Shown: piece by piece, positions 1 through 64,000 of the stretch
Position numbering within the stretch: the stretch's first letter is position 1
How the letters are laid out: each line of letters starts with the position of its first letter
Assembly: GCA_016794595.1 (NCBI GenBank)
Contig: JAEUJN010000076.1
Span: forward strand, 1-64,000
Direction of reading: 5' to 3'
Length of the DNA: 64,000 bases
DNA from: Kineosporiaceae bacterium
GTDB lineage: Bacteria; Actinomycetota; Actinomycetes; Actinomycetales; Kineosporiaceae
Notes under the pieces: model-generated
The model's database searches: none
The model's input: the letters and a program-made list of their open reading frames with translations, nothing else
What the model was told of the DNA's origin: nothing
Position numbers and translations under genes: made by a program

Positions 1-316
1 ACACACCACGCGGACAGCCCCGTGGTCTACAAGTACCCGACACGGACCCCTTGTGGGGGCCCCCCCCTCGGGGCGGGCCACCACACGTTTGCCCATCCCG
101 CCCCTGATCACCGTTGGATCGCGGGTCCGCTCCGGCCCGAGCGGAAGAACCTGCGATCTGATGGCGATCATGAAGGATCTCGCCCCGATGATCACGACGA
201 TGGGGCTGCGTTGCCCCGGCCCGTGGGTGCGAACCACCCCGTGAGGGTGATCAACCACCGGGTGAGAGTGATCGGGCAAGGACCCACGGCAGCGGCCGCC
301 GTGGTGTGATCGCACA
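1..316. other. Non-coding, TGATC-rich intergenic stretch
   Basis: I see no convincing gene here; the open frames have no family resemblance and no ribosome binding site. The sequence is crowded with TGATC/GATCA words, for example GTGAGGGTGATCA near 241 and GTGAGAGTGATCG near 261. A 14-bp word GCCCCTGATCACCG at 100-113 recurs exactly at 1711-1724, beyond the two following genes. Its final part probably holds the promoter of the gene starting at 317. The last ~15 bases before that start closely match those before the homologous start at 990. Confidence 0.5.
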
Positions 317-889
317 GTGCTCCCCAGCCGCAGGCCGCTGTCGACGACCTTCACAGTCGTCGTGGCGCTCGCCATCACGCTCAGCCTGACCCTCGCGTTC
401 TGGGTTGGCCTCGCGTGGCTCTTCGGGCAGGGCGGATCCGTCCAGTTCGACTCGGACGATCTCGCGCTGGTGCGATCACGGCTGGAGGTCGCGCGCCGGG
501 CGTTGGACGCCGTGACCCCACCCGCCGGTACCCGGGCCAACGGTCCGGCCGAGATCAGCGGGTGCACCGTGCTGGACGGCGGCCTCGAGGTCGCCGATCC
601 GAGCGCGTCACGGTCCTGGCGGCTGTCGGGCACCCGGCCGACGACTGCGGACGACGACGTCGTGCCGACGCCACCCTCACGGGAGGAGGTCGCGGCGGTG
701 GCTGACGTCGTCCGCCAGCTCGAACACCTCGGTTGGACGCTCGCCCCCGGCGGCCGCGGAGACACGGAGACCACCCTGCTGCTGGATCGCGGCCCGGACG
801 CCTCGCTGCAGCTCACCGTGACCTCGTTCCGGGGCAGCTTCTGGGCCGAGGCGACCTCCCCACCGCACGAGATCTGTCACCTCACCTGA
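317..889 (+). CDS. Small membrane-anchored protein, first of two tandem paralogues
   Basis: Unrecognised family, 190 residues from a GTG start. A short basic N-terminus precedes one hydrophobic segment at about residues 10-38, then an extracytoplasmic-looking domain. This domain holds the block LVRSRLEVARRALDAVTPP (about 50-70), a Cys in an SGC motif, and a later EVAAVADVVRQLEHLGW block. Length, layout and these blocks are shared with the next gene, so the pair arose by tandem duplication. The start is chosen because the flanking bases align with the GTG at 990 of the paralogue. I infer a single-pass or signal-anchored protein facing outward. No enzyme motif is visible and the function is unknown. 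Confidence 0.7.
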   Translation: MLPSRRPLSTTFTVVVALAITLSLTLAFWVGLAWLFGQGGSVQFDSDDLALVRSRLEVARRALDAVTPPAGTRANGPAEISGCTVLDGGLEVADPSASRSWRLSGTRPTTADDDVVPTPPSREEVAAVADVVRQLEHLGWTLAPGGRGDTETTLLLDRGPDASLQLTVTSFRGSFWAEATSPPHEICHLT

Positions 890-989
890 GCCCGAGTGCC
901 GGTTGTGGAACTTGTGGGGCCAGCGTGGTGGTGCCGGTTCCCCCGTTCGGCGGGAGGAACCGGAACCCGTGGCGTGTTGTGATCGAGGG

Positions 990-1559
990 GTGCACCGCAT
1001 CCCGAGGTCGCTGTCGGTCGTCCTCTTCCTGGTCGTGACGTTCGGCGGGCAGCTGCTGCTCTGGGTCGGGTTGGCCCTGGTGGTGCTGTGGCTCGACGAA
1101 GGATCCGTCTCTGCCGATCAGGACGACCTGGATCTGGTCCGGTCTCGCCTCGAGGTGGCCCGGCAGGGCCTGGACGCCGTGACCCCACCCCGCGGCGCAC
1201 AGGCCGACGGCCCGGCGGAGGTCAGCGGCTGCCGGTCGTACGACAGCGACTTCACCGTCCTCGACCCCAACGTGATCAGATCGTGGCAGGTGCCCGGATC
1301 CCCGCCGCAGGGTGCGATCCACGACGGGTTCGAGCCCGCGCCACCTCCACCCTCGCGGCAGGAGATCGCCGCCGTCGCCGACGTCGTCCGGCAGCTCGAG
1401 CAGCTGGGCTGGACCGTCGTCCCGGACACGCGAGGACCGACCGAGACCACCGTGGCGCTGAACCGCGGGCCGGACGCCACGGTCCAGATCACCGTGTCCA
1501 CGGACTGGGGGCGCCTCACGGCCGAGGCCTCAGCCCTACCGAGCGGGATCTGCCACTGA
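990..1559 (+). CDS. Small membrane-anchored protein, second tandem paralogue
   Basis: About 189 residues from GTG 990. One hydrophobic segment (about residues 8-32) is followed by the same soluble domain as the upstream gene: LVRSRLEVARQGLDAVTPP, an SGC motif, then EIAAVADVVRQLEQLGW and a threonine-rich TETTVALNRGPDA stretch. The frame is open further upstream, and GTG 969 has a better ribosome binding site (GGGAGGA about 10 nt before it). I prefer 990 because the DNA around it aligns with the paralogue's start (GTGnTGTGATCG then GTGC). The C-terminus ends in a Cys-His pair (ICH), close to the ICHLT end of the paralogue. Function unknown. Confidence 0.65.
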   Translation: MHRIPRSLSVVLFLVVTFGGQLLLWVGLALVVLWLDEGSVSADQDDLDLVRSRLEVARQGLDAVTPPRGAQADGPAEVSGCRSYDSDFTVLDPNVIRSWQVPGSPPQGAIHDGFEPAPPPPSRQEIAAVADVVRQLEQLGWTVVPDTRGPTETTVALNRGPDATVQITVSTDWGRLTAEASALPSGICH

Positions 1560-1605
1560 GCACGGCGAGCATCACCACTCGTGAGGCCGCACGGGTGGCG
1601 GTCAT

Positions 1606-1671
1606 GATCACGTTGAGGATCACGATGCGTGCAATCGTCACTTCCGTGCACGCGAAACCCTCAACGTGATC
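1606..1671. repeat. Imperfect long inverted repeat with GATCACGTTGAGG arms
   Basis: GATCACGTTGAGG at 1606-1618 is perfectly inverted at 1659-1671. Inside it a second 7-bp pair (GCGTGCA 1627-1633, TGCACGC 1647-1653) extends the fold, leaving a 13-nt loop. It lies 46 bp after the second paralogue and before the converging mmsA, so it may serve as a bidirectional terminator or be one copy of a dispersed intergenic palindrome. Confidence 0.55.
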
Positions 1672-1710
1672 TTGGTGGTGGCATGAATCCCTCACCGTGA
1701 TCTTCACTGT

Positions 1711-1786
1711 GCCCCTGATCACCGCTGCCTCACCGTCTGCTCCGGCTCACCAGAGCGAACGGCGACCCGCCGGCGATCAGGGGCGG
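1711..1786. repeat. GATCA-centred repeat units between convergent genes
   Basis: GCCCCTGATCACCG at 1711-1724 is an exact direct copy of 100-113. CCCCTGATC (1712-1720) is inverted as GATCAGGGG (1775-1783), and GATCAGGGGCGG at 1775-1786 is the exact inverse of 98-109. The spacer from 1560 to 1803 is thus made of repeated elements like those left of position 316. Confidence 0.45.
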
Positions 1787-1803
1787 CGAGATGGAGAGCC
1801 CGA

Positions 1804-3312
1804 TCAGGTGTGCTGCGGGAAGCCCAGGTTGATGCCGCCGTGGCTCGGGTCGAGCCAGCGGGAGGTCACGACCTTGCCCCGGGTGAAGAAGTGCACACCC
1901 TCCAGGCCGTGCGCGTGGCTGTCACCGAACAGCGAGTTCTTCCAGCCGCCGAAGGAGTAGTAGGCCATCGGTACCGGGATGGGCACGTTGATGCCCACCA
2001 TGCCGACCTCGACCTCGAACTGGAACCGCCGGGCGGCGCCGCCGTCGTTGGTGAAGATCGCGGTGCCGTTGCCGTAGGGGTTGGAGTTGATCAGCTCCAT
2101 CGCCGCCTCGTAGCTCGGCACCCGGACCACCGAGAGCACCGGCCCGAAGATCTCGTCGGTGTAGCAGGACATCGCCGGGGTGACGTGGTCGATCAGGGTG
2201 GGGCCGAGGAAGAAGCCGTCGCCGTCCGCGTCGAAGCTCGCCTGGCGCCCGTCGACCTCGACGGTTGCGCCCTGGTCGGCGCCGGCCGCCACGTAGGAGG
2301 CCACCTTGTCCCGGTGCTCGCGGGTCACCAACGGGCCCATGTCCACCTCGCGCGTGCCGTCGCCGGTGCGCAGGGTGGCGATCCGCTCCTTGATCTTGGC
2401 GATCAGCGGATCCCCCACCGGGTCGACGGCGACCAGCGCCGAGATCGCCATGCAGCGCTCCCCCGCGGAGCCGTAACCGGCGTTCACCGCGGCGTCGGCG
2501 GCCAGGTCGAGGTCGGCGTCCGGCAGCACGATCATGTGGTTCTTCGCCCCGCCCAGGGCCTGGACCCGCTTGCCGTGCGCGGTGCCGGTCTCGTAGACGT
2601 ACCGGGCGATCGGGGTCGAGCCGACGAAGGAGACCGACCGGATGTCCGGGTGGCGCAGGATGCGGTCGACCGCCTCCTTGTCACCCTGGACGACGTTCAG
2701 CACGCCCGGGGGCAGCCCGGCGTCCAGGAACGCCTGGGCGATCAGGACGGCCGCCGTCGGGTCCTTCTCGCTCGGCTTGAGCACCACGGCGTTACCGCAG
2801 GCGACCGCGATCGGTATGAACCACAGCGGGACCATCGAGGGGAAGTTGAACGGCGAGATCACCGCCGTGACCCCCAGCGGCTGGCGGATGGAGTAGACGT
2901 CCACCCCGGTCGAGACCCCCTCGCTGAAGCCGCCCTTGAGCAGGTGCGGGATCCCGCAGGCGAACTCGACGATCTCGAGCCCCCGCTGCACCTCGCCGGC
3001 GGCGTCGGAGAGCACCTTGCCGTGCTCGGCGGTGATCGCCGCGGCGATCTCCCCCGCGCGCTGGGCGAGCAGCTCGCGAGCGGCGAACAGCACCTTGGCC
3101 CGGGTCGACAGGGACGAGGTACGCCAGGCGGCGGCTGCAGCGGTGGCCGAGGCGACGACGTGGTCGACGTCCTCGGCGGTGGCGAACCGCACCACGGCCT
3201 GCTGCTCGCCGGTGGCGGGGTTGAAGACGGGGCCGGTGCGCTCGCTCGAACCGGCGAACGGCTTGCCGTCCACGAGGTGGACGATCTCACGCAGGGAGGG
3301 GGACGAAGTCAT
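1804..3312 (-). CDS. mmsA: CoA-acylating methylmalonate-semialdehyde dehydrogenase
   Basis: A 502-residue cytosolic NAD-dependent aldehyde dehydrogenase of the MmsA/IolA branch. This branch converts methylmalonate or malonate semialdehyde plus CoA to propionyl- or acetyl-CoA. The diagnostic stretch ISPFNFPSMVPLWFIPIA (about 152-169), the VVLKPSEKDP cofactor motif and the catalytic Cys287 in GSAGERCMA are all present. The length is normal for the family. The frame is open upstream, but ATG at 3312 gives the family's usual N-terminus (REIVHLVDGKPF). The neighbours degrade amines and aminated aldehydes, so it probably handles the semialdehyde made from beta-alanine or related compounds. Valine or inositol breakdown is the alternative. 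Confidence 0.92.
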   Translation of the reverse strand: MTSSPSLREIVHLVDGKPFAGSSERTGPVFNPATGEQQAVVRFATAEDVDHVVASATAAAAAWRTSSLSTRAKVLFAARELLAQRAGEIAAAITAEHGKVLSDAAGEVQRGLEIVEFACGIPHLLKGGFSEGVSTGVDVYSIRQPLGVTAVISPFNFPSMVPLWFIPIAVACGNAVVLKPSEKDPTAAVLIAQAFLDAGLPPGVLNVVQGDKEAVDRILRHPDIRSVSFVGSTPIARYVYETGTAHGKRVQALGGAKNHMIVLPDADLDLAADAAVNAGYGSAGERCMAISALVAVDPVGDPLIAKIKERIATLRTGDGTREVDMGPLVTREHRDKVASYVAAGADQGATVEVDGRQASFDADGDGFFLGPTLIDHVTPAMSCYTDEIFGPVLSVVRVPSYEAAMELINSNPYGNGTAIFTNDGGAARRFQFEVEVGMVGINVPIPVPMAYYSFGGWKNSLFGDSHAHGLEGVHFFTRGKVVTSRWLDPSHGGINLGFPQHT

Positions 3313-3338
3313 GCCCCCAGTGTGCCAAATCTCGCTAC

Positions 3339-3352
3339 TTTGTAAAGACAAA
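3339..3352. promoter_or_regulatory. Putative operator TTTGT-AAAG-ACAAA upstream of mmsA
   Basis: A perfect 5-bp inverted repeat with a 4-nt AT spacer lies 26 bp before the mmsA start, an AT-rich island in GC-rich DNA. A matching half-site ACAAAA occurs at 6555-6560 in the spacer between patD and the Lrp/AsnC gene. Lrp/AsnC proteins often bind short AT-rich inverted repeats, so this may be the site of the cluster's own regulator. That link is inference. Confidence 0.35.
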
Positions 3353-3385
3353 CTCCGGAAGTCCTTCGGCGCGTCGCACCCGGGA

Positions 3386-4792
3386 TCAGGAGTCGAACCC
3401 CATCCCCAGGTGGTCCAACGTGCGCAGCCACAGGTTGCGCCGTCCGTGGCGCGCGTCGGCGCCGGCGATCGAGCGCCGGGTGAGCTCGATCCCTGCCCAC
3501 CGGAACGGCTCCGGCGGGAACGGCAGCGGACGACGGCGCACCATCTCCAACCGGGTCCGGGGGGTGTCCCGGTGGTCCAGGATCTCCAGCGCGACCTCGG
3601 CCGCGAACCGGCTCGCCCCCACACCCAGCCCCGTGTACCCCTGGACCGCGCACACCTTGGTGTCACAGGCTCGCTGCCAGAACGCCGTGAACCGGGTGCA
3701 GGTGTCGATCGCCCCACCCCAGGTGTGACTGATCCGCACGCCCGCGAGCTGCGGGAAGGTCTCGAACAGGTGGGTGGCGAGCATCCGTTCGGTGGCCTCG
3801 TTGCGAGCGCGCTTGGAGGTCAGGTCCCCGCCGAAGTAGTACAGCGCGTCGTACCCACCCCACAGCAGGCGCCCGTCGGCGGTCAGCCGGTAGTAGTGAA
3901 ACTGGTTGCCCGCATCGCTCAGCCCCTCGCAGCCCGCCCAACCGATGGCCGCACGCTGCTCGGCGGTCAGTGGTTCGGTCACCAGGACGTGGTCCCAGAC
4001 CGGCACCACGTACGGCCGGACCCGGTGCAGCAGCGACGGGAAGGCGTTGGTCGCCAGCACCACCCGCCGGGCGCGGATCACCCCGGTCGAGGTCTCCAGC
4101 CTGATCCGGTCACCCTCGTCGACCAGGGCCTGCACGCGGGTCTGCTCGTGGATGCGCACGCCCGACCGCTCGGCCACCTCGGCCAGTCCCCAGACAAGCC
4201 CGGCCGGGTCCAGTAGGGCGGTCCCCCGGGCGTCGCGCAGGCCACCCAGGTAGGACGGCGAGTTGACCAGCTCGCGCACCTGGCCGGCGTCCAGCAGCTC
4301 GAGCTGCTCCCCCACGCCGGCCGCGCGCGCCTGGCGGTGGAGCTCGCGCAGCTCGGCCAGGTGCCACTCGGCCACCGCCACGGTGATCTCTCCCGAGCGG
4401 GTGAAGGAGCAGTCGATCCCGTGCGCGGCCACGGTCTGCTCGATCGCGTCGAGATTCTCCCGGCCCATCCGTTCCAGGGTGGCCAGCTCCTCCGGCCAGC
4501 GGGACAGCCCGTTGCCCAGGCCGTGGGTCAGGCTGGAGGAACAGAAGCCCCCGTTGCGGCCGCTGGCCGCCCAGCCCAGGTCGGCCGCCTCGAGCAGCAT
4601 CGTGGTCCGCGCGGGGTACTGCTCGGCCGCCAGGACGGCGGCCCACAGCCCGGTGAAGCCCCCGCCGACGATCGCCAGATCGACCTGGGTGTCGCCGTCC
4701 AGCCGCTCGCGCCGGTCGGGGCGCAGCTCGGTGTCGAGCCAGAACGGGACGCCGCGTGCCCCGGCCAGTGCCTCACCCGCTGCGTCGATCAT
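3386..4792 (-). CDS. FAD-dependent amine oxidoreductase (DAO/PuuB-like)
   Basis: A 468-residue D-amino-acid-oxidase-fold flavoprotein. The N-terminal dinucleotide-binding motif VDLAIVGGGFTGLWAA (about 38-53) is followed by the conserved GWAASGRNGGFCSS loop that contacts FAD, and a C-terminal GYTGLGVG motif closes the flavin site. The architecture matches gamma-glutamylputrescine oxidase-like proteins, which oxidise a primary amine to an aldehyde. The ATG at 4792 is preceded by GAGGAT. It lies between mmsA and an aminobutyraldehyde-type dehydrogenase on the same strand, which fits an amine-to-aldehyde-to-acid route. It is a distant paralogue of the gene at 8543. The substrate cannot be read from sequence. 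Confidence 0.82.
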   Translation of the reverse strand: MIDAAGEALAGARGVPFWLDTELRPDRRERLDGDTQVDLAIVGGGFTGLWAAVLAAEQYPARTTMLLEAADLGWAASGRNGGFCSSSLTHGLGNGLSRWPEELATLERMGRENLDAIEQTVAAHGIDCSFTRSGEITVAVAEWHLAELRELHRQARAAGVGEQLELLDAGQVRELVNSPSYLGGLRDARGTALLDPAGLVWGLAEVAERSGVRIHEQTRVQALVDEGDRIRLETSTGVIRARRVVLATNAFPSLLHRVRPYVVPVWDHVLVTEPLTAEQRAAIGWAGCEGLSDAGNQFHYYRLTADGRLLWGGYDALYYFGGDLTSKRARNEATERMLATHLFETFPQLAGVRISHTWGGAIDTCTRFTAFWQRACDTKVCAVQGYTGLGVGASRFAAEVALEILDHRDTPRTRLEMVRRRPLPFPPEPFRWAGIELTRRSIAGADARHGRRNLWLRTLDHLGMGFDS

Positions 4793-4926
4793 CGATCCTC
4801 ACCCACTCTCGATGGGCTCACCCTAGAGCCAGGCGCGGCTCGCTCACGAGCCGTCCTCGGGACGCCGACCGCTCGCCGTCACCGCACGGAGCTGCTGCCA
4901 TGAACCCCGTCCGCGATCCGGCGACG

Positions 4927-4962
4927 CACGGTCGAACGCACGGACGAACGCACGGTCGAACC
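4927..4962. repeat. Three tandem copies of a 12-bp unit
   Basis: CACGGTCGAACG (4927-4938), CACGGACGAACG (4939-4950) and CACGGTCGAACC (4951-4962) stand head to tail directly beside a large hairpin. No coding role is likely. They could be a slippage product or protein-binding sites in the 258-bp gap between patD and the oxidoreductase. Confidence 0.6.
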
Positions 4963-5005
4963 CACCCGCGGCGAGCGGTGCCGAGGGCACTGCTCGCCGC
5001 GGGTG
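4963..5005 (-). terminator. Very strong hairpin downstream of patD
   Basis: A perfect 14-bp stem (4963-4976 with 4992-5005) continues through one G-U pair into a further 5-bp stem (4978-4982 with 4986-4990), leaving a GAG loop. No T-tract follows, as is common in actinobacteria. With the smaller hairpin at 5022-5042 it forms a double terminator for patD. Confidence 0.6.
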
Positions 5006-5021
5006 CGTTCAGGGGTGATGC

Positions 5022-5042
5022 CCGGCCGGACCCGCCGGCCGG
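5022..5042 (-). terminator. Proximal hairpin after patD stop
   Basis: CCGGCCGG at 5022-5029 and again at 5035-5042 pair around a 5-nt loop, 8 nt beyond the patD stop codon. Each arm is itself palindromic. No T-tract is present. Confidence 0.45.
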
Positions 5043-5050
5043 TCATCTCC

Positions 5051-6502
5051 TCAGGAGATCCCGATGTTCGCCATGACGTGCTTGATCCGGGTGTAGTCCT
5101 CGAGCCCGTACATCGACAGGTCCTTGCCGTAGCCGGAGTGCTTGAAGCCACCGTGCGGCATCTCGGCCACCAGCGGGATGTGGGTGTTGATCCACACACA
5201 GCCGAAGTCGAGCGCCCGCGACATCCGCATGGCCCGGCCGAAGTCGGCGGTCCACACCGAGGAGGCCAGCGCGTACTGCACCCCGTTGGCCATGGCCAAC
5301 GCCTCTGCCTCGTCGGCGAAGGACTGCACGGTGATCACCGGGCCGAAGATCTCGTTCTGGATCACCTCGTCGTCCTGCCGCACGCCGGAGACCACGGTCG
5401 GCTCGACGAAGAAGCCGTCGCCGAGAGCAGAGACCCGGTGGCCGCCCGCGCTGACGGTGGCGTGATCGGGCAGCCGCTCCAGGAAGCCGGTCACCCGGGC
5501 GAGCTGATTGGCGTTGTTCACCGGGCCGAACAGCGCCTCGTCGTCGTCCGGCATGCCGACCTTGCTCCCCCGGGCCTGCTCGGCCAGGGCGGCGACGAAG
5601 TCCTCGTACACCCCGGCCTGGGCGATCACCCGGGTGGCGGCAGTGCAGTCCTGCCCGGCATTGAAGTAGCCGGCAACGGCGATCGCCTCGGCCGCGGCCG
5701 CGACGTCCGCGTCGTCGAAGATGACCACGGGAGCCTTGCCGCCGAGCTCGAGGTGCACCCGCTTGACGTCGGTGGAGGCCGACTTGGCCACCTCCATGCC
5801 GGCCCGCACGGAGCCGGTGATCGCCACCATCTGGGGCGTGGGGTGCTCGACCAGCAGCCGGCCGGTCTCACGGTCGCCGGTGATCACGTTGAGCACGCCC
5901 GCAGGGACGAACTCGCTGATCACCTCGGCCAGCAGCAGCGTGGTCTCGGGGGTGGTGTCGCTCGGCTTGAGCACCACCGTGTTGCCCGCGGCGAGCGCCG
6001 GGCCGATCTTCCAGGCGGCCATCATCATCGGGTAGTTCCACGGGGTCACCTGGCCGATGACCCCGATCGGCTCGCGCCGGATCCAGGAGGTGTGCCCGGC
6101 CATGTACTCCCCGGCCGCGCGCCCCTCGAGCACCCGGGCAGCCCCGGCGAAGAAGCGCAGCTGGTCGACCATCGGAGGGATCTCCTCGCTGGTGGTCAGC
6201 GCGTGCGGCTTGCCCGTGTTCTCGGCCTCGAGCTTGACGAACTCCTCGGCCCGGGCCTCGATCGCGTCGGCGATCCTCAGCAGGGCCTGCTGCCGCTGGC
6301 TCGGCGTGGTGTCACGCCAGGTCTCGAAGGCCTTGCTCGCGGCGGCGTAGGCGGCATCCACGTCGGAGGCGCCGGAGACCGGCGCCGAGGCCACGACCGC
6401 ACCGGTCGAGGGGTCGACGATGTCGCTGCGGGCATCGCTGATCGGGTCGCGGTACTCACCGTCGACGAAGTTGCGCAGCTGCCTGGGTCCGGACGTGCTC
6501 AC
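5051..6502 (-). CDS. patD: Gamma-aminobutyraldehyde dehydrogenase-type aldehyde dehydrogenase
   Basis: A 483-residue NAD-dependent aldehyde dehydrogenase. Active-site Asn156 (PWNYP), the VVLKPSDTTP cofactor motif, general base Glu252 (LELGGK) and nucleophile Cys286 in NAGQDCTAATR are all present. The GQDCTA signature is typical of the aminobutyraldehyde dehydrogenases that oxidise 4-aminobutanal from putrescine to GABA. The frame is open upstream; GTG 6502 is preferred because GAGGAG stands about 6 nt before it. It is divergent from the Lrp/AsnC gene (161-bp spacer), and its neighbours encode amine oxidases and an aminotransferase. The exact aldehyde is inferred from context. Confidence 0.88.
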   Translation of the reverse strand: MSTSGPRQLRNFVDGEYRDPISDARSDIVDPSTGAVVASAPVSGASDVDAAYAAASKAFETWRDTTPSQRQQALLRIADAIEARAEEFVKLEAENTGKPHALTTSEEIPPMVDQLRFFAGAARVLEGRAAGEYMAGHTSWIRREPIGVIGQVTPWNYPMMMAAWKIGPALAAGNTVVLKPSDTTPETTLLLAEVISEFVPAGVLNVITGDRETGRLLVEHPTPQMVAITGSVRAGMEVAKSASTDVKRVHLELGGKAPVVIFDDADVAAAAEAIAVAGYFNAGQDCTAATRVIAQAGVYEDFVAALAEQARGSKVGMPDDDEALFGPVNNANQLARVTGFLERLPDHATVSAGGHRVSALGDGFFVEPTVVSGVRQDDEVIQNEIFGPVITVQSFADEAEALAMANGVQYALASSVWTADFGRAMRMSRALDFGCVWINTHIPLVAEMPHGGFKHSGYGKDLSMYGLEDYTRIKHVMANIGIS

Positions 6503-6663
6503 GGCTTCTCCTCGCGGGGCTCGGGTGACGTGGCCGAACTCTAACGCTCGAGAGACAAAATCGGCAGCCCGGAGGGCCCTCAACCACGGAATCCCCACCC
6601 TTGCCGGGCTCTGCGCGACGGATTCGCTTGCACAATGGGTCCTCGGGTTGCCAGGATTCAGGG
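6503..6663. promoter_or_regulatory. Divergent promoter region, patD / Lrp regulator
   Basis: This 161-bp spacer must carry both promoters. It holds the AT-rich half-site ACAAAA (6555-6560) and a perfect 10-bp palindrome GAGGGCCCTC (6572-6581). Lrp/AsnC regulators commonly control a divergent neighbour and themselves from such a spacer. I could not assign convincing -35/-10 pairs. Confidence 0.4.
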
Positions 6664-7146
6664 ATGGGCACCCGGGCCGAACGGCAGCAGCCGGCATCCG
6701 CGCCACTCGACGAGATCTCGAAACGGATCATCGAGCAGCTGCAGGATGACGGCCGCCGGCCGTACGCCGCCATCGGCAAGGCCGTCGGGTTGTCCGAGGC
6801 AGCCGTGCGCCAACGCGTGCAGCGGCTGCTCGAGTCGGGCGTGATGCAGATCGTGGCCGTGACCGACCCCCTCCAGGTGGGCTTTCACCGCCAGGCGATG
6901 ATCGGCATCCGGGTGGACGGCGACATGACCGCCGTCGCCGACCAGCTCGCCGGGCTGCCGGAGGTCGACTACCTCGTGGTCACCGCCGGCTCGTTCGACG
7001 TGCTGGTCGAGGTGGTCTGTGAGGACGACGACCACCTGCTCGACCTGCTCGTCCAGCACATCCGGTCCATTCCCGGGGTGCGCTCCACCGAGACCTTCGT
7101 CTACTTGCGGCTGCGCAAGCAGCACTACAACTGGGGTACCCGATGA
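6664..7146 (+). CDS. Lrp/AsnC family transcriptional regulator
   Basis: A 160-residue DNA-binding regulator. An N-terminal winged helix (about 15-65: LDEISKRIIEQLQDDGRRPY, then GLSEAAVRQRVQRLLESG) is followed by an AsnC-type ligand-binding domain. That domain holds the usual VDYLVVTAGSFDVLVEV strand and a C-terminal IRSIPGVRSTETFVYL. The ATG at 6664 is preceded by AGGATTCAGGG; an in-frame TTG at 6601 is the alternative. Its stop overlaps the aminotransferase start by 4 nt (ATGA), so regulator and enzymes are co-translated. It probably senses an amine or amino acid of the pathway and controls both arms of the cluster. Confidence 0.9.
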   Translation: MGTRAERQQPASAPLDEISKRIIEQLQDDGRRPYAAIGKAVGLSEAAVRQRVQRLLESGVMQIVAVTDPLQVGFHRQAMIGIRVDGDMTAVADQLAGLPEVDYLVVTAGSFDVLVEVVCEDDDHLLDLLVQHIRSIPGVRSTETFVYLRLRKQHYNWGTR

Positions 7147-8546
7147 CGATCACACCGCAGGCCTTCTCCGAGCCCGGCCCCGACCGGCTCGCCGACCGGG
7201 CGCGTGACCACCTCTGGATGCACTTCACCCGCCACTCGACCTTCCTCCAGGGCGACGGTCACGTCCCGGTGATCGTGCGTGGTGAGGGCGCCTACATCTG
7301 GGACGACCAGGGCCGGCGCTACCTGGACGGCCTGGCCGGGCTGTTCACCGTGCAGGTGGGTCACGGTCGCCAGGAGCTCGCCGACGCCGCCGCGATGCAG
7401 GCGCGCGAGCTGGCCTACTTCCCCCTCTGGTCCTACGCGCACCCCCGGGCCATCGAGCTGGCCGAGCGGCTGGCAGCCGAGGCCCCCGGCGACCTCAACC
7501 GGGTGTTCTTCACCACCGGTGGAGGCGAGGCTGTCGAGACGGCCTGGAAGCTGGCCAAGCAGTACTGGAAGCTCGTCGGCAAGCCGATGAAGCACAAGGT
7601 CATCTCGCGCTCGGTGGCCTACCACGGCACCCCGCAGGGAGCCCTGTCGATCACTGGCATCCCGGCCGCCAAGGAGATGTTCGAGCCGCTGGTACCGGGC
7701 GGCTTCAAGGTGCCCAACACCAACCTCTACCGGGCGCCCGAGCACCTGCGGGACGACCCGAAGGCCTTCGGCCTGTGGGCCGCAGACCGGATCGCCGAGG
7801 CGATCGAGTTCGAGGGCCCGGACACCGTCGCCGCGGTGTTCCTCGAGCCCGTGCAGAACTCCGGGGGCTGCTTCCCGCCGCCGCCCGGGTACTTCGAGCG
7901 GGTCCGGCAGATCTGCGATCAGTACGACGTGCTGCTGGTCAGCGACGAGACCATCTGCGCCTTCGGCCGGATCGGGGGCATGTTCGCCAGCAACGACCTG
8001 GGCTACGTCCCCGACATGATCACCTGCGCCAAGGGCATGACCAGCGGGTACGCGCCGATCGGCGCCATGATCGCCAGTGAGCGGATCTTCGAGCCGTTCC
8101 GGCAGGGCACGACCTACTTCCCGCACGGGTACACCTTCGGCGGGCACCCGGTCTCGGCCGCGGTGGCCAGCGCCAACCTGGACATCCTCGAGCGGGAGGG
8201 GCTCTACGACCACGTGCGCAGCACCGCCCCGGTGTTCCGGGCCGCGCTGGAGAGCCTGCTCGACATCCCGATCGTCGGCGACGTCCGCGGCGAGGGCTTC
8301 TTCTACGGCATCGAGCTGGTCAAGGACCGCACCACGCGCGAGACCTTCGACGAGGCCGAGAGCGAGCGCCTGCTGCGCGGGTTCCTGTCCAAGGCGCTGT
8401 TCGACGCCGGCCTGTACTGCCGGGCGGACGACCGGGGAGACCCGGTGGTCCAGCTCGCCCCGCCGCTGATCATCGGGCAGAGCGAGATCGACGAGATCAC
8501 CTCGACCCTGCGCTCGGTGCTCACGGATGCCTGGAACCGGCTGTGA
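7143..8546 (+). CDS. Class III aminotransferase (putrescine/beta-alanine type)
   Basis: A 467-residue PLP enzyme of the omega-aminotransferase group, which moves a terminal amino group to pyruvate or 2-oxoglutarate. The phosphate-binding TTGGGEAVETAWK region (about 124-136), cofactor Asp268 in VSDETI and Schiff-base Lys297 in TCAKGMTSGYAPIG are visible, and the length is typical. Between a Lrp/AsnC gene and an FAD amine oxidoreductase, with a patD-like dehydrogenase opposite, it most likely deaminates putrescine or another diamine to an aminoaldehyde. Beta-alanine:pyruvate transamination would also fit, since mmsA could take malonic semialdehyde. Its last bases overlap the next start (GTGA). 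Confidence 0.88.
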   Translation: MTITPQAFSEPGPDRLADRARDHLWMHFTRHSTFLQGDGHVPVIVRGEGAYIWDDQGRRYLDGLAGLFTVQVGHGRQELADAAAMQARELAYFPLWSYAHPRAIELAERLAAEAPGDLNRVFFTTGGGEAVETAWKLAKQYWKLVGKPMKHKVISRSVAYHGTPQGALSITGIPAAKEMFEPLVPGGFKVPNTNLYRAPEHLRDDPKAFGLWAADRIAEAIEFEGPDTVAAVFLEPVQNSGGCFPPPPGYFERVRQICDQYDVLLVSDETICAFGRIGGMFASNDLGYVPDMITCAKGMTSGYAPIGAMIASERIFEPFRQGTTYFPHGYTFGGHPVSAAVASANLDILEREGLYDHVRSTAPVFRAALESLLDIPIVGDVRGEGFFYGIELVKDRTTRETFDEAESERLLRGFLSKALFDAGLYCRADDRGDPVVQLAPPLIIGQSEIDEITSTLRSVLTDAWNRL

Positions 8547-10036
8547 GCTCCCCGGTGACACCACTCCCCGGGGCGGTCCCCACCCCGGCCCACCCGGCCT
8601 CGATCTCGTTCTGGCACGAGAGCCTGATCGCCTCCGGCGAGGACGCGATGGCACCCAGGCCCGCCCTGGACGGCGACCTCGAGGTGGACGTCGCCGTGAT
8701 CGGTGGCGGGTACACCGGGCTGTGGACTGCCTACTACCTGCTGGCCGCCGACCCGGCGTTGCGCGTCGTGGTGATCGAGGCCCGGATCGCCGGCTTCGGC
8801 GCCAGCGGGCGCAACGGCGGCTGGTGCTCGGCACTGTTCCCTCGCTCGACCGCCTCCCTGGCCCGCAGCTACGGGCGGGAGGCGGCCCTGGCGATGCGGC
8901 GCGCCATGCACTCCTCGGTGCGCGAGGTCGGCCGGGTGTGCCAGGACGAGCAGATCGACGCCCACTACCGGCGCGGCGGCACGATCAGCCTGGCCCGCAG
9001 CGCGGTGCAGCTGCGCCGGGCCCGGGTCGAACTGGCCGCCGACATTGCCTTCGACGGCATCGACGAGATCGCCCTGCTCGACCCGGCGGCCACGGCGGAG
9101 CACGTGCGCGCCTCGGCCGTCCTGGGCGCGACCTACACCCCGCACTGCGCCCGCATCCACCCGGCGCGACTGGTGCGGGGCCTGGCCCGGGCCGTCGAGC
9201 GCCGGGGGGGTCGGATCGTCGAGGGCACGACGGCCGAGCGGGTGGAACTGGGCACCACGGGCAGCGGCTCGCGGGTGGTCACCGACCGGGGCACGGTCCG
9301 CGCGGCGCACGTCGTCCGGGCGATCGAGGCCTGGACGGCGCACCTGCCCCTCACCGCGGGGACGACGGGCGCGGCCACCGCGCCGCGGCGTCCGGTCGAC
9401 CCGCAGCGGGCGGTGATCCCGGTCTACTCACTGATGGTGGCCACCGAGCCGTTGCCAGCCGCGGTCTGGGACGAGATCGGGCTGGCGCGCGGCCAGACGG
9501 TCAACGACCATCGGCACCTGATCATCTACGGCCAGCGGACGGCCGATGACCGCCTGGTCTTCGGCGGCCGCGGCGCGCCCTACCACTTCGGCTCCGCGAT
9601 CCGGGCGGACTTCGACCGGGACGAGTCGGTGTTCGCAGCCCTGCGCTCGACCGCCCGCGAGCTGTTCCCGGCACTCGGGCCGACGGACTTCACCCACGCC
9701 TGGGGCGGCCCGCTCGGCATCTCCCGGGACTGGCATGCCAGCGTGGGGCTCGACCGCTCCACCGGGTTCGCGTGGGCGGGGGCCTACGTCGGGGACGGCG
9801 TCGGGACGGCGAACCTGGCCGGCCGGACCCTGGCCGATCTGATCCGCGGGGTGGACAGCGATCTGACCACCCTGCCGTGGGTGAATCACGCCTGGCGGGC
9901 GTGGGAACCCGAGCCGGTGCGCTGGCTGGCGGTCAACGCCGGCCTGCGCACGATGACCGCGGCCGACGCCGAGGAGCGCCTGACCGGTCGACCCAGCGTG
10001 CTCGCCCGGTTCATGGGCCCGTTCCTCGGCCACTGA
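8543..10036 (+). CDS. FAD-dependent oxidoreductase, second amine oxidase-like
   Basis: A 497-residue DAO-fold flavoprotein. The FAD motif VDVAVIGGGYTGLWTAYY (about 49-66) and the GFGASGRNGGWCSALFPRS loop are clear, and a C-terminal GAYVGDGVGTANLAGRTL motif completes the flavin site. It starts at a GTG inside the stop of the aminotransferase. It shares the fold and the SGRNGG loop with the gene at 3386 but is clearly diverged, so the two probably act on different amines. I infer oxidative deamination in the same polyamine pathway. Confidence 0.82.
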   Translation: MSSPVTPLPGAVPTPAHPASISFWHESLIASGEDAMAPRPALDGDLEVDVAVIGGGYTGLWTAYYLLAADPALRVVVIEARIAGFGASGRNGGWCSALFPRSTASLARSYGREAALAMRRAMHSSVREVGRVCQDEQIDAHYRRGGTISLARSAVQLRRARVELAADIAFDGIDEIALLDPAATAEHVRASAVLGATYTPHCARIHPARLVRGLARAVERRGGRIVEGTTAERVELGTTGSGSRVVTDRGTVRAAHVVRAIEAWTAHLPLTAGTTGAATAPRRPVDPQRAVIPVYSLMVATEPLPAAVWDEIGLARGQTVNDHRHLIIYGQRTADDRLVFGGRGAPYHFGSAIRADFDRDESVFAALRSTARELFPALGPTDFTHAWGGPLGISRDWHASVGLDRSTGFAWAGAYVGDGVGTANLAGRTLADLIRGVDSDLTTLPWVNHAWRAWEPEPVRWLAVNAGLRTMTAADAEERLTGRPSVLARFMGPFLGH

Positions 10037-10153
10037 GTACGCCGCCAACGCGCCGGCGACTGCCGGGCTGTCCTCGGTAGCCCAGCCCAGCGATCCTGCG
10101 CCGCTTCGGTGCGATCCGGCCCGACCCGACCGACGGGTTCCGGCAGACAGCGC

Positions 10154-10171
10154 GGGGAGCACCGGCTCCCC
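10154..10171 (+). terminator. Short hairpin between oxidoreductase and secreted protein gene
   Basis: GGGGAGC (10154-10160) pairs with GCTCCCC (10165-10171) around ACCG, 118 nt after one stop and 23 nt before the next ATG. It could end the upstream operon or form a leader structure of the following gene. I could not match the leader to a known riboswitch. Confidence 0.35.
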
Positions 10172-10194
10172 GACCTGGCCGTCGGAGGGGCGTC

Positions 10195-11715
10195 ATGGGT
10201 CGACACGCTGCCGGCCGCCCGGTCGGTGCTCCGGGAGCCACCTCCCTGGCGGATCTGGGCGATCCGCGCCGGCGGCGCCAGGCCTGGGCGAGCGCGATCG
10301 CCAGTGGCCTGACGGCGATCGTCCTGAGCGGGACGCTGTCGGACGCCCGGGCGGTCGCCCTGCCCGGGTCCTCCGGTACCGGCTCGGTGGCCGTCGCGGG
10401 CCAGTCCTCCCCCGCGGCGGCCGCCCTGCCCGCCGCCCTACCAGCCGCCCGGCCCGCCGCCCGGCCCGCCGCCCTGCCGGTCACCGTGCGAGCGGCCGCC
10501 GCCGTCCCCGCGCCCCGGACGCCGTCCGGGCTACCCCGGGGCATCGAATCGCTCGCACCATACGTGCCCCAGAATTCCTGCAACCCGGTGTGGCTGCCCG
10601 GGTCGAGCGCCCTGGGCGACCTGTTGCGCGCCACCTACCCCGGCACCAGCTACAGCGTCGGGCGTGACTGCGGCGCCGACGGCATGGCCAGCGAGCACTA
10701 CGAGGGGCGGGCCGTCGACTGGTTCGTCTCCGTGCGCAAGCCCGACCAGGCTGCCCGGGCCACCGCGCTGCTGAACTGGCTGTTCGCCACGGACGCCGCG
10801 GGCAACCGGTTCGCCAATGCCCGCCGGCTCGGGATCATGTACATCATCTGGAACGACCGGATCTGGGGGTCCTACAGCGCCGAGGCCGGCTGGCGCGCCT
10901 ACAGCACGTGCGCCCTGCGAACCTCTGCGGCCGCCGACACCACCTGCCATCGCGACCACATCCACATCTCGCTGTCCTGGGCCGGGGCGATGCGCCGGAC
11001 CTCGTTCTGGACCGGCACCGTCGCCCCGACGGACTACGGGCCCTGTGCCCCGGCAGATCTCAACTGGGCCGCCCGCTACTCGGCCGCCCGGCCCAGCCCG
11101 TGCCCGCCCCATCCCACGCTCACCCCACCCCTCGGGGCCTCACCGACCCTGGCCGCGCTGGTGCGCTACGGCGGTGCCCGGCTGGCCCCGGGGTCGTCCG
11201 GGGTGATCGTCCGGACGGTCCAGTCCACCCTGGGGCTGACTCCGGACGGCGCCTACGGACCGGCGACCACGGCAGCGGTCACCGCCTTCCAGCGGGCGCG
11301 CCGCCTCAACGTCACGGGGATCACCGACCCGGCAACCTGGCGGGCGTTGATCGCCGACCGCACGGCCCGTGAGAAGGCAGGATCCAGTGGCGGTACCGGA
11401 GGCGGCTCGGGTGGTAGCTCCGGCGGCTCGACCAAGGGGTCGGGAGGTACCACCTCCACCGGAGGCGGCACCGGGGGCGGAGGACTGACCAGTTCGAGCG
11501 TGGCGGCGCTGCGCCGCTACGCCGGCACCGCGCTGCGCCCGGGATCCAGCGGACCGGCGGTGCTCGCCCTGCAGCAGGCGCTGCGGGTCCCGGGGGCCAA
11601 CGGCTACTACGGCAAGGCCACCACCGCCGCGGTGGTCGCCTTCCAGAAGGCGCGCCGGCTCACCCCGGACGGACTGGTCGGACCGCAGACGTGGAAGGCG
11701 CTGCTCGCCGGGTGA
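10195..11715 (+). CDS. Secreted M15-like protein with two peptidoglycan-binding domains
   Basis: A 506-residue exported protein. Residues 1-30 are basic, about 31-55 are a signal segment, and an Ala/Pro-rich linker (about 74-108) contains short ALPAARPAA repeats. The central domain (about 125-290) carries HYEGRAVDW (His168, Asp175) and DHIHISLSW (His255, His257). It resembles the M15-like C-terminal domain of actinobacterial secreted proteins. Two PG_binding_1 domains follow (about 318-388 and 435-505), joined by a Gly/Ser linker. It probably binds and perhaps cuts peptidoglycan. The DxH/HxH pattern suggests a metal site, but catalysis is inferred. It is not coupled to its neighbours. Confidence 0.8.
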   Translation: MGRHAAGRPVGAPGATSLADLGDPRRRRQAWASAIASGLTAIVLSGTLSDARAVALPGSSGTGSVAVAGQSSPAAAALPAALPAARPAARPAALPVTVRAAAAVPAPRTPSGLPRGIESLAPYVPQNSCNPVWLPGSSALGDLLRATYPGTSYSVGRDCGADGMASEHYEGRAVDWFVSVRKPDQAARATALLNWLFATDAAGNRFANARRLGIMYIIWNDRIWGSYSAEAGWRAYSTCALRTSAAADTTCHRDHIHISLSWAGAMRRTSFWTGTVAPTDYGPCAPADLNWAARYSAARPSPCPPHPTLTPPLGASPTLAALVRYGGARLAPGSSGVIVRTVQSTLGLTPDGAYGPATTAAVTAFQRARRLNVTGITDPATWRALIADRTAREKAGSSGGTGGGSGGSSGGSTKGSGGTTSTGGGTGGGGLTSSSVAALRRYAGTALRPGSSGPAVLALQQALRVPGANGYYGKATTAAVVAFQKARRLTPDGLVGPQTWKALLAG

Positions 11716-11800
11716 GCAACTCGGGGCAGCGACCGCCGGGGAGCCGGCGTGCCCGCGCCGGGACGGCGTCCGGCTGATGATCGCAGGCTAGGGTCGACGT

Positions 11801-12400
11801 GTGACGGGGCGCGGTGAGGCCGGGGACGGCAGCGTGCTCGCGCTGGCGGGCCCCCGGGAGAGCACGCGCACCTGGGCGAACCTGGTGACCGCCGTCCGCA
11901 CCCTGATCTGTGTGCCACTGGCCATGCTGGCCGCGGTGCACTCCTCCCCCGAACTGCTGATCGCCGGGTACCTGACCTACTGGATCGGGGACATCGCGGA
12001 CGGCGCGCTGGCCCGCGCGCTCGATCAGGAGACCCGGATCGGGGCCGTGCTCGACATCGTGGCCGACCGCGCCGGCGGAGCGACCTGCGCCCTGGCGCTG
12101 GCGATCATCCGTCCCGAGTTGTGGCCTGCGCTGGCGATCTTCCTGATGCAGTTCATGGTGCTGGACGGCGCGCTGTCCCTGTCGTTCCTGCGCTGGCCGG
12201 TCAAGGGCCCCAACGACTTCCACCTGATCGACCGCACGGTCTTTCGCTGGAACTGGTCCAAGCCGGCCAAGGCGATCAACACCGCCGGGGTGATCCTCGC
12301 CGCCGCTGCCGGACATCCCGTCCTGGCCGTGGTGATCGCACTCGCCCAGGTGGTGGTCAAGGTGATCTCCGCCCGCCGCCTCCTCACCCTCACCCGCTGA
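11801..12400 (+). CDS. CDP-alcohol phosphatidyltransferase family membrane protein
   Basis: A 199-residue polytopic protein with about five or six membrane segments. The complete family motif lies at about residues 65-91: DIADGALAR, then GAVLDIVADR. It supplies the four metal-binding Asp residues and the Ala-Arg pair of enzymes that join a CDP-diacylglycerol or similar donor to an alcohol. The length fits PgsA/Pis-like enzymes, but the acceptor (glycerol phosphate, inositol phosphate or other) cannot be told. Starts at GTG. It converges on the acyl-CoA synthetase gene across a long inverted repeat. Confidence 0.85.
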   Translation: MTGRGEAGDGSVLALAGPRESTRTWANLVTAVRTLICVPLAMLAAVHSSPELLIAGYLTYWIGDIADGALARALDQETRIGAVLDIVADRAGGATCALALAIIRPELWPALAIFLMQFMVLDGALSLSFLRWPVKGPNDFHLIDRTVFRWNWSKPAKAINTAGVILAAAAGHPVLAVVIALAQVVVKVISARRLLTLTR

Positions 12401-12407
12401 CCCCCCA

Positions 12408-12509
12408 AACCTGCTCATGCTCCGCAGGTGACACGCTCCGGCCGGAAATCGGCCTGGAACGGCGGTCCCGGCGGAGCATGAGTGGTCACCCACGGAGCAT
12501 GAGCAGGTT
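12408..12509. repeat. Inverted repeat with 17-bp arms between convergent genes
   Basis: The left arm AACCTGCTCATGCTCCG (12408-12424) is perfectly inverted at 12493-12509. A third, partial copy of the right arm (CGGAGCATGA) sits at 12472-12481. The 68-nt interior contains a smaller GGCCGG/CGGCC fold. It ends 8 bp before the synthetase stop, so it can act as a terminator in both directions. The layered structure looks more like a mobile intergenic palindrome. Confidence 0.6.
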
Positions 12510-12517
12510 GGTGGGGG

Positions 12518-14425
12518 TCAGGTGTGGCGCAGGAGGATGGGCTTGAGGGTCTCCAGGACGCTGGCGTCCTCGATCGTGCTCGGCACCGCGGGGCTCTTGC
12601 CGTCGGCGATCTCCCGCATGGTCTTGCGCAGGATCTTGCCCGAGCGGGTCTTGGGCAGGGCCTTGACCACGTCGATCTCGCGCAGCGCCGCGACCGCACC
12701 GATCTGCTGGCGAACCAGGGCGACCAGTTCCTGACGCAGCGTCTCGGGATCGATCTCGAGACCGGCCTTCAGGACGACGAACCCGCGCGGGACCTGCCCC
12801 TTGAGCTGGTCGGCCACCCCGACCACGGCGCACTCGGCGACCGCGGGGTGGTGCGCGAGCACGGCCTCCATCGAGCCCGTGGAGAGCCGGTGACCGGCGA
12901 CGTTGATCACGTCGTCGGTGCGGCCCATGACGTACACGTAGCCGTCGGCGTCCTTGTACCCGCCGTCACCGGTCAGGTACCACCCGGGGAACGTGGTCAT
13001 GTAGCTGGACTCGTACCGCTCGTCGTCGTTCCACAAGGTGGGCAGGCAGCCCGGTGGCAGCGGCATCTTGATGCAGATCGAGCCCTCCTCGTCGGCACCC
13101 AGCACCTGACCGGTCTCGTCCAGGATCTGGACGTCGTAGCCGGGCACCGGAACCGACGGCGAGCCCGCCTTGATCGGCATGGGGTCCAGGCCACGCAGGT
13201 TCGCGCAGATCGCCCAGCCGGTCTCGGTCTGCCACCAGTGGTCGACCACCGGCATGCCCAGGACGCCGGTCGCCCACTCGTAGGTGTCGGGGTCGAGCCG
13301 CTCCCCCGCCAGGAACAACGTGCGCATGCACGACATGTCGTAACGCTTCAGGTGCGAGGCGTCCGGGTCCTCCTTCTTGATCGCCCGGAACGCCGTCGGC
13401 GCGGTGAACAGCGCGCTGATGCCGTACTCGGAGATCACCCGCCAGAAGGCCCCGGCGTCCGGGGTGCCGATCGGCTTGCCCTCGTAGACCACCGTCGTGC
13501 ACCCGGCCAGCAGCGGGCCGTAGACGATGTAGGAGTGGCCGACCACCCAGCCGACGTCGCTGGCGGCCCAGAACACCTCGCCGGGGTTGATGTCGTAGAT
13601 GTTCTTCATCGACCAGTGCAGCGCGACGGCGTGCCCGCCGTTGTCGCGCACGATGCCCTTGGGCTTACCGGTCGTGCCCGAGGTGTAGAGGATGTACAGC
13701 GGGTCGTTCGCCGCAACCGGCACCGCCTCGGCCGGCGTGATCGCGTCCGAGGCCATCGCGGCCGCCCAGTCGACGTCGTTCTCGCCCATCTCGGCGACCG
13801 CCTGCGGCCGCTGCAGGATGATCGTCTTCTCCGGCTTGGACTGCGCGAGCTCGATGGCGGCGTCCAGCATCGGCTTGTAGGGGATCACCCGGGACGTCTC
13901 GATGCCACAGGACGCCGAGACGATCACCTTGGGAGTGGCGTCGTCGATCCGGATCGCCAGCTCGTTGGGGGCGAAGCCGCCGAACACCACCGAGTGGATC
14001 GCCCCCAGGCGGGCGCAGGCCAGCATCGCGATCAGCGCCTCGGGGACCATGGGCATGTAGACGACGACCCGGTCGCCCTTCTCCACGCCCAGGCTGCGCA
14101 GGACGCCGGCGAACTTCGCCACCTGCTCGAGCAGCTGGGCATAGGTGTAGGTGCGCTTGCTGTCGGTGACCGGCGAGTCGTAGATCAGGGCCAGCTGGTC
14201 GGCCCGACCGTTGATCACGTGGCGGTCCAGGGCGTTGTAACAGGTGTTCAGCACCCCGTCCGGGAACCACTTGTAGAACGGCGGGTTCGCGTCGTCCAGC
14301 ACCTGGGTGGGCGCGGTGATCCAGTCGATCCCCGCGGCCGCCTCACCCCAGAACCCGCTCGGGTCCTCGGTGCTGCGCCGGTAGGCCTCTGCGTAGGCCC
14401 CTGTACCAACCTGCGTGGAAGTCAT
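12518..14425 (-). CDS. Acyl-CoA synthetase, acetyl/propionyl-CoA type (PrpE-like)
   Basis: A 635-residue AMP-forming ligase that activates acetate or propionate to the CoA ester. Visible are the P-loop YILYTSGTTGKPKG, the WWQTETG motif, the YLTGDGGYKDADGY region, the hinge GRTDDVINVAGHRLS and the acetylatable C-terminal Lys in LPKTRSGKILRK. IVRDNGGHAVALHWSM is closer to propionyl-CoA synthetases than to acetyl-CoA synthetases. The frame is open upstream, but ATG 14425 has AGGAG 5 nt before it and gives the normal N-terminus. Propionyl-CoA would also be the product of MmsA in this window, although the genes are not linked. Confidence 0.85.
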   Translation of the reverse strand: MTSTQVGTGAYAEAYRRSTEDPSGFWGEAAAGIDWITAPTQVLDDANPPFYKWFPDGVLNTCYNALDRHVINGRADQLALIYDSPVTDSKRTYTYAQLLEQVAKFAGVLRSLGVEKGDRVVVYMPMVPEALIAMLACARLGAIHSVVFGGFAPNELAIRIDDATPKVIVSASCGIETSRVIPYKPMLDAAIELAQSKPEKTIILQRPQAVAEMGENDVDWAAAMASDAITPAEAVPVAANDPLYILYTSGTTGKPKGIVRDNGGHAVALHWSMKNIYDINPGEVFWAASDVGWVVGHSYIVYGPLLAGCTTVVYEGKPIGTPDAGAFWRVISEYGISALFTAPTAFRAIKKEDPDASHLKRYDMSCMRTLFLAGERLDPDTYEWATGVLGMPVVDHWWQTETGWAICANLRGLDPMPIKAGSPSVPVPGYDVQILDETGQVLGADEEGSICIKMPLPPGCLPTLWNDDERYESSYMTTFPGWYLTGDGGYKDADGYVYVMGRTDDVINVAGHRLSTGSMEAVLAHHPAVAECAVVGVADQLKGQVPRGFVVLKAGLEIDPETLRQELVALVRQQIGAVAALREIDVVKALPKTRSGKILRKTMREIADGKSPAVPSTIEDASVLETLKPILLRHT

Positions 14426-14714
14426 TCGCGCTCCTCGCGCTCGTCGTCCCTGGCTCGACCGGCACGTCACCAGGGATGCTTCCTCGCATCGATCACTGCA
14501 CCCCAACGGCTCGGCTCGATCGTCTCCGCCCGTCTCGTGCGCCATCGTGTCGGGCCGGGACGACGCCGCGATAGGCCAGAGCGGTGAGGTAACTCACTCT
14601 CGCGACGAGTGGGCCGATCTTCTCGGGCGCATCAGACGTGGCCCCGCCGGACCACGGACCCAGGTCCCGGATCGGTCACCGGACCGCGACCCGAACGCCG
14701 GATCGGACGCCGGC

Positions 14715-15272
14715 TCAGACGGCGGCGACCACGAGCAGTTCGACCACGCGGTCCAGGAAGGCGTCCACCGAGGCCTCGCGATAGCCGCGCGCCCCGCGCC
14801 GGCTCTTGAACACGGCCAGCCGGACGGCGTCCGGGGACAGCGGACGCCCACTGGCGAAGGCGTCCTCGATCCGCCGGCACAACTCGTCCACCTGGTCGAT
14901 GTCATAGGTCAGCTCCAGGCCGCTGCCCCGGGGGAAGCGCTGGCCGTCGTTGCGCGCGAGCTGGGCCCGCAACGACTGCTCCTGGCTGCGCAGCTGGGTC
15001 TGCCAGCCGTTGGCGCCGGCCCGCTCCTCTCCGCGGTGCTTCTCACGGCGGGCGAAGGCATCCTCGATCCGGTCCAGCGCGGCGTCCACGGCCTCGACGT
15101 CGTAGCCCCCCCGGACCAGGTCGAAGCCGACCGTCCTGATGTGCCAGGAGGTCATGGCTCCGCCGCGGCCACCGTCCTCGTAGGCCGCCCGCGCCCGCGC
15201 CAGGAACGCCTCGACCTGCTCGGCGTCATAGCCCTTGGCCAGCCGGCTCGCGCGGGGGAACGTGTCGGTCAC
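14715..15272 (-). CDS. DivIVA-domain repeat protein
   Basis: A 185-residue soluble protein made of short DivIVA-type units, each with an aromatic-basic stretch followed by GYD-x-x-x-[41 protein letters not shown] and [12 protein letters not shown], plus a C-terminal [19 protein letters not shown]. Such units occur at the N-terminus of DivIVA/Wag31 and in actinobacterial proteins linked to polar growth. It lacks the long coiled coil of true DivIVA. Its GTG start lies inside the rlmN stop (GTGA), so it is the last gene of the frr-cdsA-rlmN chain. A role at membranes or poles is inference. Confidence 0.72.
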
Positions 15273-16492
15273 GGCCTTGATTGTGCCAAAGCCTGAGGCC
15301 GGTCAGTACCACCGGCAGCCAGCTGTCCGCACGCGCCGTCGATCTCTCGCCCCCGCGTGTCACGGATCGTGGTCGGGATGCCCGCCTCGCGCAGGATGGT
15401 CACGAACTCGCTCTCGACGTCCGGGTTACTGGCGGTCCAGCGGGATCCGGGAGTGGGGTTGAGCGGGATCGGGTTGACGTGCACCCACCCCCGACCGCGC
15501 CGGTTCAGCTCCCCGGCGAGCGCCCGCGCCCGCCAGGGGTGATCGTTGACGTCGCGGATCAGCGCGTACTCGATGCTCACCCGCCGCCCGGTCGACCCGG
15601 CGTAGCGACGGGCGGCGTCGAGGACCTCGCGCACCGGCCAGCGGGTGTTGACCGGCACCAGCTCGTCCCGCAGGTCGTCGTCCGGGGCGTGCAGCGAGAG
15701 CGCCAGGGTGAGCGGCAGGCCCTCGCCCGCCAGCCGGTCCATCGCCGGCACCAGCCCGACCGTCGAGACGGTCAGCCCCCGTGCCGACAGGCCCAGCCCG
15801 GCCGGGCTCGGCGAGGTGAGAGCGCGGACGGCGACCAGCAGCGGGCGGTAGTTGGCCAGCGGCTCTCCCATGCCCATGAACACCACGTTGCCCACCCGCG
15901 GCCCGCCCACGCCGGCCTGGACCCGGGCGGCCGCCATCACCTGCTCGATGATCTCGGCAGCGCTCAGGTTGCGGGTCAGCCCGGCCTGCCCGGTGGCGCA
16001 GAAGGGGCATCCCATGCCGCAGCCCGCCTGGCTGGAGGCACAGACCGTGACCCGGTCCGGGTAGCGCATGAGCACGCTCTCGACCAGCGCTCCGTCGTGC
16101 AGCCGCCAGACGGTCTTGACCGTCTGGCCCGCGTCGCAGGTGAGCTCGCGCACGCCGGTCAGCAGCACGGGCAGCAGCGCTGCGGCGAGCCGCGTGCGGG
16201 AGGCGGCGGGCAGGTCGGTCATCCCCTCGGCGCCCTCGCCCTCGGGACCGATGCCGACCAGGTGCTCGAAGTAGTGGACGGCGAGCTGGCGCGCCCGGAA
16301 CCCCTTCTCCCCGAGCGCGACCACGGCCTCGACCCGCTCGGCCTCGGTCAGCTCGGCGAGGTGCCGGGGTGGGCGTACCGGACGGCGGCCGGTCACCGGG
16401 CCGGTCACCACCCCCCTCACCGGCCCCCCGACCGCCCTCCCGACCGGCCCTCCGACCGGCCCCCCGACCGGCTCGGAACCCGGCAAGGTCAC
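15269..16492 (-). CDS. rlmN: 23S rRNA (adenine2503-C2)-methyltransferase RlmN
   Basis: A 407-residue radical-SAM enzyme that methylates A2503 of 23S rRNA, and tRNA A37 in some bacteria. The cluster CxxxCxxC is Cys158-Cys162-Cys165, and the catalytic cysteines are Cys151 (VCASSQ) and Cys388 (GACGQL). GMGEPLANY and the SIEYALI strand also fit. I chose GTG 16492, which overlaps the cdsA stop by 4 nt. It adds an odd N-terminal run of GPVGGPVG-type repeats (about 9-35), encoded by reiterated GACCGG units. A later start would remove this. Coupling to cdsA and the DivIVA-like gene suggests one transcript. Confidence 0.92.
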
Positions 16493-17985
16493 GACGAGGG
16501 CACCAGGTGCGCCAGGAGCAGGAAGCTGACCGGTGCGGTGAGCAGCAGCGAGTCGAGCCGGTCCATCATCCCGCCGTGGCCGGGCAGCAGGCTGCCCATG
16601 TCCTTGACCCCCAGGTCGCGCTTGAGCAGCGACTCGGCGAGATCCCCGATGGTGGCGGTCACCGCCACCGCGGCACCGACCGCGAACCCGGCCCACCAGG
16701 GACCGTCCAGCAGCACGATCACCCCGGCCGTGGCCACGATCATGCAGGCCAGCAGCGAACCCGCCAGCCCCTCCCAGGACTTGCGGGGGCTGACCGAGGG
16801 GGCCATCGGATGGCGTCCGTAGCGCACCCCGGCGGCCAGGCCACCGACATCACTGGCCACGGTCACGGCGACGAAGACGATCACGCGCAGGGCGCCGTCC
16901 GGGGCGGCCAGCATCACGATCGAGAAGGCGGCCATGAAGGGCACGTAGGCGGCGGTGAACACCCCGGCCGAGATGTCGCGGGCGGCGCCGTCCAGACCGT
17001 CGATGATCCGCCAGAGCAGGACGCCGAACGCGGTCAGCGCGAAGGCGATCAGCAGGCCTTCCTCACCGGCGACGTAGGCAGAGACCAGCATGCCCAGCGC
17101 CCCGACCACCAGCGGGACCACCGGGATCTGGATCCGTTTGGCGGCCAACGCCCCGGCCATCTCCCACAGGGCGATCACGATGGCGGCCGAGACCAGCCCG
17201 ACGAAGGCCTCCTTGCGGATCAGCAGGGAGGCGAGAACCGCCCCGCCCAGTCCGGCGCCGACCAGGATGGCCATCGGCAGGTTGCGGCCGGAGCGACCGG
17301 GAGGGTTCGCCGTGCGGGCCTCGGGGGCGCCACCGCCCCGGGCGCGACGACGACGGGAGAACTCGCCACCACCGGGGGCCACGGTCGATGAGCCCGCCGC
17401 CGGCGACGCGTCAGGGGCGGTCGAGGGCGCGCCGACCGGCGAACCCGCCGCGCGAGTCTGCGTCCGGGGCAGGAGCTGGGTCTCCTCGTCGATCGAGGGT
17501 GGGGCGAAGGGGTCGCGCTCCTCCCGTGGCCCCCCGGCGGTCTCGGCCGACCCCACCACCCGGAGGGAGCCGGACGAGGCGGCATCGAAGGACACCGGTG
17601 GGGTGGACAGGATCCGGCGCCGGCCGGCCGTGGGACCCGAACGTGAGCGCTCCGCCAGCCGCAGGGCGCCGGTGCGCGGGTCGCCGATCAGGGTGGACCC
17701 GACAGGGGAAGTGCTCACGGTCGGCATCGGGCCGGTGGGCTGCAACCGGGCCGGCAGCGCGGCGGTGTCCGGGCCGATCCCGGATGCCGCCGGGAACAGC
17801 CCCGGCTCGGCGCCGTCCACCAGGGAGATGGTCCGGGCCGGCTCGCCGCCGGCGTCCGGCAGGGTGATCACCCGTGCCGCCTCGGGGGTGGCCCGGCGCT
17901 CACCGCTCACACTCGGCGGCGCGCCCCGCAGGGTCCGGCGGCTGGGCCACGCTCCGCCGGACGTCACGGGCTCCTGGGCGCTCAT
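16489..17985 (-). CDS. cdsA: Phosphatidate cytidylyltransferase with long N-terminal extension
   Basis: Makes CDP-diacylglycerol from CTP and phosphatidate for all membrane phospholipids. The C-terminal half (about 245-498) is a multi-pass membrane domain with the full family signature from [16 protein letters not shown] to [10 protein letters not shown]. Its first ~235 residues are polar, Pro/Ser/Arg-rich and probably disordered, much longer than the usual ~270-300-residue enzyme. ATG 17985 overlaps the frr stop (ATGA), which supports the full length. The phosphatidyltransferase at 11801 would use its product. The role of the extension is unknown. Confidence 0.9.
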
Positions 17986-18539
17986 ACCTCGAGCAGCTCG
18001 CTCTCTTTGTGGTCGAGCAGCTCGTCGATCGCCTCGACGTGACGCTTGGTGACCTGCTCGAGTTCCTTCTCGGCCCGCTTCACATCGTCCTCGCCCGCTT
18101 CGCCGTCCTTGGCGATCCGGTCGAGTTCCTCCTTGGCCCGGCGGCGGATGTTGCGCACCGACACCCGGGCGTCCTCGGCCTTGTGCCGGGCGATCTTGAT
18201 GTAGTCGCGGCGGCGCTCCTCGGTCAGCTGGGGCAGCACCAGCCGGATCACCACCCCGTCGTTGGAGGGGTTGACCCCGAGGTCGGAATCGCGCAGCGCC
18301 CGCTCGATCGCCCCCATCGAGCCCTTGTCGTAGGGGTTGACCAGTACCACCCGCGCCTCGGGGGTCTGGAAGGAGGCCAGCTGCTGCAGGGGGGTGGGAG
18401 CACCGTAGTAGTCGACCAGGATCTTGTTGAACATCGCCGGGTTGGCCCTCCCGGTGCGGATCCCGGCGAAGTCCTCCTTGGCGACCTCGATCGCCTTCTC
18501 CATCTTCTCTTCGGCCTCGAAGAGGGTCTCGTCGATCAC
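17982..18539 (-). CDS. frr: Ribosome recycling factor
   Basis: A 185-residue protein that with EF-G splits the post-termination ribosome. The full family sequence is present, from an acidic N-terminus ([20 protein letters not shown]) through [13 protein letters not shown] and the hinge region to [20 protein letters not shown]. The length is exactly typical. It lies 72 bp after pyrH, with a hairpin between, and overlaps cdsA by 4 nt. The order pyrH-frr-cdsA-rlmN is a standard actinobacterial arrangement. Confidence 0.97.
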
Positions 18540-18587
18540 TGCTGCTCCTCGGTCTGCAGGCTTGGCTGGTCCGACGATCTCTGCGAT

Positions 18588-18604
18588 CCGGCACCCGGTG
18601 CCGG
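18588..18604 (-). terminator. Small hairpin between pyrH and frr
   Basis: CCGGCAC (18588-18594) pairs with GTGCCGG (18598-18604) around CCG, beginning 7 nt beyond the pyrH stop. It may be a partial terminator or an RNA-processing structure that lowers read-through into frr. Confidence 0.4.
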
Positions 18605-18611
18605 CGCTGGT

Positions 18612-19355
18612 TCAGGTGGCCGAGACCAGCGTCCCGATCCTCTCACCTCGTACGGCCCGGACGACATTGCCCTCGCCCTCCATCCCGAACACGATCATCG
18701 GCATCGCGTTCTCCATGCACAGGGCGAAGGCGGTGGCATCGGCCACCTTGAGGTTGCGGGCCAGGGCCTCGGCATACGTGATGCTCTCGATCCGGGTGGC
18801 CGTGGGGTCCAGCCGGGGGTCGGCCGTGTACATGCCGTCCACCCCGTACTTGCCCATCAGGATGACCTCGCAGTGGGTCTCCAGCGCACGTTGGGCAGCG
18901 ACGGTGTCGGTGGAGAAGAACGGCATCCCCGCGCCCGCACCGAAGATCACCACGCGGCCCTTCTCCAGGTGGCGGATCGCGCGCCGCGGGATGTAGGCCT
19001 CGGCCACCTGGCCCATGGTGATCGCCGTCTGGACCCGGGTGTCGATGCCCTCCTTCTCCAGGAAGTCCTGCAGGGCGAGGCAGTTCATCACGATGCCCAG
19101 CATGCCCATGTAGTCGGCCCGGGCCCGGTCCATCCCCCGCTGCTGGAGTTCGGCGCCGCGGAAGAAGTTGCCGCCCCCGATCACCATGGCGATCTGGACG
19201 CCGGAGCGCACCGCCTCGGCGACCTCCTTGGCGATGGCCTTGACCACGTCCGGGTCGACCCCGACCTTGCCGCCGCCGAAGGCCTCACCGGAGAGCTTCA
19301 ACAGGACCCGGTGGTACTTCAGCTCAGCCGTCCGGTCCGGTGTCGCATCCGCCAT
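18612..19355 (-). CDS. pyrH: UMP kinase
   Basis: A 247-residue amino-acid-kinase-fold enzyme that phosphorylates UMP to UDP. It opens with the conserved [13 protein letters not shown] and carries [14 protein letters not shown] for the phosphate-binding loop, a GTGAG-like [14 protein letters not shown] motif and the DGMYTADPR nucleotide-binding segment. Length is typical. A strong 18-bp hairpin separates it from tsf, so it probably has its own promoter and leads the pyrH-frr-cdsA-rlmN transcript. Confidence 0.97.
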
Positions 19356-19395
19356 GGGGGTCAGTCTGCCAGGTCGCCGGGGGCGCCGATGCCAG

Positions 19396-19434
19396 CCGAA
19401 CGGCCGTCACCCCGCAGGGGTGACGGCCGTTCGG
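19396..19434 (-). terminator. Perfect 18-bp stem terminator after tsf
   Basis: Bases 19396-19413 are perfectly complementary to 19417-19434 with only GCA as loop, 34 nt after the tsf stop. There is no T-tract. This should end the rpsB-tsf transcript before pyrH. Confidence 0.75.
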
Positions 19435-19468
19435 GGTGAGGCCTGAGGGCCTCGACCAGCGGGTCCGT

Positions 19469-20302
19469 TCAGGCGCCGACCTGGAACCGGGCGTAGGCCT
19501 TGGCCTCGACGCCGGCCTCGCTCAGCACCTGCTTGACGGTCTTGGTCTGGTCCTTGGCGAACTTCTGCTCGAGCAGCACCACGTCCTTGAAGAACGCGTC
19601 CACCCGGCCCTCGACGATGCGCGGGAGGGCGGCCTCGGGCTTGCCCTCCTCGCGCGACTTCGCCTCGGCCACCTGGCGCTCGTGGGCGACCACCTCGGCC
19701 GGGACGGCGTCCCGGGTGAGGTAGGCCGGCCGCATCGCCGCGGCGTGCATCGCGACGTCGCGGGCAGTAGCGGCCTCGCCGCCACCCTCGACGCCGATCA
19801 GCACCCCGATCTGCGGGGGCAGGTCGGGGCTGGTCTTGTGCAGGTAGCTGGCCACGTGCGGTGCCTCGACCCGGGCGACCCCACGCACCTCGAGCTTCTC
19901 GCCGATGGTGCCGCTGGCCTCCTTGATCAGCTCGGCCACGCTCTGTCCCGAGGGCAGGGTGCTGGTCAGCAGGCCCTCGACGTCCGTGGCCTGGATCGCC
20001 ACGGCGTGATCGAGTACCTGCTGGGCCAGCGCCTGGAAGCGCTCACCCTTGGCCACGAAGTCGGTCTCGCAGTTGATCTCGACCAGGGTGCCGACGCCGT
20101 CGGCGACGTGCGCGGCGACCAGCCCGTTGGACGCCGAGCGGTCGGCGCGCTTCTCGGCGCTGGCCTGGCCCTTGATCCGCAGGAAGTCGACCGCCTTGTC
20201 GAGGTCGCCGTCGTTCTGCTCGAGCGCCTTCTTGCAGTCCATCATTCCGGCGCCGGTGAGGTCACGCAGCTTCTTGACGTCCGCTGCGCTGATGTTCGCC
20301 AT
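19469..20302 (-). CDS. tsf: Elongation factor Ts
   Basis: A 277-residue guanine nucleotide exchange factor for EF-Tu. The N-terminal UBA-like domain has VKKLRDLTGAGMMDCKKALE, followed by the core motif LVEINCETDFVAK. The length matches actinobacterial EF-Ts. It starts at ATG 20302, 36 bp after rpsB, and forms the conserved rpsB-tsf pair. A strong hairpin follows its stop. Confidence 0.97.
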   Translation of the reverse strand: MANISAADVKKLRDLTGAGMMDCKKALEQNDGDLDKAVDFLRIKGQASAEKRADRSASNGLVAAHVADGVGTLVEINCETDFVAKGERFQALAQQVLDHAVAIQATDVEGLLTSTLPSGQSVAELIKEASGTIGEKLEVRGVARVEAPHVASYLHKTSPDLPPQIGVLIGVEGGGEAATARDVAMHAAAMRPAYLTRDAVPAEVVAHERQVAEAKSREEGKPEAALPRIVEGRVDAFFKDVVLLEQKFAKDQTKTVKQVLSEAGVEAKAYARFQVGA

Positions 20303-20338
20303 GGGGATTCGGTGCTCCTTCGTCGTCCCGGTCGGTGG

Positions 20339-21208
20339 TCAGTTGGTCTGAGCGGGTGCGACCTCGGCCGCCGCCTCGGCCGGCACCTCGGCCGCCTCGG
20401 CGACCACCTCGGCCGGCGGGACGGACTCCTCGGCCGGGCCTGCCAGCAGTTCGCGCTCCCACTCCGGCAGCGGCTCGTCGGCCGAGACGGCCCCGGGGGC
20501 CGCGGCCTCGGTTCCGCGCGAGCGGGCCATCAGCCCCTCGGCGACCGCGTCGGCGACCACGCGGGTGAGCAGGGTGACCGAACGGATCGCGTCGTCGTTG
20601 CCCGGGATCTTGTAGTCCACCTCGTCCGGGTCGCAGTTGGTGTCCAGGATCGCGACCACCGGGATTCCGAGCTTGCGCGCCTCGTCCACCGCCAGGTGTT
20701 CCTTCTTGGTGTCCACGATCCACACCGCGCTGGGCACCCTGGCCATGTCGCGGATCCCGCCGAGGGTGCGCTCGAGCTTGTCCTTCTCACGCCGCAGGAC
20801 CAGCAGTTCCTTCTTGGTCATCCCCGAGGCGGCCACATCCTCGAAGTTGATCTCCTCGAGTTCCTTGAGCCGCTGCAGGCGCTTGTGCACGGTCTGGAAG
20901 TTGGTGAGCATACCGCCCAGCCAGCGCTGGTTGACGTACGGCATGCCGACCCGCGCGGCCTGCTCGGCGATCGGCTCCTGGGCCTGCTTCTTGGTGCCGA
21001 CGAACAGGATCGTGCCGCCGTGGGCAACGGTCTGCTTGATGAAGTCGAAGGCGTTGTCGATGAACAGCAGCGACTGCTGCAGGTCGATGATGTAGATGCC
21101 GTTGCGCTCGGTGAAGATGAACCGCTTCATCTTCGGGTTCCAGCGCCGGGTCTGGTGTCCGAAGTGCACGCCGCTCTCGAGGAGCTGGCGCATCGTGACG
21201 ACAGCCAT
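20339..21208 (-). CDS. rpsB: 30S ribosomal protein S2
   Basis: A 289-residue ribosomal protein. Family motifs include [20 protein letters not shown] at the N-terminus, [11 protein letters not shown] and [15 protein letters not shown], then [17 protein letters not shown]. The last ~60 residues are an acidic Ala/Glu-rich tail, usual in actinobacteria. The frame stays open upstream; ATG 21208 is chosen because the family begins there and AGGAG lies 11 nt before it. Probably expressed from the promoter near 21397-21426 through a ~180-nt leader. Confidence 0.96.
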
Positions 21209-21526
21209 GGGTCTCGCGTCTCCTGATCGGTTGTCCGCGTCGTCCACCTCGGACGGCGCGCCGGGCGCCCGGCGCACCTGTCACCGTGCGGGGACAAGAC
21301 CCCGTGCGGACCGATCGGTGCGTCCCGTCCGATGCCGGACGGCGAGTGGCGCGGTGATGTCGGCCGGACCGCCGGAGCAGACCTGGCCGCGGAGGCATCC
21401 TATGCGCGCGGCGGCGGGCACTCCAAAACCACCACCACCCGAGACCACCATTGACGGCACCGATGGCACGGCAGATCAGGTCCGGACTCGTCGAATCAGG
21501 TGCGGATTGGGTGCGGTCAGGAGGGA
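21209..21526. other. Intergenic region between rpsB and Roadblock gene
   Basis: A 318-bp stretch without a credible gene. It contains the likely rpsB promoter and its transcribed leader, in which CCGTCCG (21325-21331) pairs with CGGACGG (21336-21342) around a 4-nt loop. I see no similarity to a known ribosomal-protein leader. The left end of the Roadblock gene borders it. Confidence 0.5.
21397..21426 (-). promoter_or_regulatory. Candidate rpsB promoter
   Basis: Reading the minus strand, TTGGAG (21421-21426) is followed after an 18-bp spacer by TAGGAT (21397-21402), the best -35/-10 pair in the spacer. It sits in a short AT-richer island. A start near 21390 would give a leader of about 180 nt. 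The -35 match is weak (TTG only). Confidence 0.4.
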
Positions 21527-21925
21527 TCAGGGCAGGATCGCGCCGACCTGGGCCGAGGCGGCCCGGGCCTGGATGCGGACCAGCGCCAGGTTGAGGTTCT
21601 TCGGCCCGGTGATCGCCAGCACGGCGGACCGCCCGGCGGCGTACACCACCAGGTACCCGTCCTCGCCGCGCACCACCGTCTCCTGAAAGCTGCCCAGGGA
21701 ACTGCGCTCGCTGACCTGTCTGCCCACGCCCAGGGCGGTGGCGGCCAGGGCGGCGATCCGGTCCGAGTCGGCGTCGGGCACGTCGTGACACAGGGACAGC
21801 CCGTCCTCCGAGGCCACCATCACCCCGGTCAGCTCGGGAATGGCTCGACGGATCTCGCCCACCAGGCTGGTCAGTTGCTCCTCGGTGCTCCCCACGCCTG
21901 CGCCGGCGGTGACCGTGGTGTTCAT
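21527..21925 (-). CDS. Roadblock/LC7 domain protein (first of two)
   Basis: A 132-residue cytosolic protein spanning one Roadblock/LC7 domain, recognisable from SLVGEIRRAIPELTGVMVASEDGLSL and the later DGYLVVYAAGRSAVLAI strands. In bacteria such proteins regulate or dimerise with MglA-like small GTPases. Streptomyces conservons pair one with a kinase, a DUF742 protein and a GTPase, none of which are here. ATG 21925 has AAGGGGA 5-6 nt before it. It is divergent from an operon with a second Roadblock gene at 23593. Its function is unknown; polarity or motility control is a guess. Confidence 0.85.
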   Translation of the reverse strand: MNTTVTAGAGVGSTEEQLTSLVGEIRRAIPELTGVMVASEDGLSLCHDVPDADSDRIAALAATALGVGRQVSERSSLGSFQETVVRGEDGYLVVYAAGRSAVLAITGPKNLNLALVRIQARAASAQVGAILP

Positions 21926-21966
21926 CGACGTCCCCTTCGGATTGTGACGCTGTGTGGCGACCGCTC

Positions 21967-21988
21967 CATGAGGCGATAGTGCCTCATG
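21967..21988. promoter_or_regulatory. 22-bp palindrome in divergent Roadblock/OmpA spacer
   Basis: CATGAGGC and GCCTCATG form perfect 8-bp arms around GATAGT. It lies 41 bp before the minus-strand Roadblock start, in a 274-bp divergent spacer. Position and symmetry suit a dimeric repressor operator. The sequence GGCGATAG inside it loosely resembles a WhiG/FliA -10 box, but no -35 match accompanies it. Confidence 0.5.
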
Positions 21989-22199
21989 CCCGGGCTCATC
22001 GGTCACCGGATGCCGGACCGACACCCGGAAGGCGAGGGGTATTCGCAGGTCAATGGGGGCTTTTGCGCTGGATAGTCCGCCGCGCCGCAGGACGAAAGGC
22101 CCTCGGTCGCCGACCTGGACCCCTTTGACACTCGTACGGACGGTGAGCATCCAAGGGATTCAGGGCCATGATCGATCACCGCGAGTGTACGAGTGGGGG

Positions 22200-22994
22200 G
22201 TGGACAGCATCATCGGTCGTCACCGAGCGAACCTGGCCGTGGGCGCCGGCCTGGCAGCCCTGACGCTGGTGGGCCTCGGCTCGTGGTGGTCCGCGGGTGA
22301 GATCGAGGACGACCTCACCGAGCGGGGGCGGGCGGCTCTGGCCGCCGCCGGGATCACGGCCACCGTCGACGTCGAGGGCCGGGACGCCGTGCTCACCGCT
22401 CGGCCGGCCGACGACGGGCGACCACCCGCGGCCGTCGACGTGATCCGCCGCGTGCACGGCGTCCGGCGGATCAGCTGGACCGTGGCGCCGGCGAGCGACG
22501 GGCAGCCGGCACGCGGGCCCTCGCCGTCCGCGACACCCACGACACCCACGCCCATCTTGACGCCCACCGGCACCTCCACCTCGCCGCCGACCCCCTCGCC
22601 CACCGCCCCGCGCACACCCACACCCAGCACGGAACCGGACCTCGAGGCCTGGCCGTCCCCCGTGATCGGCTTTGCCAGCGAGCAGACAGCGCTGACCACC
22701 ACGGCACGCTCCCAGCTGGACGCCGTGGCGCGCCGGCTGCGGGAGGCTCCCGAGGTCGTGGTCGTGATCCGTGGGCACACCGACGATCTCGGACCCACGG
22801 CCCACAACCGCGCGCTGTCCCTGGCCCGGGCCGAGGCCGTGGCCGCGCACCTGCGGGACGCCGGGGTCGCCGCCGAGCGGCTGGAGATCCGGGCCCTGGG
22901 CTCGGCCGAGCCGGTCCGCCCCAACGACACCGCCGCGGGACGCGCGGCGAACCGGCGGGTCGAACTCGTCTACCGCACCGGGAGCACACAGTGA
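22200..22994 (+). CDS. Membrane-anchored BON-like/OmpA-like peptidoglycan-binding protein
   Basis: A 264-residue protein. One hydrophobic segment (about 10-30) is followed by a BON-like region (about 35-95), a Thr/Pro-rich linker (about 100-145) and an OmpA_C domain (about 150-262). The OmpA_C domain contains RGHTDDLGPTAHNRALSLAR and NRRVELVY, and OmpA_C domains bind peptidoglycan. BON plus OmpA_C resembles mycobacterial ArfA. GTG 22200 is preferred to GTG 22185 or further upstream because it places the membrane segment at the N-terminus; no good ribosome binding site decides this. Its stop overlaps the next start (GTGA). It probably anchors the operon's products to the wall. Confidence 0.8.
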   Translation: MDSIIGRHRANLAVGAGLAALTLVGLGSWWSAGEIEDDLTERGRAALAAAGITATVDVEGRDAVLTARPADDGRPPAAVDVIRRVHGVRRISWTVAPASDGQPARGPSPSATPTTPTPILTPTGTSTSPPTPSPTAPRTPTPSTEPDLEAWPSPVIGFASEQTALTTTARSQLDAVARRLREAPEVVVVIRGHTDDLGPTAHNRALSLARAEAVAAHLRDAGVAAERLEIRALGSAEPVRPNDTAAGRAANRRVELVYRTGSTQ

Positions 22995-23596
22995 CGGGGT
23001 TCTCCTACCTGGTCGGCCAGATCGCCGTCCTGCTCCTCGTGAGCCTGGTGCTGGGTGTGCTGGCCGGCCGCTTCCTCTGGCCGCCCCGGGGCGCGGCCGG
23101 CACCCCCACACCCGTCACACCGGGCCCGGGGCCGGGGGCGTCATCCGCGCCCGAGGATGAGGGCGAGCCCTCCGAGAACGGACCCGCGGTCGAGGAACTG
23201 GTGCAGCGCCTGAGCGCGATGCAGGCCGGCGTCCGCAGCCTGCGGCAGACCGTGACCACGCTGTCCGATCACAAGGACGTGGAGCTGGGCCGGGTGGAGA
23301 GCCAGGCGCTGCAGGCCATGGACTCCCTGATCGCCGGTCATCAGCGGCGGGTCGCCCACCTGCAGGACCTGCTGGACGACGCGCGCACCCGCAGCCACCG
23401 GGACGAGCGTGAGCTGGAGGCGGAGCGCCGGCACACGTTGCGCCTACAGGCCGCGCTGGTCGACCGCGACGAGCGCGCCGCCGACCTGCTCGGCCGGCTC
23501 TCCCGGGCCGAGGACCGGCTGCGCGAACTCGAGCTGCTCGGGGCGTCCCCGCGCCCCGGTCCACGCCCGACCCGCACGGTTCAGGAGCCGACATGA
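22991..23596 (+). CDS. Membrane-anchored coiled-coil protein
   Basis: A 201-residue protein of no recognised family. One N-terminal membrane segment (about 5-30: IAVLLLVSLVLGVLAGRFLW) and a Pro/Gly-rich spacer lead to a cytosolic coiled coil (about 58-180). The coil is rich in Leu/Glu/Arg heptads such as VEELVQRLSAMQAGVRSLRQ and ERELEAERRHTLRLQAALVD. It overlaps both neighbours by 4 nt, so translation is coupled. Topology suggests a link between the OmpA-like protein outside and the Roadblock protein inside. That is inference. Confidence 0.7.
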   Translation: MTGFSYLVGQIAVLLLVSLVLGVLAGRFLWPPRGAAGTPTPVTPGPGPGASSAPEDEGEPSENGPAVEELVQRLSAMQAGVRSLRQTVTTLSDHKDVELGRVESQALQAMDSLIAGHQRRVAHLQDLLDDARTRSHRDERELEAERRHTLRLQAALVDRDERAADLLGRLSRAEDRLRELELLGASPRPGPRPTRTVQEPT

Positions 23597-24189
23597 GAAC
23601 GCCCCGACGCGATCGCCGCTCCCCCGCGGCGCGGCCTTGGTTCGCCAGCGCGCCCGCGGGCCGCACCGAACCGAGACCCACGGATCTGGCCCCGACAGAC
23701 CAGGCCCCGACAGACCAGACCCCACCGGATCAGGCCCCACCGGATCAGGCCCCACCAGACCCCGCCCCCACCCACCAGTCCGCCCAGCCCCCCGCCACCC
23801 CCACCCCGAGGAGCCCGCTCATGACCAACCGTGCCGAACAGATCACCGAGGTGCTCGAGCGGCTCGTCAGCAGCTCCTCCGAGATCGAGGGGGCCGCACT
23901 GGTCACGGTCGACGGCCTGGCCCTGGCCTCCGTGCTCGCCGGAGGATCGGACGAGGACCGGGTCTCGGCCATGGCCGCGGCCATGCTGGCCATGGGTGAG
24001 CGGACCGTCTCCGAGCTGCGCCGAGGCACCCTCGAGCAGGTCTTCGTCAAGGGCAACGGCGGCTATGTGCTCCTCATGCAGGCCGGGTCCGAGACTGTCC
24101 TGGAGACCATCTCCCGCTCCAGCGCGCGACTGGGCCTGGTGCTGCTCGAGATGAAGGACGCCGCCCGGGCGCTGGCGAGGCTGGCCTGA
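23593..24189 (+). CDS. Roadblock/LC7 domain protein (second), Pro/Asp-rich N-terminus
   Basis: A 198-residue protein whose last ~120 residues are a Roadblock/LC7 domain (QITEVLERLVSSSSEIEGAA, then GGYVLLMQAGSETVLE). The first ~76 residues are low complexity with repeated PTDQA/PPDQA units. Two starts are plausible. ATG 23593 overlaps the upstream stop and has AGGAG 5 nt before it. ATG 23821 has GAGGAG 7 nt before it and would give a bare 122-residue domain. Both products may be made. It could pair with the other Roadblock protein, since these domains dimerise. No partner GTPase is in the window. Confidence 0.82.
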   Translation: MRTPRRDRRSPAARPWFASAPAGRTEPRPTDLAPTDQAPTDQTPPDQAPPDQAPPDPAPTHQSAQPPATPTPRSPLMTNRAEQITEVLERLVSSSSEIEGAALVTVDGLALASVLAGGSDEDRVSAMAAAMLAMGERTVSELRRGTLEQVFVKGNGGYVLLMQAGSETVLETISRSSARLGLVLLEMKDAARALARLA

Positions 24190-24192
24190 CCC

Positions 24193-24741
24193 GTGACCAC
24201 GAGCATCCCGGCGGCGGCCCCACCGCACCGGCCCCTGCGGGACATGACCACCGAGGAGATCGTCGGCACCGGCCGCCCCCATCGGCTGACCTACCACGAC
24301 GGCACCAGCCGCACGGTGCTCGTCACCGACCTCGAGACGTCCTTCCCCACCGGGGAGCTGATCGTCTCCCAGACCGACACCGACGGCGTGATCACGATGT
24401 GCAACGAGGCCTTCGTGCTCATGTCCGGCTGGTCACGGGCGGAGCTGCTCGGCTCGCCGCACGCCATCCTGCGCCACCCCGACATGCCCCGGGCCGCCTT
24501 CGCCGACCTCTGGGCGACGGTCGGCTCCGGACGGCGCTGGAGCGGCTACGTGAAGAACCTGCGCCGGGACGGTGGCTTCTACTGGGTGTACGCCACCGTC
24601 ATCCCGAAGATCCGGGCTGGGGTGATCCTCGGCCACACCTCGGTCCGTCGGCAGCCCTCACGACGCCGGGTCGAGGCCGCCGAGGCGCTGTACGCCACGA
24701 TGCGCAGCGAGGAGAACGACGCCTCCCGAGTGCAGCCGTGA
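24193..24741 (+). CDS. Single PAS-domain protein, Aer-type
   Basis: A 182-residue soluble protein with one PAS domain (about 55-145). It has the pattern seen in the FAD-binding PAS of the aerotaxis receptor Aer: ISQTD-like start, then NEAFVLMSGWSRAELLG, ILRHPDMPRAAFADLW and WSGYVKNLRRDGGFYWVYA. There is no kinase, cyclase or methyl-accepting domain, so it must signal through a partner. Starts at GTG 3 nt after the Roadblock stop and overlaps the next gene by 4 nt. Redox or energy sensing via FAD is inferred from the motif. Confidence 0.85.
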   Translation: MTTSIPAAAPPHRPLRDMTTEEIVGTGRPHRLTYHDGTSRTVLVTDLETSFPTGELIVSQTDTDGVITMCNEAFVLMSGWSRAELLGSPHAILRHPDMPRAAFADLWATVGSGRRWSGYVKNLRRDGGFYWVYATVIPKIRAGVILGHTSVRRQPSRRRVEAAEALYATMRSEENDASRVQP

Positions 24742-25487
24742 GGTACCGCTTCGCGATCAGCCCCGACGTCCACGCCCGGGACCTGCCCACCTGGTTCGTG
24801 CTCAACACCCGGCTGCAGCGGGCACTGGGACGGCCGGGCCGGGCCACCGTCCACGACGACTTCGGGGCACTGCACCGGGCCTGCGCCGCGGGCGAGGTCG
24901 ACCTGGTCTACGCCAATGCCGCCGACACCGTCGAACTGGTGCGCGAGCACGGCTTCCTGCCGGTCGTGCGGCCGCGAGAGGTGGCCGACGAGGCCGTGGT
25001 CGTGGTCTCGGCCACAGGTCCCGTGACCGAACTCGACGACGTGCCCGACCGGCTCACCGTCGCGGCGACCGATGCCCCGGACGTCGAGCGGATCTGCCGC
25101 ATCCTGCTCGAACCGGCCGACCTGGACGCCGGGGCGATCGACCTCACAGTGCTGCGCAACTACGTGCTGGTGGCCAAGGCCGTGATCACGGGCCAGGTCG
25201 AGGCGGGGTTCTTCCTGCGCCGGGCCCACGACAATCTCTCGGCCACCACCCGAGGGATGCTGCGTCCGCTGATCTCCAGTCGGATCCACGTGGTCAGCCA
25301 CTGCCTGCTGCTCGCCCCGGGCCTGGCCGAGTTGCGAGAGCCCCTCCGCGACTTCCTGCACACCCTGAGCCGGGACCCGGCCGAGCAGTCCACCCTGGCC
25401 GAGCTGGGCGCCCCTCACGGGTGGCAGCCGGCGAACGAGGACGACGTGGAGTTCATGGTCGATCTCATGGACGCCTTGAAACAGTGA
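24738..25487 (+). CDS. PhnD-like substrate-binding-fold protein lacking a signal peptide
   Basis: A 249-residue protein resembling the phosphonate/phosphite-type periplasmic binding domain (PhnD-like): RYRFAISPDVHARDLPTWF at the start, GEVDLVYANAADTVELV and a VLVAKAVITGQVEAGFF segment. The N-terminus has no signal peptide, lipobox or membrane helix, so it appears cytosolic. No ABC permease or ATPase genes are near. It starts at a GTG inside the stop of the PAS gene and ends the five-gene operon. I infer a repurposed binding domain sensing a small ligand for the Roadblock/PAS system. The family assignment is moderately sure. Confidence 0.65.
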   Translation: MRYRFAISPDVHARDLPTWFVLNTRLQRALGRPGRATVHDDFGALHRACAAGEVDLVYANAADTVELVREHGFLPVVRPREVADEAVVVVSATGPVTELDDVPDRLTVAATDAPDVERICRILLEPADLDAGAIDLTVLRNYVLVAKAVITGQVEAGFFLRRAHDNLSATTRGMLRPLISSRIHVVSHCLLLAPGLAELREPLRDFLHTLSRDPAEQSTLAELGAPHGWQPANEDDVEFMVDLMDALKQ

Positions 25488-25489
25488 CG

Positions 25490-25509
25490 CGGCGGTGACG
25501 GTTCCGCCG
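25490..25509 (+). terminator. Hairpin after the PhnD-like gene
   Basis: CGGCGG (25490-25495) pairs with CCGCCG (25504-25509) around 8 nt, 3 nt after the stop. It is short and lacks a T-tract, so termination of the Roadblock/PAS operon here is only plausible. Confidence 0.35.
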
Positions 25510-25634
25510 ACCCGGGGGCCAGGGCACGAGGCCGCTGCAGTCGGGGCCGAGAGGACGGCCACGGGCATGTCAGACTGCGGGCCCGGACAGCAACCGGTCG
25601 CCTGCTCGCAGCCGGCCGCCCGCGGGAGGATGCC

Positions 25635-26876
25635 GTGTCCCACCACCCCTCGACGAGCGCTGCGGACGGCGTGGGCGACCTGCCCCGCGGACGGTGGCAG
25701 GACGTGGCCCGGGCCGCGCGGCTCCTGGCCCCGGACGGCGCCCTGGCGGCGACCATCTTCGCCGAGATGTCGGCGCTCGCCGTCCGGACCGGAGCGGTCA
25801 ACCTGGGCCAGGGCTTCCCGGACACCGACGGGCCGGCCGAGGTGCTCGAGGCGGCGGTGCGCGCCGTCCGGGGTGGGGCCAACCAGTACCCGCCGGGGCG
25901 CGGCATCCCGCAGCTGCGGACGGCAATTGCCGAGCACCAGCGCCGGTTCCACGGCCTGGAGGTCGACCCGGATCACGAGGTGCTGGTGACGGTCGGCGCC
26001 ACCGAGGCGATCGCCTCCGCCGTTCTGGCGCTGTGCTCGCCGGGCGACGAGGTGGTGATGCTGGAGCCCTACTACGACTCCTACGCCGCCACCGTCGAAC
26101 TGGCCGGGGCGGTGCGGCGGACGGTGCCGCTGCGCTTCCCCGACTACGCCCTGGACGTCGAGGCTCTGGAGCGCGCGGTCAGCGGGCGCACCCGGATGAT
26201 CCTGCTCAACTCACCGCACAACCCGACCGGACGGGTGCTCGGCCGCGCGGAGCTGACCGCCGTGGCCGACGTCGCCCGACGCCACGACCTGATCGTGGTG
26301 ACCGACGAGGTGTACGAGCACCTGGTCTTCGACGGCCTCGAGCACCTTCCGCTGGCCGGCCTGCCGGGCATGGCGGAGCGCACCCTGACCATCTCCTCGG
26401 CGGGCAAGACCTTCTCGGTGACCGGCTGGAAGATCGGCTGGATCACCGGGCCGGCTCGGCTCATCGACGCGGTGATCACGGTCAAGCAGTTCCTGAGCTA
26501 CGTGTCGGGCTCGCCCTTGCAGCCGGCGGTCGCCGAGGCGCTCGCCTTGCCGGATGCGGTCTACCGCTCCCTGGCGAACCGGTTGCAGGCCGGGCGGGAC
26601 CAGCTGATCGAGGGGCTGCGCGCCGCCGGGTTCGAGGTCGCGCCGACCAGCGGGACCTACTTCGTGGTGGCCGACGCCGCACCCCTGGGGGTCGGCGACT
26701 CACTGGACTTCTGTCGGCGGCTGCCCGAGCTCGCGGGCGTGGTCGGGGTGCCGGTGCGGGTCTTCCACGACGATCCGGACGCCGCGGGGGCCCGCTCGCT
26801 GGTGAGGTTCGCGTTCTGCAAACGGCCCGAGGTCCTGGCCGAGGCCACCTCCCGACTGGTCAGGGCGTTCGGCTGA
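25635..26876 (+). CDS. Class I/II aminotransferase, DapC-like
   Basis: A 413-residue PLP aminotransferase. NLGQGFPDTDGP (about 56-67), Asn196 in NSPHNPTGR, the TDEVYEHLVF segment and Schiff-base Lys258 in SSAGKTFSVTGWKIGW are present. This subgroup in actinobacteria includes the N-succinyldiaminopimelate aminotransferase DapC of lysine biosynthesis and methionine- or kynurenine-type transaminases. No lysine genes are adjacent, so the substrate stays open. GTG 25635 has GGGAGGA 5 nt before it. It is 147 bp after the Roadblock operon and not obviously part of it. Confidence 0.85.
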   Translation: MSHHPSTSAADGVGDLPRGRWQDVARAARLLAPDGALAATIFAEMSALAVRTGAVNLGQGFPDTDGPAEVLEAAVRAVRGGANQYPPGRGIPQLRTAIAEHQRRFHGLEVDPDHEVLVTVGATEAIASAVLALCSPGDEVVMLEPYYDSYAATVELAGAVRRTVPLRFPDYALDVEALERAVSGRTRMILLNSPHNPTGRVLGRAELTAVADVARRHDLIVVTDEVYEHLVFDGLEHLPLAGLPGMAERTLTISSAGKTFSVTGWKIGWITGPARLIDAVITVKQFLSYVSGSPLQPAVAEALALPDAVYRSLANRLQAGRDQLIEGLRAAGFEVAPTSGTYFVVADAAPLGVGDSLDFCRRLPELAGVVGVPVRVFHDDPDAAGARSLVRFAFCKRPEVLAEATSRLVRAFG

Positions 26877-26919
26877 CGCAACCGTCCTGCTGACCGGACC
26901 CGGAGCGGGCGCCGGCGGG

Positions 26920-27891
26920 TCACCGCTGCATGAGCTCCTGCAGCCGCGCCTCGGCGGCATCCCGGCTCTGCTGGGCCCGGCTGCGCTGCTGAACGGCCTC
27001 GCTGACCTCGAGCAGGCGCGCCTCGTCCTCCGCCTCCGCGGCCGCGAGGTCGGCCCGCGCCCGCCTCACCCGCTCCCGCGCCGCATCGGATGCCTCCCGC
27101 GCCTGCCGCACGCGCCCGGCAGCGGCGTCCACCTCGCGCTCGGCCCGCGCCAGGGCGAGCTGGGCCTCGCGCAGGGCCCCCTCGTGCCGCTCGCGGTCGA
27201 GTCGCTCGGCACGCTCGCGCTCGGCGTCCGGGTCTGCCTGGCGCCCTGACCGCGACGCGAGCGAGGAGTCGGATCCGAGCTGCGGAACAGAGGACGAGCG
27301 GCCCCCACGGATCACTGCCAGCGGCACTCCCGTGGCCGTGCGGGCCACGGCGTCGGCCAGGTCGACCTCGCCGAAGCCGGAGTAGGTCAGGGAGCGGGTC
27401 AGAGCCCCGGACTCGACAGCGCGGCTCGCCTCGGCATCGGCCAGCGCGGCGACCAGGGTGTCGCGCACCTGGTCCACCACGGATGCCGCGAGGCGCTGCC
27501 CGGCGGCGGCCGCCTCGGTCGAGGCGCCCTCGACCAGGCCGAGCAGGACGGCGTCCCGCTCACCGCGCAGCCGGCGCAGCGCCGAGGCGTCCAACCGGGT
27601 CTGCGCCGAGCGCAACCGCTCCCCCAGGTCGATCAGCTGCTCGAGCAGTTCGGGGCGGCGGCGGACCAGGTGGTTGAGGGCCCAGGCGGCCACACTGGGC
27701 TTGCGCAGGGCGGTGATCTGGGCGGCCAGCTCCGGGGAGCCCTGGCTCTTGGCCTGCCGGGCCAGCGCCGTCCGGGTCGCGACGAACTGCGCGGGCGTGG
27801 CGGCGAACACCTCACCGGCAGCGGACCGGAGGGTCAGAGCTTCCCCGGGGAGGTCGGGACCCCGCGCTTCGCCATCACTCTGCCCGGCCAC
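26920..27891 (-). CDS. Conserved coiled-coil protein of unknown function
   Basis: A 323-residue soluble protein. Its N-terminal half includes KPSVAAWALNHLVRRRPELL, a motif I associate with an uncharacterised actinobacterial family. Its C-terminal third (about 215-323) is a long Arg/Glu/Ala-rich coiled coil. No catalytic motif is visible. GTG 27891 begins it, divergent from the M23 peptidase gene. A structural or DNA/envelope-linked role is possible, but nothing in the sequence decides this. Confidence 0.65.
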   Translation of the reverse strand: MAGQSDGEARGPDLPGEALTLRSAAGEVFAATPAQFVATRTALARQAKSQGSPELAAQITALRKPSVAAWALNHLVRRRPELLEQLIDLGERLRSAQTRLDASALRRLRGERDAVLLGLVEGASTEAAAAGQRLAASVVDQVRDTLVAALADAEASRAVESGALTRSLTYSGFGEVDLADAVARTATGVPLAVIRGGRSSSVPQLGSDSSLASRSGRQADPDAERERAERLDRERHEGALREAQLALARAEREVDAAAGRVRQAREASDAARERVRRARADLAAAEAEDEARLLEVSEAVQQRSRAQQSRDAAEARLQELMQR

Positions 27892-28019
27892 CTGCCCAGG
27901 CTAGGGGCCGGCTCGCATTCAGGCCGTCGTTGCGTCCCCCGCCGGCCATGATCGTCCCGTCGTCCACAGGTCGACAGGCTGCCCTGGACCCTGCCGACCC
28001 CAGCGTCGAGGGTCGGGGC

Positions 28020-29633
28020 ATGGCCGTTCGAGGACTCCTCACCGCTGTGGTCGCCGGAACCGTCCTCGCGGGGGCTGCCGTGGGCACCGCAGCCCGGGGC
28101 ACCGGCGAGAGCAGTCTGGTGAGCTCGATCCCGGGCGCGCCATCCCGGGGGCCCGCCGCGGTGGTCGACTCCGGTCCTGCCGCGGCGGCGCCTCCCCCGA
28201 GGGCCGACGACGTGCCCCCTGAGCCGGGTGCGATCGCACCGTCCCGGGGCTGGGTGTGGCCGGTTCCCGCACCGCACCCGGTGCTCCGCCGATTCGCCAT
28301 CGGGCCGCATCGGTGGTCGGCCGGCCATCGCGGGGTCGACCTGGCCGCCCCGGCCGGCGGCGTGGTGCTGGCGCCGGCGGACGGGGTGGTCTCGTTCGCC
28401 GGGGTGATCGCGGGCCGCGGTGTGGTGGCGATCGACCACGCCGACGTGCGCACGACCTACGAGCCGGTCGTGGCCCGGGTGCACCGGGGCGAGGTGGTGA
28501 CCCGCGGTCAGGTGATCGGCGTGCTGGCCGGCGCGGGGTGGCACTGCACCCCCGCCTCGTGCCTGCACTGGGGGGCAGTGCGCGCCGGGCAGTACCTGGA
28601 CCCGTTGTCACTCCTGGGGTTACGACCCCCACCGGTGCTCTTGCCGCTGATCGCCGCCCCGGCGAACCGAGGAGCCTCAGCTCACCTCGGCCATCTTGGC
28701 TCGCAATTGCATGACCGCCTTGGTGTGCATCTGGCAGATGCGCGACTCGGTGACCCCGAGCACCCTGCCGATCTCGGCCAGGGTCAGTCCCTCGTAGTAG
28801 TAGAGCGTGATCACGATCTTCTCGCGCTCGGGCAGCTGGTTGATCGCCCGGGAGAGGATGAACTTGGTCTCCTCCGCCTCGAAGGCGGTCACCGGGTCCT
28901 CGGCCTTGGTGTCCTCGAGCGTGTCGACCAGCGACAACTTGTCGCCCTTCTCCCCGCCGACGGTGAGCAGCTCGTCGAGTGCGACCACGTTCACGTAGGA
29001 GACCTGGGAGAAGATCGCGTGCAGCTCGGGCAGGCTGATCCCCAGCCGCGAGGCCACCTCGGCCTCACTCGGGCTCCGGTGGAGCTCGGCCTCCAGCGCC
29101 GAGTAGGCCCGTTCGACCTCCCGGGCCTTGAACCGGATCGAGCGCGGGATCCAGTCGATGGCCCGCAGCTCGTCGATGATCGCCCCGCGGATGCGCGAGA
29201 TCGCGTAGGTCTCGAACTTGATCGCCCGTTCGATGTCGAACTTCTCGATGGCGTCGATCAGCCCGAAGATCCCGTAGGAGACCAGGTCCGCCTGTTCGAT
29301 GTTGGGCGGCAGCCCGACCCCCACCCGGCCGGCCACGTACTTGACCAGGGGCGAGTAGTGCAGGATCAACTGCTCGCGGGTCGCGGGATCGGCTGTGGAC
29401 TTGAACCGCACCCACCGTGCCCGCAGCGCTGCCTCGTTGGCGGCCACAGGGTCCACCTCGTGCACCCTGACCTCGTCCGCGACCACTCGGCCGTGTCTCC
29501 CCTCTGCCCCGTGGGGCCGTGCTCGCCGCCGCAGGCTTCCCCCACGTCCGGCGGGTCAGGCCCGGGGATGGGCCTGGCGGTGGCCGGCCCGGAGCCGCTC
29601 CACCGAGACGTGCGTGTAGATCTGCGTTGTTGA
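28020..29633 (+). CDS. Secreted M23 (LytM-like) peptidase; reading frame runs through whiG antisense
   Basis: The credible protein is the first ~210 residues. A signal peptide ([20 protein letters not shown]) and a Pro/Ala-rich linker precede a LytM/M23 domain with HRGVDLAAP (His near 103, metal ligand) and a [20 protein letters not shown] end. Family members usually stop a few residues later. Here the frame has no stop until 29633 and continues for about 320 codons antisense to whiG, giving a nonsense-like Asp/Leu/Gly-rich tail. Either the stop was lost by mutation or a sequence error, or a tailed protein is made. ATG 28020 is chosen for the signal peptide. The role would be peptidoglycan remodelling or activation of hydrolases. 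Confidence 0.6.
28677..29486 (-). CDS. whiG: RNA polymerase sigma factor, WhiG/FliA family
   Basis: A 269-residue sigma-28-type factor. Region 2 (about 44-115) has [38 protein letters not shown] and [19 protein letters not shown]. Region 3 has [19 protein letters not shown], and region 4 (about 215-262) ends in [20 protein letters not shown]. In Streptomyces WhiG starts spore formation in aerial hyphae; FliA controls flagellar and chemotaxis genes. No flagellar or anti-sigma gene is in this window. It starts at GTG 29486 and lies beside xerC, an arrangement seen in other actinobacteria. The M23 frame overlaps it antisense. Confidence 0.95.
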
Positions 29634-30614
29634 CAGCGTAGCGTGACCGAGCAACTCCTGAACGCTACGAAGGTCGGCACCGCCGTCCAGCAAGTGGGTG
29701 GCCGCGGAGTGCCTCAGGCCGTGGGGACCCAGGGCCGGGGCACCCTCGACCGCCCCGATCGCCCGGTGGACCACCTCGCGCACCTGCCGCGGGTCGACGC
29801 GGCGTCCCCGCCGCCCCAGGAACACCGCCCCGGCGTCGCGTCGTGGCTGGTCAGCGGGCTGATCGGCGACGCGGGCGGCGGGTGGGGCGGTGCGTCCGGC
29901 GGTCCTGGGTGCAGCGCCGCCGGCGCGTCCGACCGCACCGACCAGGCCGACCAGGACCGGCCGGCCCTGCTCCAGCCAGGCCCGGACGGCCCGGTCGGCG
30001 GGTACCCCGAACGGCACCACCCGCTGCTTGTCCCCCTTGCCGAGCACGCGGATCGTGCGGCGGGAGTGGTCGAGGTCACCCAGGTCGAGACCCACGAGTT
30101 CACCCACTCGGACGCCGGTCGCGTAGAGCAGTTCGAGCATCGCGCGGTCGCGCAAGGCCACGGCGACGTCGATGGCGTCGTACTCGGCACCCTCGCGCGC
30201 AGCCAGGACGTCCGACTCAGCGACGTCCAACATGTCCTCCGCCTGGCGCCTGCGCAGTACCCCCGGCAACGCCCGAGCGGCCTTGGGGGATCGCAATCGG
30301 GTGCCGGGGTCGGCACCCAGGCGTCCGGTGCGGACCAGCCAGCGGGTGAACGACCGAGCGGACGCCGCTCGCCGCGCAATGGTCGCCCGCGCCATCCCGG
30401 CGGCGCTCATCCGGGCCAGCCAGGAGCGCAGCAGCGAGAGATCGATGTGCTCCAGGTCCACCCCACGCTCGGGCGCGTCGTCGCCGCCGAGGACGAAGGC
30501 GAGCAGGTCGCGCACATCGCCCAGGTAGGCGCGGCAGGTGTGGTCCGACCGCGAACGTTCCAGCCGCAGATGATCGCCGTAGGCGGCGATCAGCGGCTCG
30601 ACAGCGGTCTCCAC
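29556..30614 (-). CDS. xerC: Tyrosine recombinase XerC
   Basis: A 352-residue site-specific recombinase for chromosome dimer resolution at dif. An N-terminal SAM-like core-binding domain (about 4-95) precedes the catalytic domain with all residues: Arg169 (ATGVRVGEL), Lys193 (GKGDKQR), His298 and Arg301 ([10 protein letters not shown]), His324 ([15 protein letters not shown]) and nucleophile Tyr333. About 45 extra Ala/Arg/Pro-rich residues (about 220-262) interrupt the catalytic domain between Lys193 and His298. The frame is open upstream; GTG 30614 gives the usual N-terminus but lacks a clear ribosome binding site. Confidence 0.92.
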
Positions 30615-30765
30615 CCGGCCACGGTGACCCGCCGAGCCCCTTGCGGACAAGGCGGCACGCGGGATCGCGCCGGCCCGCGCTCGACGGCAGCCGCTGGTCT
30701 CCGCACCGGTGGCCCCTGACCAGCGGTGGGCTTGCCGCTGCCCGAACCCCGTGATGCCCTGGGCC

Positions 30766-31239
30766 ATGAACGATGCAGCCTCGGCCCGCGGCGTCCCGCA
30801 CCCGGGTCCCTGCGACTGCGGCAGCGCGACCTCCGATGGCGACCCGGACCCGGTCACCGCCGCGGCCGGGATGGGCCAGGTGGTCCGTGGCTTCGTGCAG
30901 TTCCCCCCTGGGCCGGCGCGCCACCTGACCCGGCTGCGGATCAGCCTTCGCCGCATCGACCTGGCCGACGCCCCGGCCGTGACCCTCGCCTGCGTCGACC
31001 TGCCGGACGTGGTCGTCCCCTCCGCCGGACACGTGCCCTTCGCGCTCCCCTTGCCCCCCGAGGTTGCCCAGGTCGTCGCCCGACACTCCGCTGGGGTGAC
31101 CCTCGCCGTCCGGGCCCACGCCGACGTGGACGGCAGCGGACAGGTCCAGGTCGGCGATCTGGTCAGCACCACGACCACGCTGATCGCGACCGACTCGCCG
31201 GCTCCCGTGACGATCACGGTGCAACCCGTCACCGGTTGA
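30766..31239 (+). CDS. YbaY-domain protein
   Basis: A 157-residue protein whose body (about 35-157) matches the YbaY / pullulanase-associated domain: [42 protein letters not shown] and [21 protein letters not shown]. In Proteobacteria this beta-sandwich is usually found in small lipoproteins. Here the N-terminus has no signal peptide or lipobox. Alternative starts at GTG 30751 or ATG 30754 do not add one. It stands alone between xerC and the astacin gene. The function of the domain is unknown. Confidence 0.7.
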
Positions 31240-31343
31240 GCCGCAACGGGTTTCGACTCCTCCTCACCCGTTTCGGACTCCGCCGCGCGTCCCCGCACCT
31301 CGACGACCGATCACCAGCGGATCGTTTGTCCCGAAATGGGCGT

Positions 31344-31358
31344 ATCACCGTTGGTGAT
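31344..31358. promoter_or_regulatory. Palindrome ATCACC-GTT-GGTGAT upstream of astacin gene
   Basis: A perfect 6-bp inverted repeat with a 3-nt centre, 78 bp before the protease start. It could be an operator. The 197-bp spacer also holds two similar CGTTTCGACTCC/CGTTTCGGACTCC-like words near 31250-31280. Confidence 0.3.
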
Positions 31359-31436
31359 GACCTCCTCTACCCACTGCGTCCATGCCGTGGGCGCTGACCC
31401 TGCATCAGCTGCAGACACCTCGAGGAGGTGACGCTG

Positions 31437-33536
31437 ATGTCCACCCAGGACATCACCACCGTGGCCGATGAGGCAGCGGCGAGCACCGACGTGCGCCGTG
31501 GCTACCTCACCGGACCTGGATTCGTCGATGCCCCCGTCCGCTACAGCGTGGTCAACGGGATCGCGCTCTACGACGGCTGCATCGACATGGGCCCCGTGGA
31601 GGAGGTCGAACGCCACACCGCCCAGGTCGACGCCCGACTGGCCGCCGAGGCCGGCGCGAGGGCGTCGATCACCGAACCGTCGGCGACCAGCGCGCGGCGT
31701 CCCGAGATCTCGGACGCCGCACCGGCCGACCCCCGCCCGTCGTCCGGGATCGGGCTGCCGACCGACTCGAGCCAGTTGTGGACCAACGGCGTGGTGCCGT
31801 TCGTGATCGACGCGGGACTGCCCAACCAGCAGCGCGTCACCGACGCCGTGACCCACTTCGCGCAGAACTCCCCGATCCGCCTCATCGCCCGGACGAACCA
31901 GGCCGACCACGTGCGCTTCGTCAGCAACGGCGACGCCAACTTCAGCTCCTCGCCGATCGGCCGGCGGGGAGGCGAGCAGGTCATCCGGATCTCCAACGGG
32001 GCCTCGACCGGCACCGTGATCCACGAGATCTGCCACAGCCTGGGCATCCTGCACGAGCAGAGCCGGTGCGATCGCGACTCTTTCGTCACGATCAACTACG
32101 CCAACGTCACCGCGGGCTTCGAGTCGAACTTCGACAGGTTCTGCACAGGGTTCCGGGATTACTTCGACTACGACTTCGGCTCGATCATGCACTACCCCGG
32201 CAACGCCTTCTCCAGCAACGGTCAGCCGACGATCGTGCCCCGCGTCGCCGGCGTCACCCTGGGTCAGCGCACCGGGCTCAGCTTCGGTGATCGCCTGACC
32301 ATCGCCGAGATGTACCGGCGGTTCACCGACTCCGGTCACCACGGGGTCTGGCGTTCGGGGAACAACGCCCACGCCCTGTGGGTGAACGCGACCTGGGCCG
32401 ACTTCGTGGCCAAGTGGCAGGAGTGGGGCGCCGTGGGGTTGCGCCTGATCGACGTGAACGTGCGCAACACCCCGGCCGGGCAGCGCTACTCAGGGGTCTG
32501 GTCGGCCGGCACCGGCGGCTACGGCCTGTGGGCCAACGCCGACTGGAACAGCTTCGTGGCCAAGTGGCAGGAGTGGTCCGCCCAGGGCCTGCGCCTGGTC
32601 GACCTGCACGTGCTGCGCGTCGGCAATGCCTTCCGCTACACCGGCGTGTTCCTGCCGGGCACCGGCGGCTACGGCCTGTGGGCCAACGCCAGCTGGGACA
32701 ACTTCGTGGCCAAGTGGCAGGAGTGGTCCGCCCAGGGCTTGCGCCTGGTCGACGTCAACGCCGTGCGGGTCGGTGCCCAGACCTACTACACCGGGGTGTT
32801 CCTGCCCGGCACGGGCGGGCACGGCCTGTGGGGCAACGCCAGCTGGGACAACTTCGTGGCCAAGTGGCGCGAGTGGTCAGCTCAGGGCTTGCGCCTGGTC
32901 GACGTCAACGCCCACGTCTCGAACGGGCAGACGCTGTGGACCGGCGCGTTCCTGCCCGGCACGGACGGCTACTACCTGTGGGGCAACGCCCCCTGGGAGG
33001 GCTTCCGGGCCAAGTGGCAGCAGTTGGCGACGCAGGGACTGCGGTTGGTCGACTACGAGTTCACCGAGCCGCAGCACGCCGCGGGACCGACCTTGGACGC
33101 CGCGGGCGTCCCGGTCCCGGCCGACCAGGACGAGGACTCCGGTGGCGGCATCTGGTTCGCCGAGGTTCCGGTCCCGGATCGGCGCGCCGTCACGAGCGAG
33201 CCGAACCTGGACTCCGTCGACGGGCACGGGACCGGCTTCCTGGTGACCGAGCGGGAGGCGGGTGCCGCAGCATCGGCGACCGCCCGCCTCGGTGACAGGA
33301 CCTCGGACTCCTCGCTCAACGGCGTCGGGGCCGACGACGGACGGGGCCGAGGCCTGCTGGTCGTGGACGGCGAGCGCGCGCCCACGATGGCCACCGGCAG
33401 TGTGCCTCAGCACCCCGCTGAGGGTTCACCGGACGACGGCAGCGGCCAGGGTGGGGCGGTCCTGGCCGACTCCCCCGTCACGGCGAACGGTGTCCCGGCC
33501 GGGGACGGCACAGGGGACCTGATCGTCACCGGCTGA
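31437..33536 (+). CDS. Astacin-like (M12) metalloprotease with five C-terminal repeats
   Basis: A 699-residue protein. The zinc site is complete: HEICHSLGILHE (His196, Glu197, His200, His206), with Met-turn SIMHY (Met251, Tyr253). Residues about 115-300 form the protease. Residues about 301-545 hold five 50-residue repeats with the core FVAKWQEWSAQGLRLVDV, of the bacterial tandem-repeat type attached to hydrolases. An acidic, Gly/Ser-rich tail of ~150 residues follows. ATG 31437 has GAGGAGG 8 nt before it; an in-frame GTG at 31428 overlaps that site. No signal peptide or membrane segment is visible, which is odd for astacins. It may leave by another route, be activated after removal of the ~110-residue pro-region, or act in the cytosol. 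Confidence 0.88.
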   Translation: MSTQDITTVADEAAASTDVRRGYLTGPGFVDAPVRYSVVNGIALYDGCIDMGPVEEVERHTAQVDARLAAEAGARASITEPSATSARRPEISDAAPADPRPSSGIGLPTDSSQLWTNGVVPFVIDAGLPNQQRVTDAVTHFAQNSPIRLIARTNQADHVRFVSNGDANFSSSPIGRRGGEQVIRISNGASTGTVIHEICHSLGILHEQSRCDRDSFVTINYANVTAGFESNFDRFCTGFRDYFDYDFGSIMHYPGNAFSSNGQPTIVPRVAGVTLGQRTGLSFGDRLTIAEMYRRFTDSGHHGVWRSGNNAHALWVNATWADFVAKWQEWGAVGLRLIDVNVRNTPAGQRYSGVWSAGTGGYGLWANADWNSFVAKWQEWSAQGLRLVDLHVLRVGNAFRYTGVFLPGTGGYGLWANASWDNFVAKWQEWSAQGLRLVDVNAVRVGAQTYYTGVFLPGTGGHGLWGNASWDNFVAKWREWSAQGLRLVDVNAHVSNGQTLWTGAFLPGTDGYYLWGNAPWEGFRAKWQQLATQGLRLVDYEFTEPQHAAGPTLDAAGVPVPADQDEDSGGGIWFAEVPVPDRRAVTSEPNLDSVDGHGTGFLVTEREAGAAASATARLGDRTSDSSLNGVGADDGRGRGLLVVDGERAPTMATGSVPQHPAEGSPDDGSGQGGAVLADSPVTANGVPAGDGTGDLIVTG
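32337..33063 (+). repeat. Five tandem 150-bp coding repeats in the astacin gene
   Basis: Units repeat every 150 bp exactly: the segment coding for FVAKWQEW recurs near 32401, 32551, 32701 and 32851, with a diverged copy (FRAKWQQL) near 33001. Units two to four are nearly identical at DNA level while the first and last are diverged, as expected from recent internal duplication. Confidence 0.85.
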
Positions 33537-33557
33537 CACCGCCTGCCGATCGAGCCA

Positions 33558-33591
33558 CGATGTCGTCTCGCCGCACGGCGAGGCGACATCG
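33558..33591. terminator. Bidirectional hairpin between astacin gene and dprA
   Basis: A 15-bp stem (33558-33572 with 33577-33591) with one G-T pair and a 4-nt loop. It lies 21 nt after the protease stop and 11 nt after the convergent dprA stop, so it can serve both. Confidence 0.7.
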
Positions 33592-33602
33592 TCCTCGGTC
33601 CC

Positions 33603-34760
33603 TCAGCCTGGGCCGTCTGAAGACCCGGGTCGGGTTCGCACCCACCGGCCCTCCGCCCCGGTCACCAGACCCCGGGTCACCAGAGCGGCCACGGCTGCAC
33701 GGACGGAGGGTGCGTCGAGGCCTGCGGTGCGACCGATCGAGTCCAGGCTGGCCGGGGTGCGCACCGGAACCGACTCGTAGACCCGCAACTGCCGGGCATC
33801 CAGGCCGTCGTGCGGCTGCGGGGTGAGCACCGGCTCGGCGGCCGGGGCCTCCCCCAAGCAGGTCGCCAGCTCGATCACCTCGCCGGCATCGCACACGCAC
33901 ACCGCGCCCTGGCGCAGCAGCCGGTGACACCCTGCGGACAGTGCCGAGGTCACCGGCCCTGGGCAGGCACCGACCGGGCGTCCGAGCCCGAGGGCGTGAT
34001 TGGCGGTGCTCTGCGCCCCCGACCGCCACGCTGCCTCGACGACCACCGTGGCCCGGGCGAGGGCAGCGATGATCCGGTTGCGCTGCAGGAAGCGATACCG
34101 GGTGGGGGACGACCCCGGTGGCACCTCGCTGATCACGCACCCGCTCTCGGCGACCGCCCGCAGCAGGACGTCGTTGCCACTGGGGTAGAACCGGTCCACG
34201 CCGTTGGCCAGCACCGCGACCGTGACCCCCTGGCCGGCCAGGACCGCCCGGTGGGCGGCCGCGTCGATGCCGTAGGCACCGCCGGACACCACGGCGAACC
34301 CGGCGTCGGTACACCCGAGCGCGATCGAGGAGGTCAACTCGGTTCCGTAGGGGGTCGCCGTCCGCGCACCGACCACTGCCACCGAGCGTGCGGTGGCCGA
34401 GGCCGGGCCCACCGGGCCCCGCGCCCACAACCCCACCGGACGCGTGACGCCGAGGTCGTCCAGCCCCCGGGGCCACTCCGCATCCCCCGGGACGACGAAC
34501 GTGCCCCCGAACCGCGCCACGACCGACAGGTCCCGCACCGGCTCGACCACCTCCAGCCGTACCCGCCACCGCTGCGGCACCAGGGGGTGGGCCTGGTGTT
34601 CGACCAGGCACCGCAGCGCCGGCCCGGCGCCGTGCTCGTCGACGAACTCCCAGGCCTGCACGTCCCCGGGCTCGATCAGGCGGCTCCACGCCGCCCGGCA
34701 GACCCGATCGTCGAGCGGGTCGTACCACCGCGGGAACCGGGCCCCGGTGAGCGCACTCAC
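33603..34760 (-). CDS. dprA: DNA-processing protein DprA
   Basis: A 385-residue protein that binds incoming single-stranded DNA and loads RecA. The Rossmann-like core shows VAVVGARTATPYG, AVVSGGAYGIDAAAHRAVL, ANGVDRFYPSGND, FLQRNRIIAALA and VVEAAWRSGAQSTANHALG. A C-terminal winged-helix-like segment ends it. GTG 34760 overlaps the comM stop by 4 nt. The yraN-comM-dprA group is a standard bacterial cluster. Natural competence is not proven by it, since actinobacteria keep these genes widely. Confidence 0.95.
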   Translation of the reverse strand: MSALTGARFPRWYDPLDDRVCRAAWSRLIEPGDVQAWEFVDEHGAGPALRCLVEHQAHPLVPQRWRVRLEVVEPVRDLSVVARFGGTFVVPGDAEWPRGLDDLGVTRPVGLWARGPVGPASATARSVAVVGARTATPYGTELTSSIALGCTDAGFAVVSGGAYGIDAAAHRAVLAGQGVTVAVLANGVDRFYPSGNDVLLRAVAESGCVISEVPPGSSPTRYRFLQRNRIIAALARATVVVEAAWRSGAQSTANHALGLGRPVGACPGPVTSALSAGCHRLLRQGAVCVCDAGEVIELATCLGEAPAAEPVLTPQPHDGLDARQLRVYESVPVRTPASLDSIGRTAGLDAPSVRAAVAALVTRGLVTGAEGRWVRTRPGSSDGPG

Positions 34761-36292
34761 GCCGCCACCCGATCGCCCCGGCGCATCAGCACGGCCTGCT
34801 CGACATCCCCGGCGCAGGGCCGGTCGCGACCCCCGAGATCGGCCAGGGTCCACGACACCCGGAGCAGCCGGTCATAGCCCCGGACGCTGATGTCGCCCCG
34901 GTCCAGGGCCCGATCGAGCGGCATGGTCACCCGGGCCGGCAGGCGCAGCACCCCGCGCAGTACCCGGCCACTGACCTCACCGTTCAGAGCGCACCCCAGC
35001 GCTGCCAGTCTGGCCCGTTGCGCACGCCTGGCCTCGACCACCCGCGCGCGCACCTGCTCGCTGGTCTCGCCCTCGGACCGGGTCAACAGGTCCGCCCGGG
35101 TCACCCCGTTGACCGCGATCTGCAGGTCGATCCGATCGCGCAAGGGCCCGGAGAGCCTGGTCAGGTAACGCCGACGGGCGGCTGGGGTGCAGGAGCACTC
35201 CATCCCCTTGCCCCACGACCGGCCGCAGGGGCAGGGGTTGGCGGCCATCACCAACTGGAACCTGGCCGGGTAGGTCACCGACCCCTTGACCCTCGACAAG
35301 CTCAGCAGTCCCTGCTCCAGCGGCTGGCGCAGGGCCTCGAGCACGGTGGTCTGGAACTCGGCTGCCTCGTCCAGGAACAGCACCCCGCGGTGCGCCCGGG
35401 ATGCCGCACCCGGGCGGGGCAGGCCGTTTCCGCCGCCCACGAGCGCCGCCGTGGTCGCCGTGTGGTGGGGGTCCTCGAACGGCGGCCGCCGGATCAGGCC
35501 GGCCGAGGGATCGAGGGTGCCGGACAGCGAGTGCACCGCCGTGACCTCCATGGCGGCCGTGTCGTCCAGGTCCGGCAACAGCCCCGGCAACCGGGCCGCC
35601 AGCATGGTCTTACCGGCCCCGGGCGGACCGATCATCAGCAGGTGGTGCCCGCCTGCGGCGGCGACTTCCACCGCGTGCCGGGCGAGGTCCTGACCCACGA
35701 CGTCGGCCAGGTCGGGTTCGGCCCGCCGAGGGACCGGGACCGCGCCCTCGACCTGCGGGGCCTGCGGCTGCGCGGGCGGGTGGCCGGTGTGCAGGGCGAT
35801 CACGTCGGCCAGGCTGGCCACGGCGATCACCTCGGCCCCCGGCACCAGCCGCGCCTCGGCCGCGTTGGCCCGGGCCACCACCACCCGCGGGTGACCCGCC
35901 CGGACGGCCACCGCCACCGCCGGGAGCACCCCGCGCACCGGGCGGATGCTGCCGTCCAGGCCCAGTTCGCCCAGGTGCACCCACCCGGACACCGACTGCG
36001 GGCGGACCTTGTCGCACGCCGCCAACAGCGCCGAGGCCACCGCGAGGTCGAAGGAGGATCCCCGCTTGGGCTGGTCGGCCGGCGAGAGGTTGACCGTGAT
36101 CCGCCGCGACGGCAGGGGACAGCCGGCATTCGACAGGGCCGCCCGCACCCGGTCGCGGGACTCGGTCAGCGACGTATCGGGCAACCCGACCAGGGTGAAC
36201 GCCGGCAGGCCATCGGCCAGATCGGCCTCCACCTGGACCGGATACCCGCCCACCCCGACCAGCGCGATGGATCTGCTGCGTCCCAGGGGCAT
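34757..36292 (-). CDS. comM: ComM/YifB-type Mg-chelatase-like AAA ATPase
   Basis: A 511-residue AAA+ ATPase. A Lon-protease-like N-terminal domain (about 10-130) includes VNLSPADQPKRGSSFDLAVA. The ATPase follows with Walker A GPPGAGKTMLAARLPGLL, Walker B VLFLDEAAEF and a C-terminal Mg-chelatase subdomain. A CPCG...CSC-type Cys group lies between, as in the family. ComM is a hexameric helicase that aids branch migration in transformation. It begins 1 nt after yraN ends and overlaps dprA. Confidence 0.94.
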   Translation of the reverse strand: MPLGRSRSIALVGVGGYPVQVEADLADGLPAFTLVGLPDTSLTESRDRVRAALSNAGCPLPSRRITVNLSPADQPKRGSSFDLAVASALLAACDKVRPQSVSGWVHLGELGLDGSIRPVRGVLPAVAVAVRAGHPRVVVARANAAEARLVPGAEVIAVASLADVIALHTGHPPAQPQAPQVEGAVPVPRRAEPDLADVVGQDLARHAVEVAAAGGHHLLMIGPPGAGKTMLAARLPGLLPDLDDTAAMEVTAVHSLSGTLDPSAGLIRRPPFEDPHHTATTAALVGGGNGLPRPGAASRAHRGVLFLDEAAEFQTTVLEALRQPLEQGLLSLSRVKGSVTYPARFQLVMAANPCPCGRSWGKGMECSCTPAARRRYLTRLSGPLRDRIDLQIAVNGVTRADLLTRSEGETSEQVRARVVEARRAQRARLAALGCALNGEVSGRVLRGVLRLPARVTMPLDRALDRGDISVRGYDRLLRVSWTLADLGGRDRPCAGDVEQAVLMRRGDRVAA

Positions 36293-36293
36293 C

Positions 36294-36701
36294 TCAGAGC
36301 ACCCCCTGCAGATGCTCGATCACCGGGGCTCCACGCCGCGGGACGGTCACCGCCACCACGTCGAAGCGCACCAGGGGGAACCACCGGTCCTGCCCGGCCA
36401 GCCAGGCGGCAGCCACCCGGTGCAGCCGGGCGAGTTTGACCGGGGTGACGGCGTCCAGGGCGGTGCCGGCCCGCAGCGATCTGCGGGTCTTCACCTCGCA
36501 GATCACCAGGGCATGGCAGGGCTCCCCCTCGGCGGCCTGCTCGGCGATGATGTCCGCCTCGCCCCAGCGGCAGCGCCATCGGCGCTCGAGGATCTGCAGC
36601 CCGGTCTCGCTGAGGTACCGAGCGGCGCGCCGTTCCCCGAACTCCCCCAGCGCCAGTCGGTCCAGCGCTCGTTGATCCACAACCGTCGGACCAGTCCCCA
36701 C
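36294..36701 (-). CDS. yraN: YraN family endonuclease-like protein
   Basis: About 135 residues with the UPF0102/YraN fold. LALGEFGERRAARYL is followed by the PD-(D/E)xK-like pattern GEADIIAE ... ICEVKTR and a C-terminal RFDVVAV strand. The nuclease-type active residues are present, but family activity is poorly defined. GTG 36701 is preferred because GGAG stands ~9 nt before it; GTG 36710 is too close to that site. It heads yraN-comM-dprA. Confidence 0.9.
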   Translation of the reverse strand: MGTGPTVVDQRALDRLALGEFGERRAARYLSETGLQILERRWRCRWGEADIIAEQAAEGEPCHALVICEVKTRRSLRAGTALDAVTPVKLARLHRVAAAWLAGQDRWFPLVRFDVVAVTVPRRGAPVIEHLQGVL

Positions 36702-36846
36702 GGTGACCACCTCCGCGGGCCACCCAAGCCTGCCCGCGCCGGGAGGCGCGCCGTCCGATCAGCCGGCTGTGGACGGTGGGACGACCGCCCGGGGCTGGGG
36801 ACGCAACGACGGAGGCATCGCGTGGCCCGCGGGATCCGCCGGGGAC

Positions 36847-37170
36847 TCAGCGCGGGAAGTCGGCCGACTTCGTGGGGTCGAACTCGCTCTTGGCCAGTTC
36901 CTCGACGTTGACGTCCTTGAAGGTCACCACGCGCACGGTCTTGACGAACCGTGCCGGACGATAGACGTCCCACACCCAGGCATCGCTCATCGTGACCTCG
37001 AAGAACACCTCACCGGCGGCGGAGCGGACCTGCAGGTCAACCGAGTTGGCCAGGTAGAACCGCCGCTCGGTCTCGACGACGTAGGTGAACAGGCCGACCA
37101 CGTCGCGGTACTCGCGATAGAGCTGCAGCTCCATCTCGGTCTCGTAGTTCTCGAGGTCCTCGGCGCTCAT
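36847..37170 (-). CDS. DUF2469 family protein
   Basis: A 107-residue conserved actinobacterial protein. MSAEDLENYETEMELQLYRE at the start and DVYRPARFVKTVRVVTFKDV near the end are characteristic. It is acidic and soluble, with no known activity. It is nearly always found between rnhB and yraN, as here. ATG 37170 fits the family's start. Confidence 0.93.
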   Translation of the reverse strand: MSAEDLENYETEMELQLYREYRDVVGLFTYVVETERRFYLANSVDLQVRSAAGEVFFEVTMSDAWVWDVYRPARFVKTVRVVTFKDVNVEELAKSEFDPTKSADFPR

Positions 37171-37286
37171 GGTGGTTCTCGCTCCGTGTCGTCGATCGGT
37201 GATCACCGGTCACCCGGCGTCGGTCCATCTTGCCTCCTCGCGAGCCCACCCTCCCAGTGCGCCCGCCCTCGCCCGCCGACCCACGA

Positions 37287-38126
37287 TCAGCCCGTGGGGG
37301 CGCAGGCCTTGATGTTCCACGACCGCCGGTGCCATTGGCACGGGCCGTGCTCGCGCAGCGCGGCGACATGGTCCGGCGCGGCGTACCCCTTGTTCTCGTG
37401 CCAGCCGAAGTGCGGGTGGGTCGCGGCCAGCTCCACCATGAGGGCGTCCCGCTCGACCTTGGCGAGCACGCTGGCCGCGGCGACCGCCGCGCAGCGCAGA
37501 TCCGCCTTGACCATGGTGGTGACCCGTGGCTCGCCGGCCAGGAGGATCTCGGGGGCCGGCTCACGGGGCGGGGCACCCGGCGCGAGCACCACCGGGGGGA
37601 CGTCGAACAGCACGTCCTCGCCATCCTCGACGGATGGCGCCTCGGGCAGCTCGATCACCCGGGCGGCCAGCCAGTTGTGCGACCCGTCGAGCAGCACCAC
37701 GTCCGGCATCGTCGGGAGCGCCGCCAGAGCCCGGCGACCGGCCAGGCGCAGCGCCGGGATGATCCCGTACGCGTCGATCTCCCAGGCCTGTGCATGCCCC
37801 ACCGCGGACGCCGCCGCCCACCGACGCAGCCTTGGCACCAGCGCCTCGCGCACCGCGGGGGAGAGCAACTTGGAGTCCTTCACCCCGGCCGGCGCCGTCC
37901 GGGTGGCCTCGGTGACCAGGACGACCCCGACACTGACCGGGCCGGCGAGCGCACCGCGCCCCACCTCGTCCATCCCGGCGACCACGGCGTGTCCCTCGCG
38001 CAACAGGGACCGCTCGTGGCGCAGGGTCGGCACGCCGGCGCGGCCGGTGCGGCGGGCGCGCCCCACCGCGGTCCGGGCGCCCCGGGACCCGGCGGTCCCC
38101 CGCCCCGCGCTCACTCCGGCCACCAC
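37287..38126 (-). CDS. rnhB: Ribonuclease HII
   Basis: A 279-residue enzyme that cuts the RNA strand of RNA/DNA hybrids and single ribonucleotides. The catalytic pattern is intact: [14 protein letters not shown] (Asp, Glu), VLLDGSHNW (Asp) and [22 protein letters not shown]-type helix, shown in parts. The protein has a ~30-residue basic N-terminal extension and a Pro-rich insertion of about 30 residues before VKAD. GTG start 2 nt after the lepB stop. Confidence 0.94.
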
Positions 38127-38128
38127 GG

Positions 38129-39187
38129 TCAGCGGGCGTCCGTCACCCGGGAGAACGCCTCACCCGGCCCGCCCACGCCGCCGGCATGACCCAACGGCCA
38201 GACGACCACGAACGCCTTGCCGACCACGTTCTCGACCGGCACGAACTGGGTCTGGTTGAACCGGGAGTCCTTGGAGACGCTGCGGTGGTCCCCCATGACC
38301 CACAGGCTTCCCGCCGGGACGGTGACCGAGAAGTCCAGGGTGCTCGGCACATCGCCGGCGTAGAGGTAGTCCTCGGTCACCGGCGTCCCGTTGACCGTGA
38401 TCCGGCCCTCGGCATCACAGCAGGTCACCGTGTCACCCGGCAGTCCGATCACGCGCTTGATCAGGTGCTCGCCGGAATCCTGCGGGAGCAGGCCGACGAA
38501 GGTCAGCGTGGTCCGCAGCACGCGGCGCAGGCCGCCGTCCTGGGGGTCCTCCACCGGCGGCAACCAGGCGCCGGGGTCCTTGAACACCACGACGTCACCG
38601 CGGTGCAGGTCGAAGGGTCCCGGGGTGAGCTTGCTGACCACCACCCGGTCCCCGACCAGCAGCGTCTCCTCCATGGACGGCGAGGGGATGAAGAACGCCT
38701 GGACCAGCAGGGTCTTGATCACCAGGGACAGGGTCAGGGCCATGGCCAGGACGACGACCAGTTCGGTCAGCGCGGCGGTGAGGGTCCGCACCGGCGATCG
38801 TCGCCCGGAGGCGGCCTTCGGACCCCCGCGGCGCCGGCCCCGGAGTCTCTGGACGGCCGGATCCGAAGCTGCACCGTGAGCCGGCTGGGTACCCCACTCG
38901 TCGGCTCCACGCCCCTGAGCGCGTCCCGGAACGTGACCCTGAACGTGACCCTGGGCTCGTCCCTGCCCGCGTCCGCCGTCGCGACCGGCGGATCGACGCT
39001 CACCCGAATCGTGACGCGGGCCGATCGGCCCGGCGTTCCGGCTCTCGGGTGCGAGCTCCTGCCGGTCGGGGACACCGGGGACACCGGCGACCGGAGGCAC
39101 CTGCCCGTCCTCCGGCAGTCGCCGCCGGCCGCGTGTCGCGGGCGGTTCGTACTGATCCGGGGGTCCGTACCCGGCCGGTTCGCTCAC
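38129..39187 (-). CDS. lepB: Type I signal peptidase (long form)
   Basis: A 352-residue membrane serine peptidase that removes signal peptides. A ~130-residue polar N-terminal region rich in Gly/Arg/His repeats precedes one membrane helix (about 140-165). Catalytic Ser171 ([11 protein letters not shown]) and Lys244 ([12 protein letters not shown]) follow. The last conserved box reads [11 protein letters not shown], with His where Asn is usual. GTG 39187 overlaps the stop of the other lepB. Tandem signal peptidases are common in actinobacteria. Confidence 0.93.
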
Positions 39188-39855
39188 CGCGTGCCCTCCT
39201 GCCCTGCCCCGCGGGAGACCCTGGTCAGGTCACCGGCGGGCCACCAGATGGCGATCACCCGGCCCACGACGTTATCGACCGGAACCGTCCCCCCACCGGG
39301 ATCTCCCAGGTGTGCCCGCGAGTCGGCCGAGTCGGAGCGGTTGTCACCCATCACCCACAGGCGGCCCTCGGGCACCCGGATGTCGAACTTCGACTCACTC
39401 GCCGGGCCCCTGGCGGCCAGGTAGGGCTCCTCCAGCGGCACCCCGTCGACGGTGATCCGGCCATCAGCGTCGCAACAGGTCACGCGCTCCCCCGGAAGTC
39501 CGATCACCCGCTTGGCGAAGTCGCTCCGGCCCACGGGGAGGCCGATGACGGCCGCCAGGGACCGGCCCAGCCCGGCCAGCGCGGTCCGCGCCGGCGGGGG
39601 TTCGGCAACGAAGACCCCGGTCCCGTCGAAGACGATCACATCTCCCCGGCGCAAGTCCTCGACCCCGCGCCCCAGGCGCCAGACCAGCACCCGCTGCTCC
39701 GGCTTCAGCGCAGGTGACATGGAGCTGGTGGGGATGACGAACGACTGCACGAGCAGGGCGCGGACCCCGATCACCCCGACGGCCGCGATCAGCAGCAGGA
39801 CCAGCACCCGGCCCGCCGAGGGGCGGGCAGTCGGCGCCGAGATCAGCCGGGGCAC
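39184..39855 (-). CDS. lepB: Type I signal peptidase (short form)
   Basis: A 223-residue signal peptidase with one N-terminal membrane helix (about 16-36). Catalytic Ser45 is in IPTSSMSPAL and Lys115 in [11 protein letters not shown]. Box E is canonical, GDNRSDSADSR. It shares the CCDADGRITV segment with the longer paralogue that follows in the same operon, so the pair arose by duplication. GTG 39855 starts it, 25 bp after rplS. Confidence 0.93.
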   Translation of the reverse strand: MPRLISAPTARPSAGRVLVLLLIAAVGVIGVRALLVQSFVIPTSSMSPALKPEQRVLVWRLGRGVEDLRRGDVIVFDGTGVFVAEPPPARTALAGLGRSLAAVIGLPVGRSDFAKRVIGLPGERVTCCDADGRITVDGVPLEEPYLAARGPASESKFDIRVPEGRLWVMGDNRSDSADSRAHLGDPGGGTVPVDNVVGRVIAIWWPAGDLTRVSRGAGQEGTR

Positions 39856-39880
39856 GTCGGGCCGGAAGGCCTGGAGGGCG

Positions 39881-40240
39881 TCAGCGCGCCGTGACGCTCT
39901 CGCGCTTCTCCCTGATCTTGGCGGCCTTGCCGCGCAGGGAGCGCAGGTAGTAGAGCTTCGCCCGGCGGACGTCGCCGCGGGTGAGCACCTCGATCTTGTC
40001 GATCACCGGCGAGTGCACCGGGAAGGTGCGCTCGACGCCCACCCCGAAGCTGACCTTGCGAACGGTGAACGTCTCCCGGACGCCGCCGCCGCTGCGCCGG
40101 ATCACGACGCCCTGGAAGATCTGAACGCGGGAGCGGTTGCCCTCGACGACCTTGACGTGGACCTTCAAGGTGTCACCGGCGCGGAAGTCCGGGATGTCCT
40201 GCCGCAGTGAGGCGGCGTCGATGGCGTCCAGGGTGTGCAC
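39881..40240 (-). CDS. rplS: 50S ribosomal protein L19
   Basis: A 119-residue ribosomal protein. [30 protein letters not shown] and the C-terminal [20 protein letters not shown] are diagnostic, and the length is normal. It is separated from trmD by 166 bp, so it may have its own promoter while still belonging to the rpsP-trmD-rplS block. Confidence 0.98.
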
Positions 40241-40406
40241 GATGGGTCACTCTCCCGCAGGTGCCACAGGTCATCCGCGTTGGTCGACGGGGTTTCGACG
40301 CGTGTCGCTCCCTTGAGTGGCAAGCCCCCCTGTGGCAGGGCGCGCTGAACGAGCGGCAACGGCTGGTCAGTCTGCCACACCAGGCTGTGAGCACCGAAAT
40401 CGGTGG

Positions 40407-41198
40407 TCAGCTCCCCCGGTCCTGCTCGTGGCCCTCCTCGCGCAGGATCTGCAGCTCGCGCTCGGTGGGCCGGTGCTCGGCCAGCCAGGCGGCGATCAGG
40501 TCGGGACGGCGGCGGGCGGTCCGCCGCAGCCGCTGCTCGTGCCGCCAGGCGGCGATCCGGGCGTGATGACCGGAGGCCAGCACCTCGGGCACCTCCCGGC
40601 CGCGCCAGGTGGCCGGGCGGGTGTAGACCGGGTACTCCAGCAGGTGACCCTCGTGGCTCTCCTCGAGCAGCGACTCGGCGTTGCCGACCACTCCGGGCAG
40701 CAGCCGGACGACGGCCTCGATGATCGCCAGCGCGGCCACCTCGCCACCGTTGAGCACGTAGTCGCCCAGGCTCACCGGACGCACGCTCATCCGGGTGGCG
40801 GCCTCGTCCAGCACCCGTTCGTCGATCCCCTCGTAGCGTCCGCAGGCGAAGGCGATCCGCTCCAGGCCCGCCAGCTCGTGAGCCATCGGCTGGTCGAACC
40901 GTTCCCCCGACGGGCTGGGCACCAGCAGGGTCGGGGTGGGCGCATCAGCACCGGAGGGGTCGTCCCCGCCCGGCGCGCAGAGCCGGTCGAGTACCTCCCC
41001 CCACGGCTCGGGACGCATGACCATGCCCGCGCCACCACCCGCGGGTGCGTCGTCCACCGTGCGGTGCCGGTCGTGGGTGAAGTCGCGCAGGTCGTGGACG
41101 GCGATCTCGACCAGCCCCGCTCGCCGTGCCCGGCCGATCAGGGACAGCTCGAGCGGGGCGAGGTACTTCGGGAAGATCGTGACGATGTCGATCCGCAC
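40407..41198 (-). CDS. trmD: tRNA (guanine37-N1)-methyltransferase
   Basis: A 263-residue SPOUT-class enzyme that methylates G37 of tRNAs and prevents frameshifting. [13 protein letters not shown] at the start, [27 protein letters not shown] and the knot segment [20 protein letters not shown] are present. A GTG start lies 12 nt after rimM. A loop carrying [13 protein letters not shown] (about 75-90) is longer than in E. coli. Confidence 0.97.
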
Positions 41199-41210
41199 GG
41201 GCCGGCTGCC

Positions 41211-41750
41211 TCAGTCCGCGTCGAGGTCGGACAGCAACCCGGGCGGGGCGTCGATCACGACCCGCCGTCCGCTCAGGTCGACCTCCGGGACGATCGCTCG
41301 CACCAGGGGCACCAGGCGCCGCTCGCCGTCCGGCAGTTCGACCTCGAGCAGGTCCTGGGCGGGCAGGTGCTCGACCGCCACCACGGTCCCGATCGGCTCT
41401 CCGGCGGGATCGACGGCGGCCAGCCCGACCAGGTCGTGGTCGTACCAGGCGTCCGGCTCCTGCGCGGCGGCGTCGTGGTCTGCGGGGTCGACCTCGATCT
41501 CCAGCCGGGTACCGCGCAGCGCCTCGGCGGCCGTGCGGTCGCCGATCTCGGTGAACGACAGCAGCAGGACGCCGTTGTGATCACGCACGCCGTTCACCTG
41601 CAGCCGCGACGGGACGCCGGGCCCTCCCCCGGCGGTGAACAGCACGGAGCCCGGGGCGAACCGTGCCCCGGGATCGTCGGTGTGCACCGCAATGGTGACC
41701 TCACCGCGGATCCCGTGGGCACGCCCGACCCGGGCGACGACCAGCCTCAC
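41211..41750 (-). CDS. rimM: 16S rRNA processing protein RimM
   Basis: A 179-residue 30S assembly factor that binds S19 and helps mature the 16S 3' domain. VGRAHGIRGEVTIAV at the N-terminus and the PRC-barrel with DHDLVGLAAVDPAGEPIG and LLEVELPDGE match the family. GTG start, 27 bp after khpA. Confidence 0.95.
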   Translation of the reverse strand: MRLVVARVGRAHGIRGEVTIAVHTDDPGARFAPGSVLFTAGGGPGVPSRLQVNGVRDHNGVLLLSFTEIGDRTAAEALRGTRLEIEVDPADHDAAAQEPDAWYDHDLVGLAAVDPAGEPIGTVVAVEHLPAQDLLEVELPDGERRLVPLVRAIVPEVDLSGRRVVIDAPPGLLSDLDAD

Positions 41751-41777
41751 GGGCCGGGGGGTGCGCCGGCCGGCCGG

Positions 41778-42020
41778 TCAGCGGCCCCGGTCGACGTCGA
41801 CGACGTCGACCCGGACCGGCTCACCGTCGGCCAGTGCCTTGACGACCGTGCGCAGGGCGGTCGCGGTCCGCCCCGAGCGGCCGATCACCCGGCCCAGGTC
41901 CTCGGGGTGCACCCGGACCTCGAGCAGGCTGCCCCGGCGCTGGGGCCGGGTGCGCACCTGGACGTCGTCCGGGTGGGCGACGATGCCCCGCACGAGGTGC
42001 TCGAGCACATCGACGAGCAC
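41778..42020 (-). CDS. khpA: KH-domain RNA-binding protein KhpA
   Basis: An 80-residue single KH-domain protein. The nucleic-acid-binding GxxG loop is seen in VIGRSGRTATALRTVVKAL. It lies between rpsP and rimM as in most actinobacteria and firmicutes, 3 bp after rpsP. KhpA works with KhpB/Jag in RNA binding linked to cell-size control in some species. Confidence 0.93.
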   Translation of the reverse strand: MLVDVLEHLVRGIVAHPDDVQVRTRPQRRGSLLEVRVHPEDLGRVIGRSGRTATALRTVVKALADGEPVRVDVVDVDRGR

Positions 42021-42023
42021 GGC

Positions 42024-42518
42024 TCAGCCCTCGGCAGGAGCGGCCTGCGCCGCGGCCTCGGTCTGCTCGGAGGTGACGCTGGCGCCCGGAGCACCCTCGT
42101 CGGCGGCCGCGGGAGCCTCCTCGACCTTGGCCTTCTTCTTGGCCTTGGGGGTCGTGGCGGCGGCCTTGGGCTCGTCCATCGCCTCCTTGGCGGCGGCCTC
42201 GAAGACGGCCTTCTTGTCCACCTTGGCCTCGACGACCCTCAGCGTGCCCTCGGCGCCGGGCAGGCCCTTGAACTTCTGCCAGTCGCCGGTGACCTTGAGG
42301 ATGGCCAGCACCTGCTCGGTCGGCTGGGCGCCGACACCGAGCCAGTACTGGGCGCGCGCCGAGTCGAGGTCGATCGTCGACGGCTCGGTGGTGGGGTGGT
42401 ACTTGCCGATCTCCTCGATCGCCCGACCGTCACGCTTGGTGCGCGAGTCGGCGACGACGATGCGGTAGTAGGGGGCGCGGATCTTGCCCATGCGCTTGAG
42501 GCGGATCTTGACGGCCAC
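42024..42518 (-). CDS. rpsP: 30S ribosomal protein S16
   Basis: A 164-residue ribosomal protein. The first ~85 residues are the S16 core ([40 protein letters not shown]). The remaining ~80 form a Lys/Ala-rich tail ([19 protein letters not shown]) as in many actinobacteria. Starts at GTG 42518 with GGAG upstream. First gene of rpsP-khpA-rimM-trmD. Confidence 0.97.
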
Positions 42519-42688
42519 GAGTCGGGATGCTCCAGCTTCTGCTTCGGGTGAGCGACACCGGACGCCGGGTGGGGACCGGGCGCCGGACTGCTCGAGACGG
42601 ACACGCCGGGAACGGAGAGAGGGGCCGTGCCCGCCGGGTACGGCCGACCATTCTGCCAGACCCCGGGGCGTCCACCGACCACGGTCGG

Positions 42689-44458
42689 TCAGGGGGCCAG
42701 GTCGAAGACCACGGCGTCACCGCGGTCGGTGCGGGTGATCCCCAGACCGTCCACCGGGTCATCCGCGGCGGTCGGCCACTTCGTCGGTTCGGTCCGTGAG
42801 CGGACCACGACCACGGTGCGGATCCCCCGCTCGCGCAGGGCGGAGACGCTCGCGACGTCCGGGAAGGTCCTGGCCTGCTCACGCAACAGTTGTTGCCCGC
42901 TGGCGTTGAAGCCACTGTCGCCGTTGGCGACCACCGGCCAGCCCTCGGTCGTCCAGAACATCAGGTGGTAGTCGGCCACCAGGCCCGAGGGCAGGATCAG
43001 GATCGGTTGGTCCAGGGCGGCCAGGTCGATCGGCGCTCGGGTCACCGTCCAGTGGGGAGTGCGGTCCAGGCCCTCGGTGTAGACCCCCAGGGACGGCAGG
43101 GCCAGCAGCCCGACGATCACCACCCGGGTCAGCGGGTCTCGCCCGCGCAGGTACCCGCCGGCGCCGGGACCACGCCAGCGGAGTTCCTCGCGCTGGTTCC
43201 ACTCCTCCACCAGGGCGTCGGTGATCCGGCTGATCGCCCCGGCCGCCAGCAGGCACAACCCGAGCGTCACCCAGATCATCAGGCGCCCCGGGGTGCGCAG
43301 GTGCTCCCACCCGGGCAGGTGGTCATGGAGCGGCAGATAGCTGAAACGGCCCCCCGCCGGGCCCCGGGTCCCGGTCGAGGCCACCGCCAGGGCAGCGGTC
43401 ACCGTGGCCAGCACGAGCCGGCGGCGCAGTGGCCAGGAGGAGATGAACACCCCGGCGACCGCCAGGCCGATCAGCAGGATCCCGGGCGACATGTACATCT
43501 CGGGCGGCCAGCGACGGACGATGTCCGCTCGCCACAGGTCCAGCGAACCACCCCAGATCCGGTTGGCATCGTTGGCCGTCAGCAGCCCGAACCAGGGCGG
43601 GGAGAACAGATCCAGCATGCCCTCGACGCGCTGCGCGTCGGGGTGAGCGGCCAGCACCCGCTGGTGGGGAATCACCAGCAGGACGGCGACGAGGGCGAAC
43701 AGACCTCCCCCGAGCAGGTGCGCCCCCACGACCCGGCGCAGCCGTCCGGGGCCGGCCCGGCGGCGTCCGGCGACCAGCCATCCGATCGTCCAGCAGGCCA
43801 TGATCGTGGCCAGGAAGTAGGCGAACCAGATGCCGGTGGCGAAGCCGTAGGTCAGTTGCCAGGCGGCCACCAGCCAGCCGGCCAGCACCCAGCCCGCCCG
43901 CAGGCGCTCCGGACGCCAGCCGTGGCGCAGGGACCAGCCGTGCCCGAGCGCCAGCAACGCGGCGGACAGGGCGATCCCACCGGTGGACAGGATGTTGATG
44001 TGGATCACCTGTGTGTCCCGCCAGGGGGCGAAGGCGAACCCGATCGATGCCAGCGAGGCCCCCGCCACGGACGCCCCCAGCACCCGGGCCAACAGGTAGG
44101 CACCGATCGCCGCGCCCAGGGTGGCCAGGAACAACGCCAGGTTCAGCTGGGCCAGGGCCCCGGACTGACCCTCGGGGGTGAGGAAGGCCAGCGGCAGGTA
44201 GCCGAGCACGACGTCGGTGTAGGCGAGGTTGTCCGGGGCCTGCTGGAAGGTGTTGGTGGTCCACATCGACGAACCGAGGGACGCCGGGTCCTGACGGACC
44301 GAGTGCCCGACCCAGGCCAGTTGCCAGGCGAAGTAGAGCGGGTCACCGAGGTCGCCCGCCACCGTGGTGGTCAGGCCGCTCAGCAGCTTCCACTCACTGG
44401 CCAGGGTGGCCCCCAGCGCGAGCAGCAGCGCCCAGCCGGCCTCGATGCGTCGCGACAT
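42689..44458 (-). CDS. Polytopic membrane protein, GT-C glycosyltransferase-like
   Basis: A 589-residue integral membrane protein with about ten to twelve helices over its first ~430 residues, then a soluble C-terminal domain. An acidic loop after the first helix ([16 protein letters not shown]) recalls the catalytic loop of lipid-linked-sugar GT-C enzymes, and no export signal other than helices is seen. The precise family is not recognised. Its ATG shares one base with the stop of the amidohydrolase (TGATG), so the two are co-translated. It may modify wall or lipid glycans; this is inference. Confidence 0.7.
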
Positions 44459-45570
44459 CAGACCCCGGCGGCCGGGACCACGACGCGCCCGCGCAGCACG
44501 CTCAGGCGGGGGTGGGCCACCGCCTGGACGTCGACGCGCGGGTCGGCGTCCAGCACCAGCAGGTCGGCTCCGGCACCCTCGTCCAGGCCTGGCCGGCCCA
44601 GCCAGGAACGGGCCCCCCAGCAGGCGCCGTCCAGGGCGCTGGTGGGCGGCAGCCCCGCGGTGACCAGCTCGGCGATCTCCTCGGCGATCCGGCCGTGGGC
44701 GACACTCCCGCCGGCATCGGTCCCGGCGAAGATCGGCAGGCCGGCGTCGAACGCGGCGCCGACGGTGGCGTACCGCTCGGTGTGCAGCCGCCGCATGTGG
44801 GCACCGTAAGTCGGGAACTTGGTTCCCGCAGCATCGGCGAAGTTCGGGAAGTTGGCGATGTTGACCAGGGTCGGCACGATCGCCACGCCGCGGGCCGCGG
44901 CCAGCGCGACGGTCTCGGGGGTCAGGCCGCTGGCGTGCTCGATGCAGTCGATCCCGGCCTCGATCAGGTCCTCGAGGCAGTCCTCCCCGAAGCAGTGCGC
45001 GGTCACCCGGGCACCCGCCGCGTGCGCGGCGTCCATGGCCTCGCGCAGGGCGTCGGCCGGCCAGCAGGGCGCCAGGTCGCCGACCTCGCGGTCGATCCAG
45101 TCGCCGACCAGCTTCACCCAGCCGTCGCCGCGGGCGGCCTCCTGCCGCACCATCGCGGCCAGGTCGCCCGGCTCCACCTCGTGGCCGATGCCGCGGATGT
45201 AGCGACTGGTGCGAGCGATGTGGCGCCCGGCGCGCACGATGCGGGGCAGGTCCGCACGGTCGTCGATCCAGCGGGTGTCGACCGGGGAACCCGCATCGCG
45301 GATCAGCATGGTGCCACCCGCGAGGTCGTCACGAGCCTGCCGCTCGCAGCTGCCTCGATCGTCGGTGATGCCACTCGGGTCGAGGCCGATGTGGCAGTGG
45401 GCGTCCACCAGTCCGGGGATCACCCAGGCATCGGCGATGTGGGTGACCTCCCCGCTGTGGCGCACGGGCTCGAAGGTGATGCGGCCATTGACCACCCAGG
45501 CCTGCTCGACCTCCTCGTCCGGCCCGACCAGGATGTGACCGCGCAGGTGCAGGACGCCGTCGGAACTCAT
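44458..45570 (-). CDS. Amidohydrolase, imidazolonepropionase-like
   Basis: A 370-residue metal-dependent hydrolase. The beta-barrel metal ligands appear in order: VDAHCHIGL (HxH), a Lys in GWVKLVGDW, VTAHCFGED, CIEHASGL and Asp in FAGTDAGGSVAH. This subgroup includes imidazolonepropionase-like and Xaa-Pro dipeptidase-like enzymes; the substrate is not predictable. It is coupled to the membrane protein gene, with ffh upstream across a terminator. Confidence 0.85.
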   Translation of the reverse strand: MSSDGVLHLRGHILVGPDEEVEQAWVVNGRITFEPVRHSGEVTHIADAWVIPGLVDAHCHIGLDPSGITDDRGSCERQARDDLAGGTMLIRDAGSPVDTRWIDDRADLPRIVRAGRHIARTSRYIRGIGHEVEPGDLAAMVRQEAARGDGWVKLVGDWIDREVGDLAPCWPADALREAMDAAHAAGARVTAHCFGEDCLEDLIEAGIDCIEHASGLTPETVALAAARGVAIVPTLVNIANFPNFADAAGTKFPTYGAHMRRLHTERYATVGAAFDAGLPIFAGTDAGGSVAHGRIAEEIAELVTAGLPPTSALDGACWGARSWLGRPGLDEGAGADLLVLDADPRVDVQAVAHPRLSVLRGRVVVPAAGV

Positions 45571-45640
45571 GGTGGGAAACCTAATGGCAGCCCCACCCCG
45601 AGTTCGACCACGACGCCACGGCGGCTCGGACCTCGCCGGA

Positions 45641-45684
45641 CTGTGTGGGGTTCACCACCGATGTCGGTGGTGAACCCCACACAG
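45641..45684 (-). terminator. Perfect 20-bp stem terminator after ffh
   Basis: Bases 45641-45660 are fully complementary to 45665-45684 with loop ATGT, beginning 9 nt after the ffh stop. No T-tract. It separates ffh from the amidohydrolase. Confidence 0.75.
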
Positions 45685-45693
45685 CCAGGGCAC

Positions 45694-47298
45694 TCAGCGG
45701 CCGAGGAACTTCTCGAATCCGGGGGGCAGTTCGAGGTTGCTCGGGTCGATCTGCCCGGGACCCTGACCCAGACCGAAAGCCCCACCGGGAGTGGACCCGG
45801 ACGAGGATGCCCCTTCCCGGGCCGCACGTTCCTGCTGGGCCCGCTTGGCCGGGTTCCCCGACTTCGCCTTGCCCTTGCGCGGCGGCGGCGCGGTCCGGCC
45901 CCGGGACTTCTTGCCACCCCCGCCGAGTCCGGGCATGCCGCCCATGCCCGGCATGCCACCCAGTCCGCGGCGCATCTGGCGCATCATCTTCTGCGCCTCG
46001 GTGAACCGCTCCATCAGGGTGTTCACGTCACTGACCTGGACCCCGGAGCCCTTGGCGATGCGCAGCCGCCGCGACCCGTTGAGGATCTTCGGCTGCCGGC
46101 GCTCCTGTGGCGTCATCGACTTGATGATCGCCTCGATCCGGTCCATCTCACGCTCGTCGAAGTTCTCCAACTGCTCGCGCAGCTCGCCCATCCCGGGCAG
46201 CATGCCGAGCATCTTCTTGATCGAGCCCATGTTGCGCAGCGCAGCCATCTGCTGCAGGAAGTCATCGAGGGTGAAGTCCTCGTCGGCGGCGAACTTGGCC
46301 GCCATCGCCTCGGCCTGCTTCTCGTCGAACGCCTTCTGCGCCTGCTCGATCAGAGTGAGCACGTCACCCATGTCGAGGATGCGCGAGGCCATCCGGTCGG
46401 GGTGGAACAGCTCGAAGTCGCTGAGCTTCTCCCCCGTGGAGGCGAACATGATCGGCTTGCCGGTGACCCCGACCACCGACAGCGCGGCACCACCGCGGGC
46501 GTCGCCGTCCAGCTTGGACAGCACCACCCCGGTGAAACCGACGCCATCGGCGAAGGCGTTGGCCGTGGCGACGGCGTCCTGGCCGATCATCGCGTCGACC
46601 ACGAACAGGATCTCGTCGGGGGTGACCGCGTCGCGGATGTCGGCGGCCTGGGCCATCATCTCGGCGTCCACGCCGAGGCGTCCGGCGGTGTCGACGATGA
46701 CGATGTCGTACTGCTTCTCGATCGCGTACTCGACACCCTGAGCGGCCACGGCCACCGGGTTGCCCGGTCCGGCGGCCGGGTTGGCCGCCGCACCCGAGGA
46801 CGAGGTGCCCGGATGAGGTGCGAACACCTTCACCCCGGCCCGCTCCCCGACCACGCTCAGCTGGTCGACGGCGTTGGGACGTTGCAGGTCACAGGCCACC
46901 AGCAGCGGGGTGTGGCCCTGCTCCTTCAGCCACAGCCCGAGCTTGCCGGCCAGGGTCGTCTTGCCCGCACCCTGCAGACCCGCGAGCAGGATCACCGTGG
47001 GCGGCAGTTTGGCGAGCTGCAGGCGGCGGGTCTCGCCGCCGAGCACCGCGACCAGCTCGTCGTGCACGATCTGCACGACCTGCTGGGCGGGGTTCAGCGC
47101 CTGGGACACCTCGGCCGAGAGCGCACGCTCGCGGATCTGGGCGCAGAACCGCCGGACGACGGGCAGCGCCACGTCGGCGTCCAGGAGGGCCCGGCGAATC
47201 TCCCGGATCGTCGCGTCGACGTCGGCCTCGGACAGCCGCCCCTTGCCGCGCAAGGACTTGAAGGTCGCGGCCAGCCGCTCGGAGAGGGATGCGAACAC
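45694..47298 (-). CDS. ffh: Signal recognition particle protein Ffh
   Basis: A 534-residue SRP54 GTPase that delivers nascent membrane proteins to FtsY. The N domain is followed by the G domain with LLAGLQGAGKTTLAGKLG, DTAGRLGVD and TKLDGDARGG (as SKLDGDARGG here). The Met-rich M domain contains LGMLPGMGELREQLENFD and ends in a Gly/Met/Lys-rich tail. A ~25-residue Ser/Ala/Pro insertion (HPGTSSSGAAANPAAGPGNP) sits in the G domain. Its receptor ftsY is 11 kb away on the same strand. Confidence 0.97.
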   Translation of the reverse strand: MFASLSERLAATFKSLRGKGRLSEADVDATIREIRRALLDADVALPVVRRFCAQIRERALSAEVSQALNPAQQVVQIVHDELVAVLGGETRRLQLAKLPPTVILLAGLQGAGKTTLAGKLGLWLKEQGHTPLLVACDLQRPNAVDQLSVVGERAGVKVFAPHPGTSSSGAAANPAAGPGNPVAVAAQGVEYAIEKQYDIVIVDTAGRLGVDAEMMAQAADIRDAVTPDEILFVVDAMIGQDAVATANAFADGVGFTGVVLSKLDGDARGGAALSVVGVTGKPIMFASTGEKLSDFELFHPDRMASRILDMGDVLTLIEQAQKAFDEKQAEAMAAKFAADEDFTLDDFLQQMAALRNMGSIKKMLGMLPGMGELREQLENFDEREMDRIEAIIKSMTPQERRQPKILNGSRRLRIAKGSGVQVSDVNTLMERFTEAQKMMRQMRRGLGGMPGMGGMPGLGGGGKKSRGRTAPPPRKGKAKSGNPAKRAQQERAAREGASSSGSTPGGAFGLGQGPGQIDPSNLELPPGFEKFLGR

Positions 47299-47368
47299 CC
47301 CTTCAGCCTAACCGTGACCGCTGCCCTGGCCGCGGTCGCCGGGGTGGTGGGGCGTGCGAGATCGGCGA

Positions 47369-47773
47369 TCAGTGGCCCTGCGGCACTCGGAACGTCACGC
47401 CCACATCGCCGTAGGGCTGGCTCCTCCGCTTGATCCAGCCGCCGACCACGCCCCCGATCCGGCTCGCCACGACCTGGAAGCCGCCGTACTTGGACCGGAT
47501 CAGGTCGTGGATACGGGCCAGCTCGGCCGCATCGGCCAGCACCACGTCAACCTCCGCCGGCCGGCTGTCCGGCTTCGGGTTCCCGCGCATGTCACAGGCC
47601 TGGACGACGGCCCGCGGGGTGTGCCGCAACCGCTTGGCCTTGCCGGAGGTCGAGGAGGTGTAGAAGCCGATGCGGCCATCGCCGAGGTCGGCCAGCCAGA
47701 CCGGTGTGGAGACCTCGGTGCCGTCACGCCGGGTGGTCGTGAACCGGAGGTACTTCTCGTCGCGCAGAGGCAT
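47369..47773 (-). CDS. PPOX-class F420-dependent oxidoreductase-like protein
   Basis: A 134-residue split-barrel flavin/deazaflavin-binding protein. YLRFTTTRRDGTEVSTPVW, GRIGFYTSSTSGKAKRLRHT and VVQACDMRGNPK fit the PPOX-class F420-dependent family, which uses F420H2 to reduce varied compounds. The cofactor is inferred from actinobacterial relatives. ATG 47773 has no ribosome binding site but a TACTGT box 7-12 nt upstream, so the mRNA may be leaderless. It is divergent from the giant helicase gene. Confidence 0.82.
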   Translation of the reverse strand: MPLRDEKYLRFTTTRRDGTEVSTPVWLADLGDGRIGFYTSSTSGKAKRLRHTPRAVVQACDMRGNPKPDSRPAEVDVVLADAAELARIHDLIRSKYGGFQVVASRIGGVVGGWIKRRSQPYGDVGVTFRVPQGH

Positions 47774-47779
47774 TGGCCG

Positions 47780-47785
47780 ACAGTA
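47780..47785 (-). promoter_or_regulatory. Candidate -10 box for a leaderless transcript
   Basis: On the minus strand TACTGT ends 6 nt before the ATG of the F420-type gene, so transcription would begin at the start codon. No clear -35 is present. Confidence 0.35.
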
Positions 47786-47970
47786 GACCCCGGGGGCGAC
47801 CGGTGGGCACAGCACGATCCGGTCGGGCTGGAGAGCTCACCCGGATTCCCGACAGGCGTCACCTCGGCGACCCAGCGGTTCCCGGGCTTCACCCCGGCTG
47901 CCGTGGGGCCATCCGGTCCTGAGGCCGGCGGCGCACGACCGGCCTGGCCGACCGTGTCGGTGGCCCGCCC

Positions 47971-47976
47971 TACAGT
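47971..47976 (+). promoter_or_regulatory. Candidate -10 box for the helicase gene
   Basis: TACAGT ends 7 nt before ATG 47984, the same spacing as the divergent box at 47780-47785. Again there is no ribosome binding site at the usual distance, which supports a leaderless mRNA. Confidence 0.35.
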
Positions 47977-47983
47977 GCGGGGC

Positions 47984-50900
47984 ATGCGCATCGACGTCGA
48001 GCTCGTCGCGGCAGGCTCGGTCGGTCATGCCACAGCGCATCTGGGGACCCCGTTCGTGCAGCGGTTGGCGGTCGCCTTCCCGGACGCCGCCGAGCCGGTC
48101 GAGGAGCCTCGCGTCGAGGTGGTCCTGCGCGACGCCCTGGGCGAGCAGCTCACCCTGCCCTTTCTCGCCCGGCGTCCCCAGCTGGCACCCGGCCAGGCCT
48201 GGGTCCTGGATGCCCCGGAGATCCGACTGGATGCCGCAGCGCTGAGCCGGGTGGACACCCAGACCGGGGCCGACCTGCTCGTGACCGTTCACGCCCGCGG
48301 GGTCCGGCCAGTGGTGCACCACCAGCCGGTCACCGTGCTGGCCTCCCGGCAATGGCTGCTGGACCCCGAGGCCCCGCTGCGCAGCCTCGAGCACCTGGCC
48401 GCGTTCGTCCAGCCCCATCACCCGTGCGTGCTCCAGATCGTGGGCAGCGTGGGAGACGAGCTCCTGCGAGCCACGAAGAAGGCTTCCCTGGCAATCGGTG
48501 ACGTGCCCGCGGAGCGGATCGACGCGATCGTGGCGGCCACCTTCACAGCCGTGCACCGGCGGGACATCAGCTACGCCGAACCGCCCCCCAGCTGGGGCTA
48601 CGGCCAGCTGGTACGCACCCCGGACGACGTCCTCACCGGTCGGGTCGGCACCTGCCTGGACACCACGCTCACTCTGGCCGCCATCCTGGAGCACCTGGGC
48701 ATCGGGACCCAGCTCTGGGTGGTGCCCGGCCATGCCTTCCTCGGCTACTGGCGGGGCAGCGGGCTGGCCCTGCCCGAGGCGGTCAGTCTGCAGGCCGCCT
48801 CGGCGGTGAACGCCGTGGACCTCGGCGCGGTCGGCCTGGTGGAGACGACCTTCCTCACCCGTGAGCGACGGCCGCCGTCCGACCTGGTGCGCCGGGCCCG
48901 TCAGGCGCCGGTCGACGCCTGGATCCGGACCGGGTCGGCCCGGATCCTGGGCGTTGTCGACATCGGCACGGCCCGGCTGACCGGCCTGCTGCCGCTGCCC
49001 GCTCGCCGGGCCCGCGACGACGGCGTGATCGAGGTCGTCGAGTACCGGGCCGCACCGCCCGCGGCCGGCCGGGTCGGTTCGGCCACGGCTCCTGCTGCTG
49101 ACACGGCAACCGACGTCGCGGGCCGTCCCGCTGCCCCGGCTCCTATCGCACGCTCCGCCGGAGCGGGGATCGGGGAGGCGCCCCACCCGGCACGCGCGGT
49201 ACCGGCCACCCCTGCCCGGGTGCAGCAGTGGAAGAACGCACTGCTCGACCTCACCCTGCGCAACCCGTTGCTGTCCATGACCTCTCGACTGACCCAGCTG
49301 CCGCTGTCGGTGCCGCACGGTGAGCTGGGAACGGTCACGGACCTGCTGCAGACGGGGCGCTCGATCACCCTGCGGGAGCCGGGTGACCTGGCCTGGGCGG
49401 CGTCCGCGCTGCTGGCCGGCTCGTCCCGGACCGCCCTGCCCGGCGACATCGCCCGCAACCTGCTGGCCCAGCGCTCGACCCTGTTCAGCGACGTCCAGCC
49501 CGGTGAGCATCACCCGCGCATCGACCGGCTGCGGTACCGGGCCCGCACGGGGGTGCAGGAGACCGGCGCGAACCTGCTCATGCTCACCGTCGGTCGGCTC
49601 GACTGGCACCTGGGCGAGCGCCGGCTCGCTGCCCCGGTGCTGTTGATGCCGGCCCGGATCAAGGGCGTCATGCCGCCCTACAAGGTGGAGGCCGATCCCG
49701 CCGGTCAGCTCACCGTGAACCTGTCGCTGCTCGAGAAGCTGCGTCAGGAGTTCGGGTTCACGGTGCCCGGGCTCGCCGATCTGCCACCACGTGCCGACGG
49801 CGACGGCGTGGACGTCGCGGCCGCGCTGCGGCTGCTCCGTGAGGCGATCGCCGATTCCGGGCTGCCGTTCCGGGTGGACGACGAGGCCAGGCTGGCCATC
49901 CTCGCCTACACCGGGTACCTGCTCTGGCGCGATCTCGATGACCACTGGGAGCGCTTCCTCGAGGCGCCCCTGCTGCGTCACCTGGCCCTGACCCCCACCG
50001 AAGCGATGGCCGAGCCGACGGCCGAACCAGGAACGGTGCAGGCGCCCGGCAAGGGCGGCCCCGGCGCCCCGGACCTGGACGAGATCACCGCAGCCTCTCC
50101 CCTGCCGCTGGACGCGTCGCAGGCCGCCGCCGTGGCCGCCGCCCGGGCGGGGCGCAGCTTCGTCCTGGAGGGACCCCCCGGAACCGGGAAATCCCAGACC
50201 ATCGCGGCCATCCTCGCCGACCAGCTCGCCCGGGGCGCATCGGTGCTGTTCGTGGCCGAGAAGGGCGCGGCCCTGGACGTGGTCCGAGCCCGGTTGACCG
50301 AGATCGGCCTGGACGAACTGACCCTGGACCTGCACGACGACCAGGCGCGCCCGAGCGAGGTCCGCGCCCAGCTCAAGCGCGCCCTCGACCTGCGGCCGCG
50401 CCCCGATCGCCAGGCCTACACCAGCGTCGCCGGAGACCTCGCCGCCAGCGGCGCGGCCCTGGCCGACTACGCCGGCCGGGTTCACCAGCCCAACCCCGCC
50501 GGACTGTCGCTGTACGCGGCCCGATCCCTGCAACTGATCCGAGGCGGCGGTCCGACCCTGAGCGTGCCGCCGGACGTGCCCGGCGCCCGCGAGGCGGTGG
50601 CCGCCGCCGTGCCCGCGCTGCTCAGGCTGACCGAGAACGACCGGTTGGCCTGGGGTTTCGCCGGCGTGGCGGCAGCGCCCGACTCCCTGGCACCACTGCT
50701 CGGGCGAGCGGACGCCGCCGTGGAGGCGCTGGAGCTGCCGGCCCCGGCCTCGTCCGCGCTGGCGAGCTGCGAGGTCCTCGACGAACTGCGCACGGTGGCC
50801 ACGCTGCTGGCCTTCGACGCCGACCCGCCGACCCTGGCCGAGGTGGGCAGCCGTCGCTGGCAGGAGGCGGCAGCCGAGCTGGAACACCGCCTCGGCGCGC

Positions 50901-53900
50901 TGCGCCGGCGGTACGAGGACGAGCTCGCCGTGTTCGAGCCGACCGTGACCGCGATGGACCTCGGCGAGCTGGACGCCGTCCGGCAACGCGTGCGCGAGGC
51001 ACGGGCCTCCTTCGTCCTCGGACGGCGCCGGCGGCTGCTGGCCGCCGCCGCACCGGTCCTGGTGCACCTGCGACCGGGGGCTCAGCTCGCCCCCCGCGAC
51101 CTGCCGCAGCTCACCGAACGGGTCACGGCCGTGGCCCGGGAGGCACGCTCGATCGCCGCGGCCTGGCGCGCGCTGCCCGGGTGCGCTGTCCTGCCGCAGG
51201 ACGTGCAGCCGCTGACCGACGAGGGGGCCCGGGTGATCGGGCACCGGCTGGCCGCCCTGCGCACGTCGGCCGCCGCCCTGACCCGGCTACCGGACCGGCC
51301 GGCCGCAGCCGTGGTCGCCGCCCGGCGCGCCGATCCGCCTCTGGCCCCGGCCGGGCGGACCCAGGTCGAGGCCGTCGCCGATGCCCTCGCACCGGTCTGC
51401 GCCGCACTCCAGGTCCGCGAGAGCGACCTGCGGCACTGGTCGGCCGGCACCGCTGGGGGCTTGGTGGGCACCTGGGCCCGCACCGCCACCCGGCGGCGCG
51501 AGGATCCGGCCGGGGCAGGGCTGCGACGCTGGGCGGAGGCGGCCGAGGCCCTGCGCCCCCTGACCGGTCTCGCCGAGGCCGCCCGCCGCCAACTGCTCGA
51601 CGCCGAGGTGCCGCCCGAGGGTGCCGTGGCGGCACTGGAGCGAGGACTGGCCGCTGCCTCGGTGACCGAACGCCGAGATCACCACGGCTTCGGGGGTTTC
51701 GACGCTCGCCGGCACGACGCGGTGCTCGACCAGTTCTGTGAGTCGGCGGACGCCCTGCGGCAGTGTCTGCGTGAGGTGCTCCCGGCCACCGTGGTGGACC
51801 GGCGCCCGTTCGCGCCCCGGAACCGAACCGGAGCCACCGGCGTGATCGACTCGGTGGGCAGCGCGATCGGTGCCGTGGGGGCCCTCGAGCGCGAGGTGAA
51901 CCGCACCCGCCGGGGATTGTCGGTGCGCCGGCTGCTGCAGCAGTTCGGGCCGGTCATCGCCGAGGTGACCCCGTGTCTGCTGGTCAGCCCCGACTCCCTG
52001 GCCCGGTTCGTGCCACCGGAGGCGATGACCTTCGACCTGGTGGTCTTCGACGAGGCGTCCCAGATCACGGTGGCCGACGCCGTGGGGGCCCTCGGGCGGG
52101 CCCGCGCCGCGGTGATCGCCGGCGACTCGCGGCAGCTCCCCCCCAGCCGGTTCGGGACGGCGGCCGCCGAGGAGGAGCAGGCCGTCACCCCGTCCCAGGC
52201 CGAGGGTCAGTCCGCGGCCGTCCTGTCCGACTACGGCGTCGTCCCGGACGAGGAGTCGATCCTGTCCGAGGCAGTGGCCGCCGGGGTGCCGCGATTGTGG
52301 CTGTCCTGGCACTACCGCAGCCGGGACGAGTCGCTGATCGCCTTCTCGAACCGGCACTACTACGACGACCGGCTGCTGACCTTCCCGGCTGTCCCCGGAC
52401 GCGGCCAGGACAGCGGGATCAGCCTGACCCGGGTCCCGGGCCGGTTCGTCCGCAGTGGCAGCGACCCCACCGGGGCACTGCGGACCAATCCGGTGGAGGC
52501 CACCGCCGTGGTCGAGGAGGTCGTGCGTCGCTGGCGGGCCGGGCAACGCTCGATCGGCGTGGTCACCTTCAACGTGCAGCAGCGCGGGCTGATCGAGTCG
52601 ATGCTGCGCGAGTCGGGCGAGGCCGAGTTGCTGCTCGCGCTGGAGAACCGCCAGGAGGGCGTGTTCGTCAAGAACCTGGAGAACGTGCAGGGCGACGAGC
52701 GGGACGTCGTCCTGTTCTCCACCGGGTTCTCCGCCGACGCCCGTGGGGTGCTGCCGTTGAACTTCGGCCCGCTCAACCGCCTCGGGGGGGAACGCCGCCT
52801 CAACGTCGCCGTCACCCGGGCCCGGCGCCGGGTCATGGTGTTCTCCTCCTTCGACCCGAGCGACCTGCGTGCCGACCAGACCTCCTCGGTGGGCATCAAA
52901 CACCTGCGGGCCTACCTCGAACTGGCCGCCGCGGGCAGCGCCCCGCCGCCGCGCGCCGAGGCCACCGTCGACCGGCATCGGGACGACGTCGCCGGCCGGC
53001 TCCGGGCGGCCGGGCTGGGGGTGAGCACCGCCCTGGGAACCTCCGAGTTCCAGGTCGACCTCGCGATCACCTCGAGCGCCGCGCCGGCGGGATCACCGCC
53101 GTCCCTGGCCGTGCTGCTGGACGGCGAGAGCTGGGCCGCCCGGCGCACCACCGCCGACCGGGACGCGTTGCCGGTCACCGTGTTACGGGAGGTGTTGGGC
53201 TGGCCGGACGTGATGCGGATCTGGTTGCCCGACTGGCTCCAGGACCCGGACCGGGTGATCGCCCGGGTGCTCGAGCGCGCGGAGCAGGCGCGCACCGGCG
53301 TCCAGCGCCACGGTGAGCGGAGGCGCTCGGCGATCAGTTTGTCCGCGCCGGACCTGCTCGCGCCCGACCCTGCCGAGGGGTCACTCACCCAGGAGCGATC
53401 TCTCGTCGTGGATCCACTCGTGCGCGAGGACTCACTCCGGCCCGAGGATCCACTCGTTGTCGAGGAGGGCCCTGCCCCCGACGGCTCGGGTGACCCCGAA
53501 CACGCCGGCACCCGCACGGGCGACCACTCGAGGGCTGATCCGGTCGGCTGGCACGGAGCGGCCGAGGACCGGGCCGAACCGTTCCGGGCGTTCGTCCCGC
53601 ACCTGGTGGGCACCGTGAACCGGTTGGACTGCCTGAACCAGCACCGGCTGACCGGGCACCTGGAGGACCTGGTCCGCGAGATCGTCGCAGTGGAGGGCCC
53701 GCTGTCCGCCCTCCGGCTGACCCGCCATGTCCTGGCCTGTCACGGCGTGAGCCGGGTACAGCCCCAGCGGGTCACCGACCTGGTCAAGGCCCTGCCCGCC
53801 GAGCTGCGCCGGGACGAGGAGGGTTTCATCTGGCCTGCCGGGCGCGACCCCTCGACCTGGCGGGGGTACCGGCCGGTGGCGCCGCAGGAGAAGCGTCCGG

Positions 53901-54130
53901 TCGAGGAGATCGCGCTCACCGAACTGGGCAACGCCCTGGTGGACCTGTCCCGCCGGGCCATGGGGATCGCCGAGGAGGATCTGTTCCGCCAGGTGGTGCG
54001 GGTGTTCGGCGGCCTCCGGGTGACCGACGCGGTTCGCCGCCGGCTCGGGGACGCCCTCTCCCGGGCGGAGCGCGCGGGTCGGGTCGAGCGCGCGGGAGGC
54101 CTCGTCCGGGTGGGCCGAGGCGACCGCTGA
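47984..54130 (+). CDS. Giant DUF4011 / SF1 helicase / nuclease-like / DUF3320 protein
   Basis: A 2048-residue multidomain protein. The N-terminal part has a transglutaminase-like Cys/His pair (GTCLDTTLTLAA near 223; GHAFLGYW near 249). DUF4011 follows at about 415-560 (QQWKNALLDLTLRNPLLSM). The split SF1 helicase has Walker A GPPGTGKSQ (near 733), Walker B LVVFDEASQI (near 1352), GDSRQLPPS, WHYRSRDESLIAF, NVQGDERDVVLFS and LNVAVTRARRRV. A restriction-endonuclease-like region (about 1665-1770) and DUF3320 (about 1870-1960) complete it. ATG 47984 is chosen over a longer open frame because the family begins here. Proteins of this layout occur sporadically and are suspected of nucleic-acid defence. 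No partner methylase is adjacent. Confidence 0.88.
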   Translation: MRIDVELVAAGSVGHATAHLGTPFVQRLAVAFPDAAEPVEEPRVEVVLRDALGEQLTLPFLARRPQLAPGQAWVLDAPEIRLDAAALSRVDTQTGADLLVTVHARGVRPVVHHQPVTVLASRQWLLDPEAPLRSLEHLAAFVQPHHPCVLQIVGSVGDELLRATKKASLAIGDVPAERIDAIVAATFTAVHRRDISYAEPPPSWGYGQLVRTPDDVLTGRVGTCLDTTLTLAAILEHLGIGTQLWVVPGHAFLGYWRGSGLALPEAVSLQAASAVNAVDLGAVGLVETTFLTRERRPPSDLVRRARQAPVDAWIRTGSARILGVVDIGTARLTGLLPLPARRARDDGVIEVVEYRAAPPAAGRVGSATAPAADTATDVAGRPAAPAPIARSAGAGIGEAPHPARAVPATPARVQQWKNALLDLTLRNPLLSMTSRLTQLPLSVPHGELGTVTDLLQTGRSITLREPGDLAWAASALLAGSSRTALPGDIARNLLAQRSTLFSDVQPGEHHPRIDRLRYRARTGVQETGANLLMLTVGRLDWHLGERRLAAPVLLMPARIKGVMPPYKVEADPAGQLTVNLSLLEKLRQEFGFTVPGLADLPPRADGDGVDVAAALRLLREAIADSGLPFRVDDEARLAILAYTGYLLWRDLDDHWERFLEAPLLRHLALTPTEAMAEPTAEPGTVQAPGKGGPGAPDLDEITAASPLPLDASQAAAVAAARAGRSFVLEGPPGTGKSQTIAAILADQLARGASVLFVAEKGAALDVVRARLTEIGLDELTLDLHDDQARPSEVRAQLKRALDLRPRPDRQAYTSVAGDLAASGAALADYAGRVHQPNPAGLSLYAARSLQLIRGGGPTLSVPPDVPGAREAVAAAVPALLRLTENDRLAWGFAGVAAAPDSLAPLLGRADAAVEALELPAPASSALASCEVLDELRTVATLLAFDADPPTLAEVGSRRWQEAAAELEHRLGALRRRYEDELAVFEPTVTAMDLGELDAVRQRVREARASFVLGRRRRLLAAAAPVLVHLRPGAQLAPRDLPQLTERVTAVAREARSIAAAWRALPGCAVLPQDVQPLTDEGARVIGHRLAALRTSAAALTRLPDRPAAAVVAARRADPPLAPAGRTQVEAVADALAPVCAALQVRESDLRHWSAGTAGGLVGTWARTATRRREDPAGAGLRRWAEAAEALRPLTGLAEAARRQLLDAEVPPEGAVAALERGLAAASVTERRDHHGFGGFDARRHDAVLDQFCESADALRQCLREVLPATVVDRRPFAPRNRTGATGVIDSVGSAIGAVGALEREVNRTRRGLSVRRLLQQFGPVIAEVTPCLLVSPDSLARFVPPEAMTFDLVVFDEASQITVADAVGALGRARAAVIAGDSRQLPPSRFGTAAAEEEQAVTPSQAEGQSAAVLSDYGVVPDEESILSEAVAAGVPRLWLSWHYRSRDESLIAFSNRHYYDDRLLTFPAVPGRGQDSGISLTRVPGRFVRSGSDPTGALRTNPVEATAVVEEVVRRWRAGQRSIGVVTFNVQQRGLIESMLRESGEAELLLALENRQEGVFVKNLENVQGDERDVVLFSTGFSADARGVLPLNFGPLNRLGGERRLNVAVTRARRRVMVFSSFDPSDLRADQTSSVGIKHLRAYLELAAAGSAPPPRAEATVDRHRDDVAGRLRAAGLGVSTALGTSEFQVDLAITSSAAPAGSPPSLAVLLDGESWAARRTTADRDALPVTVLREVLGWPDVMRIWLPDWLQDPDRVIARVLERAEQARTGVQRHGERRRSAISLSAPDLLAPDPAEGSLTQERSLVVDPLVREDSLRPEDPLVVEEGPAPDGSGDPEHAGTRTGDHSRADPVGWHGAAEDRAEPFRAFVPHLVGTVNRLDCLNQHRLTGHLEDLVREIVAVEGPLSALRLTRHVLACHGVSRVQPQRVTDLVKALPAELRRDEEGFIWPAGRDPSTWRGYRPVAPQEKRPVEEIALTELGNALVDLSRRAMGIAEEDLFRQVVRVFGGLRVTDAVRRRLGDALSRAERAGRVERAGGLVRVGRGDR

Positions 54131-54207
54131 CGTCCGGGTGGGCGGGTCCCACCCCACCGAGCGCCTCGGTGGCCGCCACCCCACGCCCACGCGAGGGTTG
54201 CGAGTTC

Positions 54208-58401
<4,194 letters not shown>

Positions 58402-58507
58402 CCGAACCCCTCGAGGTCGTGAAGGTCAGCAGAAGTGCGGCGCCACGACGGTGGGGCGACCTGGCCTCAACCGTCCCCGGTGGGTGTTTCGCGAGCGGGC
58501 GGGGAAG

Positions 58508-58545
58508 GTTACGCCGAGGTGACACAGACCGGGGTGATGTGAAAC
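58508..58545. promoter_or_regulatory. GlnR-like operator upstream of amtB
   Basis: Pentamers spaced every 11 bp read GTTAC (58508-58512), GTGAC (58519-58523), CGGGG (58530-58534) and GAAAC (58541-58545). The actinobacterial GlnR box is gTnAC-n6-GaAAC-n6-gTnAC-n6-GAAAC. Boxes one and four match fully, box two partly, box three not. Helical phasing and the place before amtB support nitrogen control. Confidence 0.5.
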
Positions 58546-58567
58546 CTGGGTTACCGAACCGGGCAGA

Positions 58568-59770
58568 TCAGGCCAGCAGGGCGTCGACGAAGACCTCGGG
58601 ATCGAAGGGGGCCAGGTCGTCCGGTCCCTCGCCCAGCCCGACCAGCTTCACCGGGACGCCCAGGGCTCGCTGCACGGCCACCACGATCCCGCCCTTGGCG
58701 GTGCCGTCCAGCTTGGTGAGCACGATGCCGGTGACCTCGACCACCTCGGAGAACACCTTGGCCTGCTGCATCCCGTTCTGGCCGGTGGTGGCGTCCAGCA
58801 CCAGCAGCACCTCGTCCACCGGGCCGTGCTTCTCCACCACGCGCTTGACCTTGCCCAGCTCGTCCATCAGGCCGACCTTGTTCTGCAAGCGGCCCGCCGT
58901 GTCGATCAGCACGACGTCCGCCTCGACATCGATGCCGGCCCTGACCGCGTCGAAGGCCACCGCGGCCGGGTCGGCGCCCTCGCGGTCGCTGCGGATGGTC
59001 GCCACGCCCACCCGTTCACCCCAGGTGGTCAGCTGATCGGCAGCCGCGGCCCGGAAGGTGTCCGCGGCACCCAGCAGCACGTCCTTGTCCTCGGCGACCA
59101 GCACCCGGGCGAGCTTGCCGACGGTGGTGGTCTTGCCGGTGCCGTTGACCCCGACCACCAGGACGACGGCCGGCCGCAGCGTGCCGTCCTCGCCGACGTG
59201 CGGCTCGACCGCCAGGGAGCGATCCATGGTGGGGTCGATCGCGGCGATCAACTGCGCGCGCAGCAGGCCCCGGACGGCGTCGGTGTCGCGCGTCCCCAGG
59301 ACGGCGACCTCGCGGCGCAGGTTGTCCACGATCTCCGAGGCCGGCCCGGCCCCGATGTCGGCCAGCAGCAGCGTGTCCTCGAGGTCCTCCCAGGTGGAGG
59401 CGTCGATCCGGTCGCGGGTGAGCAGGCCGAGCATGCGCTGGCCGAGCGCGGTGTTGGAGCGGGCCAGCCGGGCCCGCAGGCGGGTCATCCGGCCGCGCGC
59501 CGACTCGGGACGCTCGATGGTCGCCACCGGCTCCACCGGCACATCGGCCTCGGGGACGGTCGGCCGCGGGATGGTCGGGGTGGGTGCCGGGGGCGCCTCC
59601 AGGACGTCGGTGCCCGCACCACCGCGCCCGGGGGTCCCCGGCTGCGGGGATCCGCCGACATCAACGCCGCCTCCCCCCCGCCGGCGGGCGCCGACGAACA
59701 GCACGGAGCCGAGGATCAGCAGCAGGAGGACGAAGGCGATGCCGATGAAGGGCAGCAGGTCGGAGTTCAC
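58568..59770 (-). CDS. ftsY: Signal recognition particle receptor FtsY
   Basis: A 400-residue membrane-targeted GTPase that receives SRP-ribosome complexes. An N-terminal membrane segment (about 3-28: LLPFIGIAFVLLLLILGSVL) and a Pro/Gly/Ala linker replace the acidic A domain of E. coli. The NG domain has VVGVNGTGKTTTVGKLARVL, ADTFRAAAADQL, DTAGRLQNK and TKLDGTAKGG. GTG 59770 overlaps the stop of the preceding small membrane gene. Confidence 0.96.
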   Translation of the reverse strand: MNSDLLPFIGIAFVLLLLILGSVLFVGARRRGGGGVDVGGSPQPGTPGRGGAGTDVLEAPPAPTPTIPRPTVPEADVPVEPVATIERPESARGRMTRLRARLARSNTALGQRMLGLLTRDRIDASTWEDLEDTLLLADIGAGPASEIVDNLRREVAVLGTRDTDAVRGLLRAQLIAAIDPTMDRSLAVEPHVGEDGTLRPAVVLVVGVNGTGKTTTVGKLARVLVAEDKDVLLGAADTFRAAAADQLTTWGERVGVATIRSDREGADPAAVAFDAVRAGIDVEADVVLIDTAGRLQNKVGLMDELGKVKRVVEKHGPVDEVLLVLDATTGQNGMQQAKVFSEVVEVTGIVLTKLDGTAKGGIVVAVQRALGVPVKLVGLGEGPDDLAPFDPEVFVDALLA

Positions 59771-60333
59771 GACCTGATTGTCTCGGAGACTCCGGTCGCG
59801 GGAGTGGCCAGGGGGGAACCGTGTTGCGACGGGGGCACGACAGCCGGCGACGACGGGGCGCCCGGGGTCTTCTCCGGCGCCTTCTCCGGCCGGGTCCGGG
59901 CGGCGATCCCGGCCGCCACCTTGTCGGCGATCACCGTCTCCTCCCGGGCCCGTGCGCCGTTGGGCTCAGCCGGGGCGGAGGCCGCGCCCGAGCCGGCAGC
60001 CGGGACCGCGGGCCGGTAGGGGCGCGCGGCGCCGTCCGGGGAGGCAGTCCCGCCGGCCGCCCTGCCGGCCCCATCGTCGCCCGCATCGTCGGCCGCGTCG
60101 GCCTCAGCAGGTTCCACGCCCCGCAGGTCACGCACGGTGGCCGCCACGGTCGTGGCCGCCGTCCGGGCGGTGCTGGCCGCCTTGCGCGCCCGGCGCCGGG
60201 CGCCACGCGTGAGCCGCTCGCCCTCGGGGGTGAGCACCCAGGCACCGGCGCGAATGTTCGGCCACGCCACGGAGATGATCACCGTGAGCGCCACCCCGAG
60301 GACGAACATCATCCCGATCACGATCACGAGCAC
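59767..60333 (-). CDS. Single-pass membrane protein with disordered tail
   Basis: A 188-residue protein of no recognised family. A hydrophobic segment (about 2-24: VIVIGMMFVLGVALTVIISV) is followed by a basic stretch (RGARRRARKAASTARTA) and a long Ala/Pro/Asp-rich tail with little predicted structure. It lies between smc and ftsY and overlaps the ftsY start by 4 nt (GTGA), so both are translated together. A link to membrane targeting is only suggested by this. Confidence 0.65.
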   Translation of the reverse strand: MLVIVIGMMFVLGVALTVIISVAWPNIRAGAWVLTPEGERLTRGARRRARKAASTARTAATTVAATVRDLRGVEPAEADAADDAGDDGAGRAAGGTASPDGAARPYRPAVPAAGSGAASAPAEPNGARAREETVIADKVAAGIAARTRPEKAPEKTPGAPSSPAVVPPSQHGSPLATPATGVSETIRS

Positions 60334-60421
60334 GCATCCACAGTGCCTCGAGAGTCACAGCCGTCCCAGCCGAAACATCGCATCGTTACCGAGCTGTCGC
60401 CGGAATCACCCGGTTTCGTCG

Positions 60422-60442
60422 CACGATCAGCGGATCATCGTG
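60422..60442 (-). terminator. Weak hairpin after smc
   Basis: CACGAT (60422-60427) and ATCGTG (60437-60442) pair around 9 nt, 27 nt after the smc stop. Two GATC words inside can pair further. It is another TGATC-rich palindrome like those near position 1600. Confidence 0.3.
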
Positions 60443-60469
60443 ACCCACAGTGATCGTCGCTACGAGCCG

Positions 60470-63400
60470 TCAGGCCGGCTGATCCTCCCGCAGGCGCTGG
60501 CTGATCACCGTGGTCACGCCGTCCCCGCGCATGGTCACCCCGTACAGAGCGTCGGCGATCTCCATCGTGCGCTTCTGGTGGGTGACCACGATCAGCTGGC
60601 TGGTGCCCCGCAGTTCCTCCATGAGCGTGATCAGCCGGCCCAGGTTGGTGTCGTCCAGCGCCGCCTCGACCTCGTCCAGCACGTAGAACGGACTGGGCCG
60701 GGCCTTGAAGATCGCCACGAGCAGGGCCACCGCGGTCAGCGAGCGCTCCCCACCGGAGAGCAGCGAGAGCCGCTTGACCTTCTTGCCGGGGGGACGCGCC
60801 TCGACGTCCAGGCCGGTGGCCAGCATGTCCGACGGGTCGGTGAGGATCAACCGCCCCTCACCGCCGGGGAACAGCCGGGCGAAGACGCCCTCGAACTCGC
60901 GCGCGGTGTCGTGGAAGGCCTCGGTGAAGACCTGTTCCACCCGTTCGTCGACCTCTTTGACGATGTCCAACAGGTCCTTGCGGGAGGCCTTGAGGTCCTC
61001 GAGCTGGGTGGTCAGGAAGCGGTGACGTTCCTCCAGCGCGGCGAACTCCTCCAGGGCCAGCGGGTTGACCGTGCCCAGCAGCGCCAGTGCCCGCTCGGCC
61101 GCTCGCAGCCGCTTCTCCTGGACGGCGCGCACGAACGGGGTCGCCTCCCGGCCGCCCTCGGGCTCGCTCTCCCCCGGGGCCAGCGGGGGCGGAGGTACCG
61201 GCAGGTGGGGCCCGTACTCCTCGACCAGGATCTGCGGGTCCAGACCCAACTCGTCCACGCACCGTTCGCGCAGCGCGTCGATCCGCATCCGCTGCTCGGC
61301 CCGGGCCACCTCGTCCTTGTGCACCACGTCGGTCAACCGGGCGAGTTCCTCGGCCAGGTGGGCCACCCGGCCGCGCACCGAGCCGAGTTCGGCCTCGAAC
61401 CGCCGGCGCTCGGCGTCCGCAGCGGCCCGTACCTGCTCGGCGCGCAGCAACGAGGACTCCAGCACGCCGAGGGTGAAGTGAGCCCCGGCCAGCACGGCCT
61501 CGGCGGTCACCAGCTGCCGGCGGCGCCGCTGTTCGCGGGCCACGGCCCGCGCGCGGGCCTCGCGCTCGGCGGCCGCAGCTGCCAGCAGTTGTTCCGCGCG
61601 TCCCGAGAGCGCCCGCGCCCGCTCCTCGGCCGTCCGCAGCGCCAGGCGCGCCTCCATCTCGGTGGCCCGGGCGGCGGTCGAGGCCGCGGCGAGCGTGTCC
61701 CGGGCGGCGGTCGACGGCTCCTCGGCATCGACCTCGGCGTGCTCCTCGGCGACCCGCAGTCGCTCCTCGAGCTCGTGCAGCGCCTCGCGGTCCGCCTCCA
61801 GGGCGGCCTCGCCGGCCTCCTTCGCCGTGCGCAGCCGATCGGCCTCGGCCCGTGCTGCGCGCGCGGTCGACCCGAGCTGGCCCAGCCGCTCGGCGACGGC
61901 GGCCAGGCGGGCGTCGGAGTCGTGCAGGGCGTCCAGGGCGCTCTCCACCCGCAGCTGGGCGGTGTCGTAGCGGGACTGGGCGGCGTGCAGGGCGAAGCGC
62001 GCCTGCTCGCCGGCCCGCACGGCGACGGCCACCCGCTCGGCGGCCTCGTCGACCGCCGCTTGCACCTCGAGCAGCGAGGAGGCCGCCGCCCGCGAACCGC
62101 CCCGGACGAAAGCCGCCGAGACCAGGTCACCGTGCAGGGTCACAACGGTCAGCTCCGGACGCCGCGCGATCACCTCGCGGGCCACGTCCAGCTCGGGCGC
62201 GACCAGCACCCCGTCCAGGAGGCGATCGAGCGCCGCGCCGAGGTGATCCGGCGCAGTGATCAGGTCACGGGCCCAACGGCAGCCGGGCGCCGGCACCTCC
62301 TGGGTGCCGGCCGTGGCCGGCCCGGACGGCGCGTGGCCGACCAGGACCCCCGCCTGACCGCCGTCCTCGGCCTGCAGCAGCCGCACGGCGGCCAGGGCGC
62401 CGTCCAACGAGTCGGTGACCACCGCGTCGGCCGCCGTGCCCAGGGCGGCGGACACCGCGTTCTCGTACCCGGGGCGGACCTGGACCAGCGCGGCCACCGA
62501 TCCGAGCAGGCCGGACAGCCGGTCGCCTGCGGCCAGCAGGGTGCCCGAGCCGTCCTTGCGCTGCAGGCCCAGCTCGAGCGCCTCGCGCCGGGCCGACCAG
62601 GTGGCGCGATCCCGCTCGGCGTCCCGCTCGGTCTGCTTGGCCGCCTCCAGCGCGGAATGGGCCTCGTGCAGGTCTGCGGCGGCGGCCTCGTGCTCGGCGT
62701 CCAGGCCCTCCTCGCCGGCCTCGACCCCCGCCACCTGGCCCTCCACCGCGGAGAACTCCTGCGCGGCGGCGTCGGCGCGGGCCTCGGCCTCGGTGATCTG
62801 TTGGGCCAGACGCTCGGACTGCTCGAGGGCGGTATCCAGCCGGCTGCGGCGCGCGGCGACCTGACCGGCCAGCCGGGCCAGTCCCTCGCGGCGGTCGGCG
62901 GCCGCCCGCACCAGGGAGTTCAGCCGGCGCTCCTCCTCGCCCTCCGCGCGCTCGGCGTCGTGACGCGCCTCGACCGCCTCCGCCAGGTGCTCGCGGGCGA
63001 ACTCGACCTCCGCGGCCAGCGCCTCCTCCTGCTCCCCGATCGCCCGGGCCTGGGCCTCGAGCTCCTCGGGATCACGCCCGGGGGTGCGCTCGGGGGCCTC
63101 CTCGCCGAGCAGCCGGCGGCGGTCGGCAGCCAGGGACGCCGTCCCGCGGACCCGCTCGCGCAGGCTCGACAGCCGGTACCAGGTCTCCTGCGCCCGGGCC
63201 AGGCGGGGGGCCGCATCGGCGGCGTCCCGCTCCAGGTCGGCCAGCCGGTGCCGCGCGTCGGCGAGCTCGGCCTCGACCTCCTCGCGGCGGGCCCGCAGGG
63301 CGGTCTCGTCGGCCACCTCCTGCTCGAGTGCGGCGGTGAACTGCACCAGATCGTCGGCCAGCAGCCGGGCCCGGGCATCGCGCAGGTCGGCCTGGACGAC

Positions 63401-64000
63401 GGCGGCCCGCCGGGCGACCTCGGCCTGGCGTCCCAGAGGCTTGAGCTGGCGGCGGATCTCGGCGGTCAGGTCGGCCAGCCGGGTGAGGTTGGCCTGCATC
63501 GCCTCCAGCTTGCGCAGCGCCTTCTCCTTGCGCTTGCGGTGCTTGAGGACGCCGGCCGCCTCCTCGATGAACCCCCGGCGCTCCTCGGGGCTGGCGTGCA
63601 GGACGGCGTCGAGCCGGCCCTGGCCGACGATCACGTGCATCTCGCGGCCGATCCCGGAGTCGGACAGCAGCTCCTGGACGTCGAGCAGCCGGCAGGCGCT
63701 GCCGTTGATCGCGTACTCGCTGCCCCCGGAGCGGAACATCGTGCGCGAGATGGTGACCTCGCTGTAGTCGATCGGCAGCGCGCCATCGGTGTTGTCGATG
63801 GTCAGGCTCACCTCGGCCCGGCCGAGCGGCGGGCGGCCGGCGGTGCCGGCGAAGATGACGTCCTCCATCTTGCCGCCGCGCAGGCTCTTGGCCCCCTGCT
63901 CCCCCATCACCCAGGCCAGGGCGTCGACCACGTTGGACTTGCCCGACCCGTTCGGGCCGACCACACACGTGATCCCCGGCTCGAAGCGCAGGCTGGTCGC
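60470..64000 (-). CDS. smc: Chromosome segregation protein SMC (5' end outside window)
   Basis: At least 1176 residues; the frame is open to the window edge and the true start lies beyond it. Walker A is seen as VVGPNGSGKSNVVDAL near the visible start, then two long coiled-coil arms. A hinge (GSVAALVQVRPGYENAVSAA) divides the arms, and the C-terminal head has LSGGERSLTAVALL and FYVLDEVEAALDD. SMC dimers with ScpAB organise and segregate chromosomes. Only the first ~20 residues should be missing. Confidence 0.97.
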   Translation of the reverse strand, partial: ATSLRFEPGITCVVGPNGSGKSNVVDALAWVMGEQGAKSLRGGKMEDVIFAGTAGRPPLGRAEVSLTIDNTDGALPIDYSEVTISRTMFRSGGSEYAINGSACRLLDVQELLSDSGIGREMHVIVGQGRLDAVLHASPEERRGFIEEAAGVLKHRKRKEKALRKLEAMQANLTRLADLTAEIRRQLKPLGRQAEVARRAAVVQADLRDARARLLADDLVQFTAALEQEVADETALRARREEVEAELADARHRLADLERDAADAAPRLARAQETWYRLSSLRERVRGTASLAADRRRLLGEEAPERTPGRDPEELEAQARAIGEQEEALAAEVEFAREHLAEAVEARHDAERAEGEEERRLNSLVRAAADRREGLARLAGQVAARRSRLDTALEQSERLAQQITEAEARADAAAQEFSAVEGQVAGVEAGEEGLDAEHEAAAADLHEAHSALEAAKQTERDAERDRATWSARREALELGLQRKDGSGTLLAAGDRLSGLLGSVAALVQVRPGYENAVSAALGTAADAVVTDSLDGALAAVRLLQAEDGGQAGVLVGHAPSGPATAGTQEVPAPGCRWARDLITAPDHLGAALDRLLDGVLVAPELDVAREVIARRPELTVVTLHGDLVSAAFVRGGSRAAASSLLEVQAAVDEAAERVAVAVRAGEQARFALHAAQSRYDTAQLRVESALDALHDSDARLAAVAERLGQLGSTARAARAEADRLRTAKEAGEAALEADREALHELEERLRVAEEHAEVDAEEPSTAARDTLAAASTAARATEMEARLALRTAEERARALSGRAEQLLAAAAAEREARARAVAREQRRRRQLVTAEAVLAGAHFTLGVLESSLLRAEQVRAAADAERRRFEAELGSVRGRVAHLAEELARLTDVVHKDEVARAEQRMRIDALRERCVDELGLDPQILVEEYGPHLPVPPPPLAPGESEPEGGREATPFVRAVQEKRLRAAERALALLGTVNPLALEEFAALEERHRFLTTQLEDLKASRKDLLDIVKEVDERVEQVFTEAFHDTAREFEGVFARLFPGGEGRLILTDPSDMLATGLDVEARPPGKKVKRLSLLSGGERSLTAVALLVAIFKARPSPFYVLDEVEAALDDTNLGRLITLMEELRGTSQLIVVTHQKRTMEIADALYGVTMRGDGVTTVISQRLREDQPA

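Follow-up and report, generated by a model that had tools for sequence, protein, structure and literature searches.

A divergent Roadblock locus of a Kineosporiaceae bacterium as a candidate wall-anchored sensor scaffold without a GTPase gene at the locus

Bacterial Roadblock proteins are mostly understood as regulators of small GTPases. In conservons (CvnA-D), a histidine kinase, a Roadblock protein, a DUF742 protein and a GTPase are encoded in one operon. In the mycobacterial OmpATb/ArfA proteins, a TM anchor is followed by a BON-type domain and then by an OmpA-like domain, and their genes are not known to adjoin Roadblock genes. In the survey by Wuichet and Sogaard-Andersen (PMC4316618), Group 1 Rup neighbourhoods encode a signalling protein together with a coiled-coil protein and a TM protein that ends in a peptidoglycan-binding OmpA domain, proposed to form a complex signal transduction system; the core is a Rup GTPase together with a c-di-GMP enzyme or a histidine kinase, and the coil is cytoplasmic. 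The same survey assigns MglA/MglB loci with PATAN (DUF4388) proteins to Group 1 and 5 MglA. Assemblies of Roadblock dimers are also described: in Myxococcus (PMC7949163), the MglC dimer sits between two MglB dimers, the MglA-binding region of MglB being dispensable, which provides a precedent for Roadblock stacking, and in the eukaryotic Ragulator p18 wraps Roadblock dimers in a membrane-anchoring scaffold.

In this work, we analysed a window of 64,000 nucleotides from a Kineosporiaceae bacterium (contig JAEUJN010000076.1), in which a minus-strand Roadblock gene faces five plus-strand genes. Coordinates and families of this gene set, as given in a preliminary description made from the sequence alone, were checked and hold:

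21527..21925, minus strand: RB1, a Roadblock/LC7 protein (Robl_LC7, 6.2e-17) of a module-specific RB1 clade
21926..22199, no strand: divergent intergenic region between RB1 and the OmpA-like gene, with no sigma-70-like site found
22200..22994 (alternative start 22185), plus strand: OmpA-like protein (OmpA, 2.2e-19) with a TM anchor, a possible BON-like block, a Pro-rich linker and an OmpA-like domain predicted to bind peptidoglycan
22991..23596, plus strand: TM/coiled-coil protein without a family match, carrying the motif GRVESQALQAMD; coil predicted to be cytosolic
23821..24189, plus strand: RB2, a Roadblock/LC7 protein (Robl_LC7, 7.3e-17); a longer reading from 23593 is possible, but 23821 is the preferred start
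24193..24741, plus strand: stand-alone Aer-type PAS protein (best Pfam match PAS_3, 2.6e-12)
24738..25487, plus strand: PhnD-like protein (Phosphonate-bd, 2.6e-30), predicted to be cytosolic

No promoter- or terminator-like sites were found at the locus. The close gene joints reported earlier stand for the OmpA-like/coil and PAS/PhnD-like pairs (4-nt overlaps) and for RB2/PAS (3-nt gap), whereas the 4-nt overlap between the coil gene and RB2 is doubtful, as it requires RB2 to start at 23593. An AGGAG lies upstream of the ATG at that position, and a Pro-rich stretch alone would raise position-2 GC; however, the start at 23821 is favoured by a GAGGAG upstream of its ATG, by the codon-position GC of 23593-23820 (0.75/0.75/0.80, as against 0.71/0.48/0.92 in the RB2 domain), and by the absence of a long N-terminal extension from the RB2 proteins of relatives.

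Like Group 1 Rup neighbourhoods, the locus encodes a coiled-coil protein and a TM protein that ends in an OmpA domain, but its core consists of Roadblock proteins, its coil is predicted to be TM-anchored and its sensors are separate proteins; there is no GTPase gene at the locus, and neither a c-di-GMP enzyme nor a histidine kinase is present among the six genes. The Roadblock proteins of MglA/MglB-PATAN loci are relatives of RB1 and RB2; in Thermus caliditerrae (L084), for example, the order is DUF4388-GTPase-protoglobin-RB1-protoglobin-PAS/GGDEF/EAL. The window and the Propionibacteriaceae loci differ from them in having no GTPase at the locus, and no OmpA-like or coil gene was seen in the MglA/MglB-PATAN loci L084, L116, L117, L124 and L126-L128. 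With conservons, four of which occur in the window genome (one Pfam-checked), the locus has in common that a membrane sensory operon includes a Roadblock gene, but this is the only conservon component present; the absence of a GTPase, a kinase and DUF742 from all six genes, claimed in the preliminary description, was confirmed by a Pfam family check. The likeness to MglB/MglC and Ragulator, both of which belong to GTPase pathways, is one of functional analogy only. Lastly, the C-domain of the OmpA-like protein matches OmpATb (2kgw), while the BON match is weak (see below). Among the publications listed by literature searches, none describes a system of this composition, in agreement with the earlier opinion.

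Both Roadblock proteins of the window score above the Pfam Robl_LC7 cut-off, and RB1 displays 44-61% identity to 11 RB1 proteins. In the Roadblock tree, window RB1 falls inside a set of 20 rows (support 99/96), and window RB2 inside a set of 12 rows (100/99) that includes the RB2 proteins of RB2-PAS-PhnD operons. CvnB of the conservons forms a separate set (98/92) with RB1 and RB2 outside it, and a derivation of the locus from a conservon was therefore rejected. Two long rows (L043_10433 and L128_5213) are of unsure placement; the tree was built without the module-gene loci L068, L213, L217, L222 and L224 and without contigs that are duplicates or are cut (L062, L075, L076 and L083), and alignment A9 without L222 and L224.

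The locus is made up of two units, each of which is also found in other genomes. Unit A comprises RB1 and the TM/coiled-coil gene, usually with the TM/OmpA-like gene and often with a protoglobin gene, and was found in Kineosporia, Millisia, a Micrococcales MAG and 14 Propionibacteriaceae genomes; Frankia has RB1 with the coil, and Thermus has RB1 with protoglobins. Unit B is RB2-PAS-PhnD, an order kept in 12 of 13 Propionibacteriaceae RB2 loci; the thirteenth (L222) retains only short PAS and PhnD remnants, and the PhnD match of L224 is partial. The two halves lie next to each other in the window and, differently arranged, in the genome G941, where RB1-PAS-PhnD lies opposite OmpA-coil. Among 147 Propionibacteriaceae genomes (E <= 1e-10), 10 encode both Roadblock proteins, 3 only RB1, 2 only RB2 and 132 neither, a co-occurrence with a Fisher p of 1.9e-11 when kinship is ignored. 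Many of the listed loci served as seeds for the locus profiles, which by itself gives them high scores; L207 to L228 were outside the seed set. In the window's own family (13 genomes), module-type Roadblock proteins occur, among the matches examined, only in the window genome and Kineosporia.

The five-gene order, at first described as one set, thus resolves into two units, with all six genes seen together only in the window. A fixed five-gene system was set aside because of the split arrangement in Propionibacteriaceae; in addition, the PhnD-like protein has no good match in 148 of 149 genomes of the order, 393 of 394 of the class and 395 of 396 of the phylum, among the matches listed and ignoring those at E of about 1e-4 to 7e-4; two of the searches behind these counts scored no more than 6 candidates per genome in the listed rows. 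Two further gene labels, a DUF4388-like one in Kineosporia (L043, 11084-12007) and a Roadblock-like one in Millisia (L074, 12811-13302), had no Pfam support and were not relied on. A GGDEF gene was also observed near the Kineosporia locus.

The AF2 model of the OmpA-like protein (mean pLDDT 74; residues 1-30 and the linker mostly below 50) has the OmpA C-terminal fold, with Foldseek matches to OprF, OmpA and Pal domains. Among these is 3td5, a complex with a diaminopimelate peptide, a fold match from which peptidoglycan binding is predicted. No Pfam BON match was obtained for the window protein, and that of Propioniciclava flava scores 14.5 bits, below the cut-off of 27. Net charge favours an N-in orientation in 7 of 8 proteins and Lys/Arg counts alone in 2 of 8, so that this topology is weakly supported. 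The coiled-coil character of the adjacent protein was judged by reading the sequence. Its homologue in Kineosporia matches at 36%, and the otherwise variable coils share the short motif GRVESQALQAMD, present in 19 of 23 loci scanned and in the coil frame only. Their Lys/Arg pattern predicts a TM-anchored, cytosolic coil, in line with the suggested tie between coil and membrane.

Regarding the sensors, the window PAS protein belongs to the Aer sequence family (E. coli Aer PAS, 8dik, E 2.9e-33) and shares with Aer an aligned RHPDMP stretch, which we take to be connected with FAD binding; the redox role assigned to it in the preliminary description is thus plausible from its family. The PhnD-like protein and its 12 relatives (48-53% identity) are alike at the N-terminus, which begins inside the domain, and no export signal was seen by eye in any of the 13 aligned rows, consistent with the cytosolic location proposed earlier. 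An uptake system was rejected on these grounds together with the absence, by eye, of an adjoining ABC permease gene among the called genes. The protein has no PDB sequence match at E 0.01, and an AF2 model from one sequence (pLDDT 41) was set aside. Among plasmids, one record holds a relative, from Sphaerotilus (32% identity), downstream of a SpoIIE phosphatase gene.

According to the preliminary description, an MglA-type GTPase consistently encoded with these genes in other genomes would speak against its proposal. Such a gene is indeed present at four Frankia-type RB1 loci (G201, G243, G454, G469), at the loci of Millisia, Thermus and the Micrococcales MAG, and in two deep-branching actinobacteria (G719, G728), but was not found in Propionibacteriaceae. 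Since five relative lineages keep it in the locus, the ancestral mechanism probably used a GTPase. In the window, Roadblock/LC7 proteins are present and a cognate MglA-type GTPase was not found, the only GTPases detected in the genome being the four of its conservons (CvnD-type). A profile search found no single-domain MglA-type GTPase in any of the 16 genomes of Propionibacteriaceae that carry unit A, unit B or both; in three of these genomes (G877, G887, G1029) nearly all bases lie in one contig. The profile is weak for classical MglA (a Thermus MglA-like protein scores 33 bits, no higher than IF-2), and a very divergent partner could escape it. P. flava has a single Robl_LC7 protein, RB1, and no MglA-type GTPase was found there. 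We read this distribution as descent from GTPase-coupled modules, with a module that appears to work without a GTPase in at least one family.

From the genes present, their orthologues and recurring linkage, the motif and predicted topology of the coil, and the GTPase result in Propionibacteriaceae, we tentatively propose, at somewhat less than an even chance, that the locus is a wall-anchored Roadblock sensor scaffold that functions with no small GTPase dedicated to it. In this scheme, the OmpA-like protein would cross the membrane once and hold peptidoglycan outside, and the coiled-coil protein, anchored by its N-terminal helix, would display the conserved motif in the cytosol, where it may dock RB1 dimers. 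RB1 and RB2 would stack in a manner possible for Roadblock assemblies, and the sensors would set the assembly state: in the window, the Aer-type PAS protein would report flavin redox and the PhnD-like protein a small-molecule ligand, and in relatives a protoglobin would sense gas through haem. The output would be the place or occurrence of the envelope assembly and not a kinase or second-messenger enzyme encoded there. Against this scaffold stand the rarity of the module (3 of 396 genomes of the phylum encode an RB1 that scores above 150 bits), the 2 Propionibacteriaceae genomes with RB2 and no RB1 match, and 3 of 14 RB1 loci without a recognised OmpA gene, one of them on a 4-kb contig.

Alternatively, one of the four CvnD proteins encoded elsewhere in the genome might act in trans as the small GTPase that RB1 and RB2 still regulate, as could be argued from the RB2 relatives of Frankia and deep-branching actinobacteria, which adjoin a GTPase. 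We consider this unlikely, since each of these CvnD genes has its own adjoining CvnB, of a separate tree set, and the 16 Propionibacteriaceae genomes have no detected GTPase to lend. It is rather improbable, too, that the Roadblock proteins act on another, non-MglA-type NTPase encoded off-locus: a distant partner would escape the GTPase profile, and PMC4316618 predicts a role for the Roadblock superfamily in NTPase regulation, but no NTPase gene is common to the RB1 loci examined. In some Propionibacteriaceae loci (L081, L208 and L210) the coil gene adjoins a gene for an ABC ATPase, in others it does not. That two independent systems adjoin by chance is very improbable; the units do lie at different places in the 10 Propionibacteriaceae genomes with both Roadblock proteins, but they co-occur by genome and are joined in two different ways (window and G941), and the gene set is not a chance one, because each half is found again in other genera. 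The least probable reading is that the locus is what remains of a decaying GTPase-coupled module. It is suggested by the apparent loss of the GTPase from the ancestral locus type, by the short PAS and PhnD remnants of L222 and by the partial PhnD match of L224; against it, the window genes for RB1, RB2, PAS and PhnD have open reading frames and well-conserved products, and the coil motif is kept across families.

The evidence supports the earlier interpretation in part: the genes form a coherent Roadblock module with no GTPase gene among them, but neither a fixed five-gene unit nor a general absence of the GTPase is supported. Beyond the scaffold itself, it is possible, if doubtful, that such loci represent a GTPase-independent signalling class, in which Roadblock dimers on a wall-anchored coil would be the switch, read by exchangeable gas, redox or ligand sensors. 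The 2014 survey (PMC4316618) counted 328 MglB homologues uncoupled from MglA, with no orphan MglB characterised. With the Roadblock family described here, a GTPase-free role can be tested directly on a defined set of partners and in genomes like that of Propioniciclava flava. The family also offers a concrete candidate docking motif and a set of putative haem, flavin and ligand sensors linked to the cell wall.

The module is a real and recurring family. In the window, all six genes lie where the preliminary description placed them (21527-25487, RB1 on the minus strand facing the OmpA-like, transmembrane/coiled-coil, RB2, PAS and PhnD-like genes on the plus strand), and Pfam searches recovered two Robl_LC7 proteins (RB1 and RB2), one OmpA domain, one PAS domain and one Phosphonate-bd protein, with no family for the coiled-coil protein. 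The gene overlaps described earlier are real in general, except that between coil and RB2, which is doubtful because RB2 probably begins at 23821; an AGGAG-type site precedes each of its two candidate starts. The locus adjoins rpsB-tsf-pyrH-frr (gene names read from translations), in a genome of 4.95 Mb that is 99.4% complete.

Window RB1 shares 44-61% identity with 11 RB1 proteins from Kineosporia, Frankia, Millisia brevis, a Micrococcales MAG, Propionibacteriaceae, Thermus caliditerrae and a deep actinobacterial MAG. Around RB1, a first unit (unit A) was delineated; the loci from named organisms come from a pattern search with 49 matching stretches, 12 of them confirmed, and the protoglobin, V4R and DUF4388 labels were Pfam-checked in one protein each.

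Gene content of loci related to unit A
Millisia and Micrococcales MAG: RB1-protoglobin-OmpA-coil-GTPase
Frankia-type G201, G243, G454, G469: V4R, then coil-GTPase-unknown-RB2 facing RB1; without OmpA
G462: coil and GTPase present; contig stops before RB1
Parafrankia (L076): truncated beyond RB2 and the unknown gene
Second locus of Frankia AgB1.9 (L080): V4R and RB1; without coil or GTPase
Kineosporia: V4R, protoglobin, RB1 and, farther along, OmpA-coil; no GTPase within 18 kb
Thermus: DUF4388-GTPase-protoglobin-RB1-protoglobin-PAS/GGDEF/EAL
G719, G728: RB1, RB2, GTPase (two in G719) and DUF4388-type genes (by in-house profile only)
Propionibacteriaceae (Propioniciclava flava family), 14 genomes (G875, G876, G877 and 11 others): unit A

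An OmpA gene stands beside RB1 in 11 of the 14 Propionibacteriaceae genomes and was not recognised there in G887, G914 and G961; protoglobin adjoins RB1 in 8 of 14, and no GTPase occurs within the stretches read. In three loci of this family (L082:9021-9739, L211, L212) the OmpA-like gene is seemingly in two overlapping pieces, split at the Pro-rich linker, which may reflect a frameshift, a sequencing error or a real split. The entire module of the Micrococcales MAG (L077:2-8068) lies between gyrB-like and gyrA-like genes, and at three Frankia-type loci (L065, L066, L069) tad-pilus-like genes adjoin the gene of a large TM-coil protein whose N-terminus is similar (all names read from translations).

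The coil proteins are highly variable in sequence and length (134-1145 residues), yet a scan of 23 loci found the pattern R-[LMVI]-E-x2-A-x2-A-[MLW]-[DE] once in each of 19, without exception in the coil frame; it had been derived beforehand from several of the proteins concerned, and the 19 include close relatives, which do not count as independent cases. L212 carries a near variant, the contig of L213 stops before the coil, and the pattern is absent from L210 and L061. The latter is a second TM protein and TM-coil pair of the window genome (L061:9060-9871, contig C78:40059-40870), with no OmpA domain, no coil motif and no Roadblock gene recognised within the 19 kb read. The coil is predicted to be cytosolic because Lys/Arg after the N-terminal helix exceed those before it in 13 of 14 coils, the other being tied. 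In the OmpA-like proteins, net charge is greater before the helix in 7/8, but Lys/Arg counts alone in only 2/8; their domain is placed outside mainly from the known role of OmpA domains. In an AF2 model from six sequences (mean pLDDT 74, pTM 0.47), a helix that is poorly modelled at residues 1-30 is followed by a small alpha-beta-beta-alpha-beta block, then a Pro-rich linker without order, and last an OmpA fold modelled with confidence; among the 50 matches listed, those closest to it are OprF, OmpA and Pal domains that bind peptidoglycan. BON is only suggested in this protein.

In a Roadblock tree of 57 rows, window RB1 falls inside a 20-row RB1 set (support 99/96) with Thermus next (86/85), the full RB1 group forming one side of a weakly supported branch (60/39). 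Window RB2 lies inside a 12-row set with RB2 of the RB2-PAS-PhnD operons (100/99), and the conservon Roadblocks (CvnB, 6 rows) are separate (98/92). Since uniting RB2 with Frankia RB2 requires two changes, the latter may not belong to the same line.

RB2-PAS-PhnD constitutes the second unit (unit B), RB2 being also the second Roadblock of Propionibacteriaceae. Same order and strand were observed in 12 of 13 RB2 loci (12 from a survey of 147 genomes, plus G875), with PhnD partial in L224 and mere remnants of PAS-PhnD in L222. Propionibacteriaceae PhnD proteins are 48-53% identical to that of the window, and no export signal was found at the N-terminus in any of the 13 rows aligned, L222 and L224 being left out. 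Window PAS groups with Escherichia coli Aer PAS (2.9e-33). On plasmids, the PhnD-like protein has its nearest relative in L154 (Sphaerotilus plasmid NZ_CP035710.1), encoded directly 3' of a SpoIIE-type phosphatase gene, a context that suggests PhnD-like proteins as sensors elsewhere. Among the 147 Propionibacteriaceae genomes (E 1e-10), 10 carry both Roadblocks, 3 RB1 only, 2 RB2 only and 132 neither (Fisher p 1.9e-11, counting genomes as independent and ignoring kinship); one of the RB1-only genomes, G941, has OmpA-coil facing RB1-PAS-PhnD.

The module is rare. Across 396 genomes of the phylum, the RB1 profile matched 65 at E 1e-15 and exceeded 150 bits only in the window genome, G719 and G728. 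Besides the window's, 13 stretches from 12 of the 65 genomes were read; G719 and G728 apart, these contain Roadblock loci of other kinds, most of which include DUF4388-like genes, and a GTPase is present in some and absent from others. Within the window's family (13 genomes), module-type Roadblocks occurred, among the hits fetched, only in the window genome and Kineosporia sp. R_H_3. Three genomes of one large-genome genus, presumably Streptomyces (G282, G165, G185; L118, L119, L121), have genes for DUF4388-like, Roadblock and 124-residue proteins grouped at one locus, and no GTPase was recognised in the vicinity; this may be another GTPase-free Roadblock set. In deep actinobacteria (L124, L126), RB2-type Roadblock, DUF4388-like and GTPase genes adjoin genes that their translations suggest are pilB-like and aroE-like, a hint that such loci were ancestrally linked to type IV pili.

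Six Robl_LC7 proteins are encoded in the window genome, and each of the four outside the window is encoded, as in conservons, with a GTPase and a large protein resembling kinases (HATPase_c, Robl_LC7, DUF742 and ATP_bind_1 by Pfam in the one set checked); only these four GTPases of the genome matched a Frankia module GTPase (E 0.001). A profile of 12 MglA/CvnD-type GTPases scored 169 to 248 bits in Millisia, the Micrococcales MAG, Kineosporia, two Frankia-type genomes, Thermus and G884, and only 24 to 34 bits in G875, G876 and G877 (five matches); having read all five, we take them from their motifs to be IF-2-like (L136, L137, L138) and Der-like (L146, L147). In 13 further Propionibacteriaceae genomes the top score was 38 bits, with no match at all in two, and the matches, judged by score and frame length, lie in frames >500 residues, bar one of 20 bits to the P-loop in a 266-residue frame (G941). 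A caution is that an MglA-like protein of Thermus itself scored only 33 bits; it sat in a 231-residue frame, however, so a classical MglA would have been recognisable. Nearly all bases of G877, G887 and G1029 are within one contig.

PMC4316618 describes Group 1 Rup neighbourhoods in which a GTPase is encoded along with a TM-OmpA protein, a coiled coil and a signalling output; it counts 328 uncoupled MglB homologues and reports a small actinobacterial clade made up exclusively of orphans. Among the matches listed from the open-licence PMC literature, no description was found of a Roadblock with protoglobin, PhnD or Aer-type PAS. We read the module family as derived from GTPase-coupled Roadblock systems and apparently GTPase-free at least in Propionibacteriaceae; its mechanism is inferred.
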